From positions 1 to 64,000 of the forward strand of contig NZ_WIQU01000014.1 of NCBI RefSeq assembly GCF_015732285.1: a DNA stretch of 64,000 bases. The letters are read 5' to 3'. This document shows, piece by piece, positions 1 to 64,000 of this stretch. The DNA is from Pectinatus frisingensis. GTDB taxonomy: Bacteria > Bacillota > Negativicutes > Selenomonadales > Selenomonadaceae. Each line of letters begins with the position of its first letter. The stretch's first letter is position 1. A program made the position numbers and the translations under genes. A model generated the notes under the pieces. It was not told the DNA's origin and did no database searches. It was given only the letters and a program-made list of their open reading frames with translations.

Positions 1-23
1 TGACTGCGATTTACCATCGACAT
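1..23 (-). CDS. 5' end of an unidentified gene running off the window
   Basis: On the minus strand an AAAGGAG ribosome binding site (32-38) lies 8 nt before an ATG at 23-21. Only seven codons (MSMVNRS) remain before the window edge. The good start signal and the long AT-rich region upstream suggest a real gene start. The product cannot be named. Confidence 0.4.
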
Positions 24-427
24 TTAAAACACTCCTTTGTTAAAAACAATTCATCATATAATTTATATAATCCAAAGAATATTTAAATAATATCATTAAA
101 TTCAGAAATATTGCCGGACTCATCGTATACACTTAACACAACAACACTTTAATCAAACCAGATTTTATTAATAAATAATCAATAATTATAATATAATCAT
201 TGATTTAGATATTATTGTTATGTCTATTAATTATCATATTATGTCTTTTTATATAGTATAACACAAAATGACAAAATACCCTACTATTGAATAATATATA
301 ATGTATTTTATTGCAAAAAATGTGTTGATTGTGGATTTATCCAATTGCCTGCCAAGCCCGGCGCCCAGTCTTTCTGGAATGCTGATCCTGATATAAAAAT
401 TTATGTGTAGTCTAATTTTGTAAAAAT
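24..427. other. AT-rich intergenic region
   Basis: About 400 nt separate the edge gene from repeat copy A. The first 220 nt are very AT-rich and should hold the promoter of the minus-strand edge gene. A more GC-rich patch at 340-400 has no convincing reading frame with a ribosome binding site. No RNA gene or known regulatory motif was recognised. Confidence 0.5.
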
Positions 428-511
428 GGGACTGTCGCATAAACAGCATTGACCTCATAAGGATGCACCCCGCCCTTCTAAGGACAGACAAAGGTAGCAG
501 GGATATTGCAT
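428..511 (+). repeat. Dispersed palindromic repeat, copy A (truncated)
   Basis: This has the 5' half of the repeat family: the terminal arm ACTGTCGCAT, the inner GCAT…CCTCATAA…ATGC hairpin, a GGACAGACAAA segment and ATATTGCAT. The 3' half is missing. The copy abuts the stop codon of the histidine kinase, whose last few codons may derive from the junction. Read on the minus strand it ends in a T-run (ATTTTTAC), so it could terminate kinase transcription. Confidence 0.6.
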
Positions 512-1647
512 TATATATAACAGCAGATGTCTTTAATGGGTAAGGAAACAATAAATTCACTGCCTTTACCTTGTATACTTTTTACCTGCACTTTCCCATC
601 ATGAATTTCAACCAATTGCTTGACAATTGCCAGTCCCAGTCCTGAACCGCCTCTTTTTCTATCGCGCGACTTTTCGCTGCGATAAAAGGACTCAAAAATA
701 TGCTCAATATCATCAGCTGCTATACCAAATCCATTATCAATAACATGTATTATCAGCCATCTTTCGTCTTTTTGTCTTTCTGTCTCAGAGGATACTATTA
801 CCTTGCTGTTTTCTGGAGAATAGCGAATAGCATTAATCAATAAGTTATTAAAAACCTGACTGATTCTATCATGGTCTATACAAATTTCCGGCAGCGACGG
901 AGCAAGATGACAAGAAATATCTATTTTTTTTTCATCTGCTAATGGTTTTATCATTAAAACAGCTCGATTTAATAGCTGATTGATATCTGCCTGATGTTTT
1001 TCAAGTCTTAATTGCCGCACTTCAGCCAATGACAATTCACGCAAATCTTTAATCAAACGATTCAATCTCACAGCTTCTTCAAATAAAGACCGCAGCTCCT
1101 CTTTGCCTGGTTCAATAACACCGTCCAGCATTCCTTCCAAATTTCCCTGAATAATTGCCAACGGTGTTTTTAACTCGTGGGCAATGTTGGCCAATAGTTG
1201 TTTACGCAGCTTTGTGTTTATAGCTAACGTCTCCGACATTCTATTGAATATAGTCGCTAAATGCCCGACTTCGTCATTCGTTTCGATAGGTACTTTATGC
1301 CCGAAGCTGCCTCGTTCTATTTCTTCTGCTGCATTGCTTAAATCCCGTAAAGGCACCGTTATACTGCGTGCCAAAATATAACTGGCTCCTAACCCGATAA
1401 CCAATATTCCAAGGCCTACCCAAATCAACGAAGTATGCACAGAGACCAAAAAATTATTTTCATGCGGTCCCATCATCATTCCACTATGCTGCATTTGATT
1501 AAATTCCATGTGCTGCATAATCAAATATTTTTGAAATAAGTCTGTCATTTGGGCATTTGCCATATAAATTAAAATTACTACGGTCAACGCTATCGCTAAA
1601 AACATCAACCCAGTGATCCGATAAGTAATACTACTTAATTTTCCCAT
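511..1647 (-). CDS. HAMP-domain sensor histidine kinase, Met/His-rich sensor loop
   Basis: This is a 378-residue membrane histidine kinase. TM1 lies at about residues 9-30 and TM2 at about 72-92. The short extracytoplasmic loop between them holds a Met/His cluster (HMEFNQMQHSGMMMGPH, residues 46-62). A HAMP linker follows, then the dimerisation domain with the phosphoacceptor in IAHELKTPL (His157) and an HATPase domain with N-box and GSGLGLAIVK. A Met/His loop of this kind is typical of copper or silver sensing, which is inference here. The gene begins 2 nt after the response regulator stop, so the pair is one operon. The C-terminal tail beyond SLPI abuts repeat copy A. Confidence 0.9.
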   Translation of the reverse strand: MGKLSSITYRITGLMFLAIALTVVILIYMANAQMTDLFQKYLIMQHMEFNQMQHSGMMMGPHENNFLVSVHTSLIWVGLGILVIGLGASYILARSITVPLRDLSNAAEEIERGSFGHKVPIETNDEVGHLATIFNRMSETLAINTKLRKQLLANIAHELKTPLAIIQGNLEGMLDGVIEPGKEELRSLFEEAVRLNRLIKDLRELSLAEVRQLRLEKHQADINQLLNRAVLMIKPLADEKKIDISCHLAPSLPEICIDHDRISQVFNNLLINAIRYSPENSKVIVSSETERQKDERWLIIHVIDNGFGIAADDIEHIFESFYRSEKSRDRKRGGSGLGLAIVKQLVEIHDGKVQVKSIQGKGSEFIVSLPIKDICCYI

Positions 1648-1649
1648 AT

Positions 1650-2336
1650 TTAATCCTCCGCAAACTTATATCCAACACCGTAAACAGTCAATATATATCG
1701 TGGCTCTCTGGGGTTATCTTCAATTTTTCTCCGCAAATTTTTTATATGAACATCAATAGTACGATCGTATCCTTCAAAACTATTCCCTTGCATTTGTTCA
1801 ACAATCTGCAATCGAGTGAAAACCCTGCCGGCGTTAGTCACAAGTAACGCCAATATTTTAAATTCAGTAGCAGTCAGCTCTATTATTTCACCATCTTTTG
1901 ATACTTGATGTCGTTCAAAATCTATAGAAATATTACCAATTTGCAGAGGAATTTTTTGCAGCAATGTCATATTCATGCGTCTCAGAACGACTTTAGCTCT
2001 TGCTACTACTTCTTTAGGACTAAATGGTTTTGTCACATAATCATCTGCTCCTATTTCCAGACCTATCAGCCTATCACTCTCTTCATCTCTTGCAGTCAGC
2101 ATAATTATCGGGACTTCATTATCCTTGCGTATTTGTCTGCACACCTCCCAACCATCAATTTCAGGGAGCATGATATCTAAAACTACAATACTCGGCTTTT
2201 TCCCCTTTACCAATTGTATCGCTTGCAGACCATCATAAGCTGCATATGTCAGAAACCCATCTTTTTCAAAATATGTTTTCAATAATTGTACCAATTTTTC
2301 ATCATCATCTACTAATAGTACAGAATGTTTGATCAT
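1650..2336 (-). CDS. OmpR/PhoB-family response regulator
   Basis: This 228-residue protein has an N-terminal receiver domain with the acidic triad at Asp10-Asp12, phosphoacceptor Asp54 (VVLDIMLP), Thr80 and Lys102 (VTKPF). A C-terminal winged helix of the OmpR type covers residues 125-226 and ends in VYGVGYKF. It is the partner of the kinase 2 nt downstream. The start has a GAAGGGAG site about 6 nt upstream. The likely target is the Met/His-rich membrane-protein operon immediately upstream, given the matching metal-ligand chemistry. That link is inferred from position and residue content. Confidence 0.93.
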   Translation of the reverse strand: MIKHSVLLVDDDEKLVQLLKTYFEKDGFLTYAAYDGLQAIQLVKGKKPSIVVLDIMLPEIDGWEVCRQIRKDNEVPIIMLTARDEESDRLIGLEIGADDYVTKPFSPKEVVARAKVVLRRMNMTLLQKIPLQIGNISIDFERHQVSKDGEIIELTATEFKILALLVTNAGRVFTRLQIVEQMQGNSFEGYDRTIDVHIKNLRRKIEDNPREPRYILTVYGVGYKFAED

Positions 2337-2413
2337 ATATATTCTCCCTTCAATTTATAAATATTTTACATTTGTAATCAATCATTTGCATATAATATTT
2401 AAATATTAATAAA

Positions 2414-2463
2414 AACAGCAAGTCGGAACAATATTTCTTGCCCAACCTGCTGTATTTTTATGG
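2414..2463 (-). terminator. Intrinsic terminator of the Fe-S membrane protein operon
   Basis: The inverted repeat ACAGCAAGTCGG…CCAACCTGCTGT forms a 12-bp stem with wobble pairs. It is followed on the minus strand by TTTTTATT. It separates the Fe-S protein gene from the response regulator, so the two-component genes have their own promoter at about 2340-2410. Confidence 0.65.
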
Positions 2464-2567
2464 TGACTTATTACTATCCGATAGTCCGAATTTCAATCAT
2501 TACTGCCTGTACTTTAGTTAATTTTATTTGTGTTCACTGTTCGTAAATAAATCCGTGCATTTCATAA

Positions 2568-3923
2568 CTACGCACGATGCGACATTGGCAGCAGGAATAT
2601 ATATATATTCAAAATTGTTAAAAGTGAAATCAATATAACATACGGTAAATATGAATGTTTTTTATCTGCTTCATTACGACTTTTTTCTTTGCCATAATTG
2701 AATTTTGCTATACGATATGCCGTATACATTGATCCAAGTGCTCCTAATAGCAACAACACAAACTGCATTATTTCTATTGTACTACCAGACAGTAATGCTG
2801 TCGATGATGCGTGGTATTCTTTCATTCCAATCATTGACATTGCCGTATAAAAAACTGCCTTTCCTTCGGCCAGTAAATGAAATAAATTATGTGCCATATG
2901 TCCGGCAAAATCGAGCGGAATCAACGCATAACCAAACTTAGCAAAATTTGATTTTATTAATTCTTTATTTATACGTGACCCTGCCCAACTCGCAATATAC
3001 AGTAATAATGCCGGAATCGCCATAGCAATAGCAAAAATCACTGTAAATGTAATTGCATAATTATTTGTGCCCAGAAACATTTCCAATTGGTGCTGCGCAG
3101 TCGTCCAGATATCCAGCATCGTAATGTTTTGGACAAACACAATTCCCATTATGATTACCGCTAAAAATGATTCCTCAAGCTTTGGCCGACGTATAAACCA
3201 CAATTCTTTTGCAGGCATACGAATAGAAAGCTTTATAGAATCATTAGGACAATTTTTGACACAATACCCACAAAAATTACAGCGTGCATTACTGTCCATA
3301 GTTTTCGGATATTCAAACATCGGGCATCCTGGTGCTTTTTCTCCGCCTTTGTAGCAAGCAGCCACAGTACATTTTTGACATTTTTCTGGGGTGCCTCTAA
3401 GTTCTAATGATGCACTTCTCGAATAATTTCCTGATAACCCACCTAAAAAGCAAAGATACCTGCACCACGTACGCCGTTCAAAAAACGCTCCTGAAACAAC
3501 CACTCCGGTAATCAGTAAAAGCATTATTACACCGGAACCTCTTGGATATTCTACCATTCCAAAAACATGGTCACTCCATGTAATCAGTATATAAATAAAA
3601 TCAATAATCCAAATACCATATTTTTTTAAAAATCTCGGTACAGGACGATGATTGCCTACAAATTTTTGCACCATGTCACTCAATGTTGCAAATGGACATA
3701 TTGCACACCAAACACGCCCAACCAACAGAAAAGTCAGTGGAATAATCGACCACCAAAAAATCCATGTCATTGCCGTTCCAAAATTATAATGTGGAGAAGA
3801 ATCACCAAATAACAAATCAAAAACTATAATAGCAAACACAATCGCCGTTGGCCACCGCAAAACTCCTGGATACCAGCGACTTTTCAGTATACCTTTAATA
3901 AAATAATTTATTTTTTCTGTCAT
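2568..3923 (-). CDS. NapH/NosR/CcoG-type polytopic 4Fe-4S membrane protein
   Basis: This protein of about 451 residues has several membrane helices. It carries two CxxCP-like motifs near the membrane (WCAICPFA; WCRYLC), a Cys-rich stretch starting CQKC, and a C-terminal-side ferredoxin motif CxxCxxCxxxCP. Relatives pass electrons across or at the membrane (NapH, NosR) or reduce Cu(II) to Cu(I) (CcoG). The start chosen is the ATG at 3923, which has AAAAAGGAG upstream and overlaps the stop of the preceding gene as ATGA. The in-frame ATG 24 nt further upstream lies before that site. Copper reduction is a hypothesis from the Met/His-rich neighbours. Confidence 0.82.
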   Translation of the reverse strand: MTEKINYFIKGILKSRWYPGVLRWPTAIVFAIIVFDLLFGDSSPHYNFGTAMTWIFWWSIIPLTFLLVGRVWCAICPFATLSDMVQKFVGNHRPVPRFLKKYGIWIIDFIYILITWSDHVFGMVEYPRGSGVIMLLLITGVVVSGAFFERRTWCRYLCFLGGLSGNYSRSASLELRGTPEKCQKCTVAACYKGGEKAPGCPMFEYPKTMDSNARCNFCGYCVKNCPNDSIKLSIRMPAKELWFIRRPKLEESFLAVIIMGIVFVQNITMLDIWTTAQHQLEMFLGTNNYAITFTVIFAIAMAIPALLLYIASWAGSRINKELIKSNFAKFGYALIPLDFAGHMAHNLFHLLAEGKAVFYTAMSMIGMKEYHASSTALLSGSTIEIMQFVLLLLGALGSMYTAYRIAKFNYGKEKSRNEADKKHSYLPYVILISLLTILNIYIFLLPMSHRA

Positions 3924-4369
3924 TGAAGTTTCTCCTTTTTGCTCCATTTCATAATTCCGGCAAAAACAATGACTAATGCATTAAATATTACAACACCTTC
4001 TATGAATGGCCAATTTGGTCCTTCGCCTGGTTTTCCCATTGTTCTCTCATCATGCTGATGTTCATGTACTTCAGTTGCCTCGCCACTTCGAACATGATTA
4101 TGTGCTTGATAATCATGTGAAGATTGCGTCTCCATCTGATGATGCATAGCTTTTGTATCATCTTCCTGCATTTCTTCGTGATTTGCATGCATAGACTTTG
4201 ATCCATCAGAGTTGTTTTCATCACTCATTTGCATAGCGTCAGCTAATTTTAAAGATTCCTTTTGCTGCTCCCAAGCCGGTAGCATTTTATTTGCACTGCC
4301 AATAGCTGCCACTGCATTCACAGTAATTAAAGCAGCGGCACACATAAATAAGAATTTTTTCAATGCCAT
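3920..4369 (-). CDS. Met/His-rich single-pass membrane protein
   Basis: This protein of about 149 residues starts with a signal-like hydrophobic segment (ALKKFLFMCAAALITV). A low-complexity region of about 75 residues rich in His, Met, Glu and Asp follows (for example MHHQMETQSSHDYQAHNH). A C-terminal membrane helix (FIEGVVIFNALVIVFAGIM) and a Lys-rich tail close the protein. The start at 4369 uses GGAGAGG 6 nt upstream. It overlaps the Fe-S membrane protein by ATGA, so the two are translationally coupled. The residue make-up suggests binding of copper, nickel or zinc outside the membrane. I do not recognise a named family. Confidence 0.72.
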   Translation of the reverse strand: MALKKFLFMCAAALITVNAVAAIGSANKMLPAWEQQKESLKLADAMQMSDENNSDGSKSMHANHEEMQEDDTKAMHHQMETQSSHDYQAHNHVRSGEATEVHEHQHDERTMGKPGEGPNWPFIEGVVIFNALVIVFAGIMKWSKKEKLQ

Positions 4370-4460
4370 AAACATCCTCTCCATATTTGTTTCCCATATA
4401 TCTTATAACAAAAATATAAAGTCACTATGTGCAAAATATGAAGATTATATGAATAAAAAA

Positions 4461-4497
4461 GAGATGGTTTACTATACTTATAGTATTTACCCATCTC
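4461..4497 (-). terminator. Intrinsic terminator after the PHP gene
   Basis: GAGATGG and CCATCTC close a hairpin with an inner TACTATA/TATAGTA pairing. On the minus strand it is followed by TTTTTTATTC. It ends the ROK-PHP transcript before the metal-locus promoter region (about 4370-4455). Confidence 0.75.
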
Positions 4498-4566
4498 CAA
4501 ATGTTCTTATTTGTTTCCCTTTATCTGTCAAATCGACATATCACACACGACAGCGTATTACCGTTT

Positions 4567-5478
4567 TCAAAGACTTCCTATTATCTTCCCGCCGCGTTTC
4601 CTTATCTTACCCATAAGTTGTTCACATGCAGCATATACAGCAGGATGCTCCACCCCGCCCAGCTTAACAGCTGGTTTTGTTTTACCGTGAAAATCACTTC
4701 CAGCCGTTGCAATAAGCTTATATTCATGACAAATTTTTTCATAAAACTCAGTGGTTTCCGCATCATGGTAATTGTTATACACTTCAATTCCATCAATATT
4801 TGTTTTTATGATTGATTTTGTAATTTCATAATTTTTACCCATATTAGCTCCAGGATGAGCAAGCACAGCTGCACCGCCGTTCTTTTGAATTTCATTAACT
4901 GCCGCACCAAGTGAAATATAATGCATCGGAACATATGCCGGTTTACCCTGTGCGCAAAAATCCCAATAAAAATTGACCAGCGGATTATCACTGCGTGCCC
5001 CACCTTGCCTGAATGGCAAAAGTAGTTCATTATCTTTGTTACGCGAGTCCTTCAATACTTCTTCAGCAATCGTTTCAGCAGTAATGACACCATTAGGAGA
5101 TTTTGCTACCAGTTTTTTATCAAAATGAAATCCTAATTCACTGATAATATTAAGCATCTTCCCTGAACGCTCCAACTCCTGTTTATAAACATTTTGCTCA
5201 ATTTCTTTAAATATTTTTTCACCATAGCATATGCCATAACCTAATAAATGAAAATCGTGCTTTTCATGTGTGCAATCGATTTCTATCGCCGGAAAATATA
5301 ATAACCCAAGCTTCATTGCCGCTTTTTGTGCCTCACAAATCCCTTTTGTGGAATTGTGATCTGCCAATGCCACTGCCTTCAATCCAGCCGAACTACACAT
5401 TTGCATCAGAGTTTCCGGTAAAAATTCACCGTCACTGCTGTAAACGGAATGCATATGCAAATCCAACCATTTTCCCAT
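4567..5478 (-). CDS. PHP-domain phosphoesterase
   Basis: This protein of about 303 residues belongs to the polymerase and histidinol phosphatase (PHP) metal-dependent family. Metal ligand motifs are visible: HMHSVYSSDG at the N terminus, LADHNS, the Glu in PAIEID, His in HLLGYG, and GSDFHG near the C terminus. Relatives include the 3',5'-nucleoside bisphosphate phosphatase and RNase AM type; the substrate here is unknown. The start at 5478 is preferred because GAGGAG lies just upstream, inside the codons of an alternative ATG 15 nt earlier. It is co-directional with the ROK gene 16 nt upstream and is probably co-transcribed. Confidence 0.85.
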   Translation of the reverse strand: MGKWLDLHMHSVYSSDGEFLPETLMQMCSSAGLKAVALADHNSTKGICEAQKAAMKLGLLYFPAIEIDCTHEKHDFHLLGYGICYGEKIFKEIEQNVYKQELERSGKMLNIISELGFHFDKKLVAKSPNGVITAETIAEEVLKDSRNKDNELLLPFRQGGARSDNPLVNFYWDFCAQGKPAYVPMHYISLGAAVNEIQKNGGAAVLAHPGANMGKNYEITKSIIKTNIDGIEVYNNYHDAETTEFYEKICHEYKLIATAGSDFHGKTKPAVKLGGVEHPAVYAACEQLMGKIRKRGGKIIGSL

Positions 5479-5494
5479 AAAATATCTCCTCATT

Positions 5495-6493
5495 TCAGTT
5501 TTTGTTGTCCAAATAAGCCGTTGCTAAAGAACGTATCCCTCTGCCATAATCTTCATATATATCTGCCTTAATCGTTATTTTCGGTAAAAATTCTTCTGCA
5601 AGCTCCTGTGTGCAAAGCTCCTTAATCATTTTGGCATGCATAGGCCGCAGTTTTTCATTATATATAACTACACTGTCCGGATTCCATGTTAAGGTAAAAA
5701 GCAATACAACCTGCGCCACTTTTTGCATAAATTTATGTTCATGTACGGCAGTACCCATTTTCTTTTTTAATTTAGCGGCGCGAAAATAGCGCCCTATCTC
5801 TCCGGCTATGCCGTCGCGCCCTTTATAAAGGCTACCCCGCAAAAAAATACCTGCCCCCGGGAGATAATTTTGCGGGAAATAAATACCGACTATAGTCTCA
5901 CTCTGACATTTCACCCCCAATGAGCAGGCATATCCGGCTACTGCAGCGTTAATGTCATTTTCAAAAATCACCGGACAATTCAATCGTGCCGACAAATTTC
6001 TGCAAAAAGCCGTATTTTTTAATTGAGGATAATCAATAACAATCAATTTGTCTTTTACTACCACTCCGGGTAGACCAATTGCGACAACTAAAATTTGTGG
6101 ATATCGTTTAAAATAAGGGGAAAGCACCTTACAAAAATAATCAAAATTTATTTGCTCCGGCTGTAATTCGGAAAAGTCTATTGTATTTCCCAATAAATCA
6201 TCTACCGAAATAAATACAGTATCATGTCCGGCCCTTTCATGCATATAAACAATTAATGCCAAAGAACGCCTTGCATTAAAACTATAGGTTCGTGCTCTTC
6301 TTCCTCCGGAAGACTCGGCCTCGTCTGTGGCAAACGCTTCTCCGCTCAACAAAAGTTCATGCAGCAACGAGTTGACTGTAACGACACTTAATCCCGTATA
6401 CTTCGACAATTGCGGTTTAGTTGCCTGTCTCACTTGCTTAAGACATGAACGCAAAAGTTCTAAATTCTTATTGCGTAAATCTTTTTTATCCAA
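5495..6493 (-). CDS. ROK-family transcriptional regulator, lacking the ROK zinc motif
   Basis: The 332-residue protein has an N-terminal winged helix (residues 10-60: QATKPQLSKYTGLSVVTVNSLL) and a ROK/ASKHA sugar-kinase-like domain (VVAIGLPGVV, NDINAAVAGYA, IAGEIG). The usual CxCGxxGC zinc motif after the EIG segment is missing, and the region is short compared with NagC/XylR proteins. It starts with TTG behind GAGG. The leader holds a 36-nt perfect palindrome, so autoregulation is likely. Sugar-type effectors are usual for the family; none can be deduced here. Confidence 0.85.
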   Translation of the reverse strand: MDKKDLRNKNLELLRSCLKQVRQATKPQLSKYTGLSVVTVNSLLHELLLSGEAFATDEAESSGGRRARTYSFNARRSLALIVYMHERAGHDTVFISVDDLLGNTIDFSELQPEQINFDYFCKVLSPYFKRYPQILVVAIGLPGVVVKDKLIVIDYPQLKNTAFCRNLSARLNCPVIFENDINAAVAGYACSLGVKCQSETIVGIYFPQNYLPGAGIFLRGSLYKGRDGIAGEIGRYFRAAKLKKKMGTAVHEHKFMQKVAQVVLLFTLTWNPDSVVIYNEKLRPMHAKMIKELCTQELAEEFLPKITIKADIYEDYGRGIRSLATAYLDNKN

Positions 6494-6505
6494 AGCAATT
6501 ACCTC

Positions 6506-6541
6506 ATTAATAAAATAACTTTATAAAGTTATTTTATTAAT
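6506..6541. promoter_or_regulatory. 36-nt perfect palindrome, candidate ROK operator
   Basis: The sequence from ATTAATAAAATAACTTTA to its exact reverse complement forms a 36-nt palindrome centred at about 6523/6524. It lies just upstream of the ROK gene's ribosome binding site. Its TTATTT…AAATAA character resembles NagC/Mlc-type operators. It also overlaps the decayed end of the AraC fragment. Confidence 0.6.
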
Positions 6542-6812
6542 TTTTGGCATATTTGTCAAATAATATTTTTTGCATGAGTTCTTTGTATAATAACTAAAAT
6601 AAGCTATATCAATAACTTTCCTGTGCTTGTCCAAAACAGCCAGGGCAGCAAACATATTCAAATACAGAATAACCAGTAATTACTCGAAAACCCTGCTGAA
6701 AATAATAAAGCGGCATCTGAATGACTTTTGCAACATTTTCCGCCCTGATTTCTTCATATAAGTTGCTTTCTATATATGCTATTGCCTTTTGTAAACTATT
6801 CATCCGACCCAA
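6521..6812 (-). pseudogene. Degenerate AraC-family regulator fragment
   Basis: Residues 1-50 of a short frame (MNSLQKAIAYIESNLYEEI… to SVFEYV) match the first helix-turn-helix of AraC-type activators. The frame then changes. A shifted frame (starting LAVLDKHRKVIDIAY) continues with the look of the second AraC helix-turn-helix before a stop at 6521. No effector domain is present. This is best read as a frameshifted, truncated remnant. Confidence 0.5.
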
Positions 6813-6969
6813 TATTTTCCTGTTATTTCCCCGGTAAATTTGTCAATTTATTTATTAATACCTGCAACTTTTTTATTATTATCACCAACAGATACTATAT
6901 CACACAATTTATGATATTATACTAAAGAATGATTTTTTATATTTAAATTTTTAACGGGGGAATAAAAAA

Positions 6970-7797
6970 TTGAAACTCAGAATCTTAGTTGATAATTATA
7001 CATTTATTGACGAATATTATTTAGGAGAACCAGGTCTGTCATTTTACATAGAAGAAGCAGGAAAAAACTATTTACTGGATACAGGATATTCAGATGTCCT
7101 GCTTAAAAATGCCGCGGCTATGAGAATTGATTTAAAACAACTAGATACAATCATTCTATCTCATGGTCATAACGATCATACCGGAGGATTGCGTTACTTA
7201 AAAATACTTTATGCCGACATGATTAAAAAACCACAGTTACTAGCACATCCACAGGCATTTTGGCAGCGCAGGGAAGGTAATTTGGATATTGGCATACCTG
7301 TTTCAATGACAGAACTGCAACAAAGTTTTCAAGTAAAACAATCGACAAAACCTGTATGGCTGAGTCCGCGCCTTATATATCTCGGAGAAATTAAACGATA
7401 CAATGGTTTTGAAGGAAAAAATTTTATAGGAAAAATTAAAAATCCCGCAGGAGATTGGATTGAAGATTATGTAATTGATGATTCTGCGCTGATTTATTGC
7501 TCAAACCATGGATTGGTCATCATGACAGGATGTTCTCATGCGGGAATATGTAATATTACCGAAATGGCCAGACAAGTGTGTGGTGAGTCAAGGATTGCCG
7601 CAGTTATTGGTGGATTCCATCTATTAAAAACAGGAAAATATCAATTGCAGCAAACAATAAATCACCTACACAAACAATCCCCCAAGGCAATTTATGCCTG
7701 TCATTGCATAGATCTTACCGCTAAAATGAAACTGGCAGAAACATTGCCAATACATGAAACAGGAGTTGCTTTATCCTTGGAATGGGATGCGGTATAA
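6970..7797 (+). CDS. Metallo-beta-lactamase-fold hydrolase
   Basis: This 275-residue MBL-fold protein has the HxHxDH metal motif (LSHGHNDHTGG), a downstream TGCSHAGICN segment, GGFHL, and a late YACHC. That arrangement is typical of the group annotated as 7,8-dihydropterin-6-methyl-aminobenzene-5'-phosphate-synthase-like. The real substrate is unknown. It has no signal peptide, so it is cytoplasmic. The TTG start has GGGGG 9 nt upstream. It is followed after 68 nt by a co-directional alpha/beta hydrolase with its own AACGGAGAA site. The two may share a transcript. Confidence 0.85.
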   Translation: MKLRILVDNYTFIDEYYLGEPGLSFYIEEAGKNYLLDTGYSDVLLKNAAAMRIDLKQLDTIILSHGHNDHTGGLRYLKILYADMIKKPQLLAHPQAFWQRREGNLDIGIPVSMTELQQSFQVKQSTKPVWLSPRLIYLGEIKRYNGFEGKNFIGKIKNPAGDWIEDYVIDDSALIYCSNHGLVIMTGCSHAGICNITEMARQVCGESRIAAVIGGFHLLKTGKYQLQQTINHLHKQSPKAIYACHCIDLTAKMKLAETLPIHETGVALSLEWDAV

Positions 7798-7865
7798 GTA
7801 TTCATACATCTCAACAAAAATCATAATAACCCCATCATTATTTTACATAAAACGGAGAATTTAAT

Positions 7866-8450
7866 ATGACAGATAAAAATTTGGCATTGGTGCTTCTACC
7901 GGAAATATATGGCTGCAACACATTTATGAATGACATTAAAACTATATATCAACAGTGCGGTGTCACTGTATTTTGTCCTAATCTATGGCTGCGGGCTCCT
8001 TTTCCTTATGAAAAGCAACAACAGGCTTATGATTATTTTCGTCAACACTTAGGTTTTAGAATCTACAAGGATATCGACTATCTGTTGGAAGAATTACAGG
8101 CATCTTATGACCGGGTCATAGTACTTGGTTTCAGTGTAGGAGCCACCCTGGCTTGGCGTTGCAGTGCACTAGGTCATACGGACGGTATAATTGCCTGTTA
8201 CGGATCGCGAATCCGAGATTATTTGGACATTGAGCCACGATGCAGCACCCTGTTGCTTTTTGCCAAATACGATTCTTTTGACGTAACGGCCATCACCAAA
8301 GTATTAAGACAAAAAAAGAATGTACAGACTAAAATATTTCCGGCGCAGCATGGTTTTTTTGATTTGCATTGTAAAACCGGTGATGCATTCCAGGCAAAAG
8401 CAGGCTGGAATTGTATTGATAAATTTATACAATATATTTGTGAAAAATAA
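7866..8450 (+). CDS. Dienelactone-hydrolase-like alpha/beta hydrolase
   Basis: This 194-residue alpha/beta hydrolase has the nucleophile elbow GFSVGA, an Asp in LLFAKYDSFD and a His in AQHGFFD. Together these make a Ser-Asp-His triad. Classical dienelactone hydrolases use Cys at the elbow, so the Ser here points to a different ester or lactone substrate. The length is slightly below the family's usual 220-240 residues. CGGAGAA lies upstream of the ATG. It follows the MBL-fold gene in the same direction. Confidence 0.82.
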   Translation: MTDKNLALVLLPEIYGCNTFMNDIKTIYQQCGVTVFCPNLWLRAPFPYEKQQQAYDYFRQHLGFRIYKDIDYLLEELQASYDRVIVLGFSVGATLAWRCSALGHTDGIIACYGSRIRDYLDIEPRCSTLLLFAKYDSFDVTAITKVLRQKKNVQTKIFPAQHGFFDLHCKTGDAFQAKAGWNCIDKFIQYICEK

Positions 8451-8594
8451 CACAATTAATTTCATACTAATGCATTTAGTGTTATAGATAAACTATCATT
8501 TTTTTCTAACCTGTATTTGTCACACATCGATTATGATGTTACAATTAAAATAAAAGATATATCTATAATAATCTATACTGGAGGTATTTATATA

Positions 8595-9335
8595 TTGAAG
8601 GCATTAGCGACAGATTTCGATGGGACTTTATTCTTTTCATCACTAACCCCTTGTTTTAAAAGCAAAGATTTGAACGCGATACATGATTTCCAGTCAAGGG
8701 GAAATTGGGTAGGTGTTTGTACAGGCCGTCCAATTGAACCAATCCTTGATGATATTGGGAAGCGGATTCAGCTAGATTTCTATATTTTGAGCAATGGAGC
8801 ATTGGTTCTGAATAAAAAACAACAGCCGCTTTATAAACGTCTGCTGGATTATGAGACAATTCATACTATTCATGAACAATATCATGACCATTGTGTCATA
8901 TATCTGCAAAGTACGCATTCCCTATATGCCACGCAACGGCAAAAAACAAACTTCCGCGTGAAAGTCCATTTTCTTGACCATATTGAAAATGCTGCATCCA
9001 TGGAAATATGCTGCTGTTCACTTGTCTTCACCAATGCGGATCAAGCTCAGCGGGCATATCATAGCATGAAAACAATAAATAACAGCTATGATTTTTTTCA
9101 AAATGTAAATTGCATTGACATCGTTCCTAAAGACTGCAGCAAGGGAAACGGTCTGAAGGTAATCAAGCAATCTTTTGGAATTGAAATTGCCGGCGGTATT
9201 GGTGATTCCTTCAACGATATCCCTTTGCTTGATGAAGCCGATGTAGCCTTCACATTCCACAATTCTGTCCAGCAGGTACAAGATCATGCCGATATTCTTG
9301 TGAACGATTTGGCAGATACATTCCGTTATTTATGA
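8595..9335 (+). CDS. Cof-type HAD phosphatase
   Basis: This 247-residue HAD hydrolase of the Cof subfamily has motif I DFDGTLFF, motif II TGRP, a Lys in the SKGNGLK segment and motif IV GDSFNDIPLL. Such enzymes dephosphorylate sugar phosphates, flavin or PLP-type substrates; the substrate here is unknown. The TTG at 8595 is the likely start because GGAGG lies 10 nt upstream and the protein then begins at the usual position before motif I. A frame extending upstream to 8517 lacks family similarity. A paralogue lies at 15680. Confidence 0.87.
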   Translation: MKALATDFDGTLFFSSLTPCFKSKDLNAIHDFQSRGNWVGVCTGRPIEPILDDIGKRIQLDFYILSNGALVLNKKQQPLYKRLLDYETIHTIHEQYHDHCVIYLQSTHSLYATQRQKTNFRVKVHFLDHIENAASMEICCCSLVFTNADQAQRAYHSMKTINNSYDFFQNVNCIDIVPKDCSKGNGLKVIKQSFGIEIAGGIGDSFNDIPLLDEADVAFTFHNSVQQVQDHADILVNDLADTFRYL

Positions 9336-9421
9336 AGCTACTGCATATTCACGTAAATAATAATAGGTAAATACCATTAAACGTGTTGCAATCGAAATCT
9401 TAATAATAAAAACCATCAATC

Positions 9422-10303
9422 TCATTTTAGTGTCCTGTTTATCTGTTCTTCAAAAAGCGTGATAAAATTTTTTGCAACAGAAGACAGTGCATGTTTTCTG
9501 AGCCAAACTAAATTTGAACTCGTATACAAAACCGGAGCATCGATTTCCTTATAATAAAGATTGATACCAGGCACAATATGTATCCAATCTTTTGGTATCA
9601 CAGCCACTCCCATACCGGCGGCTGCCCATGTCAAGACAGAACGTGTATCATCTACTTCGCATATAATGTTTGGTACAATGCCTGCCATATGGCAGGCATT
9701 TCTAATAATAGATGTAAACCGATAGTTTACAATCAAGGGATATTCAGCAAGTCCGGTTATCTTTATTATCCTTTCATCATTTTCATATTTTGTAGATTTT
9801 GCAGCAACCATCGGTTGTTCCGGTAAAGAAAATACATTAAATAATTTTGTATCAAAAGGCGTACGGACAATTCCGACTTCAATCATATCCATTTTTAAAG
9901 CTTCTCGTATGCTTTGTGTGCTCATATTTCGTATTTTAAATTTAATCTGCGGATACCTTTGATGAAACTGCTGTATTGTATCAGACAATAAAATTACTGC
10001 CAGCGTTGAAACAGCTCCAATTGCCAATGTTCCCTGTTTTCCCGAATCAAAATTTTCTAGCTCTGCACCAGTTGCATCAATAATCTCAAGAATCTGCTCC
10101 GCACGTTGTTTAAAATGTTTTCCAGCATCCGTCAATTGCAGTCTTCTGGTGCTTCTGACGGCTAATTGTACTCCAAGTTCTCGTTCTATTCTTTTCAGCT
10201 GATTGCTCATATAAGGTTCCGGGAGAAAAAGGCGCTTTGCCGCTTTAGTAATATTTCCCTCTTCCGCAATTGTTATAAAATATTGAAGTTGTTTTTGATC
10301 CAT
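9422..10303 (-). CDS. LysR-family transcriptional regulator
   Basis: This 293-residue protein has an N-terminal LysR helix-turn-helix (residues 1-60: LQYFITIAEEGNITKAAKRL) followed by a periplasmic-binding-protein-like effector domain. It is divergent from the MFS efflux gene at 10441, with 137 nt between the starts. That is the standard LysR arrangement and suggests it controls the transporter. The effector is unknown. Confidence 0.92.
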   Translation of the reverse strand: MDQKQLQYFITIAEEGNITKAAKRLFLPEPYMSNQLKRIERELGVQLAVRSTRRLQLTDAGKHFKQRAEQILEIIDATGAELENFDSGKQGTLAIGAVSTLAVILLSDTIQQFHQRYPQIKFKIRNMSTQSIREALKMDMIEVGIVRTPFDTKLFNVFSLPEQPMVAAKSTKYENDERIIKITGLAEYPLIVNYRFTSIIRNACHMAGIVPNIICEVDDTRSVLTWAAAGMGVAVIPKDWIHIVPGINLYYKEIDAPVLYTSSNLVWLRKHALSSVAKNFITLFEEQINRTLK

Positions 10304-10338
10304 GTTTTCACCTTATTAATATCATTTTTTATATTAAT

Positions 10339-10385
10339 AATACCATATTTTAGTATTTTTAGTATTCTTTTATCAATGATATAAT
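10339..10385 (+). promoter_or_regulatory. LysR/MFS intergenic operator and -10 element
   Basis: The inverted repeat AATAC-N9-GTATT (10339-10357) has the T-N11-A form of LysR boxes. A TATAAT at 10380-10385 fits the -10 of the MFS gene; its -35 is weak, as expected for an activator-dependent promoter. Confidence 0.45.
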
Positions 10386-10440
10386 AATTTTGTCATGTAA
10401 CATCCAACAGACATCAAATTCACTTCAAGGGAAGCTTTAT

Positions 10441-11850
10441 ATGCAATCGAGAAAATCAAATCATTTTATATTTACCTGTGTGGGAATTGGTACTTTCATT
10501 GCCTTGCTAAATTCGAGTCTAATCACTACCATATTGCCAAATATCAGACAATCTCTGAAAATTTCTACGGGACAGGCAGACTGGCTGGTTTTGATTTTCC
10601 TGCTTGTCATGACTGTCTCTTTAATTCCGCTCGGACGATTGTCAGATATTTGGGGACAAAGGCCACTTTTATTAACTGGCTATATAGTATTTGTGTGTGC
10701 TGCAGCTGTTTGCGGTTATTCTTATAATTTTCTGTCAATTTTAATAGGAAGAGCTCTCTTAGGATTGGGGTCAGCTATGATTTTATCAGTCGGCCCGGCA
10801 ATTCTCACCACGACATTTCCAAGCGACCAAAGGGGAAAGGTACTCGGTATACAAGCATTGATAACCTATCTTGGCTTATCCTTCGGCCCTTTGATCGGTG
10901 GCAGTATCACTCAATTTTTTGGTTGGCAGTCTGCTTTTTTAATAAGTATACCTTTGGGAATAATTGGTTTTATTTTTTGCTTTACATCTGTCCCACAAAG
11001 ATCAACAGTCAATACAACAATTGATGTCAGAGGAATTGTTGTATTTCTTGTTTTTATGACTTCAGCAACATTGCTGCTTAACTCAACGATTATAAGCAAT
11101 TTTCATATTGTAGTCTGGCTGTTATTGCTGTCTCTTCCAGTTTCTCTTTTACAGTTTTTACATATCGAGCGTAAAGCTGCTTTACCAATGATTGATTTCT
11201 CGCTGTTCCATATACAAAATTTCAAATTTGGCTTAGTTGGTGCCGCTTCAAATTATCTTTGTTTCTACTTGGTTTTATTTATCATTCCTTATTATTTAAA
11301 CAATATCCTAAAAAGCCCACCTGTACAAATTGGGTTCTTTTTGACTATCCCTGCTCTCATAATGACCATAGTTTCCCCAATTGCCGGTACTTTATCCGAC
11401 CGTTTCGGCGCACGTATATTTTCGATAACAGGGATGTGTTTCAGTGTAATAAGCCTCACAATATTTGCCAGTGTTGGCATTATAATTAAACCTGTCACAT
11501 TTATTTTAGTCATTGGTGGGTTGATATGCACAGGTTTAGGAATCGGCATCTTCGCCGCTCCTAACAATTCGGCAATCATGTCTGCCGTTCCACAGACACA
11601 CCAAGGCATGGCTTCCGGTACTATAGCTACATTCCGCAATATAGGAATGATTTTAGGCACTACACTTGGCGGCACATTTTTCGATCTAATATATAAATAT
11701 ATATTAGATGCCGGGAATACTTCATCGAGGGCATTTCTATCTGCTTTTTCTCTTGTTATGCTTGCCGCAGTATTTTTGGGAATATTGGGAATAATATGTA
11801 TATCGCATATGGATAAAAGATCACAATACCGACAGCATAATCCTACTTAA
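10441..11850 (+). CDS. DHA2-family (14-TM) MFS drug efflux transporter
   Basis: This protein of about 469 residues looks like a 14-helix proton-drug antiporter of the EmrB/QacA type. The conserved loop 2-3 motif GRLSDIWGQRPL and motif C (LGLSFGPLIGG) are visible. The ATG at 10441 has AAGGGAAG 6-8 nt upstream, so a TTG start 51 nt earlier is rejected. It is divergent from a LysR regulator. Export of a toxic compound is likely; the substrate cannot be read from sequence. Confidence 0.88.
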   Translation: MQSRKSNHFIFTCVGIGTFIALLNSSLITTILPNIRQSLKISTGQADWLVLIFLLVMTVSLIPLGRLSDIWGQRPLLLTGYIVFVCAAAVCGYSYNFLSILIGRALLGLGSAMILSVGPAILTTTFPSDQRGKVLGIQALITYLGLSFGPLIGGSITQFFGWQSAFLISIPLGIIGFIFCFTSVPQRSTVNTTIDVRGIVVFLVFMTSATLLLNSTIISNFHIVVWLLLLSLPVSLLQFLHIERKAALPMIDFSLFHIQNFKFGLVGAASNYLCFYLVLFIIPYYLNNILKSPPVQIGFFLTIPALIMTIVSPIAGTLSDRFGARIFSITGMCFSVISLTIFASVGIIIKPVTFILVIGGLICTGLGIGIFAAPNNSAIMSAVPQTHQGMASGTIATFRNIGMILGTTLGGTFFDLIYKYILDAGNTSSRAFLSAFSLVMLAAVFLGILGIICISHMDKRSQYRQHNPT

Positions 11851-11902
11851 CTCATCATAACAAACAGATAAAATAAATATTGCAAAAAACATTATATAAA
11901 AA

Positions 11903-12037
11903 GGGGCCACCGCATGAACAGCATCGACCTCATAAAGATGCAACCCACCACCGCTATGCGGTTTCCCATTCTCCTAATGTGGACAGGAATAAAAATATTG
12001 CATGTTTATAAATGAAAATGGTTACGTGCGACAACCC
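11903..12037 (+). repeat. Dispersed palindromic repeat, copy B
   Basis: The copy carries the family landmarks: an inner hairpin with GACCTCATAAAGATGC, a GGACAGG segment, ATATTGCATGTTTATAAATG and a 3' terminal arm ACGTGCGACAAC followed by CCTTTTTAT. Its 5' arm has diverged to GGGGCCACCGCAT. It fills the convergent gap between the MFS gene and the chemoreceptor gene. Confidence 0.7.
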
Positions 12038-12049
12038 TTTTTATAATAT

Positions 12050-13771
12050 CTATATTTTAAATTTACGGACGGCGGTCTGCAAATCTTCGGCCATTTTTGC
12101 CAGATGCTGGCTGGCTGATGCAATCTCTTCTGTAGAAGCCGATTGTTCTTCAGTAGCCGCTGAGATATTCTGGCTTTCATCAGAAGTCTTTTTACTTTCC
12201 TTATCAATATTTTGTACTATATCAACTACATGATGCGTATTGCCTGTTACTTCTTCTATTGCTGCTGAAATGGTACGAACTTGTTCTGTCATTTCTTTGA
12301 TCATGCTTAATATTGTCTTAAAACTCTTACCAGCTTCCGCAACGACCACAGCGCCGTCATTTACCTGAGTTTTACTGTCATTCATATAAACCACAGCATT
12401 ATTAGTTTCATTTTGAACATCCGCGATAAGGTCTGTTATCTGCTTGGAAGCATCCTGAGACTGTTCTGCAAGTTTTCTTACTTCTTCAGCGACCACAGCA
12501 AATCCCTTTCCCGCTTCACCTGCCCGGGCAGCTTCTATTGCAGCATTTAATGCCAGTAAATTAGTCTGTCCAGCGATACTAGCTATTACTTCAACGATCT
12601 GGCCAATTTGTTCCGATTTATTTTCTAGCGCATCAATAACACCGGCGGTGCTGTTCGTTTTTTCTTCAATAGTTTTCATCTGTGTTACTGCTTTTTCTAT
12701 ATTTGCCCCGCCATCATTAGCAGTACTGGATGTCCGTTCAGCATAACTTGCCACTGTCTGGGCATTACCTGCCAATTGACTTACTGCCTCGAAAACCTGC
12801 TGCATTACCGTATTGGCCTCGTTAGTCAGTTGCAGCTGTTCCTCGGCCCCGTGAGCGACGGTTGTTGCTGAATCAGCTACCTGGTTTGAAGCCTGCGCCG
12901 ATTGTGTAGCACTGGCGGTAAGTTCTTCAGAAGACGCTGCCAGCTGCTCTGATTCACCCATTAGATTTTTAATAAGTTTTCTTATTGTCGTTACGGTTCC
13001 ATTGACCGCTCTGGAAACATCACCAAAATCACTTTTATCATCTAAATGATTTTGTGATACCTGCTGAGAAAAATCGCCCTTATCAAGTATCTTCAAAAAG
13101 TTAACGATTCCAGTTAAACGGTAACCTATCTGCTTTGTGATAATCCAACCAAGCAAAACACCTATTATTATTGCTGCAATAATAATCCCTATGAATAACA
13201 TATTGGCAAGTGCAAAACTTTTTTGATTTTGCGCATTTACCTCATCAGCGGCCTTGTCAAGATCTTTCGCCAACGCAATTAATTCATCATTAAAATTATT
13301 GTTTATCGATGCCCCGTTTTCATTATAATAGGAAAATGCTTCCGCATTTTTACCCTGTTTTGCCAGATCCAATGCCTGTTGTCTTACATTGCGATATTTT
13401 ACAAAATCATCTTTTATTTTTGCTATTTTATTCTTGAAATCTTCATTTAAAGAAAGCTGTCCCAAGCTTTCAAAACTAGTGTCAAATTGCTTATCTCTTT
13501 GTGCTATATCATCAAATAATTTCTGCCGTTCATTTTGATCAGTTGTAAGCATTATGGCATATGTGTCTGCTTCCATTTTTCTTGGATGTATTCGGCAATC
13601 ATTGGCCCATTCAACAGCTAACAGATTCACATGATACATTTTATTCAAATTATCGTTAGATTTAGTCAAAAAATAGTATCCTGTAAAACCAACACAAATC
13701 AATGCTATAACCAATACTGAAATCAATAAAATAAATTTTTCTCTGACTTTTAGATTATGTAACCAGCTCAA
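12050..13771 (-). CDS. Methyl-accepting chemotaxis protein (4HB sensor)
   Basis: This 573-residue chemoreceptor has TM1 at about residues 12-32 and an extracytoplasmic four-helix-bundle-like domain of about 155 residues. TM2 lies at about 190-212 and is followed by HAMP and a long cytoplasmic coiled coil. The hairpin tip carries the standard [16 protein letters not shown]…[18 protein letters not shown]. It passes ligand binding to CheA/CheW. No che genes lie nearby. The gene sits behind a structured leader of about 280 nt with a terminator, so its expression is probably controlled by transcription attenuation. Confidence 0.93.
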
Positions 13772-13910
13772 AATATTTCCCCCATAATTAATTTAATATA
13801 TTTTCAAATAAAATGCCCATTATTCAGTAAAATGTTCATTTATATTGAAGTTTTGTTCGACATGCCATTATTCGTATCATGAATTCGAAACTATATCTGC
13901 AAAACAAAAT

Positions 13911-13940
13911 GCCCGGCAAAGATTTGTTCTTTCACCAGGC
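13911..13940 (-). terminator. Leader terminator hairpin
   Basis: On the minus strand GCCTGGTGAAAGA pairs with TCTTTGCCGGGC around an ACAAA loop, with one bulge. An ATTTTGTTTT tract follows. It lies about 140 nt before the chemoreceptor start codon, so full expression needs readthrough. Confidence 0.75.
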
Positions 13941-14052
13941 ACTAATAAGCGTTACGCGTTTATAGGCAAAAGGATGCACGAGCTATATTGCTATAGCCTT
14001 AATGCATCCCTGCCACCCTCCATAATGTTTACCATTATATATTCTATTGTTG
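13911..14052 (-). ncRNA. Structured leader RNA (riboswitch-like) upstream of the chemoreceptor
   Basis: On the minus strand, transcription from the promoter at 14087-14059 would give an RNA with a long hairpin: GGCAGGGATGCA…TGCATCC…TGCC, with an inner GCTATA-GCAA-TATAGC arm. An ACGCGTAACGC stretch follows, then a strong GC-rich hairpin (13911-13940) with ATTTTGTTTTG on its 3' side. The order of promoter, folded domain, terminator and 140-nt spacer to the ATG looks like a riboswitch or attenuator. It does not match the c-di-GMP, TPP, SAM, purine, cobalamin or glycine consensus that I know. Confidence 0.55.
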
Positions 14053-14058
14053 ACAGTA

Positions 14059-14087
14059 AGTTTAATACAATCTTATTATTTTGTCAA
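14059..14087 (-). promoter_or_regulatory. Sigma-A-type promoter of the chemoreceptor leader
   Basis: On the minus strand TTGACA (14087-14082) and TAAACT (14064-14059) are separated by 17 nt. This puts the transcript start at about 14052, just before the structured leader. Confidence 0.65.
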
Positions 14088-14318
14088 CTATAAAATATCA
14101 CATTATGTATACTTAATTTAATTCATCTGTATTCAGTAATAGTATCAATTTTTGTAAAAAATAACATTATCTTATTACGCAAAAATAAATGAAATTTTAT
14201 ATATCTTTATTTAAATGTTCACCATTAAAAGATGTAATAAAATTCATTTGTATTTTAAATAATTAAGCAACAAAACAATTTTTATAACAAATATATGGTA
14301 ATATAAATATTGAATAAA

Positions 14319-14338
14319 TTATCATTTTATAATGATAA
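14319..14338. promoter_or_regulatory. Inverted repeat before the M20 hydrolase
   Basis: TTATCATT-TTAT-AATGATAA lies about 50 nt before the M20 hydrolase start. The same half-sites recur before the HAD gene at 15629-15654, suggesting a shared DNA-binding regulator. Confidence 0.4.
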
Positions 14339-14387
14339 TATCGTTATAGATTCTAACTAACAACATGATCAGGAATGGGGAAATAAT

Positions 14388-15617
14388 ATGACTGCGACAA
14401 CGACTTTAGCGAAAAATTTTGCCACGATGCAAAATTTTTCATTACCTGGCGACGGGATAACGCGGCTCGCTTTTTCCGATGAGGACTGGAAAGCCAGAGA
14501 TTTTATCATAGGATTACTGCAACAAGCTGGCCTTTCCATAAAAATCGATAACTTTGGCAATATATTTGGACGCAAAGAAGGACAAAACCCTCACGCCCCC
14601 ACGGTTATGTGTGGCTCTCATATAGACAGCGTACCACATGGCGGTAATTTTGACGGTGTTTTAGGGGTTTTAGGAGCTATTGAGGCAATTAACCGAATGA
14701 ACAAAAATGGTTTTATAAATTATAATCCATTAAAAATCGCAGTTTTTATGTGCGAAGAATCAAGCCGGTTCGGTGTCGCTACATTAGGCAGTAAAGCTAT
14801 GTGCGGTGAATTGACTGTAAACGAAATGAAACGATTAAAAGATGCATCAAACAATTCTTTGTATGATGTATTATTGGCAAGAAATCTTCACCCCGACAAT
14901 GTACAAAAAGAAATTCAACCAGGTGATTTAAAAGCCTGCATTGAAATGCATATCGAACAGGGAAAAGTTTTAGAAACATTGCATAAAACCATCGGTGTTG
15001 TAACCGGTATTGCCGCACCTACCAGAATGAAATTAATACTTACCGGCAAAGCCGACCATTCTGGTGCCACCCCCATGGGGATGCGTAATGACGCTTTATG
15101 TGCGGCAGCTGAAATCATTATTGCTGTAGAAAATGCCGCAGCAAACTCAGTCCGGCCAGCTGTGGGAACCGTCGGTATCGTAAAAGCAGCCCCTAATGTC
15201 ATGAATGTAATTCCCGGTAAAGTTGAATTGGGCATAGATATTCGCAGCATTTATTCTCAGGCAAAAACTGATGTAACCGCTGATGTAAAAAAACGTATGG
15301 AATCTATAACAAAAAACAGAAATATTGATTATAAAATTGAAATGCTCTCTAATGAGGAACCGGTGAAATTGAATCCATTGGTAATAGATACTATTGCAAC
15401 TATATGTGAGAATAAAAAAATTGCTTATCACAAAATGCCAAGTGGTGCCGGACATGACACCATGCATTTAGCACAATTTGCACCTGCCGGAATGATTTTT
15501 ATTCCTTGCCGTGCCGGCATTAGTCACAATCCTGCTGAATGGGCTGACATGGATGATATTGAACAAGGTGTAGATGTATTATACAAAACACTCTGCTGCT
15601 TATCATCAAATAAATAA
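14388..15617 (+). CDS. M20-family amidohydrolase (N-carbamoyl-L-amino acid hydrolase / allantoate amidohydrolase type)
   Basis: This 409-residue zinc-dependent hydrolase carries the motifs of the HyuC/AmaB/AllC group: GSHIDSVPHGGNFDG (metal ligands His and Asp), EESSRFG, IEMHIEQG, the dimerisation-domain motif ADHSGATPM, and near the C terminus GAGHD and SHNPAEW. Members remove carbamoyl or ureido groups from N-carbamoyl amino acids or allantoate. No hydantoinase or allantoinase gene is adjacent, so the exact substrate is open. GGGGAAAT precedes the ATG. A shared inverted repeat suggests co-regulation with the next gene. Confidence 0.88.
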   Translation: MTATTTLAKNFATMQNFSLPGDGITRLAFSDEDWKARDFIIGLLQQAGLSIKIDNFGNIFGRKEGQNPHAPTVMCGSHIDSVPHGGNFDGVLGVLGAIEAINRMNKNGFINYNPLKIAVFMCEESSRFGVATLGSKAMCGELTVNEMKRLKDASNNSLYDVLLARNLHPDNVQKEIQPGDLKACIEMHIEQGKVLETLHKTIGVVTGIAAPTRMKLILTGKADHSGATPMGMRNDALCAAAEIIIAVENAAANSVRPAVGTVGIVKAAPNVMNVIPGKVELGIDIRSIYSQAKTDVTADVKKRMESITKNRNIDYKIEMLSNEEPVKLNPLVIDTIATICENKKIAYHKMPSGAGHDTMHLAQFAPAGMIFIPCRAGISHNPAEWADMDDIEQGVDVLYKTLCCLSSNK

Positions 15618-15628
15618 CCTAAAAATTT

Positions 15629-15654
15629 TTATCATTATTATAATATAATGATAA
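15629..15654. promoter_or_regulatory. Inverted repeat before the second HAD gene
   Basis: TTATCATTAT and ATAATGATAA flank a TATAAT loop. The outer half-sites match those at 14319-14338. It lies just upstream of the AAGGA site of the HAD gene, and could be an operator overlapping a -10 element or a weak terminator of the preceding gene. Confidence 0.4.
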
Positions 15655-15679
15655 AAGAATAATTAAGGAATGTGATACA

Positions 15680-16450
15680 TTGAAAATTGCAGCCAGTGAT
15701 TTTGATGGGACTTTATATCGAAAAAATCAAAAAGTAACAACGGACGATCTTACCGCCATTGCCCAATGGCGAACAGCTGGTAATCTATTTGGTATTGCTA
15801 CAGGCCGTGGTCTAATCCTGATCTTACAAAGAATTCGTGAATATAATATCCCATTTGATTTCCTTATCTGCACAAACGGTGCAACGGTTTTTGATGACAA
15901 GCTTAATATTTTAGCCAGTCACGTCTTACCAGCACAAATCCAACAGGATTTGTTATCACAAAAGATGGTTGAACATTGCCAGTATGTTATATTTTTCACT
16001 ACAAAAAAAGCTTATTTATACCCCATTTATAATGAAATTTGTATAGATTCGGCCAATTTGAACATTCCCAAAATTACGTTGCAAGAAGCTTTCAGACTAT
16101 CCGGACTTATACAAATAACTTTATTTTATCCTGATGCGGAAGAAACAGCAGCCGCCCAGGCAGCATTGCAAAATCATTACTCAGGCAGTTTGTATATAAG
16201 TTCCAATCAATGTTTTGTTGACATCACTGCATGTGGCGTTGATAAAGCAACCGGACTGCAAGAACTTTTAAAAGAGCAGCATTGGAATCATATGCCGCTC
16301 TTGACTATCGGAGATGACAAAAACGATTTACCAATGATTGAGAGATTTCAAGGTTATACGATAGAAAGTGCAGCAGATTTAATCAAAAAAACTGCCGTCA
16401 AAGTCTATCCTTCAGTGGGTGATTTACTACTGGACCATTTGACATCATAA
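15680..16450 (+). CDS. Cof-type HAD phosphatase
   Basis: This 256-residue HAD hydrolase has motif I SDFDGTLYRK, motif II ATGRG, motif III Lys in VDKATGLQ and motif IV GDDKNDLPMI. It is a paralogue of the gene at 8595 and of similar length. The TTG start follows AAGGAATGTGA. The substrate is unknown, as for most of the family. It sits downstream of the M20 hydrolase and upstream of small housekeeping genes. Confidence 0.87.
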   Translation: MKIAASDFDGTLYRKNQKVTTDDLTAIAQWRTAGNLFGIATGRGLILILQRIREYNIPFDFLICTNGATVFDDKLNILASHVLPAQIQQDLLSQKMVEHCQYVIFFTTKKAYLYPIYNEICIDSANLNIPKITLQEAFRLSGLIQITLFYPDAEETAAAQAALQNHYSGSLYISSNQCFVDITACGVDKATGLQELLKEQHWNHMPLLTIGDDKNDLPMIERFQGYTIESAADLIKKTAVKVYPSVGDLLLDHLTS

Positions 16451-16530
16451 GCGGCCATTTCATTGCAGCTTATTGCATACAATATAGTTCAAAAGAACAT
16501 CCATTAATGAAAATAGAAATGAGGTATATA

Positions 16531-16722
16531 ATGAACGGGACAGAACGAAAAAATATCCGACCTGGAATAAAAGTAAAAATCGTACAAAAACAGCATCAAA
16601 AAACCGGACAATTAACTGAAGGTATTGTAAAAGATATTCTGACAAACAGTGCCGTACATCACAGAGGTATAAAAGTACGTCTTGAAAATGGAATCATCGG
16701 CAGAGTTCAGGAAATCTTATAG
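16531..16722 (+). CDS. YwbE-family small protein
   Basis: This protein of about 63 residues contains RKNIRPGIKVKIVQKQHQ, followed by KTGQLTEGIVKDILTNSA and a short KVRLENGIIGRVQEI tail. It is the compact beta-rich YwbE family found in Firmicutes and other bacteria. Its function is not established. The ATG at 16531 is chosen because GAGG lies 6 nt upstream; an ATG 24 nt earlier lacks one. It is followed closely by the SpoU methylase gene. Confidence 0.85.
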   Translation: MNGTERKNIRPGIKVKIVQKQHQKTGQLTEGIVKDILTNSAVHHRGIKVRLENGIIGRVQEIL

Positions 16723-16768
16723 CATTGCACCATTAGCAATTGCTATTATATAAGGAAGCTGATATATT

Positions 16769-17575
16769 TTGGCTAATATTATAGAAATAGTTGATTTTAC
16801 TGCTCCGGAATTAGCACTGTTTGATCGTTTAACGGAAGTACAGCTACGCAATCGTTCAGATCCCGGAAAGGGTATATTTATTGCAGAAAGTTTCAAGGTA
16901 ATTGAGCTGGCTCTAAAATCAGGCTGCAAACCACTGGCTTTTTTAATGGAACGAAAGCGTATAGCCGGTCAGGCACATGACATCATTGAAAACTATGAAA
17001 ATATTCCCGTATATACAGGTGATCGTGAATTATTAGCAAAATTAACCGGTTATAAACTTACACGGGGTATTTTATGCGCTATGACCCGCCCCAAACTGCC
17101 CGCAGCCGAAAGTCTAATACCTTCAGCCCAGCGTATAGCCATACTTGACGGCATCACAGACTCTACTAATGTTGGTGCGATATTCCGTTCTGCGGCAGCT
17201 TTAAATATAGATGCTGTACTCATAACGCCATCTTGCTGTGATCCATTGTGCCGGAGATCAGTTCGTGTCAGCATGGGAACCGTTTTTCAACTACCTTGGT
17301 CCCATATGGGAAATGATATATCCGTGCTAAAGAAATGGGGATTTAAAACAGCTGCTCTGGCATTAAATAATAATTCCGTCAGTATTGAAGATGAATCATT
17401 GGCTGGTGAAAAACGGCTGGCCTTGATTTTTGGCAGCGAAGGCTATGGTCTCCCAGCAACTACTATCGCTGCTTGCGATTATACAGTAAAAATTCCCATG
17501 GCACATCAAGTGGATTCGCTTAATGTTGCCGCTGCAAGTGCTGTTGCATTTTGGCAGCTAAGAATAAGAACATAA
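16769..17575 (+). CDS. SpoU/TrmH-family RNA 2'-O-methyltransferase
   Basis: This 268-residue SPOUT-class enzyme has an N-terminal substrate-binding domain containing IAESFKVIELAL. The SpoU core shows motif 1 (DSTNVGAIFRSAAAL), motif 2 (LIFGSEGYGL) and motif 3 (KIPMAHQVDSLNVAAA). It methylates a ribose in rRNA or tRNA using SAM; the target nucleotide is not predictable. The start is TTG behind AAGGAAG. It lies 46 nt after ywbE in the same direction. Confidence 0.9.
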   Translation: MANIIEIVDFTAPELALFDRLTEVQLRNRSDPGKGIFIAESFKVIELALKSGCKPLAFLMERKRIAGQAHDIIENYENIPVYTGDRELLAKLTGYKLTRGILCAMTRPKLPAAESLIPSAQRIAILDGITDSTNVGAIFRSAAALNIDAVLITPSCCDPLCRRSVRVSMGTVFQLPWSHMGNDISVLKKWGFKTAALALNNNSVSIEDESLAGEKRLALIFGSEGYGLPATTIAACDYTVKIPMAHQVDSLNVAAASAVAFWQLRIRT

Positions 17576-17785
17576 TATAATAATGATTTATATCAAAAAG
17601 AGGCATTACATTTGAAAAAACTTGACGGGAACTTTTTCACGCTAAAAAAGCAGTGATTACCCTTGACACTTCTATATAGGAGTCAATAATACGTTTTAAT
17701 AAAACAATTTTTCAACGGCCAATTTGTATAAACAGACTGGTTGTGCTAAAATACGAGCAAACGATAAAAAATGGAGATGTCAGCT

Positions 17786-18142
17786 ATGGACAAAAAATTA
17801 TTGGACTATGTAACGGACAAGACGCATGACTTAATAAACGCTCCATCTTGCTGCAATGAAGCAAAAACAGCAGCTCAACACTGGCTTACTGCCGTCGGCA
17901 CAAAACAACAGACCGTTGAAACCCAGAAGTATATTGCTGAATTAAAAGCCGATATCACACCAATCAATATGTTGATTGCTTTTGCCGAATCGGATGAAGG
18001 TGCACGGCTTTTTGGTGCAGATACGGCTAAAAATATTGCGGCACATGCCAGACAAATTCAATCTACCGGGGCAAAGTATTGTGACTGTCCAGCCTGCACA
18101 GCCGCCGCTGCCATTCTCAGTAAGACAAACTCACTTCTTTAA
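17786..18142 (+). CDS. Small Cys-containing protein of unknown function
   Basis: This protein of about 118 residues is mostly helical. Its Cys residues sit in NAPSCCNEAK (near residue 23) and in a C-terminal YCDCPACTAA, which could bind a metal or cluster. There is no signal peptide or membrane helix. I recognise it only as a conserved-looking hypothetical. The ATG at 17786 is preferred because GGAGATGT lies 8 nt upstream. It ends close to repeat copy D. Confidence 0.65.
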   Translation: MDKKLLDYVTDKTHDLINAPSCCNEAKTAAQHWLTAVGTKQQTVETQKYIAELKADITPINMLIAFAESDEGARLFGADTAKNIAAHARQIQSTGAKYCDCPACTAAAAILSKTNSLL

Positions 18143-18160
18143 AACGAACCGCAGAACCGC

Positions 18161-18308
18161 AAAAGCGGGATTGTCACACATAAGCATTTTAATTCATAAA
18201 TAATGCTGTCCCATTTTCCTTGTCTATTCCAGGAAAACAAAAAACCCTATGAGGGTAAGCTACATTTTTTATGAGATCGATGTCGTCGGTGTGACAGCCC
18301 CGCTTTTA
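18161..18308 (-). repeat. Dispersed palindromic repeat, copy D
   Basis: This copy lies in reverse orientation in the convergent gap between the Cys protein and glutaredoxin genes. Its terminal arms are extended: AAAAGCGGGATTGTCACAC at one end and GTGTGACAGCCCCGCTTTT at the other. Compared with other copies both arms changed together (GTCGCAC to GTCACAC, and GTGCGAC to GTGTGAC), which keeps pairing. Inner hairpins (CCCTATGAGGG; TTTTCCT…AGGAAAA) are present. T-runs occur at both outer ends in the appropriate orientation. Confidence 0.72.
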
Positions 18309-18327
18309 TTATTTGAGCTGTATTCTC

Positions 18328-18606
18328 TTAACTTAATGCTTTATCAAGTGCTGTTTTTACATATTTTTTTATTTCTTCATAGCTTTGTCCCGGTTGAGCT
18401 TCATATAATTTTTCCCTGCCAATGAATAAAGAAGGCACATAATAATATTCATAACCTTTTATGGCGTCAGGTTCTTCATTTTCCTCATGCCATTGAATAG
18501 GAACAGCTGAATAATCTTCATTTTCCATTATCAATTCTTTAATAGCCTTCTTGGCTTTATGACAATAAGGACAATCTGTCAAGTAAAATGCCGTAATTGT
18601 TTTCAT
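18328..18606 (-). CDS. Glutaredoxin-like thiol oxidoreductase
   Basis: This 92-residue thioredoxin-fold protein has the dithiol active site CPYC at residues 12-15. A cis-Pro motif follows (YYYVPSLFIG). The length and spacing fit glutaredoxins that reduce disulfides or serve as electron donors. It is monocistronic and divergent from the HTH-desulfoferrodoxin gene, with about 210 nt between the starts. That would fit a redox-related neighbourhood, but the link is only positional. Confidence 0.88.
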   Translation of the reverse strand: MKTITAFYLTDCPYCHKAKKAIKELIMENEDYSAVPIQWHEENEEPDAIKGYEYYYVPSLFIGREKLYEAQPGQSYEEIKKYVKTALDKALS

Positions 18607-18818
18607 GTGTAATCCCCCTTTTATGTTAATATGTTAAGCGTACTTTAATTCTCAGGTATTGTCAATTATGTTCATACTGCAAAATACTTTTCCATTGAGC
18701 ATATCGCCTAATCTTTCAATAACTCTCCTGCCGTTGAATACTTTTTGTCTTACTCTACGGAAAGTTTATTGAAAAACAATCGAAAGTTTTATACAATTCA
18801 ATATGGAGGTACTGTTCA

Positions 18819-19403
18819 ATGGAAAATAATAAAATAGGAAATGTAATTCGCATATTGCGGCAAAAAGCAAATATGACACAAAAACAACTTGCAGATAAAA
18901 TGAATATTAGTGATAAGACCGTTTCCAAATGGGAACGCAATCTGGGATGGCCAGATATTTCACTTATAGCTCAACTTTCGAATATTCTTAATGTGGACAC
19001 ACAGAAATTATTGCTTGGTGATATAACTCCAAATGATATTGTAGCTGGTAATATGAAAAATACAAAATATTATATCTGTCCGTCATGCAACAATATTTCA
19101 CTTTGTACTGGTAGGGCAACGGTTTCATGCTGCGGCAAACAATTAAGAGAACAAACTGTTAAAAAGGCTCCGGAAAATGAAAAATTATCAGTACAGTTCA
19201 TAGAGGACGACTGGCATATTACCAGTAATCATCCTATGTTAAAAACACATTATATTTCCTTTGTAGCATTTACTGCAGGGGGCCAAATCAATTTACTCAA
19301 GCAATATCCCGAATGGGACTTAGATGTACGAATTCCCAAAAGAGGTCATGGAATGCTGATATGGTATTGCACTATACATGGCTTATTTTATCAATTGATC
19401 TAA
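18819..19403 (+). CDS. XRE-type DNA-binding domain fused to a desulfoferrodoxin-like domain
   Basis: Residues 5-66 of this 194-residue protein are a Cro/CI helix-turn-helix (MTQKQLADKMNISDKTVSKW). Residues 84-110 match the desulforedoxin centre: C87-x2-C90 and the pair C104-C105 followed by GK. Residues 133-194 match the superoxide reductase iron site: HPM at 138 with H144 (H-x5-H), and C184-x2-H187 in YCTIHGLF. The His usually found in a KHVP motif is replaced (KKAP, residues 115-118). So it may be an iron- or redox-sensing repressor rather than an enzyme. GGAGG precedes the ATG. Ligand matches are seen; sensing is inferred. Confidence 0.8.
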   Translation: MENNKIGNVIRILRQKANMTQKQLADKMNISDKTVSKWERNLGWPDISLIAQLSNILNVDTQKLLLGDITPNDIVAGNMKNTKYYICPSCNNISLCTGRATVSCCGKQLREQTVKKAPENEKLSVQFIEDDWHITSNHPMLKTHYISFVAFTAGGQINLLKQYPEWDLDVRIPKRGHGMLIWYCTIHGLFYQLI

Positions 19404-19558
19404 CAAAATAAACCCACAACTTATTTATTTCCCCGATTTAAACTGTGAGTTTTTACAAACAAATTTTCTCTTCAAATATTTTATATATAATTTCTTACTT
19501 ATAATTGCTGTTACAATTCACATAGATACCTAAAATTCAGCATTGTATAATTAAACTC

Positions 19559-19603
19559 TTGACAAAAATATAACTTCATCCTATCATTTATTAGAACATA
19601 TTC
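19559..19603 (+). promoter_or_regulatory. tetR promoter with candidate operator
   Basis: TTGACA (19559-19564) and TATCAT (19582-19587) are 17 nt apart. Just downstream, GAACATATTC (19594-19603) resembles GAACACGTTC at 20334-20343. A regulator bound there would block its own promoter. Confidence 0.55.
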
Positions 19604-19621
19604 AACAACAGGAGGAAAAAT

Positions 19622-20293
19622 ATGAGAAAACGGCGGCGTTCGGAAGACCATTTAACAGAAGTCCGGCACAAAATCTTAAACAGTGCTAAGGATCTTTTCA
19701 CTCATCAAGGATACAAAAAGACTACTATTCGGCAAATTGTGGAAAAATCCGGCATATTGACCGGAAGTATCTACTATCTTTATAAAAATAAAGAAGATAT
19801 TTTTCAGGCTTTAATTTTATCTTTGACCAAAAATTGTATCAAAAAAATAGATGATGTCTATGCCGAGGAGTCACCTGAATTTCGCTATGCAGCTGTGTGC
19901 GCTGTGGAACTAAAAACTGTAGAAAACGATGCCATTGTCCGGGAATGTTACTTTGCCGGATATTCTTCCCGCATGATATTTGAACAATTGGTAATACAAT
20001 TCACAGATTTAGCAATGGCACTATTTACAGGTACAAAACATGCCTGTTCCAGAGAGGATTACTTTCATAAGACATTGCTTATCAAGGGCGTTATGCGAAG
20101 CTGCGTTGCTGAGTTTTATTTTACACAGCCAATAAATCACCAGATAAGTTGTCATCAGTGTATTGCTTTGGCTCTTTATATTCTCGGTTTTGAACAGTCT
20201 GAGATCACTCATGTAATTAGCAGAATTGAAAATTTAACTGATGAATGGTCACGGATTGGTAATCACTTGCGGGATTATCCAGTTGAAAAATGA
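19622..20293 (+). CDS. TetR-family transcriptional regulator
   Basis: This 223-residue protein has a TetR N-terminal helix-turn-helix (ILNSAKDLFTHQGYKKTTIR, then SGILTGSIYYLYKNKEDIF) and a helical ligand domain with several Cys residues. AGGAGG precedes the ATG. It lies 178 nt upstream of two ABC-2 permease genes in the same direction. Similar inverted repeats lie before both tetR and the permeases. Repression of the export genes is the natural inference; the inducer is unknown. Confidence 0.9.
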   Translation: MRKRRRSEDHLTEVRHKILNSAKDLFTHQGYKKTTIRQIVEKSGILTGSIYYLYKNKEDIFQALILSLTKNCIKKIDDVYAEESPEFRYAAVCAVELKTVENDAIVRECYFAGYSSRMIFEQLVIQFTDLAMALFTGTKHACSREDYFHKTLLIKGVMRSCVAEFYFTQPINHQISCHQCIALALYILGFEQSEITHVISRIENLTDEWSRIGNHLRDYPVEK

Positions 20294-20333
20294 ATTAATC
20301 TGCATATATCAATATTTTTTTATTCATTTTTTT

Positions 20334-20343
20334 GAACACGTTC
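20334..20343. promoter_or_regulatory. Second candidate TetR operator
   Basis: TTGAAC-AC-GTTCAA surrounds the core GAACACGTTC, close to the core GAACATATTC before tetR. It lies about 130 nt before the first permease gene, upstream of a TATAAT at about 20422. Confidence 0.45.
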
Positions 20344-20471
20344 AATGAATTATTAAAATAACTTCAATCCAGCCAAATTAATAACTTATACTGTATTGCT
20401 GCAAATAAACTTTGAGTCAGTATAATATCCGGCTCTATTACAAATACAATTAAGGCTACAGGTGATATTCC

Positions 20472-21623
20472 ATGAATTTTCTTACTGTTTTACGTGATGA
20501 AACAAAATATATTTTTAGCGGCCGTTTTCCTATTGTTCTTATAATTTTCTTTGTACCATTATTGTTCACTATACTTTTCGGTGTCATATATGAAAAAAAC
20601 GTTGTCAATAATATCCCTATGGCTGTATATGATCAGGATCAAAGTAAATTAAGCCGGGCACTCATCCAGGCATACAATGATTCAGAACGATACAATATTA
20701 TTACTTATGTACAATCACAGGAAGATTTAGAAAATCAAATTTTAGAGGGTAAAGTTCTCATTGCCCTTGGTATCCCCAATAATTTTTCAAAACAAGTAAA
20801 ATTGGGACAAAAAGCTAATATATTGTTTATCGTCAATTCGACAAATAATATGTTCGGCAATGCAGCCATAAGTTCCGCCCAAGAAATAAACAGGACTTTT
20901 TCGCTGGCAGTTGGTTCACAAATACTCGAGGCTGGCGGGCTTCTTCCGCAAAATGCCATAAATGCAGTTTACCCAATACATCTTGGAGTACGTATTCTCA
21001 ACAACCCAATTAATGGTTATGGTCCTTTTATGCTGTCGGGTCTTATGCTCAATGGATTTCAAATTGGGCTTATGCTTGCTTTTGCCCCATCCGTTGTTAC
21101 AGAAATACTCCGTCGCCGTTACGGTAGAGAATATTCTTCCCTAGCAATTGCTATAGGAAAATTCATACCATACTGGCTTGCCAGCCTTATATCTTTTGCT
21201 TTATCCCTTTCCGTCATCGTATATTATTTTGATATACCAATGCATGGTAACTGGAGCGAAGCACTCTGTCTGGCCGGAGGATTTTCATTCTTTGTGCTTT
21301 GTGTACTTATGCTATTTTCAGCTTGCTGCCCATCTCGAATTTTATCTCTTCAGGTTCCGATGGTGTACATTATGCCAGGTCTTTTATACAGCGGCCTGTC
21401 TTGGCCGTCATTTGATATGAATGCTGTTGCGGGAACTATTTCCCTGTTTCTTCCCATGTCCTGGGCTGGAGATAATCTGCGTGACATCTTATTAGCAGGA
21501 TATGCTCCCCGCCTGTGGCATGATTGTATGATAATGTTTGTTGATGGATGCATTGCAGCATCATTAGCAACTTTGGTTGTTGCTATCCGCAGACACTATG
21601 AATGGAAAAGGGGGAATAAATAA
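20472..21623 (+). CDS. ABC-2 type transporter permease (YhhJ/DrrB-like)
   Basis: The 383-residue protein has one N-terminal membrane helix, an extracytoplasmic domain of about 140 residues (MAVYDQDQSKLSRALIQAY…) and five or six C-terminal helices. This is the ABC2_membrane_3 layout of drug or polymer exporters. Usually such permeases pair with an ATP-binding subunit and often a membrane-fusion protein. Neither is present here. The gene ends 1 nt before the second permease start, so the two are translationally linked and probably form a heterodimer. Confidence 0.88.
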   Translation: MNFLTVLRDETKYIFSGRFPIVLIIFFVPLLFTILFGVIYEKNVVNNIPMAVYDQDQSKLSRALIQAYNDSERYNIITYVQSQEDLENQILEGKVLIALGIPNNFSKQVKLGQKANILFIVNSTNNMFGNAAISSAQEINRTFSLAVGSQILEAGGLLPQNAINAVYPIHLGVRILNNPINGYGPFMLSGLMLNGFQIGLMLAFAPSVVTEILRRRYGREYSSLAIAIGKFIPYWLASLISFALSLSVIVYYFDIPMHGNWSEALCLAGGFSFFVLCVLMLFSACCPSRILSLQVPMVYIMPGLLYSGLSWPSFDMNAVAGTISLFLPMSWAGDNLRDILLAGYAPRLWHDCMIMFVDGCIAASLATLVVAIRRHYEWKRGNK

Positions 21624-21624
21624 T

Positions 21625-22776
21625 ATGCAGCTCATTATAAGTCTTTTCCAGCGGGAATGGCAACAGTGCATTCATGATATCAGACGTTTCATATTTCTTT
21701 TTGGTGCCGCAGTAGCTTATCTCGTTATATTTGGTCTTTTGTATGTTCCCAACATCATAACACATGTTCCCTGTATTATTTATGATAACGACCAATCTGT
21801 TCTAAGCCGTCAGCTTACTCGAAAATTTGAAGACAGTGACAGTTTTCGCGTAATAAGCTATGCCACCTCAGAAGAAGAAATGCTATCGGCTCTACAGGAA
21901 AAACGAGCTTATGCCGCTATAGAAATTCCTAAAAACTTTTCGCAGAAAATAAAAATTGGTGACTCATCTACGTTGCTTTTTATGGTTAATGGTTCCAATA
22001 TTATTCTAACTAATATTACCAGTTCGGCAGCGCAAAACATTACAACGCATTTTTCTGATCACTTAGCGAGCCAGCAGGCAGCATTGCGCTATTCTTTGGA
22101 TCAACAGGCCGCACTGCAGCGCATTGCTCCCATACAATATAACTTTCGAATTCTCGATAACTCTACGCAAGGTTATACTCTATTCTTTCTTATAGGATTG
22201 GCTCTTGTGGCATTCCAGCAGGGTATATTCTTCAGTGTAGGTGCCTCAACGACTTATGAATACGAGCACCCGGAACTGCGCAGTAAATTCAAAACCGAGC
22301 AATTAATGTTGATAAAATATATATTTTACTGGATTTTATCCATGTTTTCCTATTATCTGGTGGTCTTTCTATGCCACGTATTATGGAATATTCCTATAAA
22401 GGCTCCATTATGGCAAATATCTATACTAGGAGCAGCTTTTTGCTTTTCTGCTATAGCCTTTTGTACATTTTTTGCTTCTTTATTCCGCAAAGAAATGCAG
22501 TTTGTGCGTGGTATTATTATGTATCCTGTCCCAGCGTTTATTTTTTCCGGCTATACTTGGCCTGCTGTATCAATGCCGCCAGTCATGCAGACTCTCGCAG
22601 CTGCATTTCCATTATCATGGTTATCCAATACTGCCCGAGAATTGTTCCTTTCCGGCGGCTCACCACATCTGAGCCAAAGTGTTCTGGCCTTAATAATACT
22701 AGGCATTGTTTGCAGCATACTGGCTTATATTACTTATGATAACGGCTTGAAAGAAACGAGAACATCTGTCAAATAA
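21625..22776 (+). CDS. ABC-2 type transporter permease, second subunit
   Basis: This 383-residue paralogue of the preceding gene has the same topology: an N-terminal helix, an external domain starting VPCIIYDNDQSVLSRQL, and a C-terminal helix bundle with a YTWPAVSMPPVMQ segment. The ATG at 21625 has AAAGGGGG upstream. A frame extending 48 nt into the previous gene is unlikely. No ATPase gene follows; the transcript runs into repeat copy E and the convergent ATP synthase operon. The ATPase must be encoded elsewhere or shared. Confidence 0.88.
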   Translation: MQLIISLFQREWQQCIHDIRRFIFLFGAAVAYLVIFGLLYVPNIITHVPCIIYDNDQSVLSRQLTRKFEDSDSFRVISYATSEEEMLSALQEKRAYAAIEIPKNFSQKIKIGDSSTLLFMVNGSNIILTNITSSAAQNITTHFSDHLASQQAALRYSLDQQAALQRIAPIQYNFRILDNSTQGYTLFFLIGLALVAFQQGIFFSVGASTTYEYEHPELRSKFKTEQLMLIKYIFYWILSMFSYYLVVFLCHVLWNIPIKAPLWQISILGAAFCFSAIAFCTFFASLFRKEMQFVRGIIMYPVPAFIFSGYTWPAVSMPPVMQTLAAAFPLSWLSNTARELFLSGGSPHLSQSVLALIILGIVCSILAYITYDNGLKETRTSVK

Positions 22777-22816
22777 ATTTATTATTTATGAATGCAAAAT
22801 ATGTATTTCATAATAA

Positions 22817-22939
22817 AATAGTTGTTGCACGTAATCATTTTCATCCATAAATATGCAGTATTTCACCCTTTTGTCCGTCTCAGAAGGGTGAGAATCACAT
22901 AATGTTGATGACTTGCAATCTTATGAGATTAATACTATT
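22817..22939 (-). repeat. Dispersed palindromic repeat, copy E
   Basis: This copy is in reverse orientation. Landmarks on the minus strand are AATCTCATAAGATTGC, a CACCCTT…AAGGGTG hairpin with GGACAAA in it, ATACTGCATATTTATGGATG and the terminal arm TACGTGCAAC. The outermost pairing has shrunk to AATAGT/ACTATT. It lies in the convergent gap between the permease pair and atpC. Confidence 0.65.
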
Positions 22940-22970
22940 CATATGGCATTTTTCTTTTTTACTATAAAAT

Positions 22971-23001
22971 AACGGAGTAATACATTGCTGTTTACTCCGT
23001 T
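22971..23001 (-). terminator. ATP synthase operon terminator
   Basis: AACGGAGTAA and TTACTCCGTT form a perfect 10-bp stem with an 11-nt loop, 7 nt after the atpC stop. The minus-strand tract after it (ATTTTATAGTAAAAAAG) is only moderately T-rich. Confidence 0.6.
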
Positions 23002-23007
23002 ACAAAG

Positions 23008-23436
23008 CTAATCTATAGGATTTTTTGTAGCCTTTAACCGTGCTTTTGCACGTTCCAAAGCAGCTTGCGCACGCATTGAATCAATGTTTTTATATTCTTC
23101 CTGAGATTTTTGCAGCGTATCAAGCCGTTCCTTTGCCCTATCATATGCTTTTTTGGCACGATTGACATCGATATTTATTGGCAGTTCAGCTGCAGATGCC
23201 AGGACTGTGATTTTATCAGGCTTCACTTCCATAAATCCACCACAGACAGCAATGAGTTCTTCACTGCTGTCTTCTTTTTTCACACGCATAGCGTGTGGCA
23301 AAATACCTGTCACTAACGGAGCGTGTTTGGGTAAAATACCTAGCTCACCGCCTGTGGAACGAACAATGGCCATTCCAATATTCTCAGAATAAACTTTTTT
23401 ATTAGGAGTAACAATTTCCAAATTAACTGTCGCCAT
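23008..23436 (-). CDS. atpC: ATP synthase F1 epsilon subunit
   Basis: This 142-residue subunit has the N-terminal beta-sandwich (VNLEIVTPNKKVYSENIGMAIVRS; the LGILPKHAPLVT segment is characteristic) and a C-terminal helical hairpin of about 50 residues. It links rotation of the central stalk to F1 and can inhibit ATP hydrolysis through its C-terminal helices. It is the last gene of the operon, 3 nt after atpD. Confidence 0.96.
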   Translation of the reverse strand: MATVNLEIVTPNKKVYSENIGMAIVRSTGGELGILPKHAPLVTGILPHAMRVKKEDSSEELIAVCGGFMEVKPDKITVLASAAELPINIDVNRAKKAYDRAKERLDTLQKSQEEYKNIDSMRAQAALERAKARLKATKNPID

Positions 23437-23439
23437 GGA

Positions 23440-24855
<1,416 letters not shown>

Positions 24856-24867
24856 TTAAAAACCTCC

Positions 24868-25839
24868 TCACTTCAGTGCTTCTGCACCGCCCACAATTTC
24901 GGTGATTTCGCGGGTAATATTGGCCTGACGAACCTTATTATAATATAGATCCAGTCGTGCCATCAAATCCTGAGCATTATCTGTCGCATTGCTCATCGCA
25001 GTCATTCTGCTTGATAACTCACTGGCTGCTGCCTGCAATAATGCGGCATATACCATTGTCACAAAATATTGTGGCAATAAAAAACCTAACACCTCTTCCG
25101 CCGATGGTTCATAAATATATTCAGCCGACGGTTTTTGCATTTCTTCCTTACCGATATTTTCCAATGGCAATAATTTCACAGTTTCCGGCACAGCCGAAAT
25201 CGCCGAGACAAACCGCGTATAGATCATATATACATCTTTGTATTTACCCTCTGTAAACTGCTCCATTACTTCTGATGCAATCTTACGCGCATCATCGTAT
25301 CTAGGCCGTTCACTAAAATCCGTATAACTTTTTACAATATTGTAGCCATGATTCTTAAAATGCTCTGTTGCCTTACGCCCAACACTTATTATATCAAGGC
25401 TGGCCGGATCTACTGTCACAAATTTTTTGTTTACATCAGAGCTTTGTCCTGAAACAAATGTACTACTAACATTGGCTTTATCCGCTTTTTCTTGTTCCAG
25501 CGTAAAATTTTCTGCCTCAGCTGTCCCTGTAACATGAATTTTCGCTTCTTTAAAAACATTACTGGCATAAGCGCCAGCCAGTCCTTTATCGGAAGAAAGT
25601 ATGACAAACAGTGTTCTTCCCATATCATGCACTTCCAGCAGCGGATGTGTGAGCCCATTATTACTAGCAGCTATATCACCAATAACCTGATACATTTTTT
25701 CAGTATAAGGCCTATTGGCTACAGCTGCCATCTGAGCTCTTCGCAATCGCGCCGATGCCACCATCTTCATAGCCTTAGTTATTTGTTCAATACTTTTTAC
25801 ACTTTTCACACGATGGCGGATATCCTGTAAGCTGGCCAA
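24868..25839 (-). CDS. atpG: ATP synthase F1 gamma subunit
   Basis: This 323-residue central-stalk subunit has the conserved N-terminal helix (LQDIRHRVKSVKSIEQITKAMKMVA) and a C-terminal helix (RMTAMSNATDNAQDL). It is about 30-40 residues longer than many bacterial gamma subunits. The extra length lies in the middle region (about residues 95-125, TAEAENFTLEQEKADKANVS), which appears to be an insertion. It rotates within the alpha3beta3 ring. Confidence 0.96.
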   Translation of the reverse strand: MASLQDIRHRVKSVKSIEQITKAMKMVASARLRRAQMAAVANRPYTEKMYQVIGDIAASNNGLTHPLLEVHDMGRTLFVILSSDKGLAGAYASNVFKEAKIHVTGTAEAENFTLEQEKADKANVSSTFVSGQSSDVNKKFVTVDPASLDIISVGRKATEHFKNHGYNIVKSYTDFSERPRYDDARKIASEVMEQFTEGKYKDVYMIYTRFVSAISAVPETVKLLPLENIGKEEMQKPSAEYIYEPSAEEVLGFLLPQYFVTMVYAALLQAAASELSSRMTAMSNATDNAQDLMARLDLYYNKVRQANITREITEIVGGAEALK

Positions 25840-25898
25840 AGGTTAATCACCTCGCCTTTATATCGATTCAATTATTTATCAAAAACATTTCTAATATA

Positions 25899-27407
25899 TC
25901 AAACGGTATATGATGCTTTAAACTCTTCTATAGACTTTTTGATGTTTTCCTCTAAGTTATCATCAAGTTTTTGCTGTTTGTTGATCTGCTCAATCAACTC
26001 AGTATGCGATGAATTAATGAACTTAAGATAATCACGTTGAAATACCGTTACTTTTTCTACTGGGACATCAGTTAAAAATCCACGTACAGCTGTAAAAATA
26101 ACCAATATTTGTTCAGCTACATTCAATGGTGAATACTGCGCCTGCTTCAACGTTTCCACCATGCGGGCGCCACGGTCCAGCTGATCCTTTGTATCTTTAT
26201 CAAGATCAGAACCAAATTGAGCAAATGCCGCCAATTCACGATACTGCGCAAGATCAAGACGCATACGTCCAGCTACTTGTTTCATTGCCTTTATCTGCGC
26301 ACTGCCACCAACACGGGAAACTGAAAGGCCAACGTCTATAGCAGGTCTCACCCCTGAGTAAAACATTTCTGTCTGCAGCATTATCTGTCCATCAGTAATG
26401 GAGATGACATTAGTCGGGATATAACCGGATAAATCACCCGCCAGTGTTTCGATTATTGGCAATGCCGTTATTGAGCCGCCACCCAGCTCATCGGATAATT
26501 TTGCAGCACGTTCCAACAACCTTGAATGTAAATAAAATACATCCCCAGGATAAGCTTCACGCCCTGGTGGTCTGCGCAGCAACAAGCTCATCGCCCGATA
26601 AGCCGCCGCGTGCTTAGACAAATCATCGTATACACATAAAGCATGTTTGCCCTTATACATAAAATACTCGGCCATTGATACCCCAGCATAAGGTGCGATA
26701 TACTGCAAAGGCGCACTGTCAGCTGCGGTCGCTGCAACGACAATACTATATTGCATGGCACCATGATCTTCCAGAGTTTTCACTACACGGGCAACTGTAG
26801 ACGCTTTTTGTCCTATGGCTACATATACGCAAATACAATTTTCACCTTTTTGGTTCAAAATAGTATCCACAGCTATAGCTGTTTTGCCAGTACCACGATC
26901 ACCGATTATAAGTTCCCGCTGGCCGCGGCCAATAGGAACCAATGCATCAATTGCCTTTATACCTGTCTGAAGTGGTTCATGTACAGATTTCCTGTCAGCA
27001 ATCCCCGGAGCCGGGTATTCTACCGGTCGATTTTCATTACTGTTAATAGGTCCCTTACCATCAATAGGCCGGCCAAGAGCATCAACGACACGGCCGATCA
27101 TAGCTTCACCAACAGGTACCTGCATAATTCTGCCCGTACGTTTTACAGTCATGCCTTCTTTAATTTTATATTCGCCGCCAAGTAAAACTGCACCGACACT
27201 ATCCTGGTCCAAATTCAAAACAAGGCCGTAAATATCATTGCCAAAATCAAGAAGTTCGCCTGACATTGCCTTATCCAGACCATGAATGTGAGCTATGCCG
27301 TCACCAATTTCCATGACAGTACCGACATCATCAACATTCAAATCAACATCATAGTTTTTGATCTGATCCTTGATAATGGCTGTTATTTCCTCAGGATTCA
27401 TTTTCAT
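25899..27407 (-). CDS. atpA: ATP synthase F1 alpha subunit
   Basis: This 502-residue non-catalytic nucleotide-binding subunit has Walker [10 protein letters not shown], the [11 protein letters not shown] segment and the [10 protein letters not shown] signature (ATP synthase alpha/beta family). Length and position (delta-alpha-gamma) are standard. Translation could start at Met1 or Met3. It forms the alpha3beta3 hexamer with AtpD. Confidence 0.98.
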
Positions 27408-27426
27408 AAAAAGTTAGTCACCCCAA

Positions 27427-27969
27427 TCAACAATTTGCCATCAGTTGTTTCTTTATAGATTTGATTTGGCCTACAACGCTGCCGTCAATAAGTCTATCAC
27501 CTATTTTTATAACGATACCGCCGATAAGCGACGGATCAATACGTTCTTTTAACTGTATGTGCTTTTCTGTTACATTTTCCAATTTTTTTGCGAGGGCAGC
27601 CTTTTGGTCATTTGTCAAAGCTACAGCCGTTCTTACATAGGCAAGCTGAATACCTTGTGCTTCATTGGAAAGAGCGTGAAAACTTGTGATAATCTCTGTC
27701 AGCAATGCTATGCGATGTTTATCGACCAACAGCAGCATAAAGTTGACCACTGACTGATCAAAATCATCAGGCAGGATTTTCTTCATAAGTTCTTTTTTAG
27801 CTTGTATAGCAACCTGCGGATTGTCCATAAACGCTTTCAATCCCACACATTCGTTGAACAAGCTTCCAATTTGAGTCAATTGTTCATCACTTTGAGACAG
27901 TTTATTTTCTTCCTGTGCCAGTTCAAACATAGCCGCAGCATATTTCTTTGCCAATAAAATATTTAACAT
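27427..27969 (-). CDS. atpH: ATP synthase F1 delta subunit
   Basis: This 180-residue peripheral-stalk protein joins the b subunits to the top of F1. The N-terminal LAKKYAAAMFELAQEE and the C-terminal IDPSLIGGIVIKIGDRLIDGSV are typical. The gene overlaps the end of atpF by 7 nt (ATGTTAA), indicating translational coupling. Confidence 0.96.
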   Translation of the reverse strand: MLNILLAKKYAAAMFELAQEENKLSQSDEQLTQIGSLFNECVGLKAFMDNPQVAIQAKKELMKKILPDDFDQSVVNFMLLLVDKHRIALLTEIITSFHALSNEAQGIQLAYVRTAVALTNDQKAALAKKLENVTEKHIQLKERIDPSLIGGIVIKIGDRLIDGSVVGQIKSIKKQLMANC

Positions 27970-28466
27970 GATAAGCCACCCAGCTTATCCTTATCGAGCT
28001 TCTCAATGAAATCTCCCACCAATTTTTTATTGGTAGATTCATCGATGTTCACAGCAATTATCTTACTTGCCGCCGCCATGGACAAAGAAACCACTTCACC
28101 TTTGAGCTGCATGGCAGCACGTTCACGATCACGTGCAATATCTTCTTTAGCATTTTTGCGCATTTGTTCAATTTCCTGCTTTGTCTGTGCTATAGAAGCA
28201 TCATGCTCTTCTTGAGCGCGTTTCATAGCTTTATCAACTATACTCTGAGCCGAAACACGTGCATCAGCGAGCTGTTTTTGATATTCTCCTAAAACCTGCT
28301 GGGCTTTCTTTTCGTCATTTTCTGCTGATTCTATTGAATTGGCGATTTTAGCCTGACGATCATGAAGCATTTTCATGATCGGTTTATAAGCAAATTTCTT
28401 AAGCAGGATGACCAGTACAATAAAATTGACGAGTTGCGCCAAAAGCGTTCCATCAATATTAATCAA
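27963..28466 (-). CDS. atpF: ATP synthase Fo b subunit
   Basis: The 167-residue protein has one N-terminal membrane helix (LLAQLVNFIVLVILLKKFAYKP) followed by a long charged helix (residues 30-150). That helix forms the right-handed coiled-coil stator stalk. Only one b-type gene is present, so the stalk is probably a homodimer. Confidence 0.96.
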   Translation of the reverse strand: MINIDGTLLAQLVNFIVLVILLKKFAYKPIMKMLHDRQAKIANSIESAENDEKKAQQVLGEYQKQLADARVSAQSIVDKAMKRAQEEHDASIAQTKQEIEQMRKNAKEDIARDRERAAMQLKGEVVSLSMAAASKIIAVNIDESTNKKLVGDFIEKLDKDKLGGLSC

Positions 28467-28510
28467 TTCACCTGTCCCCCTTTTTCATAAACTCAATCAA
28501 TGTTTAAAAT

Positions 28511-28759
28511 TTAGAGAACTTTTATCGCGAACAATATAATAAGCGCAACAACCAGTGAAATAATAGGCATTGATTCAATAAGTCCGACGGAAATCAATGT
28601 ATTCATAAACAATGTACTCTTAGCTTCCGGCTGGCGGGAAATCCCTTCAACCATTTTACCAGTTACTAACCCATCACCTAAAGCAGCACCTAAAGCAGCT
28701 AATCCCAGCATGACACCGACTCCCACTAATGCTGCTGCTATTGCGATTGAACTTTCCAT
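28511..28759 (-). CDS. atpE: ATP synthase Fo c subunit, possible two-carboxylate ion site
   Basis: The 82-residue hairpin has the Gly-rich first helix, the polar loop RQPEA and the ion-binding carboxylate Glu62 in GLIESMP. Glu62 is followed by Ser63, as in sodium-binding rings. Asp29 lies at the position of the sodium-site Gln32 of Ilyobacter tartaricus, giving two acidic residues at the site. A Glu/Glu version is known from the sodium-driven Fusobacterium nucleatum ring. The Tyr70 and Thr67 equivalents are Ile67 and Met64, so proton or sodium coupling cannot be decided from sequence alone. Confidence 0.96.
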   Translation of the reverse strand: MESSIAIAAALVGVGVMLGLAALGAALGDGLVTGKMVEGISRQPEAKSTLFMNTLISVGLIESMPIISLVVALIILFAIKVL

Positions 28760-28827
28760 TAAAAAATCCTCCTTAAAAATGTAAAAAATTTATATTGTAT
28801 TTATGCCGTGCAAGATTTTCAGAGGCC

Positions 28828-29502
28828 TTATTCATCCTCATCTCTAATACTTTCGGCAAGATAAGAAGTAGACAGCATCGTGAATACAAATGCCTGAACC
28901 CCGCCGACAAACACACTGAATCCCAGCCATAATACACCGGGTATAACCTCAGCTATTATATTTGGAAGCAGGTGTGGTAAGATATGGATGAGCAGCTCAC
29001 CCGCAAAAATATTACCAAATAAACGAAAGGCAAGTGTTATCGGTTTGGCTACTTCTTCTATAAGCTTTATTACTACAAAAAAGGCAAATGGTTCAAAAAA
29101 ATGTTTTAAATATCTGGGTCCTTTATAATAAAAACCTAATACATGCAGCATCACAACTACCAATAACGCTAACCCCAGATTAGTATTAAGTGTATTTGTT
29201 GGTGATGCCATCCCCGGAATCAATCCCCACCAGTTGGAAATCAGCAAAAACAAAAACAATGAGATTAAAAACGGGGCAAATAAACTGCCACGCTTACCAA
29301 TACTGGCATCAATCTGATCGTTTAAACCAGTTATAACCATCTCAAAAATATTCTGCAGTCCGGTTGGAACCAATTTCATGTTGCGGGTAGCAACTATAGA
29401 AAAAATAAGAACTACAGCCATGACCATCCATGTCATTTCCAAAGTTTCCGCATTAAAGGATAACCCAAACAACATAAATTCATGAGCCGCGCTTTCAACC
29501 AT
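28828..29502 (-). CDS. atpB: ATP synthase Fo a subunit
   Basis: This 224-residue membrane stator subunit has five to six helices. The essential Arg lies in LAFRLFGNIFAGE, next to the c ring. The C-terminal helix has GGVQAFVFTMLSTSYL. It forms the two half-channels for the coupling ion. It is second in the operon, after the atpI-like gene. Confidence 0.96.
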   Translation of the reverse strand: MVESAAHEFMLFGLSFNAETLEMTWMVMAVVLIFSIVATRNMKLVPTGLQNIFEMVITGLNDQIDASIGKRGSLFAPFLISLFLFLLISNWWGLIPGMASPTNTLNTNLGLALLVVVMLHVLGFYYKGPRYLKHFFEPFAFFVVIKLIEEVAKPITLAFRLFGNIFAGELLIHILPHLLPNIIAEVIPGVLWLGFSVFVGGVQAFVFTMLSTSYLAESIRDEDE

Positions 29503-29647
29503 AAAACCACTCCCTACAATGGATTTTATCCAACAGCCATTTATGCTGCAATGATGTCTATCCGACTAAATAAACATCATGTCAATTTGGATAATGATTT
29601 AATTATATTTATAATCACTTTATAAATATAAAATGATATAAATCTAT

Positions 29648-30025
29648 TTAGACTTTCTTGTTATAAGAAAATATTATTATATTAATAAACACTATGATAT
29701 CCATGATAAAAAAGCCCATAACAACAGCCAAAAAGATCTTTATTGACAGCTTTACTGCCAACAAAAAAACTAACAGAAGCATTACGAACCGCATTATCGT
29801 TCCCAGCCATGCCTTCTGTTTCGCTTTATTTGGCAGATAAAGGATCGTTTTTTGCAACCGTACCGCCAGCATAAAAATATAGTACACCGCTGTCAGATAT
29901 CCGCCAATTACCGCCAAAAGCAAATAAAGCTGCGATTTCACATGCAATCCCAGGCCCAGTATCAATGTTATGACAGCAATCGTCCTTATAATTGTCCGGC
30001 CACGTGCAGCCATAAAATCCTGCAT
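29648..30025 (-). CDS. atpI: ATP synthase I-like membrane protein
   Basis: This protein of about 125 residues has four predicted membrane helices and the small-protein character of AtpI, which helps c-ring assembly. Position as first gene of the operon supports the call; sequence conservation in this family is low. The ATG at 30025 has AAAGG upstream, within the codons of an alternative ATG at 30043. A promoter lies at 30099-30071. Confidence 0.78.
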   Translation of the reverse strand: MQDFMAARGRTIIRTIAVITLILGLGLHVKSQLYLLLAVIGGYLTAVYYIFMLAVRLQKTILYLPNKAKQKAWLGTIMRFVMLLLVFLLAVKLSIKIFLAVVMGFFIMDIIVFINIIIFSYNKKV

Positions 30026-30070
30026 ACTATGTCTGCCTTTCATAAATGTACATAAAAACGAACTAATCTA

Positions 30071-30099
30071 AATATAGCATATTCTAAGCATTATCACAA
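30071..30099 (-). promoter_or_regulatory. ATP synthase operon promoter
   Basis: On the minus strand TTGTGA (30099-30094), a 17-nt spacer ending in TGC, and TATATT (30076-30071) form an extended -10 promoter. It lies about 45 nt before the first operon start. Confidence 0.5.
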
Positions 30100-30127
30100 G
30101 AACATTGTATACAAAGAAATATAGCCT

Positions 30128-31171
30128 TTACTTATGAGAAATAATTTCACGAACAGGAAACGGAATATTGATATTTTCCTGATGATAACGGCTGCTAATC
30201 GCCTTGATCAGTTCATGTTTTATCACGTACTGATTCAAAAAATTAGTAGATTTTACATATATATTAAATTTAATACTCGAATCGGCAAATTCAAAAAATC
30301 GCACCACCGGTTCAAATTCAACTTTTCCTTCTATCTTTATTAAAACAGACCGGGCAGCCTCCAAAGTTACTTTTTCCACAAAATCCAGATCACTGTCATA
30401 GCTTACTCCTATAGTAAGCCCAATAGAAATTTCTTTTGCTGGCATATTATAATTAATTATTGTAGAAGAAGCGATTTCTTTATTTGGGACAATAATAATG
30501 TTATTAGATGTTGACTGTATTTTAGTGAACCGCCATGTGATATCGACTACCTGTCCCTCACTGCCATTGCTCAATTTAACAAAATCATATATTTGCAGCT
30601 GCCGTGATAAAATTATGTGAATACCTGCAAAAATATTTGCCAAAGTATCCTGCAGTCCTAAAGCCACTGCCATACCGCCAACACCTAATGCCGTCAAAAA
30701 GGGAGTTACTGATATCCCCAAATACTGCAAAATTATCATTAATCCAGTTGCATATATTATGAAGGCAATTATATTACTGAGGAGTGATGCTGCCTGCACA
30801 TTTTCCTCAGAACGTTGAATATGCAGATCGATCATTCCTGATACGGTCCGTGAAATAACTCGCGTTACAGAAAATACAATGACAGCATATAAAAATGTGG
30901 AAAACAGCATACTGAGCGTCGGATCAATTCCTTTTATCGAGTGAATTGTCCAATAAAGTCCCACTCCCATACACCATGCCACTGGTAACCCTCGTACAGC
31001 ATTGGCGAAAACATATGGCCAGGTATGTTTTTCGATATGTTCATGTAATTTTTTATTTATAAATTTATTTATTAGCTTGCCAATAACAAAAGCTGCTATC
31101 AATATAAAAAAAGGAACAATAAGTAATTCTATCCAGTAATGCCAGTCACTAAAAGCTACTGCTATATCCAT
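30128..31171 (-). CDS. MscS-family mechanosensitive channel
   Basis: The 347-residue protein has three to four N-terminal helices, then the pore-lining TM3 (GVGGMAVALGLQDTLANIFAG). The MscS beta domain follows (DFVKLSNGSEGQVVDITWRFTKI) and then the alpha/beta vestibule. It releases solutes on hypo-osmotic shock. The gene appears monocistronic, upstream of the ATP synthase operon in the same direction. Confidence 0.92.
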   Translation of the reverse strand: MDIAVAFSDWHYWIELLIVPFFILIAAFVIGKLINKFINKKLHEHIEKHTWPYVFANAVRGLPVAWCMGVGLYWTIHSIKGIDPTLSMLFSTFLYAVIVFSVTRVISRTVSGMIDLHIQRSEENVQAASLLSNIIAFIIYATGLMIILQYLGISVTPFLTALGVGGMAVALGLQDTLANIFAGIHIILSRQLQIYDFVKLSNGSEGQVVDITWRFTKIQSTSNNIIIVPNKEIASSTIINYNMPAKEISIGLTIGVSYDSDLDFVEKVTLEAARSVLIKIEGKVEFEPVVRFFEFADSSIKFNIYVKSTNFLNQYVIKHELIKAISSRYHQENINIPFPVREIISHK

Positions 31172-31490
31172 AGGCCGCCTCTCTCAACAATTAATTATAG
31201 TTATAAGTATACAGTACTAATATTGGTTTTATCAAATTTTATTTCAATCCCTATTTCATCTATTCTACTTACCAATCATTTCGATTCAGCCCCACCATAT
31301 TCAAGCTCGACTAATGTTGATTCTTTCGTAGGTCCAGCATAATATAAGCTTTGAATCTGCCTTAAGCCTTTAAATTAGTATCAGCATAAAATTAATTATT
31401 TTCTCCTGCCTAATATTTAAAGTAATAATAATTTATTTTTCTATATTTTTGCCATCGATATTACCTATTAATTTTAATAAGCTTCAAAAA
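31172..31490. other. AT-rich intergenic region
   Basis: The region separates the MscS gene start from the terminator of the soluble chemoreceptor-like gene. It should contain the MscS promoter. No reading frame with a plausible start and no known RNA motif was recognised. Confidence 0.5.
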
Positions 31491-31512
31491 AGGACACTCA
31501 AAAGAGTGTCCT
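31491..31512 (-). terminator. Intrinsic terminator of the soluble chemoreceptor-like gene
   Basis: AGGACACTC-AAAA-GAGTGTCCT is a perfect 9-bp hairpin. It is followed on the minus strand by TTTTTTGAAG and lies 24 nt after the stop codon. Confidence 0.88.
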
Positions 31513-31536
31513 CAGCTATGGCATAAACTACAAGTA

Positions 31537-32361
31537 TTATATAATTTTAGCAATACTTTCTATGTCTACAATCGATTTAGAAAGTTCTTCCATAGTTCTA
31601 GAAATTTCACTGGTCGCTGCAGCCTGGTTTTCCGATAGAAGCCTGTTGGATTTAACTGCATCATCCAATTTTTTCATATCGCTTCGAATTGTATTTAAAA
31701 TTTTATCTATTTCCTGCACAGAATCCTTGCTGTCACTCGCCATTTTGCGGATTTCTTCAGCTACTACTGAAAAACCCCGACCATGCTCACCAGCTCTGGC
31801 AGCTTCTATTGCCGCATTCAATCCCAATAAATTTGAATTTGCTGCTACATTGTCAACAAAATCAAGAATTTTATCCGTCTTTTCTATTTCTTGGTCTATC
31901 ATTATTCCTATTGAATTTATTAATTTCAAACCACTGGACAAATTTTCAGCAGTCGATGCCAATTCTTGCGCCGTGCCGGTTATTTCCTCCGAAGTTGCCG
32001 CGATAGTTTCCGATATATCCATTAATTTTTGCTGATTTTCCAAACTTATCCCTGTAGCAACACCACCGACTAGTTTACCCTCAGTATCGAATACAGGGAA
32101 TGCTATTGCCCTTATAGGTACGCCGTAAGCATCTTTTGGCAATGTTTTCATTACATGTTTCCCTTTTGCAACGCATTCACCTAAAGAGCCACCCTCGGCA
32201 ACGCCTGTTCCCTCATTAACCTTCATGTCAAAAGATTTAGCTGATACAAATTTAGTTATAATACCATTTGAATCACAAATCATAACACAACAATCCAGCG
32301 GAATAAGTTTGCTTATAAATTCTGCTGACTTAATGAGTGCTTCATAATCAGATATTTCCAT
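31537..32361 (-). CDS. Soluble chemoreceptor-like signalling protein
   Basis: This 274-residue cytoplasmic protein has no membrane helix. The N-terminal domain of about 110 residues is PAS/GAF-like ([13 protein letters not shown], then [11 protein letters not shown]) with two adjacent Cys residues in PLDCCVMI. The C-terminal half has a shortened methyl-accepting signalling hairpin with [20 protein letters not shown] at the tip. It may sense a cytosolic ligand or redox state and feed into CheA/CheW. The compact coiled coil is much shorter than in the transmembrane receptor at 12050. Confidence 0.85.
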
Positions 32362-32518
32362 AACATTCCCCTCCTCAACAATTCTATAATACAGGTTTAA
32401 TTGTATATGGGAATATTATACTACATAGTGAATATTTACAACAATACTATATATAATATCGTCGAATATATATGAAAAATTCAGTAAAAACACATTTATT
32501 TCTCAATAATCTTACTGT

Positions 32519-32706
32519 TCATCTGCCTTCATGTCTGTGGATATACATAATAAACTGCTCCAATGCTGCAGACGGTGTCACTGTTTTAGAATGCACAAAT
32601 ATATCCGCATCGTACTAAATTTATCAGAAAGGAACAAATAGGGCTGGATATCAATACGCAATATACCGTTTTCTTTGCCTTCCTTTAGAAAAGCGAAGAA
32701 CTGCAT
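32519..32706 (-). pseudogene. Remnant of a regulator C-terminal domain (TetR-like)
   Basis: A short minus-strand frame (MQFFAFLKEGKENGILRIDI… ending at about 32578) resembles the C-terminal region of TetR regulators (…EGxxxGxxRxDIxP). In a neighbouring frame the sequence continues as protein-like (VTPSAALEQFIMYIHRHEGR) up to a stop at 32519. This suggests a frameshifted, N-terminally truncated relic. Family assignment is tentative. Confidence 0.33.
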
Positions 32707-32741
32707 AATGGTTGTAGGTTACACTTTTTGCTATAAGATCA

Positions 32742-32770
32742 TTGACATTATAGTTTTTAGAAATTATAAT
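32742..32770 (+). promoter_or_regulatory. Consensus sigma-A promoter of the amino acid ABC operon leader
   Basis: TTGACA (32742-32747) and TATAAT (32765-32770) are exactly 17 nt apart. The start would be at about 32777, 30 nt before a terminator hairpin. Confidence 0.8.
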
Positions 32771-32806
32771 TGGAATAATATATTTAAGGCTAATCAGAAA
32801 ACTGAA

Positions 32807-32851
32807 GGCTAGGAAATTCTTATAATGAATTTCCTGGCCTTTTATTTTTTT
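32807..32851 (+). terminator. Leader terminator / attenuator before the amino acid ABC operon
   Basis: GGCTAGGAAATTC pairs with GAATTTCCTGGCC (13 bp with one wobble) around a 7-nt loop. A T-rich tract follows (TTTTATTTTTTT). No gene ends upstream on this strand, so the hairpin most likely ends a short leader transcript of about 75 nt. An AAGGCTA direct repeat overlaps its 5' side. Confidence 0.75.
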
Positions 32852-32924
32852 CTAAATGACATAATGCAGCCATTATAGCTTATGGTTACTTAATATAAAA
32901 ATAAAATAGTAAAGAAGGATTATC

Positions 32925-33752
32925 ATGCAGAAAAACATTTTGAAGCTTTTAGTGATTTTTATAATAGGGGTAGGATTGCTGACAGGCTGTGGCAAAGATA
33001 ATACCAATTCAAGCAGTGCGAATAAAACAGAAACAGCTCAAACCAACAGTGTTTATAGTAAAATAAAAGCTTCAGGAGAAATAAAAATAGGGACAGAAGG
33101 AACATATGCACCATATACATATCATGATGAATCAGGAGAATTAGTCGGATATGATGTTGAAGTTGCCAAGCTGATTGCGCAAAAATTGGGAGTAAAACCA
33201 GTTTTTGTGGAAACTAAGTGGGATTCCATGATTGCTGGTCTTGATGCAGATAGATTTGATATTATTGTAAACGAAGTCGGAGCTACTGACGAACGCAAAC
33301 AAAAATACGATTTTTCTGAACCATATATTTATGAGCATGGTGTGCTTCTCACAAGCAAAGCAAACCAGGATATTAAAAAATTTGAAGATATAAAAGGTAA
33401 AAATGCGGCGCAAAGTCTAACCAGTAACTGGGGGGCAGACGCAGAAAAATATGGAGCAGTTTTGGTAGGCGTAGATGGATTTGAACAGGCGGTAGAATTG
33501 ATTCAGTCAGGACGTGCTGATGCTACTATAAATGGTGAGATTGCTTATTTGGACTATATTAAGAAAAAACCTGATGCTGATTTGAAGATTGTAGCAACTA
33601 CTAAAGATTCATTGGCAAATTCTATTCCTGTAAAAAAAGGCAATGAAGACCTGATTAAGGTTATTAACCAAGCTATAGAAGAATTAAAGGCCGATGGCAG
33701 TTTGGCACAATTATCTATCAAATACTTTGGTAAAGACATATCTAAGGAATAA
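32925..33752 (+). CDS. Polar amino acid ABC transporter substrate-binding lipoprotein
   Basis: This 275-residue family 3 solute-binding protein has a lipoprotein signal with lipobox LTGC (Cys22). The mature domain carries the expected GTEGTYAPYTYHD, LVGYDVEVAKLIAQ and FDIIVNEVGATDERK motifs. The combination resembles cystine or general polar amino acid binders (TcyA/FliY type). AAGAAGGA precedes the ATG. It is the first gene of a complete importer operon (binding protein, permease, ATPase) and lies behind an attenuator-like hairpin. Confidence 0.92.
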   Translation: MQKNILKLLVIFIIGVGLLTGCGKDNTNSSSANKTETAQTNSVYSKIKASGEIKIGTEGTYAPYTYHDESGELVGYDVEVAKLIAQKLGVKPVFVETKWDSMIAGLDADRFDIIVNEVGATDERKQKYDFSEPYIYEHGVLLTSKANQDIKKFEDIKGKNAAQSLTSNWGADAEKYGAVLVGVDGFEQAVELIQSGRADATINGEIAYLDYIKKKPDADLKIVATTKDSLANSIPVKKGNEDLIKVINQAIEELKADGSLAQLSIKYFGKDISKE

Positions 33753-33763
33753 TCAGGTGTTTT

Positions 33764-34426
33764 ATGAATACTTCAATTATAAGTTTATTAATTAATTCTT
33801 TCTGGCAAATATTGGTGCCGGGGCTTGAAATTACAATACCATTGACGCTTATTTCTTTTTTCCTTGGAATAATTATAGCCATTTTTGTGGCCTTGATTCA
33901 AATCGCTGATATTTCGGTGGCAAAACATATAGCTAGATTTTATATATGGATATTCCGAGGGACACCGCTTCTTGTACAACTGTATATTATATTTTATGGT
34001 CTTCCGTCACTGGGAGTACAATTAGCCGCTATTCCATCAGCAATTATTGCATTTTCATTGAATGTCGGAGCCTATACCTCTGAAACACTCAGAGCAGCAA
34101 TACTTTCTGTGCCAAAGGGTCAATTAGAGGCAGGTTACTGTGCGGGGCTTACTTTTATACAAACAATGCACAGAATAATTTTGCCGCAAGCTTTTAAGGT
34201 TGCCTTTCCGCCATTATTTAATTCGTTTATCAGTTTAGTAAAAGATACATCTTTGGCCGCTAACATAACAGTACTGGAAATGTTTATGGCTACACAAAGG
34301 ATAGCGGCTAGGACATATGAACCATTTGCTTTATATTGTGAGGTTGGCGCTATTTATTTATTATTCTGCACAGTCTTGACTAAAGTGCAAATTTACGGTG
34401 AAAGAAAATTAAACAATGAGTGGTAA
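33764..34426 (+). CDS. Polar amino acid ABC transporter permease
   Basis: This 220-residue His/Glu/Gln/Arg-family permease has about five membrane helices. It has the FRGTPLLVQLYIIFYGLP segment and the EAA-type loop (EAGYCAGLTFIQTMHRIILP) that docks on the ATPase. It lies 11 nt after the binding protein. One permease gene is present, so the channel is probably a homodimer. Confidence 0.92.
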   Translation: MNTSIISLLINSFWQILVPGLEITIPLTLISFFLGIIIAIFVALIQIADISVAKHIARFYIWIFRGTPLLVQLYIIFYGLPSLGVQLAAIPSAIIAFSLNVGAYTSETLRAAILSVPKGQLEAGYCAGLTFIQTMHRIILPQAFKVAFPPLFNSFISLVKDTSLAANITVLEMFMATQRIAARTYEPFALYCEVGAIYLLFCTVLTKVQIYGERKLNNEW

Positions 34427-35165
34427 TATGATATTAAAACTGGAAAATGTGCATAAAAAATTTGGCAATACAGAAATTTTAAAAGGAGTTGGGTTAGAGG
34501 TCAATAAAGGTGATGTAGTCACTATTTTAGGCCCCAGCGGTTCCGGTAAAACAACACTATTGCGTATTGCTAATTTTTTAGAAAAGGCCGATCAGGGGAC
34601 GCTGCAATTTGATGATTTGCATTTGCAGTTGGGGCAGGTCAGTAAAAAACAAATGCGCTCTGTTAGAATGCGCACGGGGTTTGTTTTTCAAAACTATAAT
34701 TTGTTTTCTAATAAAACAGCCTTAGAAAATGTAATTGAGGGACTGATAACTGCCCGTAATATTCCTGTTAAAGAGGCCGAAATTATTGGTAAAACTGTTT
34801 TGGAGAAGGTTGGGCTGGCAAGTCGTTATGATTTTTATCCAAGTCAACTATCAGGAGGGCAACAACAGCGTGTTGGCATTGCCAGAGCCATGGCTACTGA
34901 ACCGGAAGTTATTTTTCTTGACGAACCTACATCAGCACTTGATCCGGAGCTGATTGGTGAAGTGCTGAATGTCATAAAAAAACTGGCGATAGAAGGCACT
35001 ACGATGGTGATTGTGACACATGAAATTAATTTTGCTGAATTAGTTTCAAATAAAGTTTATTTTATAGAAAATGGTGTAGTTTTGGAAACGGGAACTCCGC
35101 AAGATATTTTCTACAATCCAAAAGAAAAGCGGACACAGCAATTTTTGCAACGAATCAGGAGATAA
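34416..35165 (+). CDS. Polar amino acid ABC transporter ATP-binding protein
   Basis: This protein of 245-249 residues has Walker A GPSGSGKTT, the Q-loop in VFQNYNLF, signature LSGGQQQRV, Walker B VIFLDEPTSALD and the H-loop His in VTHE. It powers import with the preceding two gene products. The frame overlaps the permease end. Met5 (at 34428) gives the usual family N terminus (MILKLENVHKKFG), so either start is possible. Confidence 0.94.
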   Translation: MSGNMILKLENVHKKFGNTEILKGVGLEVNKGDVVTILGPSGSGKTTLLRIANFLEKADQGTLQFDDLHLQLGQVSKKQMRSVRMRTGFVFQNYNLFSNKTALENVIEGLITARNIPVKEAEIIGKTVLEKVGLASRYDFYPSQLSGGQQQRVGIARAMATEPEVIFLDEPTSALDPELIGEVLNVIKKLAIEGTTMVIVTHEINFAELVSNKVYFIENGVVLETGTPQDIFYNPKEKRTQQFLQRIRR

Positions 35166-35217
35166 TCATTTTAATTTGTAATCAAATAAAAACACCAACC
35201 TTTGCGAAATAGTGTAC

Positions 35218-35270
35218 TGACACCCATAAGTTAGACCGAGGAATCTAGCTTATGGGGGTCAGCTTTTTAT
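35218..35270 (+). terminator. Hairpin derived from IS3-type ends, terminator of the ABC operon
   Basis: TGACACCCATAAGTTAGA and TCTAGCTTATGGGGGTCA form an 18-bp stem with two mismatches. GCTTTTTAT follows. The arm sequence resembles the terminal repeats of IS150/IS3-family elements (TGACCCC…AGTTAGAC). Here it is placed to end the ABC operon transcript. Confidence 0.55.
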
Positions 35271-35556
35271 AGCAAAATATAGTTTTGAATTCAAGATGAA
35301 AGTTGTCAACGAGTATTAGCAAGGGAAATCAGGCTATGTACTATTATCAAAGAAGTGTACTATTCCCAACGAAACAGCCATCAAAGAATATAAAGGGGAT
35401 TTTTCTATAAGCACTAAAGAAAATAACCGGACAGTTCCTGTTAATATTTCTGGTAATGAGTTGTTAAAACTGCTGTCTGCTGCTGCAAAAGCCACCATCC
35501 ATTATGGTAATTTTCTTTATAATCCAAAGTACAGCATCAACTTGATATTTAAATGA
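35269..35556 (+). pseudogene. IS3-family transposase OrfA remnant
   Basis: The frame AKYSFEFKMKVVNEY, stop, QGKSGYVLLSKK… matches the N terminus of IS3-family OrfA helix-turn-helix proteins. It has an in-frame TAG at 35317, and ATA where the start codon would be. After about 25 more codons the similarity ends. The frame stays open to 35556 with sequence I cannot assign (ENNRTVPVNISGNELLKLL…). This is a decayed, truncated element. Confidence 0.6.
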
Positions 35557-35572
35557 AATGCTGATAACCTTA

Positions 35573-35977
35573 TTATTTCATTTTATATCTTTTTAATCGT
35601 TGTGAAAGTGTTCCGGTATGTATTTCAAACAAATGATTATCAAAATCGTAAAAGTATAATGATTTCCCTTCACCGTATATGCGTGGACGTGATGGTTTAA
35701 ATTCCACTCCCAATTGTCGAATCCGTGATTCATATATTTCAAATTCAGTCTCCGGTATTTTAAATGCAATATGGTTATAAGTTCGTGTTAAAAGTGATTT
35801 CCCTTCCATAATCGCGATCCATTGCCCGCCGATTACGAAAAATTTCTCTTTTGATATCGAAAATGTATTATCCCCACTGGAATAAACTTCTTCTGCATTA
35901 AATATTTGGTTAAAAAATTTGGTTGCAAGTATAAGGTCTTTGACAATAAAAGTTATATGACTGATACCCTCTATCAC
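35573..35977 (-). CDS. fosX: FosX-type fosfomycin epoxide hydrolase
   Basis: This 134-residue vicinal-oxygen-chelate protein is close in sequence to Listeria FosX. With the GTG start at 35977 the key residues fall at the same numbers: metal ligands His7, His69 and Glu118, and the catalytic base Glu44. GGAG lies 8 nt before that GTG, whereas an upstream ATG at 35992 lies before the site. The enzyme opens the epoxide of fosfomycin with water. It would give intrinsic low- or high-level resistance depending on expression. It lies next to an insertion sequence remnant. Confidence 0.88.
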   Translation of the reverse strand: MIEGISHITFIVKDLILATKFFNQIFNAEEVYSSGDNTFSISKEKFFVIGGQWIAIMEGKSLLTRTYNHIAFKIPETEFEIYESRIRQLGVEFKPSRPRIYGEGKSLYFYDFDNHLFEIHTGTLSQRLKRYKMK

Positions 35978-36159
35978 ATGACCATCTCCCATTAAATCAC
36001 ATTATTTAAACTTTTTAAAGCGAAAGAAATATATTCATATTCTGTAAATTGAATCATCACATCGGGCACTTTGTAAATAAACCTGACATTCTTATCACTG
36101 CCCGCGCAACAATCTTCAAAATAAACTTAAAATCATATTCCTATAAATAAGAATGACAC

Positions 36160-37869
36160 TCATACCATTAAAGGAACAATTTTTTGTCTTTGCACATCAA
36201 TAATTCCCCTATCTGTCAATTTAAAAAAAGGACTTACGGGAAGGGACAAAGTACTCAGCGACATAATAACGTTATTATGTTCATACCCAAGTTGTTCCAG
36301 CGATTGGCGGACTTGTTTTATCTGCCCGCCCAATACCGGCAGCGGTTGATCAGAAAGGATCCCGGCAATAGGAAGCGGTGCAAAAGCTTCTATCTTATCA
36401 TTCAATACAGCGACATAACCACCTTGATTTTTTATAATGGTGTTAGCGGCGATCGTCATATCTTTTTTATTTTGACCGATTACCAGCAAATTATGATGGT
36501 CATGGGCGTAAGTTGTCGCTGCCGCACCACGTTTTAAGCAGCTGCCGCCTACAAGTGCATATCCGCGCCCACCGTTTTTTCCATGGCGTTCAATAACAAC
36601 AGCCAAATTATAAGGACTATTTTCCCAGTCAATTTGATGATTTCGTACAGGTAATTCCACAGTGCTTTCCTTTACAAAAGTTGTGTCCCTGCTGACAACA
36701 AGAAGCCGGCAGCGAACCTTGGTATTGCCCGCAACATTGTAAGAAAGGCAAAAGCTATCCTCCTGCAGCAAAGGAACATGCACACTATGGTAAAAATGTT
36801 TGGGGAAAGACGTATCAGTTTTTTCCCTTTCAACAGTGTCGTGATTATAAACTTCTTTCCCGGCGCAATATGTACGGAGTATATTAAAATTACAAGGATC
36901 ATCAATTATAGCGAAATCTGCGATTTTTCCGGGGGCTATGCTGCCTTTATCACGCAATCCCATATGACAGGCCGGTGTATATGTCACGGCATAAATGGCT
37001 TGTTCAGGTGTCATTCCTAATTTCATAGCTTTTTTAACTAAAAAATTAAGGGTCCCGCGTTCTATAAAGGCATCCGGCATAGTATCATCCGTGACAATTG
37101 CAAAATGTTCAAAAAGATTATTGTCGATGAGGTATCGGATAATATCACTGCGCAGTGTTTTTTCCTGAAGTTGAATAAAACAGCCATTAGCAATCCTTTC
37201 CTTTACCGTGTCGAGTGATTGATCTGTATGGTCGGAGCCGACACCGCTAAAAAGGATCTGTGCCAAATCCCAGCCTAAAAAACGTGGTAAATGTCCTTCC
37301 AATGGGAAATCAGGACGTTCTGCTCTCACTTGTTTAACCAGCCGGCTTGTACGTGTGTCTGGTCCTTTAAGCAAATCATGCCCATTCATAACTTCACCGA
37401 GGCAGATAACATGATCCATACGCATCATTTCTTTTACTGTTGCAGAATCAATGACAGCACCTGTTGTTTCCAGCATTTCATTGGTAGATGGAACACAGCT
37501 GGGAATAGCAATATAAACATCTGCCGGACCAGCTTTCAGTGTTTCTGCCATAGCCCTGATCCCCTCAAGGCCAAAAACATTTGCGATTTCATGAGGCTCA
37601 GCAATCAGGGTGGTCACACCGTTTTTGACAGAACCTTTCATAAAAGTGCGCGGTGCCGCCATAGAACTTTCAATATGCATGTGGCAGTCAATCATGCCCG
37701 GAACAACATATTTCCCTTGCAAATCAATTATTTTATCCGGTACAGTCGGAGTCTTTTCCGCACCTATATATAAAAACTGGTTTCCGGAAATTGCAATATT
37801 AGCATATATAAATTTTTTCAAATATACATTAAAAACATGCGCATTTTTAAGATATAAATTAATATTCAT
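36160..37869 (-). CDS. ade: Adenine deaminase
   Basis: This 569-residue amidohydrolase-superfamily enzyme converts adenine to hypoxanthine and ammonia. It has the metal motif DCHMHIESS, PHEIANVFG, the GHLPRFLGWDL segment, VTDDTMP, and the C-terminal adenine deaminase domain (GYALVGGSCLKRGA). The length is usual for bacterial Ade. It lies 15 nt after a purine permease gene, so uptake and deamination of adenine are coupled. Confidence 0.95.
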   Translation of the reverse strand: MNINLYLKNAHVFNVYLKKFIYANIAISGNQFLYIGAEKTPTVPDKIIDLQGKYVVPGMIDCHMHIESSMAAPRTFMKGSVKNGVTTLIAEPHEIANVFGLEGIRAMAETLKAGPADVYIAIPSCVPSTNEMLETTGAVIDSATVKEMMRMDHVICLGEVMNGHDLLKGPDTRTSRLVKQVRAERPDFPLEGHLPRFLGWDLAQILFSGVGSDHTDQSLDTVKERIANGCFIQLQEKTLRSDIIRYLIDNNLFEHFAIVTDDTMPDAFIERGTLNFLVKKAMKLGMTPEQAIYAVTYTPACHMGLRDKGSIAPGKIADFAIIDDPCNFNILRTYCAGKEVYNHDTVEREKTDTSFPKHFYHSVHVPLLQEDSFCLSYNVAGNTKVRCRLLVVSRDTTFVKESTVELPVRNHQIDWENSPYNLAVVIERHGKNGGRGYALVGGSCLKRGAAATTYAHDHHNLLVIGQNKKDMTIAANTIIKNQGGYVAVLNDKIEAFAPLPIAGILSDQPLPVLGGQIKQVRQSLEQLGYEHNNVIMSLSTLSLPVSPFFKLTDRGIIDVQRQKIVPLMV

Positions 37870-37884
37870 TTTGATATTTTCCTT

Positions 37885-39213
37885 TTATTCTACACCGGCT
37901 ATTGCATAGAAATAGTACATTAATAACAATACCAGCAAATAATGACCAATCGTTAATTCTTTATAGCGGCCTGCGGCTAATTTAATGACTACATAAGCGA
38001 TAAAAGCAATTGCAATACCATTTGCGATATTAAAAGTAAAAGCGGTAAAAGCAACACAAAGGAATGCCGGGATATACTCAGCCATATCCGAATAATCCAG
38101 ATTACGCATTCCCGACATCATGCTCACTCCGACATAAACAAGTATCGGTGCTGTGGCTGCCGCCGGAATCATAAGGGCTGCAGGTGTCACCGCCAGCATG
38201 AGAAGGAACATTATCGCAGTCGTGATAGATGCCAGTCCTGTGCGTCCTCCGGCTTCCACACCGGAACCGGATTCAAGATATGTAATTAATACCGGAATAG
38301 TAAAAAATGAACCAATCGTTGCGGCAATAGAATCTACCTTAAAAACTTTATCAATATCTGGTAAGTCACCATTTTTATCGAGGAAACCAGCTTTACCGCC
38401 AATACCGATAGCAGTACCAAAACTGGAAAAGAAATCAGGCAGGAAAAAAACAAATAAATAAGGCAGATATTTGATGTTCAACGCACTGATCAAATCAAAA
38501 TTAAAGAAAACTTTGCTTATTCCGGATGGTATGGTAAACAGCATACCTGGTATTTTGGTAATCCCCATGGGAATGCCAATAATCGTCACTATAATAATGC
38601 TAATCAATGCTGCACCGCGAACTTTGCGCGCTTCTAATGCCAACAACAAAATAAAACCCAAGGCAGCCAATATAACAACAGGCTGTGATATATTGCCGAA
38701 TGATAGTGCAACCTTTTCAGCATTGGCAGCAAGCACATGGGCATTACGCAGGCCAATGACTGCCAAAAACATGCCCACCCCGGCACTAATGGATATTTTT
38801 ATTCCTTTGGGGATTACCAGAACTATAGCTTCCCGTATTCCCAATATAGTAACGGCTAAAAATAAAATGCCGCTGAGAAAAACAATAGCACTTGCTATCC
38901 CTATAGAAACATGCTGGAGCTGCACTAATGTGATCGAAAAAATCGCAACACTACCCATTCCGGGAGCCAGCACAAATGGCCGATTCGTATATAATCCCAT
39001 CGCTGCTGTCGTCAAAAAAATCATTATCACCATGGCTGTGAGGATTTCACCCACAGGCAAGCCCGTTTCCCCCAGCATCTTAGGGACAACAGCAAGAACA
39101 TATGCCATAGTGGCAAAAGTTGTCAAACCGGCAATAATTTCCGTGCCGACAGAAGTACTATATTTACTGAGATGGAACTGTTTTTCACATAATTGTCCAA
39201 TGAATGAATTCAT
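37885..39213 (-). CDS. NCS2-family purine permease (AzgA/PbuG type)
   Basis: This 442-residue transporter has about 12-14 membrane helices. Its N-terminal motif (GLTTFATMAYVLAVVPKMLG), FVLAPGMGSVAIFS and a central FSSFGTAIGIGGKAGFLD segment are typical of the AzgA branch, which carries adenine, guanine and hypoxanthine. It is upstream of and co-directional with adenine deaminase, forming a purine salvage operon. No purine riboswitch was found in the upstream gap. Confidence 0.92.
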   Translation of the reverse strand: MNSFIGQLCEKQFHLSKYSTSVGTEIIAGLTTFATMAYVLAVVPKMLGETGLPVGEILTAMVIMIFLTTAAMGLYTNRPFVLAPGMGSVAIFSITLVQLQHVSIGIASAIVFLSGILFLAVTILGIREAIVLVIPKGIKISISAGVGMFLAVIGLRNAHVLAANAEKVALSFGNISQPVVILAALGFILLLALEARKVRGAALISIIIVTIIGIPMGITKIPGMLFTIPSGISKVFFNFDLISALNIKYLPYLFVFFLPDFFSSFGTAIGIGGKAGFLDKNGDLPDIDKVFKVDSIAATIGSFFTIPVLITYLESGSGVEAGGRTGLASITTAIMFLLMLAVTPAALMIPAAATAPILVYVGVSMMSGMRNLDYSDMAEYIPAFLCVAFTAFTFNIANGIAIAFIAYVVIKLAAGRYKELTIGHYLLVLLLMYYFYAIAGVE

Positions 39214-39738
39214 AAATAAATACTTTTCCTCCTAGAATATATTTTTCTTTGATTATTCAGGCAATATAAAAATACCGATTGAATACAGAGATTTCTGGTA
39301 TATTATGATATAAGTATATTTCACTGATAAGTATAATAATACCTATACCTACAAAATGATATTCTTAACGATTATTAAAAATATCATTTCATTTTATCCG
39401 GAAAAGACTGAGCTAATCTGTTGCAGAAGACAAATTAGTAATAAAATCAAACATGCCATTTATTATATCACCAATTTTCGGTTTGTCATTCCAGACTGTT
39501 TATTCCAGGTCATATTGATAAATGTTTACTAAAATAATATATCATCATAAACATCTGGTCTTGCATTTCTATATTATCCTGTTAGGATTAATATATATTA
39601 TTATATTAACACCTCATAATAATAGCGTTCCATTACCATAAAAAATCATCATGATCTTATCTATTCTTCTATTCAATTTAACATATACAATCAACTTAGC
39701 AACTGATTTTTATCAAAAAAAGAAATGGGGTAATTAAA
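39214..39738. other. Divergent intergenic region between purine and thiamine operons
   Basis: These 525 AT-rich nucleotides must hold the promoters of the purine permease (minus) and thiM (plus) operons. I searched both strands for the conserved core of purine and TPP riboswitches and found neither. No reading frame with a plausible start was seen. Confidence 0.55.
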
Positions 39739-40575
39739 TTGATTTCCAAAGAATGTATCCAAAAACAAATTATTGAGGCAATAACCAATGTAAAAAAGAA
39801 AAACCCTATGGCAGCTTCTATTACAAACACCGTTACAATAAATTTTGTAGCCAATGCCCAGCTTGCTGTTGGCGGTTCAGCCGCAATGATCTATCTGCCC
39901 GATGAAGCCGAAGCTCTGGCTAAAGCCGGTAATGCCATGTATATTAACTTTGGGACATTACTGCCTGTCTATGAAGAATCCATTCCCCTGGCAGTAAAAA
40001 CCCTGCATGATCAAAAAAAGCCACTGATCATAGACCCTGTGGGTATAGGTGCGGGCAGTTTAAGAAAAAAATTACTTAATTTGTTAAAAAATTATAAACC
40101 TGATGTAATACGCGGTAATGCTTCAGAAATAATTGCATTAGCCAACTTATGGGGATTACCCAGTGGTGTGGCACGTTCAGGCATCCGTGGCGTTGATTCT
40201 ACGGATGAGGTAATTTCTGCCAAACAAGCAGCAATTTCTTTGTCAAAATGGACCGGCGGCACCGTGACCGTATCGGGTGAAATAGACCTGATCACGGACG
40301 GCAGCCATATTATCTTTTCATATGGCGGTTCACCTTTTTTCAAAATAATTACGGGGTCAGGTTGTTCTCTGGGTGGAGTAATTGCTATTTATGCAACAGT
40401 TTCATCTCCGCTTATCGCAGCGCTAACCGCTGTTTCCATTTATAACTTAGCTGGGAAACGTGCCGAAAGATCTATACATGGTCCCGGCCATTTTCAGGTA
40501 CAATTTCTGGATGAACTTTATAAGGCAACTGCTGAAGATGTGGCTGCCAACTTATTTACCATAGAGGAGATATAA
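39739..40575 (+). CDS. thiM: Hydroxyethylthiazole kinase
   Basis: This 278-residue ribokinase-fold enzyme phosphorylates the thiazole moiety of thiamine. It shows TNTVTINFVANAQLAVGGS, DPVGIGAG, RGNASEI and the catalytic GSGCSLGG. The TTG start has a GGGGT upstream. It is the first of three closely spaced thiamine genes. ThiD, needed for pyrimidine phosphate, is not in the window, so this set supports salvage. Confidence 0.94.
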   Translation: MISKECIQKQIIEAITNVKKKNPMAASITNTVTINFVANAQLAVGGSAAMIYLPDEAEALAKAGNAMYINFGTLLPVYEESIPLAVKTLHDQKKPLIIDPVGIGAGSLRKKLLNLLKNYKPDVIRGNASEIIALANLWGLPSGVARSGIRGVDSTDEVISAKQAAISLSKWTGGTVTVSGEIDLITDGSHIIFSYGGSPFFKIITGSGCSLGGVIAIYATVSSPLIAALTAVSIYNLAGKRAERSIHGPGHFQVQFLDELYKATAEDVAANLFTIEEI

Positions 40576-40578
40576 AAA

Positions 40579-40884
40579 ATGAATACATTAATCGCTGTTG
40601 CCATCGCTCCCTGCGGTGTGGGAGATGAATTGTCCCCAGATGTAGCCAAAGCTGTTCAAGTTATCCGCAGTTCAGGTCTGCCTAATAGAACCAATTCCAT
40701 GTTTACCGAGATTGAAGGCGAATGGGATGACGTAATGAAAGTGGTTAAAGAAGCCGCCTTTATATTAGCAGAAAAAGGAATCCGCACTGAAGTTGTTTTG
40801 AAAGCAGATATACGTCCCGGATTCAAAAACATGATGCAGGAAAAAACCGCAAAAATAAACCATATTCTGGGGGATTCAAAATGA
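40579..40884 (+). CDS. Thiamine-binding protein (MTH1187/YkoF-like, DUF77)
   Basis: This 101-residue protein matches the small thiamine- or HMP-binding family: an N-terminal VAIAPCGVGDELSPDVAKAV and a FTEIEGEWDDVMKVVKEA segment. It starts 3 nt after thiM and overlaps thiE by ATGA. Its placement between two thiamine salvage genes supports a role in binding thiamine precursors. Its biochemical role is not settled. Confidence 0.88.
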   Translation: MNTLIAVAIAPCGVGDELSPDVAKAVQVIRSSGLPNRTNSMFTEIEGEWDDVMKVVKEAAFILAEKGIRTEVVLKADIRPGFKNMMQEKTAKINHILGDSK

Positions 40885-41585
40885 ATATGCGAAAAGGCCT
40901 AAATATTTCTGCCTACTTAGTGGTCGGTCCTGAAAATACAAATAACCGCCCTGTAAAAGACATTATAAAAGCCGCCGTCAATGCCGGATTCACTTGTATA
41001 CAAATACGTTCCAAAACAGCATCGGCACGTGAACTCATAGAGCTTACCAAGCAGGCTGCGGCTGTCATTGCCGCAGCCGGTAAAACAGATACAGTTGCTC
41101 TTCTCGTTGATGACCGTCTCGATGTTGTTTTAGCTGCAAGACAAGCAAGTATAAAGGTGGATGGCATTCACGTCGGACAAACGGATATCCCCGTAAATAT
41201 CTGCAGAAAATATTTAGGAGAAAATTCCATAATAGGCTTATCGGCAAAAACAGATGAATTATTTTCCTATGTAAAAACAGTCGATGTAAGTCAAATCGAC
41301 TATTTTGGGGCAGGTCCACTGCATGAAACTGCCACAAAACCGGATTGTGGCAAAGATAAGCAAGGCAATATCATCACGCGGAGCTTTGCTGATATTACAA
41401 AACTGGCAGAAATAAGTCCCATTCCTGTCGTCGTTGGCGGTGGTGTCAAAATAAATGATATCCCGCAGCTAGCCCATACAAAAGCCGCCGGATTTTTTGT
41501 TGTCTCCGCAGTAGCACAAGCTGCTGACCCACAGTACGCCGCTTCCGAACTAGTCAAAACATGGCATAAAAATAATATACAATGA
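40881..41585 (+). CDS. thiE: Thiamine-phosphate synthase
   Basis: This 234-residue TIM-barrel enzyme joins HMP-diphosphate to thiazole phosphate. It shows IQIRSKT, the DDRLD motif, GIHVGQTD, GLSAKT, GPLHETATK and VVGGGV. It overlaps the previous gene by ATGA. With ThiM it completes thiazole salvage to thiamine phosphate. Confidence 0.94.
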   Translation: MNMRKGLNISAYLVVGPENTNNRPVKDIIKAAVNAGFTCIQIRSKTASARELIELTKQAAAVIAAAGKTDTVALLVDDRLDVVLAARQASIKVDGIHVGQTDIPVNICRKYLGENSIIGLSAKTDELFSYVKTVDVSQIDYFGAGPLHETATKPDCGKDKQGNIITRSFADITKLAEISPIPVVVGGGVKINDIPQLAHTKAAGFFVVSAVAQAADPQYAASELVKTWHKNNIQ

Positions 41586-41606
41586 CACTTGTATGGCATA
41601 CTAGTA

Positions 41607-41650
41607 AGCGGCTATTATTGTACTTTGGCGTGTATAATAGCCGCTTTTTC
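41607..41650 (+). terminator. Intrinsic terminator of the thiamine operon
   Basis: AGCGGCTATTAT and ATAATAGCCGCT form a perfect 12-bp stem followed by TTTTTC. It lies 21 nt after the thiE stop. Confidence 0.9.
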
Positions 41651-41812
41651 TATATGTTCCCTATTAATCTGCTCTGTTAAAACATCATGAACATAAATAA
41701 AAAAAGAAAAAACTTTGCCCATGCTGTTATCAAGAAGTTTAAAATACTACGCACAATTTTTTCACAGCCTTATTTCTGTCCAGCCACGCCAGTGAAGGAG
41801 ATAAATCATTTT

Positions 41813-43021
41813 ATGACAGTATTAAACCATAATAAACAAATCAATACAACCATGCTTACTATTTTCTTAGGTACGCTGGCAGCTATAGCACCACTTTCAA
41901 CAGATATGTACTTGCCATCTTTACCGGAAGTGATGAACAGTTTTTCCGTGTCACCGTCAATTATTCAGATGACATTAACAGCATCTATGGCAGGGATGGC
42001 TATCGGCCAAATTTTTACCGGTCCGCTCAGTGACAGTAAAGGACGAAAAATCCCCCTATTTCTGGGTATGGTCCTGTTTGCTATATCGACTGTCATCTGC
42101 GCCTTGTCAAAATCGATCGATATTTTTCTGGTATTTCGTCTTATCCAGGGATTTACCGGTGGAGCGGGAATCGTCATTGCCAGAGCCATTGCCCGCGATG
42201 TATGCTCCGGCCCGGCTCTAACTAAATTTTTTTCCATGCTGATGCTTGTTAATGGTCTGGCACCGATATTGTCACCGGTTATAGGTGCCCAAATCTTACG
42301 TTTTTCTTCATGGCGCGGTATATTTATCTTCCTCTTTCTAATCGGTATATTGCTCAGTATAGGCGCTTTCACTATGAACGAAACACTTCCGGTAGAAAAA
42401 CGTCTTTCCAGCAATTTTTCGGCAAGTCTGCATAGCTTTACTCTGTTATTCAAAGAACGTTATTTCATGGGACATTGCATAATGCAATGTTTTGCTTTTG
42501 CTGCATTTTTTGCTTATATTTCAGGTTCTTCTTTTGTATTTCAAAATATTTATAATGTTTCACCGCAGGAGTTCAGCTACATTTTTGGTGCTAATGGCAT
42601 CGGCCTTATGATAGGAGGAGTTCTTGTCAACAGGCTGGCCGGCCATATTGCTGAATGGAAACTCTTGCTAATATCGCTTTTGCAAGCTTTTTGCGGCAGC
42701 TTCCTTCTGCTTATTTGTTTTCTTACCAAAGCTCCGCTTTCATTGATTATTATTATTTTATTTCTGGTCATTTTTACAGTATCTGTCATGAGTTCCACCA
42801 GCTTTTCACTGGCCATGCAGGCTCAGCGAAAAACTGCCGGTGGAGCCTCAGCGCTCATTGGCTTTTTTTCTATGATATCCGGTGCCGTAATGGCGCCTCT
42901 TGTGGGAATAGCCGGCAGCAACACGGCAATTCCCATGGCCGTTATTATCGTATTAGGAGAATTTGGTGCTCTAATCTCATTTTATCTTATAATTTATCCT
43001 TTTCACAAAAAATCAGTGTAA
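41813..43021 (+). CDS. Bcr/CflA-family MFS efflux transporter
   Basis: This protein of about 402 residues has 12 predicted membrane helices. The N-terminal PLSTDMYLPSLPEV and motif A-like GPLSDSKGRKIPLF are diagnostic for the Bcr/CflA drug-resistance group. The ATG at 41813 has AAGGAG about 12 nt upstream and gives the usual N terminus. A frame reaching back to 41687 is unlikely to be translated. Export of bicyclomycin-like drugs, sulfonamides or cysteine is known for relatives. Confidence 0.88.
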   Translation: MTVLNHNKQINTTMLTIFLGTLAAIAPLSTDMYLPSLPEVMNSFSVSPSIIQMTLTASMAGMAIGQIFTGPLSDSKGRKIPLFLGMVLFAISTVICALSKSIDIFLVFRLIQGFTGGAGIVIARAIARDVCSGPALTKFFSMLMLVNGLAPILSPVIGAQILRFSSWRGIFIFLFLIGILLSIGAFTMNETLPVEKRLSSNFSASLHSFTLLFKERYFMGHCIMQCFAFAAFFAYISGSSFVFQNIYNVSPQEFSYIFGANGIGLMIGGVLVNRLAGHIAEWKLLLISLLQAFCGSFLLLICFLTKAPLSLIIIILFLVIFTVSVMSSTSFSLAMQAQRKTAGGASALIGFFSMISGAVMAPLVGIAGSNTAIPMAVIIVLGEFGALISFYLIIYPFHKKSV

Positions 43022-43057
43022 GACTTATACCTAATTTTATGTCTGGAAATAAACAAA

Positions 43058-43183
43058 GCTGTCGCACCTAAACATTTTCATTCACAAATGTGTTATTTCG
43101 TTCCCATCTGCCCACAAAAGACAGATAACCACATGACGGCAGCGAATTACACTTTATGAAGCTAATGCCATTAGTGCGACAGC
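43058..43183 (-). repeat. Dispersed palindromic repeat, copy F
   Basis: This copy has perfect 10-bp terminal arms, GCTGTCGCAC and GTGCGACAGC. The minus strand shows the inner ATTAG…CTTCATAA…TAAT hairpin and GTGAATGAAAATG near the 3' arm. It fills the convergent gap between the Bcr/CflA gene and the exported-protein gene. Confidence 0.72.
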
Positions 43184-43241
43184 CTGTTATATCTTTGACC
43201 AATGATCAGTACATCAGTCCAAGGATATCTGCCGCCATTTA

Positions 43242-43928
43242 TTACAAGAAACTTTTGACAGCATTAAAAGCCACACTGCCGCCGTTAAGAGAAGTATGCA
43301 AGAACAATGTACCTTCTTGTGTGCTCACACTGTCTATGTTTATTGCATCCACAAGACTACTGTCCATTATTGTAACATCTTTTAATGATGACTGATCGAT
43401 AAATGGTTTAAAATTAATTATTAAATTATTACCATCAACATCAGTAGTAATTCCATATTCATTGCCATTAAGCGGATTACCGAACAATTTTACCAAAAGT
43501 CCCGCACTTACTCGGGAAAATATCCATGAAGTCAATGGACGACCCACAAGTTCTTTTTTCTGGATATGAACTGTCATTGAAGATATATCCCTATTTTGGA
43601 CAAACTGCGTTATTGTCCCTTCCAGCTTTACTTTACCTGATGCCTTGCTGTCAATATTTACCTCAATTAGATTGTCCGGATGAATCAAAACTTCCAGGCT
43701 GCTTATATCCGGATAATTGGTCACAGCCGACTGGACATAGCTATCAACCATCGATTGCGGTACCGCTACAATTCCACTTTCCAATTGACTAAAGGTTTGT
43801 GAATCCCAAGTATCCTTGATAATTTTTTCTGAATTATCGTCAATAAAGCCAAAGGCAAATACTGACTGTGTAAACAAAAGCGACAATAAGGAACATACTA
43901 AAAAAATTCTATTAAATCTCACCCACAA
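43242..43928 (-). CDS. Exported DUF2993/LmeA-like protein
   Basis: This 228-residue protein has a clear signal peptide (about 26 residues, ending SVFA). The rest looks like an extended beta-sheet lipid- or polymer-binding fold: VKLEGTITQFVQN, GLLVKLFGNPLNG and a long final strand region. It resembles the DUF2993 (LmeA-like) family by pattern. That assignment is moderate. It is monocistronic and would act outside the cytoplasmic membrane. Confidence 0.6.
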   Translation of the reverse strand: MWVRFNRIFLVCSLLSLLFTQSVFAFGFIDDNSEKIIKDTWDSQTFSQLESGIVAVPQSMVDSYVQSAVTNYPDISSLEVLIHPDNLIEVNIDSKASGKVKLEGTITQFVQNRDISSMTVHIQKKELVGRPLTSWIFSRVSAGLLVKLFGNPLNGNEYGITTDVDGNNLIINFKPFIDQSSLKDVTIMDSSLVDAINIDSVSTQEGTLFLHTSLNGGSVAFNAVKSFL

Positions 43929-44270
43929 GCACCTCTATTAAAATCAATTCTGCCGCCTGACGGCATCTTCACTGTATTATACATTTTTTCCCATTAGGTG
44001 AAAAGGATAAAATTTCACGGAATTACTGAATTTACAATAATTATCATTAAAAATAATAAAATAACAAAATAACCACTCGCTGCTATCCACACCATAGGCA
44101 TATCTTTTGCAATCAATTATCAAAAAATCAGTCACAATTAACATATATAATACAATTTTAGCAAAATCTTAACATTAGTTATTCTCGCAGCCATATACTG
44201 CAAGTAAAAAATATAGTATGATAAAAACATAGCATATTTAGAATTCATTTAATGATATGAGGTGATTATT
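43929..44270. other. AT-rich divergent intergenic region
   Basis: The gap contains the promoters of the exported-protein gene (minus) and the glycosyltransferase gene (plus). A GAGGTG site precedes the latter. No RNA motif or additional gene was recognised. Confidence 0.5.
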
Positions 44271-45362
44271 ATGACGAATGTTTTGATATTAACTGCATCC
44301 GTAGGAAACGGTCACAATCAGGTTGCTTTAAATCTGCAGCATAAACTTACTGCTGCCAATTGTAATGTAAATACTGTTGATTTTCTCCAAGCATCTTCCT
44401 ATGATTTAAATAATTTATTTTGTAATGTATATCAGAGGATATTACAATATAAACCTGATTTTTTTCGTTCAATATGCCATGTCAGTGAAAATAATCGGCT
44501 CAACAATATAAAATATCTTATTGGAAAAATGAACCGGCATATAATCCACCGACTCGCAAAAAAATATCATCCTGATTGTATTGTCTGCACACATTTTTTT
44601 CCGCTGGCAGCGGCTGCCTCCTGCAAAGAAAAATATCATTTACCTTTCAAATTGGTCGGCATCGTAACGGATTATACAGTACACCCTGTCTGGCAAATAG
44701 ACTCCGTCGACACATATTTTTTAGCACATCCGTCTCTTGTCGGGCAATTTCCCGTTGATTTCAATCCAGCCTGCCAGATTATTCCCACAGGAATTCCCGT
44801 AGGTACAGAATTTACCCCTGTCTATCCTCCCGCCATATCAAATAATATCCTGATTATGACCAGCAATCAAACACAACAGAATATATCCTGTTTAATAAAT
44901 ACAGCCGTGCGGCTCCCATCGACAATTTCAGTAACTTTTATAACCGGCAATAATAAACAATACTATTCCCAGCTAAAAGAACTGTCCACATACCACAAAA
45001 ATTTTACTGTAATCGGATTTACAAAACATGTGGCTTTTTATATGAAAAAATGTGACCTTCTTATCACTAAACCCGGTGGTGCCACATTGTCGGAAGCGCT
45101 GGCTGTCGGCATACCGCTCATAATTTCATCACCTATCCCCGGTATAGAAGAGGCCAATGCACGTTTCATTGAAACAAATGGTTTGGGATTTTGGGCTCAT
45201 GAAACTGCACAGCTTCCAGCATTAATTAAGGACCTGCTGCATAATCCCGATAAACGCCGTCTTATCCGCCAAAAAATGCTTAATCTAAAAATCTCGGGGG
45301 CCGCTGAGAAGATACAGCAAGAATTACTCGGCAGACTTTTAAAAAAAGACAAAGTCGCCTAA
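44271..45362 (+). CDS. Diacylglycerol glucosyltransferase / MGDG-synthase-like GT-B enzyme
   Basis: This protein of about 363 residues has the N-terminal TASVGNGHNQVALNL loop and the C-terminal KPGGATLSEALAVGIPLI nucleotide-sugar motif of the UgtP/MGDG synthase/MurG group. Members transfer glucose or galactose to diacylglycerol at the membrane surface. The ATG at 44271 has GAGGTG about 7 nt upstream. It is monocistronic and followed by a strong terminator. The acceptor lipid is inferred from family only. Confidence 0.87.
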   Translation: MTNVLILTASVGNGHNQVALNLQHKLTAANCNVNTVDFLQASSYDLNNLFCNVYQRILQYKPDFFRSICHVSENNRLNNIKYLIGKMNRHIIHRLAKKYHPDCIVCTHFFPLAAAASCKEKYHLPFKLVGIVTDYTVHPVWQIDSVDTYFLAHPSLVGQFPVDFNPACQIIPTGIPVGTEFTPVYPPAISNNILIMTSNQTQQNISCLINTAVRLPSTISVTFITGNNKQYYSQLKELSTYHKNFTVIGFTKHVAFYMKKCDLLITKPGGATLSEALAVGIPLIISSPIPGIEEANARFIETNGLGFWAHETAQLPALIKDLLHNPDKRRLIRQKMLNLKISGAAEKIQQELLGRLLKKDKVA

Positions 45363-45427
45363 TGTATATTTTGAACCTTCCAGAAAAACCGGCAATTATT
45401 TAAAAATATTATATATTTTTCATAAAA

Positions 45428-45478
45428 GGGAACGTCTGATTGATTATCTTACGGTATATCGATCAGGCGTCCTTTTTT
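45428..45478 (+). terminator. Intrinsic terminator after the glycosyltransferase
   Basis: GGAACGTCTGATTGAT pairs with ATCGATCAGGCGTCC (one bulge, two wobbles), followed by TTTTTT. It lies in the convergent gap before the Lrp gene. Confidence 0.85.
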
Positions 45479-45504
45479 ACATTACCGGGCTGAATAAATT
45501 ATAT

Positions 45505-45921
45505 TTATTTAATTTTTTCAATCGAAATACTAACCTGATATGTACCATATATTGATAATTTATTCAAAAAATCTAACAGCTCAACTTGATTATTATATAC
45601 TAAATTAATCAAATATCCACCTTCACCACTTATCTGGTAAGCACTAAGAACTTTATCATTATTTCTCAAAAATCTTTTTAATTGCTGATGTGATGTTGTT
45701 TTCATAAATAATGTTACAAATGATTTTGTCTTCTTTAAAAAATCATCACCGGTTATTATAGTAAATTGTTTTATTACTTTATCTGCGACCAGCTTATTTA
45801 ATCTGTTTTTTACAGCAGGAGCAGTTAAGTGAACTTTTTCACTTATGCTTTTCATAGAAGCTCTGGAGTTTTCCCTTAATAATTCTATGATTTTTAAGTC
45901 CAAGTCATCCAAGCTACACAC
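45505..45921 (-). CDS. Lrp/AsnC-family transcriptional regulator
   Basis: This 138-residue protein has an N-terminal AsnC helix-turn-helix (LDLKIIELLRENSRASMKSI) and a C-terminal RAM-like ligand-binding domain. It is divergent from the MFS gene at 46127, with about 200 nt between the starts. That suggests it controls that transporter, perhaps in response to an amino acid. The start lies just after GGAGAGG. Confidence 0.9.
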   Translation of the reverse strand: MCSLDDLDLKIIELLRENSRASMKSISEKVHLTAPAVKNRLNKLVADKVIKQFTIITGDDFLKKTKSFVTLFMKTTSHQQLKRFLRNNDKVLSAYQISGEGGYLINLVYNNQVELLDFLNKLSIYGTYQVSISIEKIK

Positions 45922-46126
45922 CTCTCCATTATTTATAAAAATATTATACCACTTTTATATATCAAATTCTGCAACTATTATTATTTCATAAACGAATGTA
46001 TCACGCAGTAAAATTTGTCCATCTAAAGTTTTTATTACACTATAATTATATTATAAATTCAAATCCTGCGTATAAAAATTTTAAAACTTCCCCAAAATAT
46101 TATTTTAATAAAATCAGGTGGTTTTC

Positions 46127-47293
46127 TTGAAAAAGTCTTTTTGGACAAAAACTTATATACAAAATATTGTCATAAATTTTTTAGTGTATACAATTTCATA
46201 CCAAATGATGCAATATTCAACTATTTATTCTATGAAATATTTTAATACTACAGTGAGTGAAGCTGGTATGGCATCAGGAATATTCATAATAGGAAGTTTG
46301 ATTTCCCGTTTTATTTCTGGATTTTATATAAATATTATCGGGCGTAAAAAGACAATCTTAATAGGTGCCATAATCTATTCAATAGGAATAATACTATATT
46401 TTGCGGCAATTAGTTACAATATGTTTATCATAGTAAGATTTTTTCATGGCGTTGGGTTTGGAATCATTACTATTGCCTCTAGTGTATTAGCAGCTGTGAT
46501 CATTCCAAGATCAAAAAAAGGGGAAGGTATTGGATACTTTACTTTAAGCATGACCTTGGCATCAGCTTTTGGACCGTTTATCATTTTAACGCTTATCAAT
46601 AAAGAAATTTTTTCTGTTGGACTATATATTGCTGCTTTAATGTCTATAATAATTATTGCCCTTACTATTTTCGTGAAAATTCCAGAAAATCATTCTACAC
46701 TAAAGTGTAATGATTCACAATTAAGCAAATCTATTAGCCATTTTATTTCTAAACAAACTTTGCCAATTGGATTTATTGGTTTTTTATCCGGAATTTGTTT
46801 TTCTTCAGTACTGAGTTATATAGGAATATATGCCAAAATGATTGGATTAGCTGATGCTGCGGGAATATATTTTATTGTTTATGGGATAGCTTCATTTATA
46901 AGCCGTCCTATTATTGGTAAATTGTTTGATAGATGTGGCAGTAATATCATAATGTATCCGGCTTTGATTTTAATAATTATATCTATGTTTCTGACTGGTA
47001 TTGCTCATACTGAAAGTGTGTTATTATTAAGTGCTTTTTTAATAGGAACAGCAAATGCAGGTATCACAGCAGGAGGACATACTATTGCTATAAATAAAGT
47101 TTCACCAAATGAAATAGGTACTTCGACAGCTACTTTTTATGCATTACTTGAACTAGGGTATGGTATTGGTCCTATTATATTGGGAAATACTGTTTTCATG
47201 TATGGAATTCGCAGCTTATATTTTTCGGCTATGGTTGTAGGAGTAATTGGAATGATATCTTATAGTATATTATCAGGTAAATTTAACCATTAA
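46127..47293 (+). CDS. MFS transporter
   Basis: This protein of about 388 residues has 12 helices and the motif A region SRFISGFYINIIGRKKTIL. The TTG at 46127 with AGGTGG upstream is the likely start. Divergent placement from an Lrp-type regulator suggests amino acid or related metabolite export or import. The substrate is not recognisable. Confidence 0.85.
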   Translation: MKKSFWTKTYIQNIVINFLVYTISYQMMQYSTIYSMKYFNTTVSEAGMASGIFIIGSLISRFISGFYINIIGRKKTILIGAIIYSIGIILYFAAISYNMFIIVRFFHGVGFGIITIASSVLAAVIIPRSKKGEGIGYFTLSMTLASAFGPFIILTLINKEIFSVGLYIAALMSIIIIALTIFVKIPENHSTLKCNDSQLSKSISHFISKQTLPIGFIGFLSGICFSSVLSYIGIYAKMIGLADAAGIYFIVYGIASFISRPIIGKLFDRCGSNIIMYPALILIIISMFLTGIAHTESVLLLSAFLIGTANAGITAGGHTIAINKVSPNEIGTSTATFYALLELGYGIGPIILGNTVFMYGIRSLYFSAMVVGVIGMISYSILSGKFNH

Positions 47294-47712
47294 TCATATT
47301 TAATGTTTTAATAAAATTTTTCTTCCAATTCTGCCATGATATGAAAAAATATTATAAGCATTATTAATATGGATAAACCAGTAGAGACTGTGGGAAGATA
47401 TTGGTTTAGGAGATCTACTGGCATAATAATACATCTCTTTTTTAAGTAAATTTAATTCCCATATACATGTGCTTTATTTTATTTCATATATATTATATCG
47501 TTAAATTATTATTGTTAATATTGTATTAATAATATAGGCCGTTTATACTTCAAAGCAATACTTCAAAAAACATCAGTCTTAAAAATAGTGCTTTATTTTC
47601 TCTCAAAAGATACTGTATTTTTTTTGTGATAATAAAAATGGGGCTGCGTGCAGCGGCCCCTTAAGCATAGGATCAAATGATATTGCGCCTCAGCCGGGTA
47701 ATTTTATAAAAA
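47294..47712. other. Convergent intergenic region
   Basis: The AT-rich gap between the MFS gene and alr holds an imperfect hairpin (CCAGTAGA…TCTACTGG, 47378-47421) that may end the MFS transcript, and the alr terminator at 47640. A 26-codon frame at 47370-47450 has no ribosome binding site and is not called. Confidence 0.5.
47640..47660 (-). terminator. Intrinsic terminator of alr
   Basis: GGGGC and GCCCC close a hairpin containing TGCGTGCAGCG. The minus strand continues as ATTTTTATT. It lies about 50 nt after the alr stop. Confidence 0.7.
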
Positions 47713-48891
47713 TTACTCTATCGGCAAAAGATAGTTTCGATAAAACTTTGGCCTGCCATCGCATAAATACACCCGTGGTAATCGCCGTGCCATCATACAG
47801 ACTATTTCATAGTTTATCGTACCGAGTTTTTCAGCTATTTCGTCAGCAGTTATCACAGCCCTGCCCTGGGAACCGAACAATACTGCTTCATCACCGCTAT
47901 GAACATTTTTTATCCCGCTTATATCCACCATACATTGATCCATGCAAATATTTCCTACAACAGGTGCTTTTTGTCCATGAATCAAAACATCTGCCTTTCC
48001 CGAAAGCATACGAGTATAACCATCGGCATAACCGATTGGTAAAGTAGCTATCATACACTCCTTGTCAGCAATAAATTTTCGGCCATAACTGACACTGCTG
48101 CCCTTAGGCAGCTTTTTTATATGGGTAATACGGCATTTAAATGACATTACCGGTTTCAAAGCTGTTCTACTTATATCTACTTCACTTGACGGTGCCAGTC
48201 CATAAATAATTATACCGGCACGAACCATATCCCAATGATAATGGGGTAAGTCAAGAATAGCCGCACTATTGGCGCAATGATGTACATTTATTTTTACCCC
48301 TTCTTCTTCAAGACGGGTACAGACATATTTGAAACGTTTATATTGTTCATTGGTAAAACTTTTATCCTTGCTGTCAGCTGTGGCAAAATGTGTAAAAATG
48401 CCTTCCATGACGATACCCGGTAACTTACTGATACGTCTTATCTCCTGTATACTGGTTTCATTAGGCTGATAACCGATACGTCCCATGCCGCTGTCAATCT
48501 TTATATGCAGCCGTACATTGCGATGCTGTCGTACCGCCTCATCAGAAAAAGCTTTAGCCATATCATAATCAAATATTGGAATATCTATGCCATATAAAAC
48601 GACCAAGTCAGCCTGCTCGGGGAACACTGTGCCGAGGATCAAAATAGGTGCCGTTATATTGTGCTGACGCAATTCTATCGCTTCATCAAGTTCTGCCACG
48701 GCCAGCCGGTCAGCACCATTTTGCAATACTACTTTGGCCGTTTCACAGGAACCATGCCCATAGGCATTTGCCTTTATAACCGCAGTCACCTGAGCCTTTT
48801 CAGCAGTAAGGCGGCGAATTTCGCGCATGTTTTGCGCCAATACATCTAAATCGACTTCCACCCAGGCCGGCCGAATTTTTGTTATATCCAC
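47713..48891 (-). CDS. alr: Alanine racemase
   Basis: This 392-residue PLP enzyme makes D-alanine for peptidoglycan. It has the PLP-lysine motif AVIKANAYGHG, HIKIDSGMGRIGY, and the C-terminal domain with the catalytic Tyr in SVSYGRKF and NICMDQCMVD. The length is typical. It is monocistronic. Confidence 0.95.
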   Translation of the reverse strand: MDITKIRPAWVEVDLDVLAQNMREIRRLTAEKAQVTAVIKANAYGHGSCETAKVVLQNGADRLAVAELDEAIELRQHNITAPILILGTVFPEQADLVVLYGIDIPIFDYDMAKAFSDEAVRQHRNVRLHIKIDSGMGRIGYQPNETSIQEIRRISKLPGIVMEGIFTHFATADSKDKSFTNEQYKRFKYVCTRLEEEGVKINVHHCANSAAILDLPHYHWDMVRAGIIIYGLAPSSEVDISRTALKPVMSFKCRITHIKKLPKGSSVSYGRKFIADKECMIATLPIGYADGYTRMLSGKADVLIHGQKAPVVGNICMDQCMVDISGIKNVHSGDEAVLFGSQGRAVITADEIAEKLGTINYEIVCMMARRLPRVYLCDGRPKFYRNYLLPIE

Positions 48892-49344
48892 AAGTATTCC
48901 CTCTTTATAAAATTTTATTTGGCAACGCCATAAAATAATTATTACATTCAGACATTACGCTTTAAATTGTAGCAGACATATCAATAAAACAAAAGCCTGC
49001 CAGTCAAATTTATCTATTTATTTTGTCTTAAATGCTCAATTTTTTTATGTATTCTATAAAATCTATGAATGATTGTTTTGTGTCGTGCTGACTGATATTA
49101 ATTGAATACTATTTTAGCTTTTCCTATTTTATGAATATTTTGATAAACATACACACAGTAAATGTTTTATAATAGTGATAGTCAATATATTGCATACCTT
49201 AAAATTACATTTACCTCATGCTATTTATTGATTAAATTATACTTTACTAACAGACTTTCTCTCTATATAATTTATGTTATAGAATATGCATATAAATTAA
49301 TAATCATTATGTATTAATTTTGTATATAAAGAAGTGAAAATCAA
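48892..49344. other. AT-rich divergent intergenic region
   Basis: The 450-nt gap separates alr (minus) and the diguanylate cyclase gene (plus). It must contain both promoters. Sequence is strongly AT-rich with no recognised operator, RNA motif or small gene. Confidence 0.5.
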
Positions 49345-51141
49345 ATGAAAAATTTTATAATTTCAGACAAAATAATAACAGAATGGCAGGAAATTTTAAA
49401 TTTAATTGTCAGCATCAGCGGAGTCAAAGCAGGTCTAATCATGCATATAAATGGAGATTACCTGGAGGTACTCACAAAAAATACCAACAAAACCAGTCCC
49501 TATCTCATAGGCGAAAAAAATCATTTGAAAGACTCCGGTCTTTATTGCGAAACAGTCATAAAAAAACAGGAAATGCTACTCGTCGATAATGCATTAAAAT
49601 CGGATAAATGGAATCACAATCCTGATCTGCAATATAATATGATTGCCTATTTAGGTTTTCCTATACGGGATTCTGATGGCACTCCATTTGGCACAATCTG
49701 TATTCTCGATAACAAAGAAAACCATTTCCCCCCCAATATTATCAAATTAATGGAAAAAATGCGCGATCTGCTGGAAAAAAATCTAATAATAGAAAATAAG
49801 TTTATAAATATGAAACATCTGGCAGATAATTCACTAATGCATAAGGTAATTGACAATATTCCCACATCAATATGTCTAAGTCTGCTTTCACCCAAATACA
49901 GGATATTATATGTCAACCAACATTTTAAACAAACTTTTGGTGAATTTACAAGTGACATAATGTCATTATCTGATTGGTTCAGTAAAAATAATTCTGATGA
50001 CGCAGAACAAACCAATTATTATATATGGAAAAAGGTTGTGCATGAGGCAGTAAGCAATCCGGGTACTCCAACTAATCCTTGTGAAATGAACTTGGTTTCT
50101 CCTGATTTTTCACTCCGCCGCACATTAATTATCGCAGTGGTTCTTGATAAGATATTATTGACTTCACTTATCGACTTATCCAGAATCACTTATCTGCAGA
50201 ATGATTTTTCGATAAGTGAAACTAACAATGAACTTTTATATGACAACTCGTTGGATGTAATCTGGACATTAAATAAAAATAGTAATTTAACTTATGTCAG
50301 TCCAACCGTCAGAAATATAACCGGCTATACTGTGGACGAGTGTCTTAAATCATCTATCAAAAATATGTTTGCTGAAAGCTCGTGGGAAATCATACAAAAA
50401 ATTTTAACTGAGATATATTCTAATATAAATGCCAATAAATCAGCTCATGTTTATCGCCAGGAAGTACAGATAAAACGTAAAGGCAACAGTTTATTCTGGG
50501 GCGAGCTTACTATGAATTCAGTTTATGACAGCAATGGGAAATTTATCGAACTTGTCGGTGTAACACGTGATATAAGCATGCGCCGAAAATTTGAAAATCA
50601 ACTTATTCACTTGGCAACACATGATATACTTACTGATCTGCCCAATGCCAGGCTGAGCAGTGAACGGCTTTCCACCGCTTTAAGTATGTCCAAACGTTAT
50701 AATAGACTTGTCGCCGTAATGTTCATGGATTTAAATCTTTTTAAAAAGATAAATGACAATTATGGTCATTCAGCCGGCAATGCTGCTCTTAAACATTTTG
50801 CTGCAGTCCTGCGCAGTTCCATATGTGAAACGGATACAGCAGCCCGTATTGGCGGTGATGAATTTCTGGTAGTTGCGGTTAATCTGCAAACACGAAATTC
50901 TGCCGCAAAAATTGCCGAAAAAATATTGAAAACCATTTCAGAACCATTTATAACAGATGGCCATTACCTAAAACTCAGTGCCAGTATCGGCATTACTTTA
51001 TATCCGTCTGACGGTAAAAACGTTGAACAATTGATTAACCTGGCCGATTCGGCAATGTACGAAGCGAAAAAACAAGGTCATAATAAATATAAATTTGCTG
51101 ATGAGATTCATAAACAACGGCAATCATTATTATCAATATAA
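49345..51141 (+). CDS. GAF-PAS-GGDEF diguanylate cyclase
   Basis: This 598-residue soluble protein makes cyclic di-GMP. Residues 1-150 are a GAF domain (MIAYLGFPIRDSDGTPFGTI). Residues 165-280 are PAS-like, 290-415 a second PAS with PAC motif (GNSLFWGELTMNSVYDSNG), and 430-590 the GGDEF domain with intact RIGGDEF. The product-inhibition I-site RxxD is CETD here, so feedback inhibition is probably lost. No EAL domain is present. The 3' end overlaps the convergent panB gene by 9 nt. Confidence 0.93.
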   Translation: MKNFIISDKIITEWQEILNLIVSISGVKAGLIMHINGDYLEVLTKNTNKTSPYLIGEKNHLKDSGLYCETVIKKQEMLLVDNALKSDKWNHNPDLQYNMIAYLGFPIRDSDGTPFGTICILDNKENHFPPNIIKLMEKMRDLLEKNLIIENKFINMKHLADNSLMHKVIDNIPTSICLSLLSPKYRILYVNQHFKQTFGEFTSDIMSLSDWFSKNNSDDAEQTNYYIWKKVVHEAVSNPGTPTNPCEMNLVSPDFSLRRTLIIAVVLDKILLTSLIDLSRITYLQNDFSISETNNELLYDNSLDVIWTLNKNSNLTYVSPTVRNITGYTVDECLKSSIKNMFAESSWEIIQKILTEIYSNINANKSAHVYRQEVQIKRKGNSLFWGELTMNSVYDSNGKFIELVGVTRDISMRRKFENQLIHLATHDILTDLPNARLSSERLSTALSMSKRYNRLVAVMFMDLNLFKKINDNYGHSAGNAALKHFAAVLRSSICETDTAARIGGDEFLVVAVNLQTRNSAAKIAEKILKTISEPFITDGHYLKLSASIGITLYPSDGKNVEQLINLADSAMYEAKKQGHNKYKFADEIHKQRQSLLSI

Positions 51142-51972
51142 CTTTTCCAAAACTGTTTCATCAATTTTAAAAGTGTGCTTCTTTTCAGGGAATTGTCCGT
51201 TTTGCACTTCTGCGGCATAGTTATTAAGTGCCTTTGTGATGCTTGTCTTTAAATCAGCATATTTCTTTACAAATTTGGGTGTAAAATCACTGTACATTCC
51301 TAATACATCATTTACAACAAGAATCTGTCCATCACAATATCGTCCGGCACCTATTCCGATAGTAGGTACTTTGACCCGTTCAGTTATTATTTGTGCAAGC
51401 TTTTCCGGTACCGCTTCTAATACAATGCTAAAAACGCCTGCTTGTTCCAAAGCCATAGCATCATCTATAAGCTTCTGTGCAGCAGCTGTTTCTTTTCCCT
51501 GTACTTTAAACCCACCCATGATATTTATCGACTGAGGTGTCAAGCCAATATGCCCCATAACTGGTATCTGTGCATTGACAACAGCCTGTACTGTCTGCAC
51601 CATACGCTGTCCGCCTTCCAATTTCACTGCATCTGCACTGCCCTCTTGGATCAACCTGCCGGCATTGCGTATGGCATCTTCACTATTGACCTGATAAGAC
51701 AAAAACGGTAAATCGGCAACTATCAAAGCTCTATGTACCCCACGGGAAACACAACGGGAATGATAAACCATATCTTCCATTGTCACTTTTAGTGTTGATT
51801 TATTACCCTGCATGACCATACCGAGTGAGTCACCAACAAGAATACTGTCTATGCCGCTGCCATCGACAATTTGTGCCATTGAATAGTCATATGCAGTCAG
51901 CATAGTTATTTTTTTACCGGTCTGTTTGGCATCAAAAAACGATTGCGTCGTAAATTTATCTTTATTCATCAT
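51133..51972 (-). CDS. panB: 3-methyl-2-oxobutanoate hydroxymethyltransferase (ketopantoate synthase)
   Basis: This 279-residue TIM-barrel enzyme transfers a hydroxymethyl group from methylene-tetrahydrofolate to alpha-ketoisovalerate. Motifs MLTAYDYSMAQIVD, ILVGDSLGMV, GHIGLTPQS and GIGAG are present. It overlaps the upstream DUF2520 gene by about 10 nt and is translationally coupled to it. panC and panD are not in the window. Confidence 0.95.
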   Translation of the reverse strand: MMNKDKFTTQSFFDAKQTGKKITMLTAYDYSMAQIVDGSGIDSILVGDSLGMVMQGNKSTLKVTMEDMVYHSRCVSRGVHRALIVADLPFLSYQVNSEDAIRNAGRLIQEGSADAVKLEGGQRMVQTVQAVVNAQIPVMGHIGLTPQSINIMGGFKVQGKETAAAQKLIDDAMALEQAGVFSIVLEAVPEKLAQIITERVKVPTIGIGAGRYCDGQILVVNDVLGMYSDFTPKFVKKYADLKTSITKALNNYAAEVQNGQFPEKKHTFKIDETVLEKLY

Positions 51973-52852
51973 AGTTCTCCTTTTTTAATAAGCATTTTAA
52001 TTCTTGGGCATCAGACAGTGTAATTCTTTTATTTTCTGCCATTTTTATTGTTGCTATAGTCAAAATACGATATAACTCAGTTTTTTCCGGCAAATATTTT
52101 TTAATACTGTCATATTGCGCTGCTACTGTCCCCGCATCATTGCGGACTATTGGTCCCGTCAACGCTTTAACTGTGCCATATCGTTTTATGTTGTCCAGTG
52201 TTCCCTCTATAAGTGGAGCAACTGCTGAAAACACAGCTTTCTTATCAATACCTGCTGTTTCTATACATTGCATGCCAAAATCAAGTAATGTAACCAGATA
52301 ATTGGATATTACTGTAGCTCCGGTATGGTATAGGGCTTTTTGCCGTACAGTTATTTGTCCATAATCGGCATCAGCAGCATTCAAAATCTCCTGTATTACC
52401 AACAGTGCTTGTGCTGTTCCCTCAATAGTAAAAAATGTTTTTTCAAGAAATTTTGCACTGATTTGTGGATCACTAAAACTTTGTAATGGATGAATACTGC
52501 CTACTGCCCCTCCGGCAATTTTAATATTTTTCAGACATTCGCTGCTATGAGCTCCGCTCGTATGCAGCCATACTTTGCAGCGCCACGTTTTCCGCCGTAA
52601 CAGCGCAGCGATCTGAGCATCAACATCCGGTAATGCATCATCATTCACAGTTATAAAAATAATATCACAGCCGGCAGTCAGTTCATCAGGTGATATATAA
52701 GCTGTACTTTGTGTCAAGTTTGCAGCATTGTTGGCAGATTCAAATGATCTGCTGTAATATCCGGCAACAGTCAGACAATGCTTTTTTAAATATATCCCCA
52801 ATGATTTACCAACCTTTCCAGCTCCGATAAATCCTATATTTATAAATATCAA
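51962..52852 (-). CDS. DUF2520 Rossmann-fold protein, ketopantoate-reductase-like
   Basis: The 296-residue protein has an N-terminal NAD(P)-binding motif (IGFIGAGKVGKSLG) and the DUF2520 C-terminal helical domain (GATVISNYLVTLLDFGMQ). Coupling to panB suggests a role in pantoate formation, possibly as a ketopantoate reductase; this is inference. The start is odd. AAGGAG directly abuts the in-frame TTG at 52852. The well-spaced codon 9 nt further on is ATA, which would give the usual MNIGFIGAG N terminus. Confidence 0.82.
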   Translation of the reverse strand: MIFINIGFIGAGKVGKSLGIYLKKHCLTVAGYYSRSFESANNAANLTQSTAYISPDELTAGCDIIFITVNDDALPDVDAQIAALLRRKTWRCKVWLHTSGAHSSECLKNIKIAGGAVGSIHPLQSFSDPQISAKFLEKTFFTIEGTAQALLVIQEILNAADADYGQITVRQKALYHTGATVISNYLVTLLDFGMQCIETAGIDKKAVFSAVAPLIEGTLDNIKRYGTVKALTGPIVRNDAGTVAAQYDSIKKYLPEKTELYRILTIATIKMAENKRITLSDAQELKCLLKKENYDE

Positions 52853-52864
52853 CTCCTTAAAAAA

Positions 52865-52920
52865 TAAAAAATGCCTTTTTCACCCGAATACATCGTCGCA
52901 ACAAAGGCTGATGCATTTTT
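52865..52920 (-). terminator. Candidate attenuator hairpin before DUF2520-panB
   Basis: On the minus strand AAAAATGC…GCCTTT…AAAGGCATTTTTT forms a two-part stem ending in a T-run (ATTTTTTATTTTTT), 12 nt before the coding region. As no gene ends upstream on this strand, it looks like a leader terminator rather than an end-of-gene signal. Confidence 0.5.
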
Positions 52921-53023
52921 AAATGAAAAAGACATTATTATTCCTAATGCAATATGTGTCAGTCTTTGTCCCGCAAGGATCAAAGCATAATATAAAATAA
53001 TGGACATAACAGGTGTTTTTAAT

Positions 53024-53116
53024 CTGTCGCACGAATGGTATCAGTTTCGTAAAATACAGTTTCCGCAATGATAAGCATATTGCATATTCATAAATTGACT
53101 ATATTACGTGTGACAC
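53024..53116 (+). repeat. Dispersed palindromic repeat, copy G (diverged)
   Basis: Arms CTGTCGCAC and GTGTGACAC enclose a shorter core that retains ATATTGCATATTCATAAAT. It is the only copy in a divergent gap (between the DUF2520 gene and the TVP38 gene). Confidence 0.55.
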
Positions 53117-53337
53117 TTCTATAATACTATAATCATTGTGCAGTTCCCCACAGAGATACTACCAATACACTGAGTATAAAACATAACCGGCTCATTTGCA
53201 ATATAATCCGATAAAGCCAACCAATTCTACTGTCGAAAATTTTCATTTTGTAAATCTGCTATAATATATTACTGTAATGAAAATCAATTTATGATAAAAT
53301 AAGGCCGTAAACAAATTAATCTGAGGAGTACTACTAA

Positions 53338-54024
53338 TTGAAAGCAGAAACAAAAGTAAAGTTTTTAGGTTATGGGCTGCTCATTATTTTAATTGGCAGT
53401 GTGTATGTCCTGGCACCGGATTTTTATAACAATATTTTCTATCTGGCCGTCAATGGCAATATGGAGGAAATAGCCGCCTACATTGATTCATTCGGCACAC
53501 TGGCTATTTTCCTTGGATTTATGCTGGTATTGCTCGTTAATATTGTCGGCCTGCCATCTATATTTATAATCACGGCCAATGGTTTATTGTTTGGTCCTGC
53601 TATCGGCATAATGATTTCCTGGATTGCTGAAAGCATCGGCGTAGTGATAGGTTTCTGGTTAATGCGTACTATTCTCCGTCCCACAGCTGAAAAACTTATT
53701 CATAAAAGTTCTAAACTAAGCAAAATCGATGATTTCAGCGGTGAAAGCGGGTTCAAGCTCATGCTGGTGTTACGGTCACTGCCTTATTTTCCCTCCGGTG
53801 TACTCACAGCCTTTGGTGCCATAAGTAAAATATCAACCAAAGATTATGCTCTTTCCAGTTTTATCGGCAAATTGCCGGCAACTGCTCTCGAAGTTATGAT
53901 CGGCCATGATATCTTCACCTACAACCAGAACTTAGAACGTTTGTTCATAGTAATTATATTAGCTATAATAGTTTATGGCGGCATTTGGTATTTCAATAAA
54001 AAACACATTCGTAATAAAAAATAA
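53338..54024 (+). CDS. TVP38/TMEM64 (SNARE-associated / DedA-like) membrane protein
   Basis: This 228-residue integral membrane protein has five to six helices. The VTT-domain signature includes ANGLLFGPAIGIMISWIAES and the RSLPYFPSGVLTAFGAI segment. Related DedA/TVP38 proteins are thought to act in membrane lipid transport or proton-coupled processes. The TTG start follows GAGGAG. A TATAAT near 53262 is its probable -10. Confidence 0.87.
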   Translation: MKAETKVKFLGYGLLIILIGSVYVLAPDFYNNIFYLAVNGNMEEIAAYIDSFGTLAIFLGFMLVLLVNIVGLPSIFIITANGLLFGPAIGIMISWIAESIGVVIGFWLMRTILRPTAEKLIHKSSKLSKIDDFSGESGFKLMLVLRSLPYFPSGVLTAFGAISKISTKDYALSSFIGKLPATALEVMIGHDIFTYNQNLERLFIVIILAIIVYGGIWYFNKKHIRNKK

Positions 54025-54043
54025 TACTTTCATGGTTATTCTA

Positions 54044-54071
54044 TTGATTTTATTTATATTTTTAGTATAAT
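54044..54071 (+). promoter_or_regulatory. dapB-asd promoter
   Basis: TTGATT (54044-54049) and TATAAT (54066-54071) are 16 nt apart, about 45 nt before the dapB start. Confidence 0.6.
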
Positions 54072-54117
54072 AAAGCAAGACATTATACAATGTTACAATC
54101 TATTAGGAGGTAATCTT

Positions 54118-54906
54118 TTGATCAAAGTTATAGTTAACGGTGCCCGCGGCAAAATGGGCCGTGCCGTTCTGACTGCTGTAACTGCCGACAAGGACTTAGA
54201 GTTAGTCGGTGCCGTTGATGTCACTGGTGGAATGGATATCGGTGATCTCATCGGAGCAGCAAAAACCGGTATCATTGTCGACAGTGATTTGCAACGGGTA
54301 ATCACTACTGTGAACCCTGATGTAATGGTTGATTTTACACGTCCCGATGCAGTTTTTAATAATGCCTGCCAGGCACTTGAAAATCATGTTTGTCCTGTCA
54401 TTGGTACAACCGGACTATCAGATGAAGCTAAGGATAAGCTTAATGAAATAGCTTTAAAATATAATACTCCGGCTTTTATTGCGGCAAATTTTGCTATTGG
54501 TGCCGTGCTCATGATGATAATGGCCAAGAAAGCCGCCAAGTATCTCCCTAATGTCGAAATAATCGAATTACATCATGACCAAAAGCTTGATGCTCCCTCC
54601 GGGACGGCAATCACCACCGCTGAAATGATCAGTGAAGTACGCAAACCAATGAAACAAGGCAATCCCAATGAAACAGAAAAATTAAAAGGCGCGCGCGGTG
54701 CACAATTAAACGGCATTCCAATTCATAGTGTACGTCTGCCCGGTTACGTAGCTCATCAGGAAGTAATCTTCGGCGGTCTCGGTCAGACACTCACTATACG
54801 CCATGATTCTATTGACCGTACTTCCTTTATGCCGGGGGTTTTGCTGGCATGTAAAAAAGTAATTCATTTAAAAGGCTTAGTCCGCAACCTCGACAAAATA
54901 ATGTAA
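54118..54906 (+). CDS. dapB: 4-hydroxy-tetrahydrodipicolinate reductase
   Basis: This 262-residue enzyme of the lysine and diaminopimelate pathway has the nucleotide motif NGARGKMGRAV, DFTRPDA, the catalytic ELHHDQKLDAPSGTA and GLGQTLTIRHDS. The TTG start follows TAGGAGGTAA. It lies 13 nt upstream of asd and is co-transcribed with it. Confidence 0.96.
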   Translation: MIKVIVNGARGKMGRAVLTAVTADKDLELVGAVDVTGGMDIGDLIGAAKTGIIVDSDLQRVITTVNPDVMVDFTRPDAVFNNACQALENHVCPVIGTTGLSDEAKDKLNEIALKYNTPAFIAANFAIGAVLMMIMAKKAAKYLPNVEIIELHHDQKLDAPSGTAITTAEMISEVRKPMKQGNPNETEKLKGARGAQLNGIPIHSVRLPGYVAHQEVIFGGLGQTLTIRHDSIDRTSFMPGVLLACKKVIHLKGLVRNLDKIM

Positions 54907-54919
54907 CGGAGGAATATAC

Positions 54920-55951
54920 ATGAAAAAATACAACGTTGCTATTTTAGGAGCAACCGGTGCTGTAGGGCAGGAATTTTTAAAACTCATAGAAGAACGGCAT
55001 TTCCCTTTTGCTAAACTTAGATTACTGGCTTCCAAACGTTCTGCCGGCAAAAAAATAACTTTTATGGGTAAGGAATACACTGTTGAAGAAGCAACCGATA
55101 ATTCCTTTGAAAATATTCAGATTGCCTTGTTTGCCGGTGGTGCCGCCAGTAAAACTTTTGCCCCGGCTGCTGTAAAAGCAGGCGCAGTCGTCATTGATAA
55201 CTCCAGTGCATTTCGCATGGATCCCGATGTACCGCTTATCGTCCCGGAAGTCAATCCTGAATTTATCAAAGAACATAAAGGTATAATAGCCAATCCTAAC
55301 TGCTCAACAATAATCATGGTAATGGCACTTAAACCGCTGTACGACCGCTCAAAAATCAAGCGTATAGTAGTCTCTACCTATCAGGCTGTTTCTGGCGGCG
55401 GTAAAGAGGCAATGGCCGAACTGCAGCAGCAAACAAAAGACATTGTCGCCGGCAATCCGGTTAAAGCAGAGATTTTGCCGGGAGCAGCATTTCCAAAACA
55501 TTACCAGATTGCTTTCAATCTCATTCCGCAAATTGATGTATTTAAGGAAAATTTGTACACCAAAGAAGAAATGAAGATGATCAATGAAACCCATAAAATT
55601 CTAAATGATGATTCTATCGGCATTACTGCAACGACCATACGTGTACCGGTCTTTAGAAGTCATGCTGAATCGATCAACATCGAATTTACCGACGAAATAA
55701 GTGTTGTTGAGGCAAAAGAATTACTGTCTGCTTTTCCTGGTGTGACTGTCCAGGATAACCCGTCCGAAATGGATTATCCAATGCCGCTTATGACTTCTGG
55801 CAAAAACAATGTATATGTCGGTCGAATAAGAAAAGATTATTCCATTAAAAATGCCCTCAATATTTGGGTGGTTGGTGACCAAATAAGAAAAGGTGCAGCA
55901 CTTAATGCTTTACAAATAGCCGAATATATGATTGATAATGATATAAATTAA
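54920..55951 (+). CDS. asd: Aspartate-semialdehyde dehydrogenase
   Basis: This 343-residue NADPH-dependent enzyme has GATGAVGQEFL, the SSAFRMD phosphate-binding segment, the catalytic Cys in NPNCSTI and a SGGGKEAM segment. It reduces aspartyl phosphate to aspartate semialdehyde at the branch point for lysine, threonine and methionine. With dapB it forms a two-gene operon. Confidence 0.96.
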   Translation: MKKYNVAILGATGAVGQEFLKLIEERHFPFAKLRLLASKRSAGKKITFMGKEYTVEEATDNSFENIQIALFAGGAASKTFAPAAVKAGAVVIDNSSAFRMDPDVPLIVPEVNPEFIKEHKGIIANPNCSTIIMVMALKPLYDRSKIKRIVVSTYQAVSGGGKEAMAELQQQTKDIVAGNPVKAEILPGAAFPKHYQIAFNLIPQIDVFKENLYTKEEMKMINETHKILNDDSIGITATTIRVPVFRSHAESINIEFTDEISVVEAKELLSAFPGVTVQDNPSEMDYPMPLMTSGKNNVYVGRIRKDYSIKNALNIWVVGDQIRKGAALNALQIAEYMIDNDIN

Positions 55952-55958
55952 GGACCAC

Positions 55959-55986
55959 TTGACACCGCTATTTTTAATGCTATAAT
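55959..55986 (+). promoter_or_regulatory. thrS leader promoter
   Basis: TTGACA (55959-55964), a 16-nt spacer ending in TGC and TATAAT (55981-55986) form an extended -10 promoter. It starts 8 nt after the asd stop codon. Confidence 0.85.
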
Positions 55987-55991
55987 GAATT

Positions 55992-56262
55992 TTATCAAAA
56001 GTAATGCGAAAGACATGATTGTCAGGATATTATCATTCAGAGAGAGACGCATTTGCTGTGAGCGTTTTAAGATAATCTTAGCAATTACCACTTTCAAACT
56101 GTATAGCAGAATTTTAGTATGCTATATCGGCCGTCACCGTTACAGACTTAATTAAGGAATCGCTCTTATAGCGGTAATCAGGGTGGAACCACGAATATAA
56201 CCTCGTCCCTGTATGGATTTTTCCATGCAGGGACGGGGTTTTGTTTTTTTACTAACAATAGG
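55992..56262 (+). ncRNA. Threonyl T-box leader of thrS
   Basis: The T-box sequence AGGGTGGAACCACG lies at 56180-56193. A perfect GC-rich terminator stem follows (56201-56237, CCTCGTCCCTG…CAGGGACGGGG) with a T-run. Upstream, ACGC…GCGT and GATATTATC…GATAATC pairings fit Stem I. The probable specifier codon is ACC (56087-56089), a threonine codon followed by A as usual. Uncharged tRNA-Thr would stabilise the antiterminator and switch on thrS. Confidence 0.93.
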
Positions 56263-56274
56263 AGGGCATTTATA

Positions 56275-58185
56275 ATGATAAAAATCAAGTTAAAAGATGG
56301 TAAAGTATGCGAAATAGAAAAGGGCACTACAGCATTGACTTTCTTAAAATCCTTAAGTAATAGTCTGGCTAAAAAAGCACTTTCAGTTAAAATCAATGGC
56401 GTTAATTCTGATTTAATGACACCATTAAATAATGACTGTTCTATCGATTTCATGACTTTTGAAGATGCGGCCGGACGCTGGGCACTGCGTCACAGTGCTT
56501 CACATGTCCTGGCTCAGGCGATCAAGCGTATTTATGGTGAAAAAAATGTCCAATTGGCTATTGGTCCGGCCATTGATAATGGTTTTTATTATGACATTGA
56601 CATGCAAAAACAGCTTAGTCAATCTGATTTAGATAAGATTCAAAAAGAAATGGAAAAAATCGTCAAAGAAAACCTGCCTATTGAACGCAGAGAAGTAAAG
56701 CGTGAAGATGCCATAAAATTATTTGAAGCCAAGGGTGAAAAATATAAAGTTCAACTAATAAAAGATCTACCGGAAGATGTTCTTATCACACTTTATACAC
56801 AAGGAGAATTCACAGATCTTTGTGCCGGCCCCCATCTTGTTTCGACCGGCAAAATCAAAGCTCTTAAATTGCAAAATGTTACCGGTGCTTATTGGCGCGG
56901 CAATGCAAAAAATAAAATGCTGCAGCGCATTTACGGAACAGCCTTTGAAAAGAAAACGGACCTCGATGCTTATCTTAATATGCTCGAAGAAGCTGCTAAA
57001 CGAGATCACAGAAAATTAGGCAAAGAACTCGATTTGTTCAGTCTGCATGAAGAAGGTCCTGGTTTCCCATTCTTTCATCCCAATGGTATGATTATAAGAA
57101 ATGAGCTAATTAATTACTGGCGTTCTGTTCATCGCCGCTATGGTTATCAAGAAATAAAAACACCGATGATATTGAATCGTCAGCTTTGGGAACAGTCTGG
57201 GCATTGGGATCATTACAAAGAAAATATGTATTTCACTAAGATAGATGGTGAAGACTATGCAATAAAACCAATGAACTGCCCAGGCGGCATGCTCGTTTAC
57301 AAAACCCAACCCCATAGTTACCGGGAGCTGCCGCTTAGAATGGCTGAATTGGGACTTGTCCATCGTCATGAATTATCCGGAGCTCTGCATGGACTTATGC
57401 GTGTGCGCAACTTCACGCAAGATGATGCCCATATCTTTGCTCTTCCCTCACAGATCGAAGGTGAAATTCAAAGTATAATCGACTTATTCGATGAAATATA
57501 CAGTACATTTGGCCTATCATATCATGCCGAACTCAGCACTCGTCCGGAAAACTCCATGGGTTCTGATGACGTATGGGAAAAATCGACTGCTGCTTTGCGC
57601 AATGCACTTGAAAACCGTGGGTTAAAATATGTTGTCAATGAAGGTGATGGCGCTTTTTACGGTCCAAAAATAGATTTTCATCTAATGGACTCACTGGGCC
57701 GTACTTGGCAATGCGGCACAATACAGCTTGATATGTTGATGCCGGAAAAATTTGACCTTACCTATACCGGTGAAGATGGACAAAAACATCGTCCTGTCAT
57801 GATGCACCGTGTTGTATATGGCAGTATCGAACGTTTTATCGGCATATTGATTGAACACTACGCCGGAGTTTTTCCTGTATGGCTTGCACCAATACAGGCG
57901 AAAATTCTGCCGGTTACTGACAAACATGCCGATTATGCCTTTGCCTTGAAAAAGAAAATGTTTGACTTGGGTTTACGTGTCGAAGTGGATGATCGCAATG
58001 AAAAAGTCGGTTATAAAATGCGTGAATGCCAAGTCAAAAAGGTTCCATATATATTGGTAGTCGGTGACAAAGAATTAGCTGAAAATACCGTATCAGTCAG
58101 GAAACACGGTGAACAAGCCACCAACGCCATGCCTGCTAATCAATTCATCAGCCTGCTGCAAAAGCAAATTGCTGATAAGGCTTGA
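56275..58185 (+). CDS. thrS: Threonyl-tRNA synthetase
   Basis: This 636-residue class II synthetase has an N-terminal TGS domain (residues 1-62), the editing domain with HSASHVLAQA, the catalytic core with zinc Cys in MNCPGGM, and a C-terminal anticodon-binding domain (QAKILPVTDKHADYAF). AGGAGG precedes the ATG. It is controlled by the T-box leader directly upstream and is monocistronic; repeat copy C follows. Confidence 0.97.
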   Translation: MIKIKLKDGKVCEIEKGTTALTFLKSLSNSLAKKALSVKINGVNSDLMTPLNNDCSIDFMTFEDAAGRWALRHSASHVLAQAIKRIYGEKNVQLAIGPAIDNGFYYDIDMQKQLSQSDLDKIQKEMEKIVKENLPIERREVKREDAIKLFEAKGEKYKVQLIKDLPEDVLITLYTQGEFTDLCAGPHLVSTGKIKALKLQNVTGAYWRGNAKNKMLQRIYGTAFEKKTDLDAYLNMLEEAAKRDHRKLGKELDLFSLHEEGPGFPFFHPNGMIIRNELINYWRSVHRRYGYQEIKTPMILNRQLWEQSGHWDHYKENMYFTKIDGEDYAIKPMNCPGGMLVYKTQPHSYRELPLRMAELGLVHRHELSGALHGLMRVRNFTQDDAHIFALPSQIEGEIQSIIDLFDEIYSTFGLSYHAELSTRPENSMGSDDVWEKSTAALRNALENRGLKYVVNEGDGAFYGPKIDFHLMDSLGRTWQCGTIQLDMLMPEKFDLTYTGEDGQKHRPVMMHRVVYGSIERFIGILIEHYAGVFPVWLAPIQAKILPVTDKHADYAFALKKKMFDLGLRVEVDDRNEKVGYKMRECQVKKVPYILVVGDKELAENTVSVRKHGEQATNAMPANQFISLLQKQIADKA

Positions 58186-58247
58186 CGCTCCTGTTTAAAT
58201 TCTCATAATATTACTTATAAAAAATTATGCTGTCTGCCGGCATAATA

Positions 58248-58376
58248 GGCTGCCGCATAAACAACATTACCTCATAAGGATGCAACCCGTTACAATTCCT
58301 TTATCCGTCCTTAAAAAGACGAATAAAAGAGGCTCAATATTGCATATTTACGAACAAAATGTTTATGTGCGGCAGC
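58248..58376 (+). repeat. Dispersed palindromic repeat, copy C
   Basis: The arms are GGCTGCCGCAT and ATGTGCGGCAGC. Both differ from copy F at the same stem position (T to C and A to G), preserving the pair. Inner landmarks are ACCTCATAAGGATGC and ATATTGCATATTTACG. The 3' arm is followed by TTTTTTTC, so it can serve as the thrS terminator. Confidence 0.72.
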
Positions 58377-58397
58377 TTTTTTTCATTTATAAATAAT

Positions 58398-58426
58398 TTG
58401 TATAATAATACAATGTTTGATATAAT
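58398..58426 (+). promoter_or_regulatory. asp23 operon promoter
   Basis: TTGTAT (58398-58403) and TATAAT (58421-58426) are 17 nt apart, about 37 nt before the asp23 start. Confidence 0.7.
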
Positions 58427-58463
58427 GATAGAAAATCATTCATGAGCTAAAGGAGAGATAATA

Positions 58464-58865
58464 ATGGATACTGCTACAGATAAAAAAACTAAATCAACCG
58501 CTCTCGGTTCTATTCGTATAGCCGATGAAGTAGTGAGCATCATCGCCGGTCTCGCCGCGACAGAAATCGAAGGTATTGCCGGTATGAGCGGTGGATTAGT
58601 TGGCGGCATCGCCGAAATGCTCGGTAGAAAAAATTTTTCTAAGGGTGTCAAAGTCGAAGTAGGCGAACAGGAGGCTGCCGTAGATTTATATCTGATCGTA
58701 AAATACGGTGTCCGTATACCCGATATTGCCCTGAATGTGCAGGAAAATGTGAAAAAAGCCATTGAAACGATGACAGGACTGCATGTTGTTGAAGTCAATA
58801 TTCATGTTCAGGGTGTAGGGTTTCCACCTGAAGAACAAAAGGAAGAAGTCGTCCGGGTCCGCTAA
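58464..58865 (+). CDS. Asp23/Gls24-family envelope stress protein
   Basis: This 133-residue protein has the Asp23 domain: IRIADEVVSIIAGLAATEIEG, KGVKVEVGEQEAAVDLYLIV and a C-terminal VVEVNIHVQGV. In staphylococci Asp23 is held at the membrane by AmaP, which is encoded next door here. AGGAGA precedes the ATG. It is first in the asp23-amaP-DUF2273-nusB cluster. Confidence 0.93.
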   Translation: MDTATDKKTKSTALGSIRIADEVVSIIAGLAATEIEGIAGMSGGLVGGIAEMLGRKNFSKGVKVEVGEQEAAVDLYLIVKYGVRIPDIALNVQENVKKAIETMTGLHVVEVNIHVQGVGFPPEEQKEEVVRVR

Positions 58866-58880
58866 GGAAGAGGTTTTCTA

Positions 58881-59453
58881 ATGGGGATTATCAATAGATT
58901 TTTATTGTTTTTTTATACATTATTTTTCGCCTTACTTTCTTTAGGCTTAATTGTTTTATGCACAGGTATCATCCCGATAGATGATTTGTGGAATAATGTA
59001 TTATATATGCTCGGCCGTTTTGAAACTATTGGTGCAGCCGTTGTCGTATTTTTGCTTAGTATTGAACTAATGGGTAATTGTTTTTCCGGCAAAAAAGGCA
59101 GTGATTTAGGCAATGAAGGTATTATCGTACATGGCAATAACGGTGATGTGCATATCACTAAAAATGCAGTTCTCGACGTCACTAACAGATTATGTCACAA
59201 TATGCCCGGTGTTTACGATACAAAAATAAAAGTAAAATTTTTTAAAAAAGCCAATCACATTGAAATGAGCACACAATTAAAAATAAGACTGATAATAGGC
59301 CAAGAATATGATGCCATCAGAATGTCTGACGAATTGCAAAAAAATATCAAAGATCAACTGTCTTCGTATATGTCTTTGAATGATGTTGCAATTGATATCA
59401 TTGTCGACAGTGTATCTGATAGCAACAGCGCAAAAAAAAGGCGCGTAGTTTAA
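58881..59453 (+). CDS. amaP: Alkaline shock response membrane anchor protein AmaP
   Basis: This 190-residue protein has two N-terminal membrane helices (FLLFFYTLFFALLSLGLIVL; IGAAVVVFLLSIELMG) and a cytoplasmic C-terminal domain of about 110 residues related to Asp23. It lies 15 nt after the Asp23-type gene. Anchoring of that protein at the membrane is inferred from the known staphylococcal pair. Confidence 0.9.
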   Translation: MGIINRFLLFFYTLFFALLSLGLIVLCTGIIPIDDLWNNVLYMLGRFETIGAAVVVFLLSIELMGNCFSGKKGSDLGNEGIIVHGNNGDVHITKNAVLDVTNRLCHNMPGVYDTKIKVKFFKKANHIEMSTQLKIRLIIGQEYDAIRMSDELQKNIKDQLSSYMSLNDVAIDIIVDSVSDSNSAKKRRVV

Positions 59454-59478
59454 AACAGTAATTAATATGGAGTAAATT

Positions 59479-59739
59479 ATGGAAAACTTTTCTTGGAAAA
59501 AGTATATAAAAGACCTATGGAATAACAATCCCGGAAAAATTTCCGGGGTTATCCTGGGTTTTGTATTCAGTTTATCCATCTTGATTTTTGGTTTTTTTAA
59601 AACTATATTTGTTTTGTTTTTTGTTGGGGCAGGACTGTTTATCGGTAACAAAATAGATAAAAAAGATGATTTATTTGAAACTGCGGAAGATATTCTTGAT
59701 CACATTCAAAAATTTATTCCGCCGATATTTCGTCGTTAA
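59479..59739 (+). CDS. DUF2273 small membrane protein
   Basis: This 86-residue protein has a hydrophobic stretch that probably forms two helices ([20 protein letters not shown] and [15 protein letters not shown]). It is usually found between amaP and nusB in Firmicutes. It probably takes part in the Asp23 membrane complex. Its biochemical role is unknown. Confidence 0.87.
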
Positions 59740-59758
59740 AAAGGAGAATTTTTCATTT

Positions 59759-60163
59759 ATGAGTCGCAGGCAATCACGCTGCGCAGCTTTGCAAACTTTA
59801 TTCCAGCTTGATTTAAATACCGGCCTCGATAAAGAATCTGCTGTCAATGCTGTCTTAACCACAATAAAGGCTTTAAAAGACTCCGACTCCGCTTATATGC
59901 AGGAAATTGTCAGCGGAGTAATTGATAATCAATTATATATTGACGAAGCAATCAGTTCTGTTTCAGGGGACTGGCATTTGGATAGGATGCCAGCCGTGGA
60001 CAGAAATATCTTGCGTATTGCCGTTTATGAACTTAAGTTTGGCGATAAGGATTTGACTCCTAAGATAGTCATAAATGAAGCTGTCGAACTGGCCAAGCAA
60101 TTTGGAACAGACGATTCAAGCCGTTTTATTAACGGTGTCTTAGGGTCAATTGTCAAAAAGTAA
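59759..60163 (+). CDS. nusB: Transcription antitermination factor NusB
   Basis: This 134-residue helical protein shows [17 protein letters not shown] at the N terminus and [13 protein letters not shown] and [12 protein letters not shown] near the C terminus. It binds boxA RNA with NusE (S10) for rRNA antitermination. The ATG at 59759 has AAGGAG 12 nt upstream; a frame reaching back into the DUF2273 gene is not needed. A strong terminator follows. Confidence 0.94.
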
Positions 60164-60168
60164 TCAAA

Positions 60169-60192
60169 GCCGGGCAAAAGCCCGGCTTTTTT
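60169..60192 (+). terminator. Intrinsic terminator between nusB and xseA
   Basis: GCCGGGC-AAAA-GCCCGGC followed by TTTTTT is a strong hairpin only 5 nt after the nusB stop and 20 nt before xseA. It should separate or strongly attenuate the two halves of the cluster. Confidence 0.93.
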
Positions 60193-60211
60193 CTTAAAAG
60201 GAATTAATTTG

Positions 60212-61444
60212 ATGACTATTTATAATGTCAGTGAGATAAATACTTATATAAAAGAACTTTTCAGCACAGATAACAATTTACGCAAAGTGATGATCCGTGG
60301 TGAAATATCCAATTTTAAATTCCACTCTTCCGGTCATTGCTACCTTACGCTTAAAGACGAGCATGCTGCATTGCGGGCAGTTATTTTTCGTCGTTTTGCG
60401 CAAAAATTACGCTTCAGACCAGAAAATGGCATGAAAGTCATTGCCTGCGGCAGCATCAGCGTCTATGACCGTGACGGGACTTATCAATTATACATAGAAC
60501 AGCTGGTACCGGATGGTATCGGTGATTTAAATCTTTATTATGAACAACTGAAAAATAAACTTACTTTAGAGGGATTGTTTAATCCCGAACATAAAAGATC
60601 ATTACCTATTTACCCCAAAACCATTGGCATCATTACTTCCAAAACAGGCGCTGTACTGCATGACATATACAATGTAGCGTCTCAGCGCAATCCTGCGGTA
60701 AAGTTGCTGCTTTATCCTGTAATGGTGCAGGGTGATGGTTCTGCCGAGCAAATTGTCAAGGCACTGCAATACTTTGACTGCCATTATGATCTTTGTGACG
60801 TTCTTATCATTGGCCGCGGCGGTGGCTCTATGGAAGATTTATGGTCTTTTAACGATGAACGAGTTGTCAGGGCAGTTTATGCTGCAAAATTACCTATAGT
60901 TTCTGCTGTCGGTCATGAAACAGACTATACTCTTACCGATTTTGCCAGTGATGTACGTGCTTCTACACCATCACACGCAGCACAGTTATGCGTTCCCTCC
61001 CGTGAAGAACTTCTAAAAAAAATATATTTATTACAAACTAATTTATCCAATGTTATTGAAAATTATCTTGCCAGCTGTCATACCCGCCTTAACAACTGTC
61101 GTAATAACAAACTTTTCAATGATACGTACTCTCCTTTAGGTGATAGTTGGCAACAACTTGACTTACTTATCAGCCAGCTCAATAATGCTGTAAATCATCA
61201 ATTTACTGATAAGCAACACATAATTACTGTATTATCTGAAAAATTGGCTCTGCTCAATCCGGAGACTGCTTTGCAAAGAGGTTATTCAATGGTTTACCGT
61301 GGCAATACTGTTATAACTTCCACTGACCAATTAGCTAAAAATGACTTGCTGCAAATTGTACTTTCTGACGGACAAGTATCCGCCACTGTCAATGCTTTAA
61401 AAAAGAAAGGTGAGCATTATGCCAAAAAAGAAACAAACATTTGA
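60212..61444 (+). CDS. xseA: Exodeoxyribonuclease VII large subunit
   Basis: This 410-residue catalytic subunit has an N-terminal OB fold (YNVSEINTYIKELFSTD), a core with GIITSKTGAVLHDI, the IGRGGGSMEDLW signature and VGHETDYTLTDF, and a C-terminal coiled coil. ExoVII degrades single-stranded DNA. The ATG at 60212 directly follows an in-frame TTG and is well spaced from AAAGGA. It overlaps xseB by 26 nt. Confidence 0.95.
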   Translation: MTIYNVSEINTYIKELFSTDNNLRKVMIRGEISNFKFHSSGHCYLTLKDEHAALRAVIFRRFAQKLRFRPENGMKVIACGSISVYDRDGTYQLYIEQLVPDGIGDLNLYYEQLKNKLTLEGLFNPEHKRSLPIYPKTIGIITSKTGAVLHDIYNVASQRNPAVKLLLYPVMVQGDGSAEQIVKALQYFDCHYDLCDVLIIGRGGGSMEDLWSFNDERVVRAVYAAKLPIVSAVGHETDYTLTDFASDVRASTPSHAAQLCVPSREELLKKIYLLQTNLSNVIENYLASCHTRLNNCRNNKLFNDTYSPLGDSWQQLDLLISQLNNAVNHQFTDKQHIITVLSEKLALLNPETALQRGYSMVYRGNTVITSTDQLAKNDLLQIVLSDGQVSATVNALKKKGEHYAKKETNI

Positions 61445-61670
61445 GGATTCGATAAACAAGCTGGAAATATTAGTTCATGATATGGAAACAAATAAACTTA
61501 CTCTTAATGATTTAGTAAAAAAATATAAGGAAAGTACTGCTCTCATTCAATTTTGCCGTCAAGAACTGGACAGTGCCGATAAGACTATCTGTAAACTGCT
61601 GGAAATTAACGCTGATGGTACCACAACATCTTTAAACCTTGAGACAAAGGAGAATATCTCCAATGAATAA
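61419..61670 (+). CDS. xseB: Exodeoxyribonuclease VII small subunit
   Basis: This protein of about 83 residues is two-helical and matches XseB (TFEDSINKLEILVHDMETNK, then LNDLVKKYKESTALIQFC). It binds the XseA coiled coil. The start lies inside the xseA end and the stop overlaps ispA by 8 nt, so the three genes are translationally coupled. Confidence 0.94.
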   Translation: MPKKKQTFEDSINKLEILVHDMETNKLTLNDLVKKYKESTALIQFCRQELDSADKTICKLLEINADGTTTSLNLETKENISNE

Positions 61671-62538
61671 ATATATTGCCCACAGAATCGAACTTATCAA
61701 TAATACATTGTCTGATTTGTATCCAGCTGATGCTGCCTTAAACAAAATATTAGCACAGTCAATGAACTACAGTCTGACTGCCGGCGGTAAAAGATTACGT
61801 CCGCTGATGCTGATGGCAGCTGCCGATGCGATAGGAGATAACGGTGAAAAATACAACCGCATTGCCTGCGCTTTAGAGCTTATTCACACCTATTCACTTA
61901 TCCATGACGATTTACCCGCCATGGATAATGATGACTATCGCCGCGGCAAGCTCACCAATCACAAAGTATATGGTGATGGCATGGCAGTCCTGGCTGGTGA
62001 TGCTCTTTTGACCATGGCCTTTGATGTCATAGCTTCAAATCCCGATATCAAATCGGAGCACCTGTTAAAAGTAGTTCAAGAAATCAGCTATGCCGCAGGT
62101 CCGCAAGGAATGGTCGGCGGTCAGGCAATAGATTTATTGTCTGAAAACAAGAATATAAGTTTAACCGAGCTGCGCCAATTACACTCAGCAAAAACCGGAG
62201 CATTATTTCGCGCTGCGGTTCGTTCCGGAGCTATTTTAGCGCAGGCTTCTGCTGTTCAATTAGCCGCTCTTACTAAATATGCAGAAGAATTTGGTCTTGC
62301 CTTTCAAATCACTGATGATATACTTGATATCATTGGAGATGACAAAAAAACTGGCAAACCAACCGGTAGTGATATTAAAAACCACAAATCAACTTATGTG
62401 TCTTTATTATCATTATCTGAAGCCAAACACTTAGCTCAAACTTCAATAGAAAATGCTGTCACTGCCCTAACCATATTTGGTGACAACGCACAATTTTTAA
62501 AAACCTTAGTAAAAAACCTTCTGGATAGACAAAGTTAA
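61663..62538 (+). CDS. ispA: Farnesyl (polyprenyl) diphosphate synthase
   Basis: This 291-residue trans-prenyltransferase has the first aspartate-rich motif DDLPAMDNDD and the second DDILD. GGKRLRP binds isopentenyl diphosphate. The insertion in the first motif (DDxxxxD) is typical of bacterial farnesyl or geranyl diphosphate synthases. The ATG at 61663 has AAAGGAG 10 nt upstream. It is followed by dxs, so isoprenoid precursor supply and chain extension share an operon. Confidence 0.94.
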   Translation: MNKYIAHRIELINNTLSDLYPADAALNKILAQSMNYSLTAGGKRLRPLMLMAAADAIGDNGEKYNRIACALELIHTYSLIHDDLPAMDNDDYRRGKLTNHKVYGDGMAVLAGDALLTMAFDVIASNPDIKSEHLLKVVQEISYAAGPQGMVGGQAIDLLSENKNISLTELRQLHSAKTGALFRAAVRSGAILAQASAVQLAALTKYAEEFGLAFQITDDILDIIGDDKKTGKPTGSDIKNHKSTYVSLLSLSEAKHLAQTSIENAVTALTIFGDNAQFLKTLVKNLLDRQS

Positions 62539-62551
62539 GGGAAGTGATTTT

Positions 62552-64000
62552 TTGAATATATTAGAACAGCTTAATACTCCCGATGATTTAAAATTATTAC
62601 TGCCTAAACAACTACTACAGCTTGCCGAAGAAATACGCAGTTTAATTATTGATACAGTATCAAAAAACGGCGGCCATCTGGCTCCAAGCCTCGGTACGGT
62701 GGAATTAACAATAGCTTTATACAAAATTTTTGACTTTCCCACTGATAAACTCGTCTGGGATGTCGGGCATCAAGCTTATACCCACAAAATTCTTTCCGGA
62801 CGACGTGATCAATTTTCTACTTTACGTCAAAAAGGCGGCCTGACCGGTTTTCCCAAGAGAAGTGAAAGCCCTTATGATGCCTTTGGAGTCGGCCATGCCA
62901 GCACTTCTATTTCGGCAGCCTTAGGCATGGCAGCGGCCAGAGACATTGATGGCGGACGCTTTAAGGTAATCGCTGTAATTGGTGATGGCGCCATGAGCGG
63001 CGGAGAAGCTTTCGAAGCATTAAACAATGTCGGCGCATTGAAAAAAGACATGCTCATCATACTAAACGATAACGAAATGTCTATTTCTAAAAATGTTGGT
63101 GCGCTATCATCATATTTTTCCCAGATTCGCACTAATCCGGAATATACCCGGGTAAAAAAAGACATAGGCAGCCTTATTGCCCGTCTGCCTAAAGTAGGAC
63201 AGACTTTTTATAAAACGGCTGAAATACTAAAGGACAGTGTAAAAAATGCTTTTATTGCCGGCGGCTTATTCGAAGAAATGGGAATATCATATATTGGCCC
63301 GGTTGACGGCAATAACCTGCCTAATCTGATAACAATACTGCAACGTATAAAAAATATACACGGCCCTGTCATGCTGCATATACTCACTAAAAAGGGAAAA
63401 GGATATCCACCCGCTGAAAAGCATCCAGATAAATTCCACGGCATAGGCCGCTTTGATATTGAAACCGGTCAATCTGTCAGCAAACCTTCATCCATCCCCA
63501 CTTACACGCAAATATTCAGTAATACGTTATTAAAAATAGCTTCTGATGACAAAGATATTGTAGCAATAACAGCTGCTATGCCCGGCGGCACGGGTCTCAG
63601 TGCTTTTGCTCGTCAATATCCCGAACGATTTTTTGATGTTGGTATTGCGGAAGAACATGCTTTAACTATGGCTGCCGGATTAGCTTCTGCTGGGAAAAAA
63701 CCAGTTGTAGCTCTTTATTCAACATTTGCCCAGCGTGGCTATGATCAGATTTTACATGATATTTGTCTTCAAAATCTGCCTGTAACGATCTGTTTAGACA
63801 GAGCCGGTCTTGTCGGTGAGGATGGTCCCACACATCATGGTGTATTTGATTATTCTTTTCTGCGCAATATTCCCGGTATCACACTAATGGCACCACAAGA
63901 CGAAAATGAACTTCAGCACATGCTCTACACAGCCATAGAACATAATGGTCCGATCGTGCTCCGCTACCCTCGCGGCCAAGCTTGTGGAATACCAATGGAC
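62552..64000 (+). CDS. dxs: 1-deoxy-D-xylulose-5-phosphate synthase, 3' end outside the window
   Basis: The open frame of 483 codons runs off the window end; full-length enzymes have about 620-635 residues. The protein shows WDVGHQAYTHK, the thiamine-diphosphate motif GDGAMSGGEAFEALNN…NDNEMSIS, GPVDGN, the catalytic Glu in GIAEEHAL, and DRAGLVGEDGPTHHG. It condenses pyruvate with glyceraldehyde 3-phosphate as the first step of the MEP pathway. The TTG start follows AAGGGAAG, 13 nt after ispA. Confidence 0.96.
   Translation, partial: MNILEQLNTPDDLKLLLPKQLLQLAEEIRSLIIDTVSKNGGHLAPSLGTVELTIALYKIFDFPTDKLVWDVGHQAYTHKILSGRRDQFSTLRQKGGLTGFPKRSESPYDAFGVGHASTSISAALGMAAARDIDGGRFKVIAVIGDGAMSGGEAFEALNNVGALKKDMLIILNDNEMSISKNVGALSSYFSQIRTNPEYTRVKKDIGSLIARLPKVGQTFYKTAEILKDSVKNAFIAGGLFEEMGISYIGPVDGNNLPNLITILQRIKNIHGPVMLHILTKKGKGYPPAEKHPDKFHGIGRFDIETGQSVSKPSSIPTYTQIFSNTLLKIASDDKDIVAITAAMPGGTGLSAFARQYPERFFDVGIAEEHALTMAAGLASAGKKPVVALYSTFAQRGYDQILHDICLQNLPVTICLDRAGLVGEDGPTHHGVFDYSFLRNIPGITLMAPQDENELQHMLYTAIEHNGPIVLRYPRGQACGIPMD

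Follow-up and report, generated by a model that had tools for sequence, protein, structure and literature searches.

A predicted operator and a candidate flavoprotein target for an HTH-Dx-SOR regulator of Pectinatus frisingensis

What does a protein do that joins a DNA-binding domain to the fold of a superoxide-handling enzyme? The question is raised by a gene for a protein of 194 aa (18819..19403, forward strand) in the 64,000-nt stretch of Pectinatus frisingensis DNA analysed in this study, referred to below as the window. The architecture itself is already catalogued: HTH-Dx-SOR was described in 2011 as a domain class of SORGOdb, comprising 19 of 325 proteins and having the same domain order, an N-terminal HTH before a Dx-SOR module (PMC3116461). 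The sections of that paper available to us give no operator, regulon or function for the class, and within the openly searchable main texts the name HTH-Dx-SOR was found in that paper alone and no functional study was found. This study adds a predicted operator, a candidate second target and a corrected ligand assignment; together with the placing of the ligand exchange on a tree, the operator and the second target make the question of function directly testable.

The gene is real and encodes an XRE helix-turn-helix fused to a modified superoxide-reductase module, as judged from the ORF call, Pfam and TIGRFAM profiles and structure comparison. It is preceded by a ribosome-binding sequence GGAGG (18805..18809, forward strand), and dN/dS within the regulator family is mostly far under 1 in close pairs. 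The XRE domain, residues 1-69 (18819..19025, forward strand), agrees with the description in an earlier note on this DNA, with HTH_3 matching residues 10-63 at E 5.9e-15 and 55.5 bits, above the curated Pfam cut-off of 23. On the C-terminal part both available profiles fall below their curated cut-offs (PF01880, 20.4 bits against 22.2; TIGR00320, 27.4 bits against 146.9), and the desulfoferrodoxin 2ji2 of the PDB is a weak sequence match to residues 83-188 (E 0.015). An AlphaFold2 model, built from the window protein and 18 relatives, has a mean pLDDT of 78.6 and a pTM of 0.53, with the linker at 69-78 poorly predicted. Compared by VIA-align 2, model residues 77-194 match the superoxide reductase 1y07 (Z 12.7, rmsd 2.4, 114 residues), 1dfx (Z 12.1) and 2ji1 (Z 11.7), the last two over 114-115 residues, while residues 1-68 match the phage and Bacillus repressor domains of P22 c2, SinR and ImmR (Z 11.8-12.3). 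Foldseek agrees with the SOR fold (TMt 0.72). Of the desulfoferrodoxin-like character proposed in the earlier note, the fold is thus clearly borne out, with Z of 11.7-12.7 against SOR and desulfoferrodoxin crystals, and the profile matches are not; the lack of a structural match, named there as a refuting outcome, did not occur. HTH, Dx and SOR lie in one chain, with HTH_3 above its cut-off and the C-terminal module in the SOR fold.

The desulforedoxin-like Cys4 centre I consists of C87, C90, C104 and C105 in the arrangement CX2CX13CC (19077..19133, forward strand), a spacing shared by the relatives. Four centre II ligands can be read from the translation between 19230 and 19379 on the same strand, namely H138 (19230-19232), H144 (19248-19250), C184 (19368-19370) and H187 (19377-19379). 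All eight residues were found at the numbers already assigned to them. The claim that the first active-site His is replaced by Lys fared otherwise and appears to be a misalignment: relatives such as L048, which reads DEKHRL, place the His on E121 of the window's ENEK (codon 19179..19181, forward strand), and the change therefore looks like His to Glu, an argument from alignment. We take this place to be H49 in the numbering of 2Fe-SOR. When six stand-alone desulfoferrodoxins, all from the window's class, are added to the MAFFT alignment, the EKH loop shifts by three residues, so equating position 121 with the catalytic His depends on rows like L048 and on the family's His column, and is an argument and not a measurement. 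The window protein keeps three centre II His and the Cys, one His short of the four that, with one Cys, mark a superoxide reductase; its EKH positions read E-N-E, with the Glu (E119) kept and the Lys of the Glu-Lys pair lost.

The same positions were followed through 88 distinct family proteins, a set that excludes five duplicates and the partial matches G641 and G763. Position 121 is His in 54, Glu in 24, Pro in 4, Asp in 3, and Asn, Lys and Leu in one each. C87, C90 and C104 are invariant (88/88) and C105 is Cys in 85; in centre II, H138 is present in all 88, H144 is His in 83, C184 is Cys in 84 and H187 is His in 75, and the set of five ligands is complete in 44. Of the 88 relatives, 2 have the EKH Lys, 48, among them the window protein, have Glu at 119, and one has the full triad. 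The Dx spacing CX2CX13CC is found in 88/88 family proteins as against CX2CX15CC in all six stand-alone desulfoferrodoxins, and the four Cys here likewise depart from the CXXCX15CC that SORGOdb, in the sections available, gives as the Dx motif (PMC3116461). With a loop two residues shorter than the known one, Fe(Cys)4 coordination is not assured. K142 (85/88), Y163 and E165 (both 88/88) are features of the fusion family that are absent from the six stand-alone copies. In L016, L017 and L021 three further centre II ligands are lost; the SOR parts of L016 and L017 differ at dN 0 and dS 0.27, and L016 and L021 at dN/dS 0.06, where dS is close to saturation at 1.68. That the SOR fold stays conserved once ligands are gone points to a role of the module other than catalysis. 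The short Dx segment gave dN/dS of 0.46 and 0.70 in two Desulfosporosinus-type pairs, values that reflect few changes, and several comparisons with the window protein were saturated.

A single scan of 84,980 species genomes returned 20 relatives, in Sporomusa, Megasphaera, Pelosinus, Desulfosporosinus, Lacrimispora and others. By profile search, a full or nearly full regulator gene is present in 48 of 380 genomes of the window's class, including 2 of 5 of its genus; in two of the 48 carriers (G294 and G084) the gene is cut by a contig end. In a sample of the phylum, matches at E <= 1e-30, some of them partial, occurred in 30 of 398 genomes. Among plasmids, 2 of 179 matching records cover at least 80% of the query, one of them a 2.6 Mb Acetoanaerobium record, and 18 others among the matches listed align with the N-terminal half only. 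A tree of 94 rows, midpoint-rooted, with the six stand-alone proteins included and some backbone forks weak, separates the fusion family from the other rows by a 100/100 branch, and the outermost rows of the family are those with His-121. One clade of 29 rows (99/89) holds Glu 24 times, Asp three times, Asn once and Lys once, and five rows elsewhere have Pro or Leu. Since 54 of 88 proteins keep the His and 44 keep all five ligands, yet share the fusion and the operator described below, the fusion would predate ligand loss and the exchange of His for Glu would have come later, in one clade of this sample. The earlier proposal, in which the loss of a ligand turned the enzyme into a sensor, gains no support from these counts. 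One partial relative, L178 (G763), is a Dx-SOR protein of the fusion-family type of about 142 aa, apparently without an HTH.

Upstream of the window gene lies a conserved block that is the probable operator of the HTH-Dx-SOR regulator: TCTACGGAAAGTTTATTG (18754..18771, forward strand), in family form TCTACG-nnn-CGT-[A/T]n-[A/G]TTG and in summary form CTACGnnnCGTAG-[A/G]TTG. The block is shared by close and distant relatives: many of them read CTCTACG-nnn-CGTTTATTG, the divergent ones CTACGCnGCGTAGGTTG or GTAG, and the palindrome CTACGnnnCGTAG occurs in divergent family members. The site overlaps the -35 box of the gene or operon. In the window, a promoter scan and offset count place the -35 hexamer TTGAAA at 18769..18774, its first three bases being the operator's end, and the -10 hexamer TACAAT at 18792..18797, after a spacer of 17 nt and 20 nt past the operator, both on the forward strand. 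The window operator itself departs from consensus with GGAAAG for GGAGCG.

All 85 loci that score at least 200 bits have the operator, ahead either of the gene itself or of the operon to which it appears to belong. In 74 of them the site falls within the region scored and has no more than two mismatches (none in 43; one of the 74 sites came from an operon walk), and in the other 11 it precedes the leading gene of that operon; pair-block shuffles gave a match as good in 1 of 800 segments. Because the consensus was drawn from the same upstream regions as were scored, the genome scan described below and a matrix trained on one clade are the less circular tests. The matrix, made from 23 window-clade sites, scored 41 of 58 outside contexts above the 99% level of 1160 shuffles and 31 of 58 above their maximum. 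The 17 contexts below the control level comprise nine whose site is found where the operon begins (L159, L161-L166, L168, L170) and eight in which the site has diverged. Of 74 sites, 69 have TAnnnT at an offset of precisely 20 nt past the operator, and the next best offset reaches 20 of 74; if the offset is instead chosen by similarity to TATAAT only, 20 nt wins outright in 28 of the 74, shares first place in 26 and is not best in 20. Such a fixed register to the -10 box would suit a regulator that touches RNA polymerase, as in class II activation, and equally one that represses by overlap, and decides for neither.

Within the 64-kb window the only operator match with 0 mismatches is the one at 18754-18771. 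With three mismatches allowed the window is at chance level, with 12 matches against 9.9 expected, and the promoter scan is at background, with 10 found against 7.5 expected. No operator was found at the partial loci L175 and L177, and L107 has a site; these three score under 200 bits, being split or cut genes, and lie outside the 85. L020, which has an internal stop, and L014 and L111, which offer no complete ORF that could be used, are without a context row. In one clade (L159, L161-L166, L168) the regulator is the last gene and the operator is about 2.6-3.1 kb upstream, with a small unnamed ORF, a DUF6530 gene, unclustered in L162, and then a CobT/VWA-like gene in between. Truncated, HTH-only copies of the regulator in L252 (G318) and L250 (G084) keep the operator.

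The exact pattern TCTACGRNNNGTTNATTG was scanned in the 380 class genomes and gave 57 matches in 41 genomes, against 12 for the reversed-pattern control. Thirty are at HTH-Dx-SOR promoters, 11 at a second type of locus and 16 elsewhere, and the window's genome carries both kinds of site. The 16 leftover matches are apparently chance: 14 are inside ORFs, one lies only in a 57-aa ORF and one in none, and within the stretches examined the flavoprotein does not follow any of them. At 9 of the 11 second-type loci, a flavoprotein of one family lies downstream. It is the first ORF of note at G000, G092, G093, G094 and G292:C7:15218, follows a short remnant of the regulator's HTH in G084, and stands behind a small ORF, with or without DUF2087, in G075, G077 and G145. 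The remaining loci are G292:C4, where only the small ORF and DUF2087 lie behind the site, and G318, where an HTH fragment, the small ORF, DUF2087 and a CAT-family gene are followed, 1.8 kb on, by the regulator and flavoprotein; the other ten second-type sites are at least 14 kb from a regulator gene or on another contig.

Exact searches in chosen carriers used patterns that came from known sites and so asked only about extra sites. Twenty genomes gave 11 matches (11 genomes; control 2) and 13 carriers gave 12 (8 genomes; control 0), and 21 of these 23 are at family genes or operons by position. Of the others, G735:C28:1069 precedes an MFS transporter and then the small-ORF gene, and G651:C42:54 sits at a contig end and so is not assignable by position. 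The small ORF recurs behind the operator in L243, L244, L248, L249 and L252, often with DUF2087 after it; its length is about 117 aa, or 92 in the call for L252. Two copies tried against Pfam gave no match; it may be GIY-YIG-like.

The flavoprotein of the window's genome (G000:C10:10664-11341), behind the site TCTACGGAGCGTTTATTG, has FMN_red and flavodoxin-like domains by Pfam and the cysteines C48-x2-C51-x2-C54-x7-C62. Iron-sulfur flavoproteins (Isf) are said to react with O2 and H2O2, as a reference title has it. A profile search of the PDB with the flavoprotein returned only 7d38 and 1rli, neither of them named Isf. Its resemblance to the Isf family consists in the FMN_red/flavodoxin domain together with a compact Cys motif, here CX2CX2CX7C, of the CX2CX2CX5-7C kind described for iron-sulfur flavoproteins in the available part of PMC3164229. 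Close orthologues (E < 1e-80, a cut set at a gap seen in the result, from 5e-81 to 2e-47) occur in 11 of the 380 genomes, and all 11 are among the 48 regulator carriers, a co-occurrence with p 4e-11 when genomes are treated as independent, which they are not. Nine of the 11 stand behind their own operator and two directly behind the HTH-Dx-SOR gene. At the search's own threshold of 1e-40, 20 genomes match, of which 17 are carriers, and G071, G090 and G298 have no full-length regulator; a close orthologue is missing from 37 of the 48 carriers. Related FMN_red genes, some only distantly similar, adjoin the regulator in 14 contexts, 13 of them with CX2CX2CX5-7C (that of L007 is a fragment). The Isf-like flavoprotein is probably the partner enzyme and target of the regulator. 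In G000:C10 (L242) the operator-flavoprotein locus is divergent to a gene that appears nifH-like by eye.

We consider it likely that the protein is a dimeric regulator, with the modified SOR module as its sensor, that binds CTACGnnnCGTAG before its own gene and before the flavoprotein. An autoregulating iron or redox sensor controlling an Isf-like flavoprotein is the best reading of the locus. Computation supports the fold, the domain order, the ligand pattern, the register of promoter and operator, the two kinds of locus and the co-occurrence; binding of the predicted site by the HTH, the iron content, the signal, the dimer, and activation or repression are what we infer. The pair of HTH domains would grip the site over the -35 box of the regulator's own promoter, and the second operator copy, elsewhere in the genome before the Isf-like FMN_red enzyme, would be bound likewise. 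The Cys4 centre I would bind one iron, and centre II of most members another, the first His being replaced in the window clade by Glu or Asp. When the protein meets O2, superoxide or redox-cycling compounds, the iron may change its redox or ligand state, and this change may pass through the Dx dimer to the HTH pair, so that the flavoprotein and the regulator's own gene would be switched, much as SoxR responds to redox-cycling drugs. SoxR, a MerR-family protein with a [2Fe-2S] cluster, is a working analogy: an iron-based redox sensor with a small regulon of flavoprotein and efflux genes. The earlier description of the protein as a sensor that controls transcription gains genomic support from the conserved probable operator before the gene and before a separate flavoprotein gene, although the reason then offered, ligand loss, is not supported.

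More tentatively, and with rather more doubt than belief, we suggest that the SOR iron site itself is the signal receptor. Superoxide or O2 would then act at a mononuclear Fe(His/Glu/Cys), with CTACGnnnCGTAG bound at a fixed -10 register, His-to-Glu retuning in one clade, and control of an oxygen-consuming iron-sulfur flavoprotein in strict anaerobes. If centre II is indeed the receptor, a superoxide-handling enzyme fold would have become a transcription sensor in anaerobic bacteria.

It is unlikely, in our judgement, that the centre binds zinc or is structural, that a redox-cycling or nitro-aromatic drug or Cys4 thiol oxidation is sensed, and that the regulon confers drug resistance. CAT-family acetyltransferases do lie in or near the regulator operon in L106, L136 and L153 (cluster 22; Pfam was run on the L106 protein only) and an MFS transporter lies directly behind one operator (L314), but such neighbours are few and the commonest partner found is the Isf-like flavoprotein. 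The near-constant Cys4 centre beside drifting centre II ligands (C87, C90 and C104 in 88/88, the fourth Cys in 85) would suit zinc or a structural role, whereas H138, H144, C184 and H187 are mostly kept. We regard it as quite improbable that the protein acts chiefly as a superoxide reductase, its HTH serving autoregulation only and the flavoprotein being its electron donor. Complete centre II ligand sets in 44 of 88 relatives and the Glu retained at E119 would agree with catalysis, as would a reference title in SORGOdb according to which a neelaredoxin without the conserved glutamate ligand still reduces superoxide. However, 86 of 88 lack the EKH Lys and one has the whole triad, the first His is gone from the window clade, and L016, L017 and L021 are conserved despite losing three further ligands.

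Also weighing against the enzyme reading, PF01880 matches 310 of the 380 class genomes and 44 of the 48 regulator carriers (best E <= 7e-17; G294, G296, G093 and G289 have no match), and in at least 26 of the 44, among the matches listed, this strong SOR-type match has its best place elsewhere than in the fusion gene. A separate Dx-SOR match exists in 7 of 18 carriers beyond those 26 (G000, G064, G066, G067, G318, G346 and G347), and the window's own genome holds a stand-alone desulfoferrodoxin with EKH. It seems very improbable that the conserved box is the site of some other regulator of the gene and flavoprotein, with the HTH acting on other targets. In its favour, autoregulation by HTH-Dx-SOR is a prediction, and PMC12565409, in the part available, raises as a speculation that other factors bind some of the palindromes found before XRE genes. 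Against this, the box stands at 85 of 85 loci from many families, 30 of the 41 genomes with an exact match carry the regulator gene, and of the 16 leftover matches 12 fall in the remaining 11 genomes, where 11 are inside ORFs and the twelfth lies only in the 57-aa ORF. The motifs CTACG and CGTAG are absent from the main text of PMC12565409.

Among known proteins, the closest in build is desulfoferrodoxin, or 2Fe-superoxide reductase (1dfx, 2ji1 and the own-genome copy L002), with which the regulator shares the fold, the Cys4 centre, four of five centre II ligands and the first Glu of EKH. In contrast to desulfoferrodoxin, an HTH is added here, the Lys and His of EKH are lost, the latter to Glu, and the Dx loop is shorter. 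MsrR of C. glutamicum is likewise an XRE regulator of oxidative stress, thiol-based by its title, and the text available does not mention a SOR-fold sensor (PMC7532634). Other candidates were set aside on the parts of the papers available: TrtA of Treponema denticola (PMC12724145) has 104 aa and no SOR module is named, so it does not belong to the HTH-Dx-SOR family; Xtr of C. difficile (PMC13260099) has a different box and desulfoferrodoxin is not named; and PMC11980386, on ROS defence in C. difficile, contains no such HTH-SOR fusion.

The divergent neighbour, described earlier as a glutaredoxin, exists as a 92-aa ORF with a CPYC motif (18328..18606, reverse strand; Glutaredoxin E 3e-5, Thioredoxin_3 E 7.4e-6). 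A blastp search against the ORFs of the 88 family contexts matched only the ORF itself; with no relative in the 87 other contexts it was rejected as a conserved partner, and it is probably not part of the regulator's system. Further along the window, 19622-22776 holds a TetR regulator and then two membrane-protein ORFs that resemble ABC-2-type permeases by eye.
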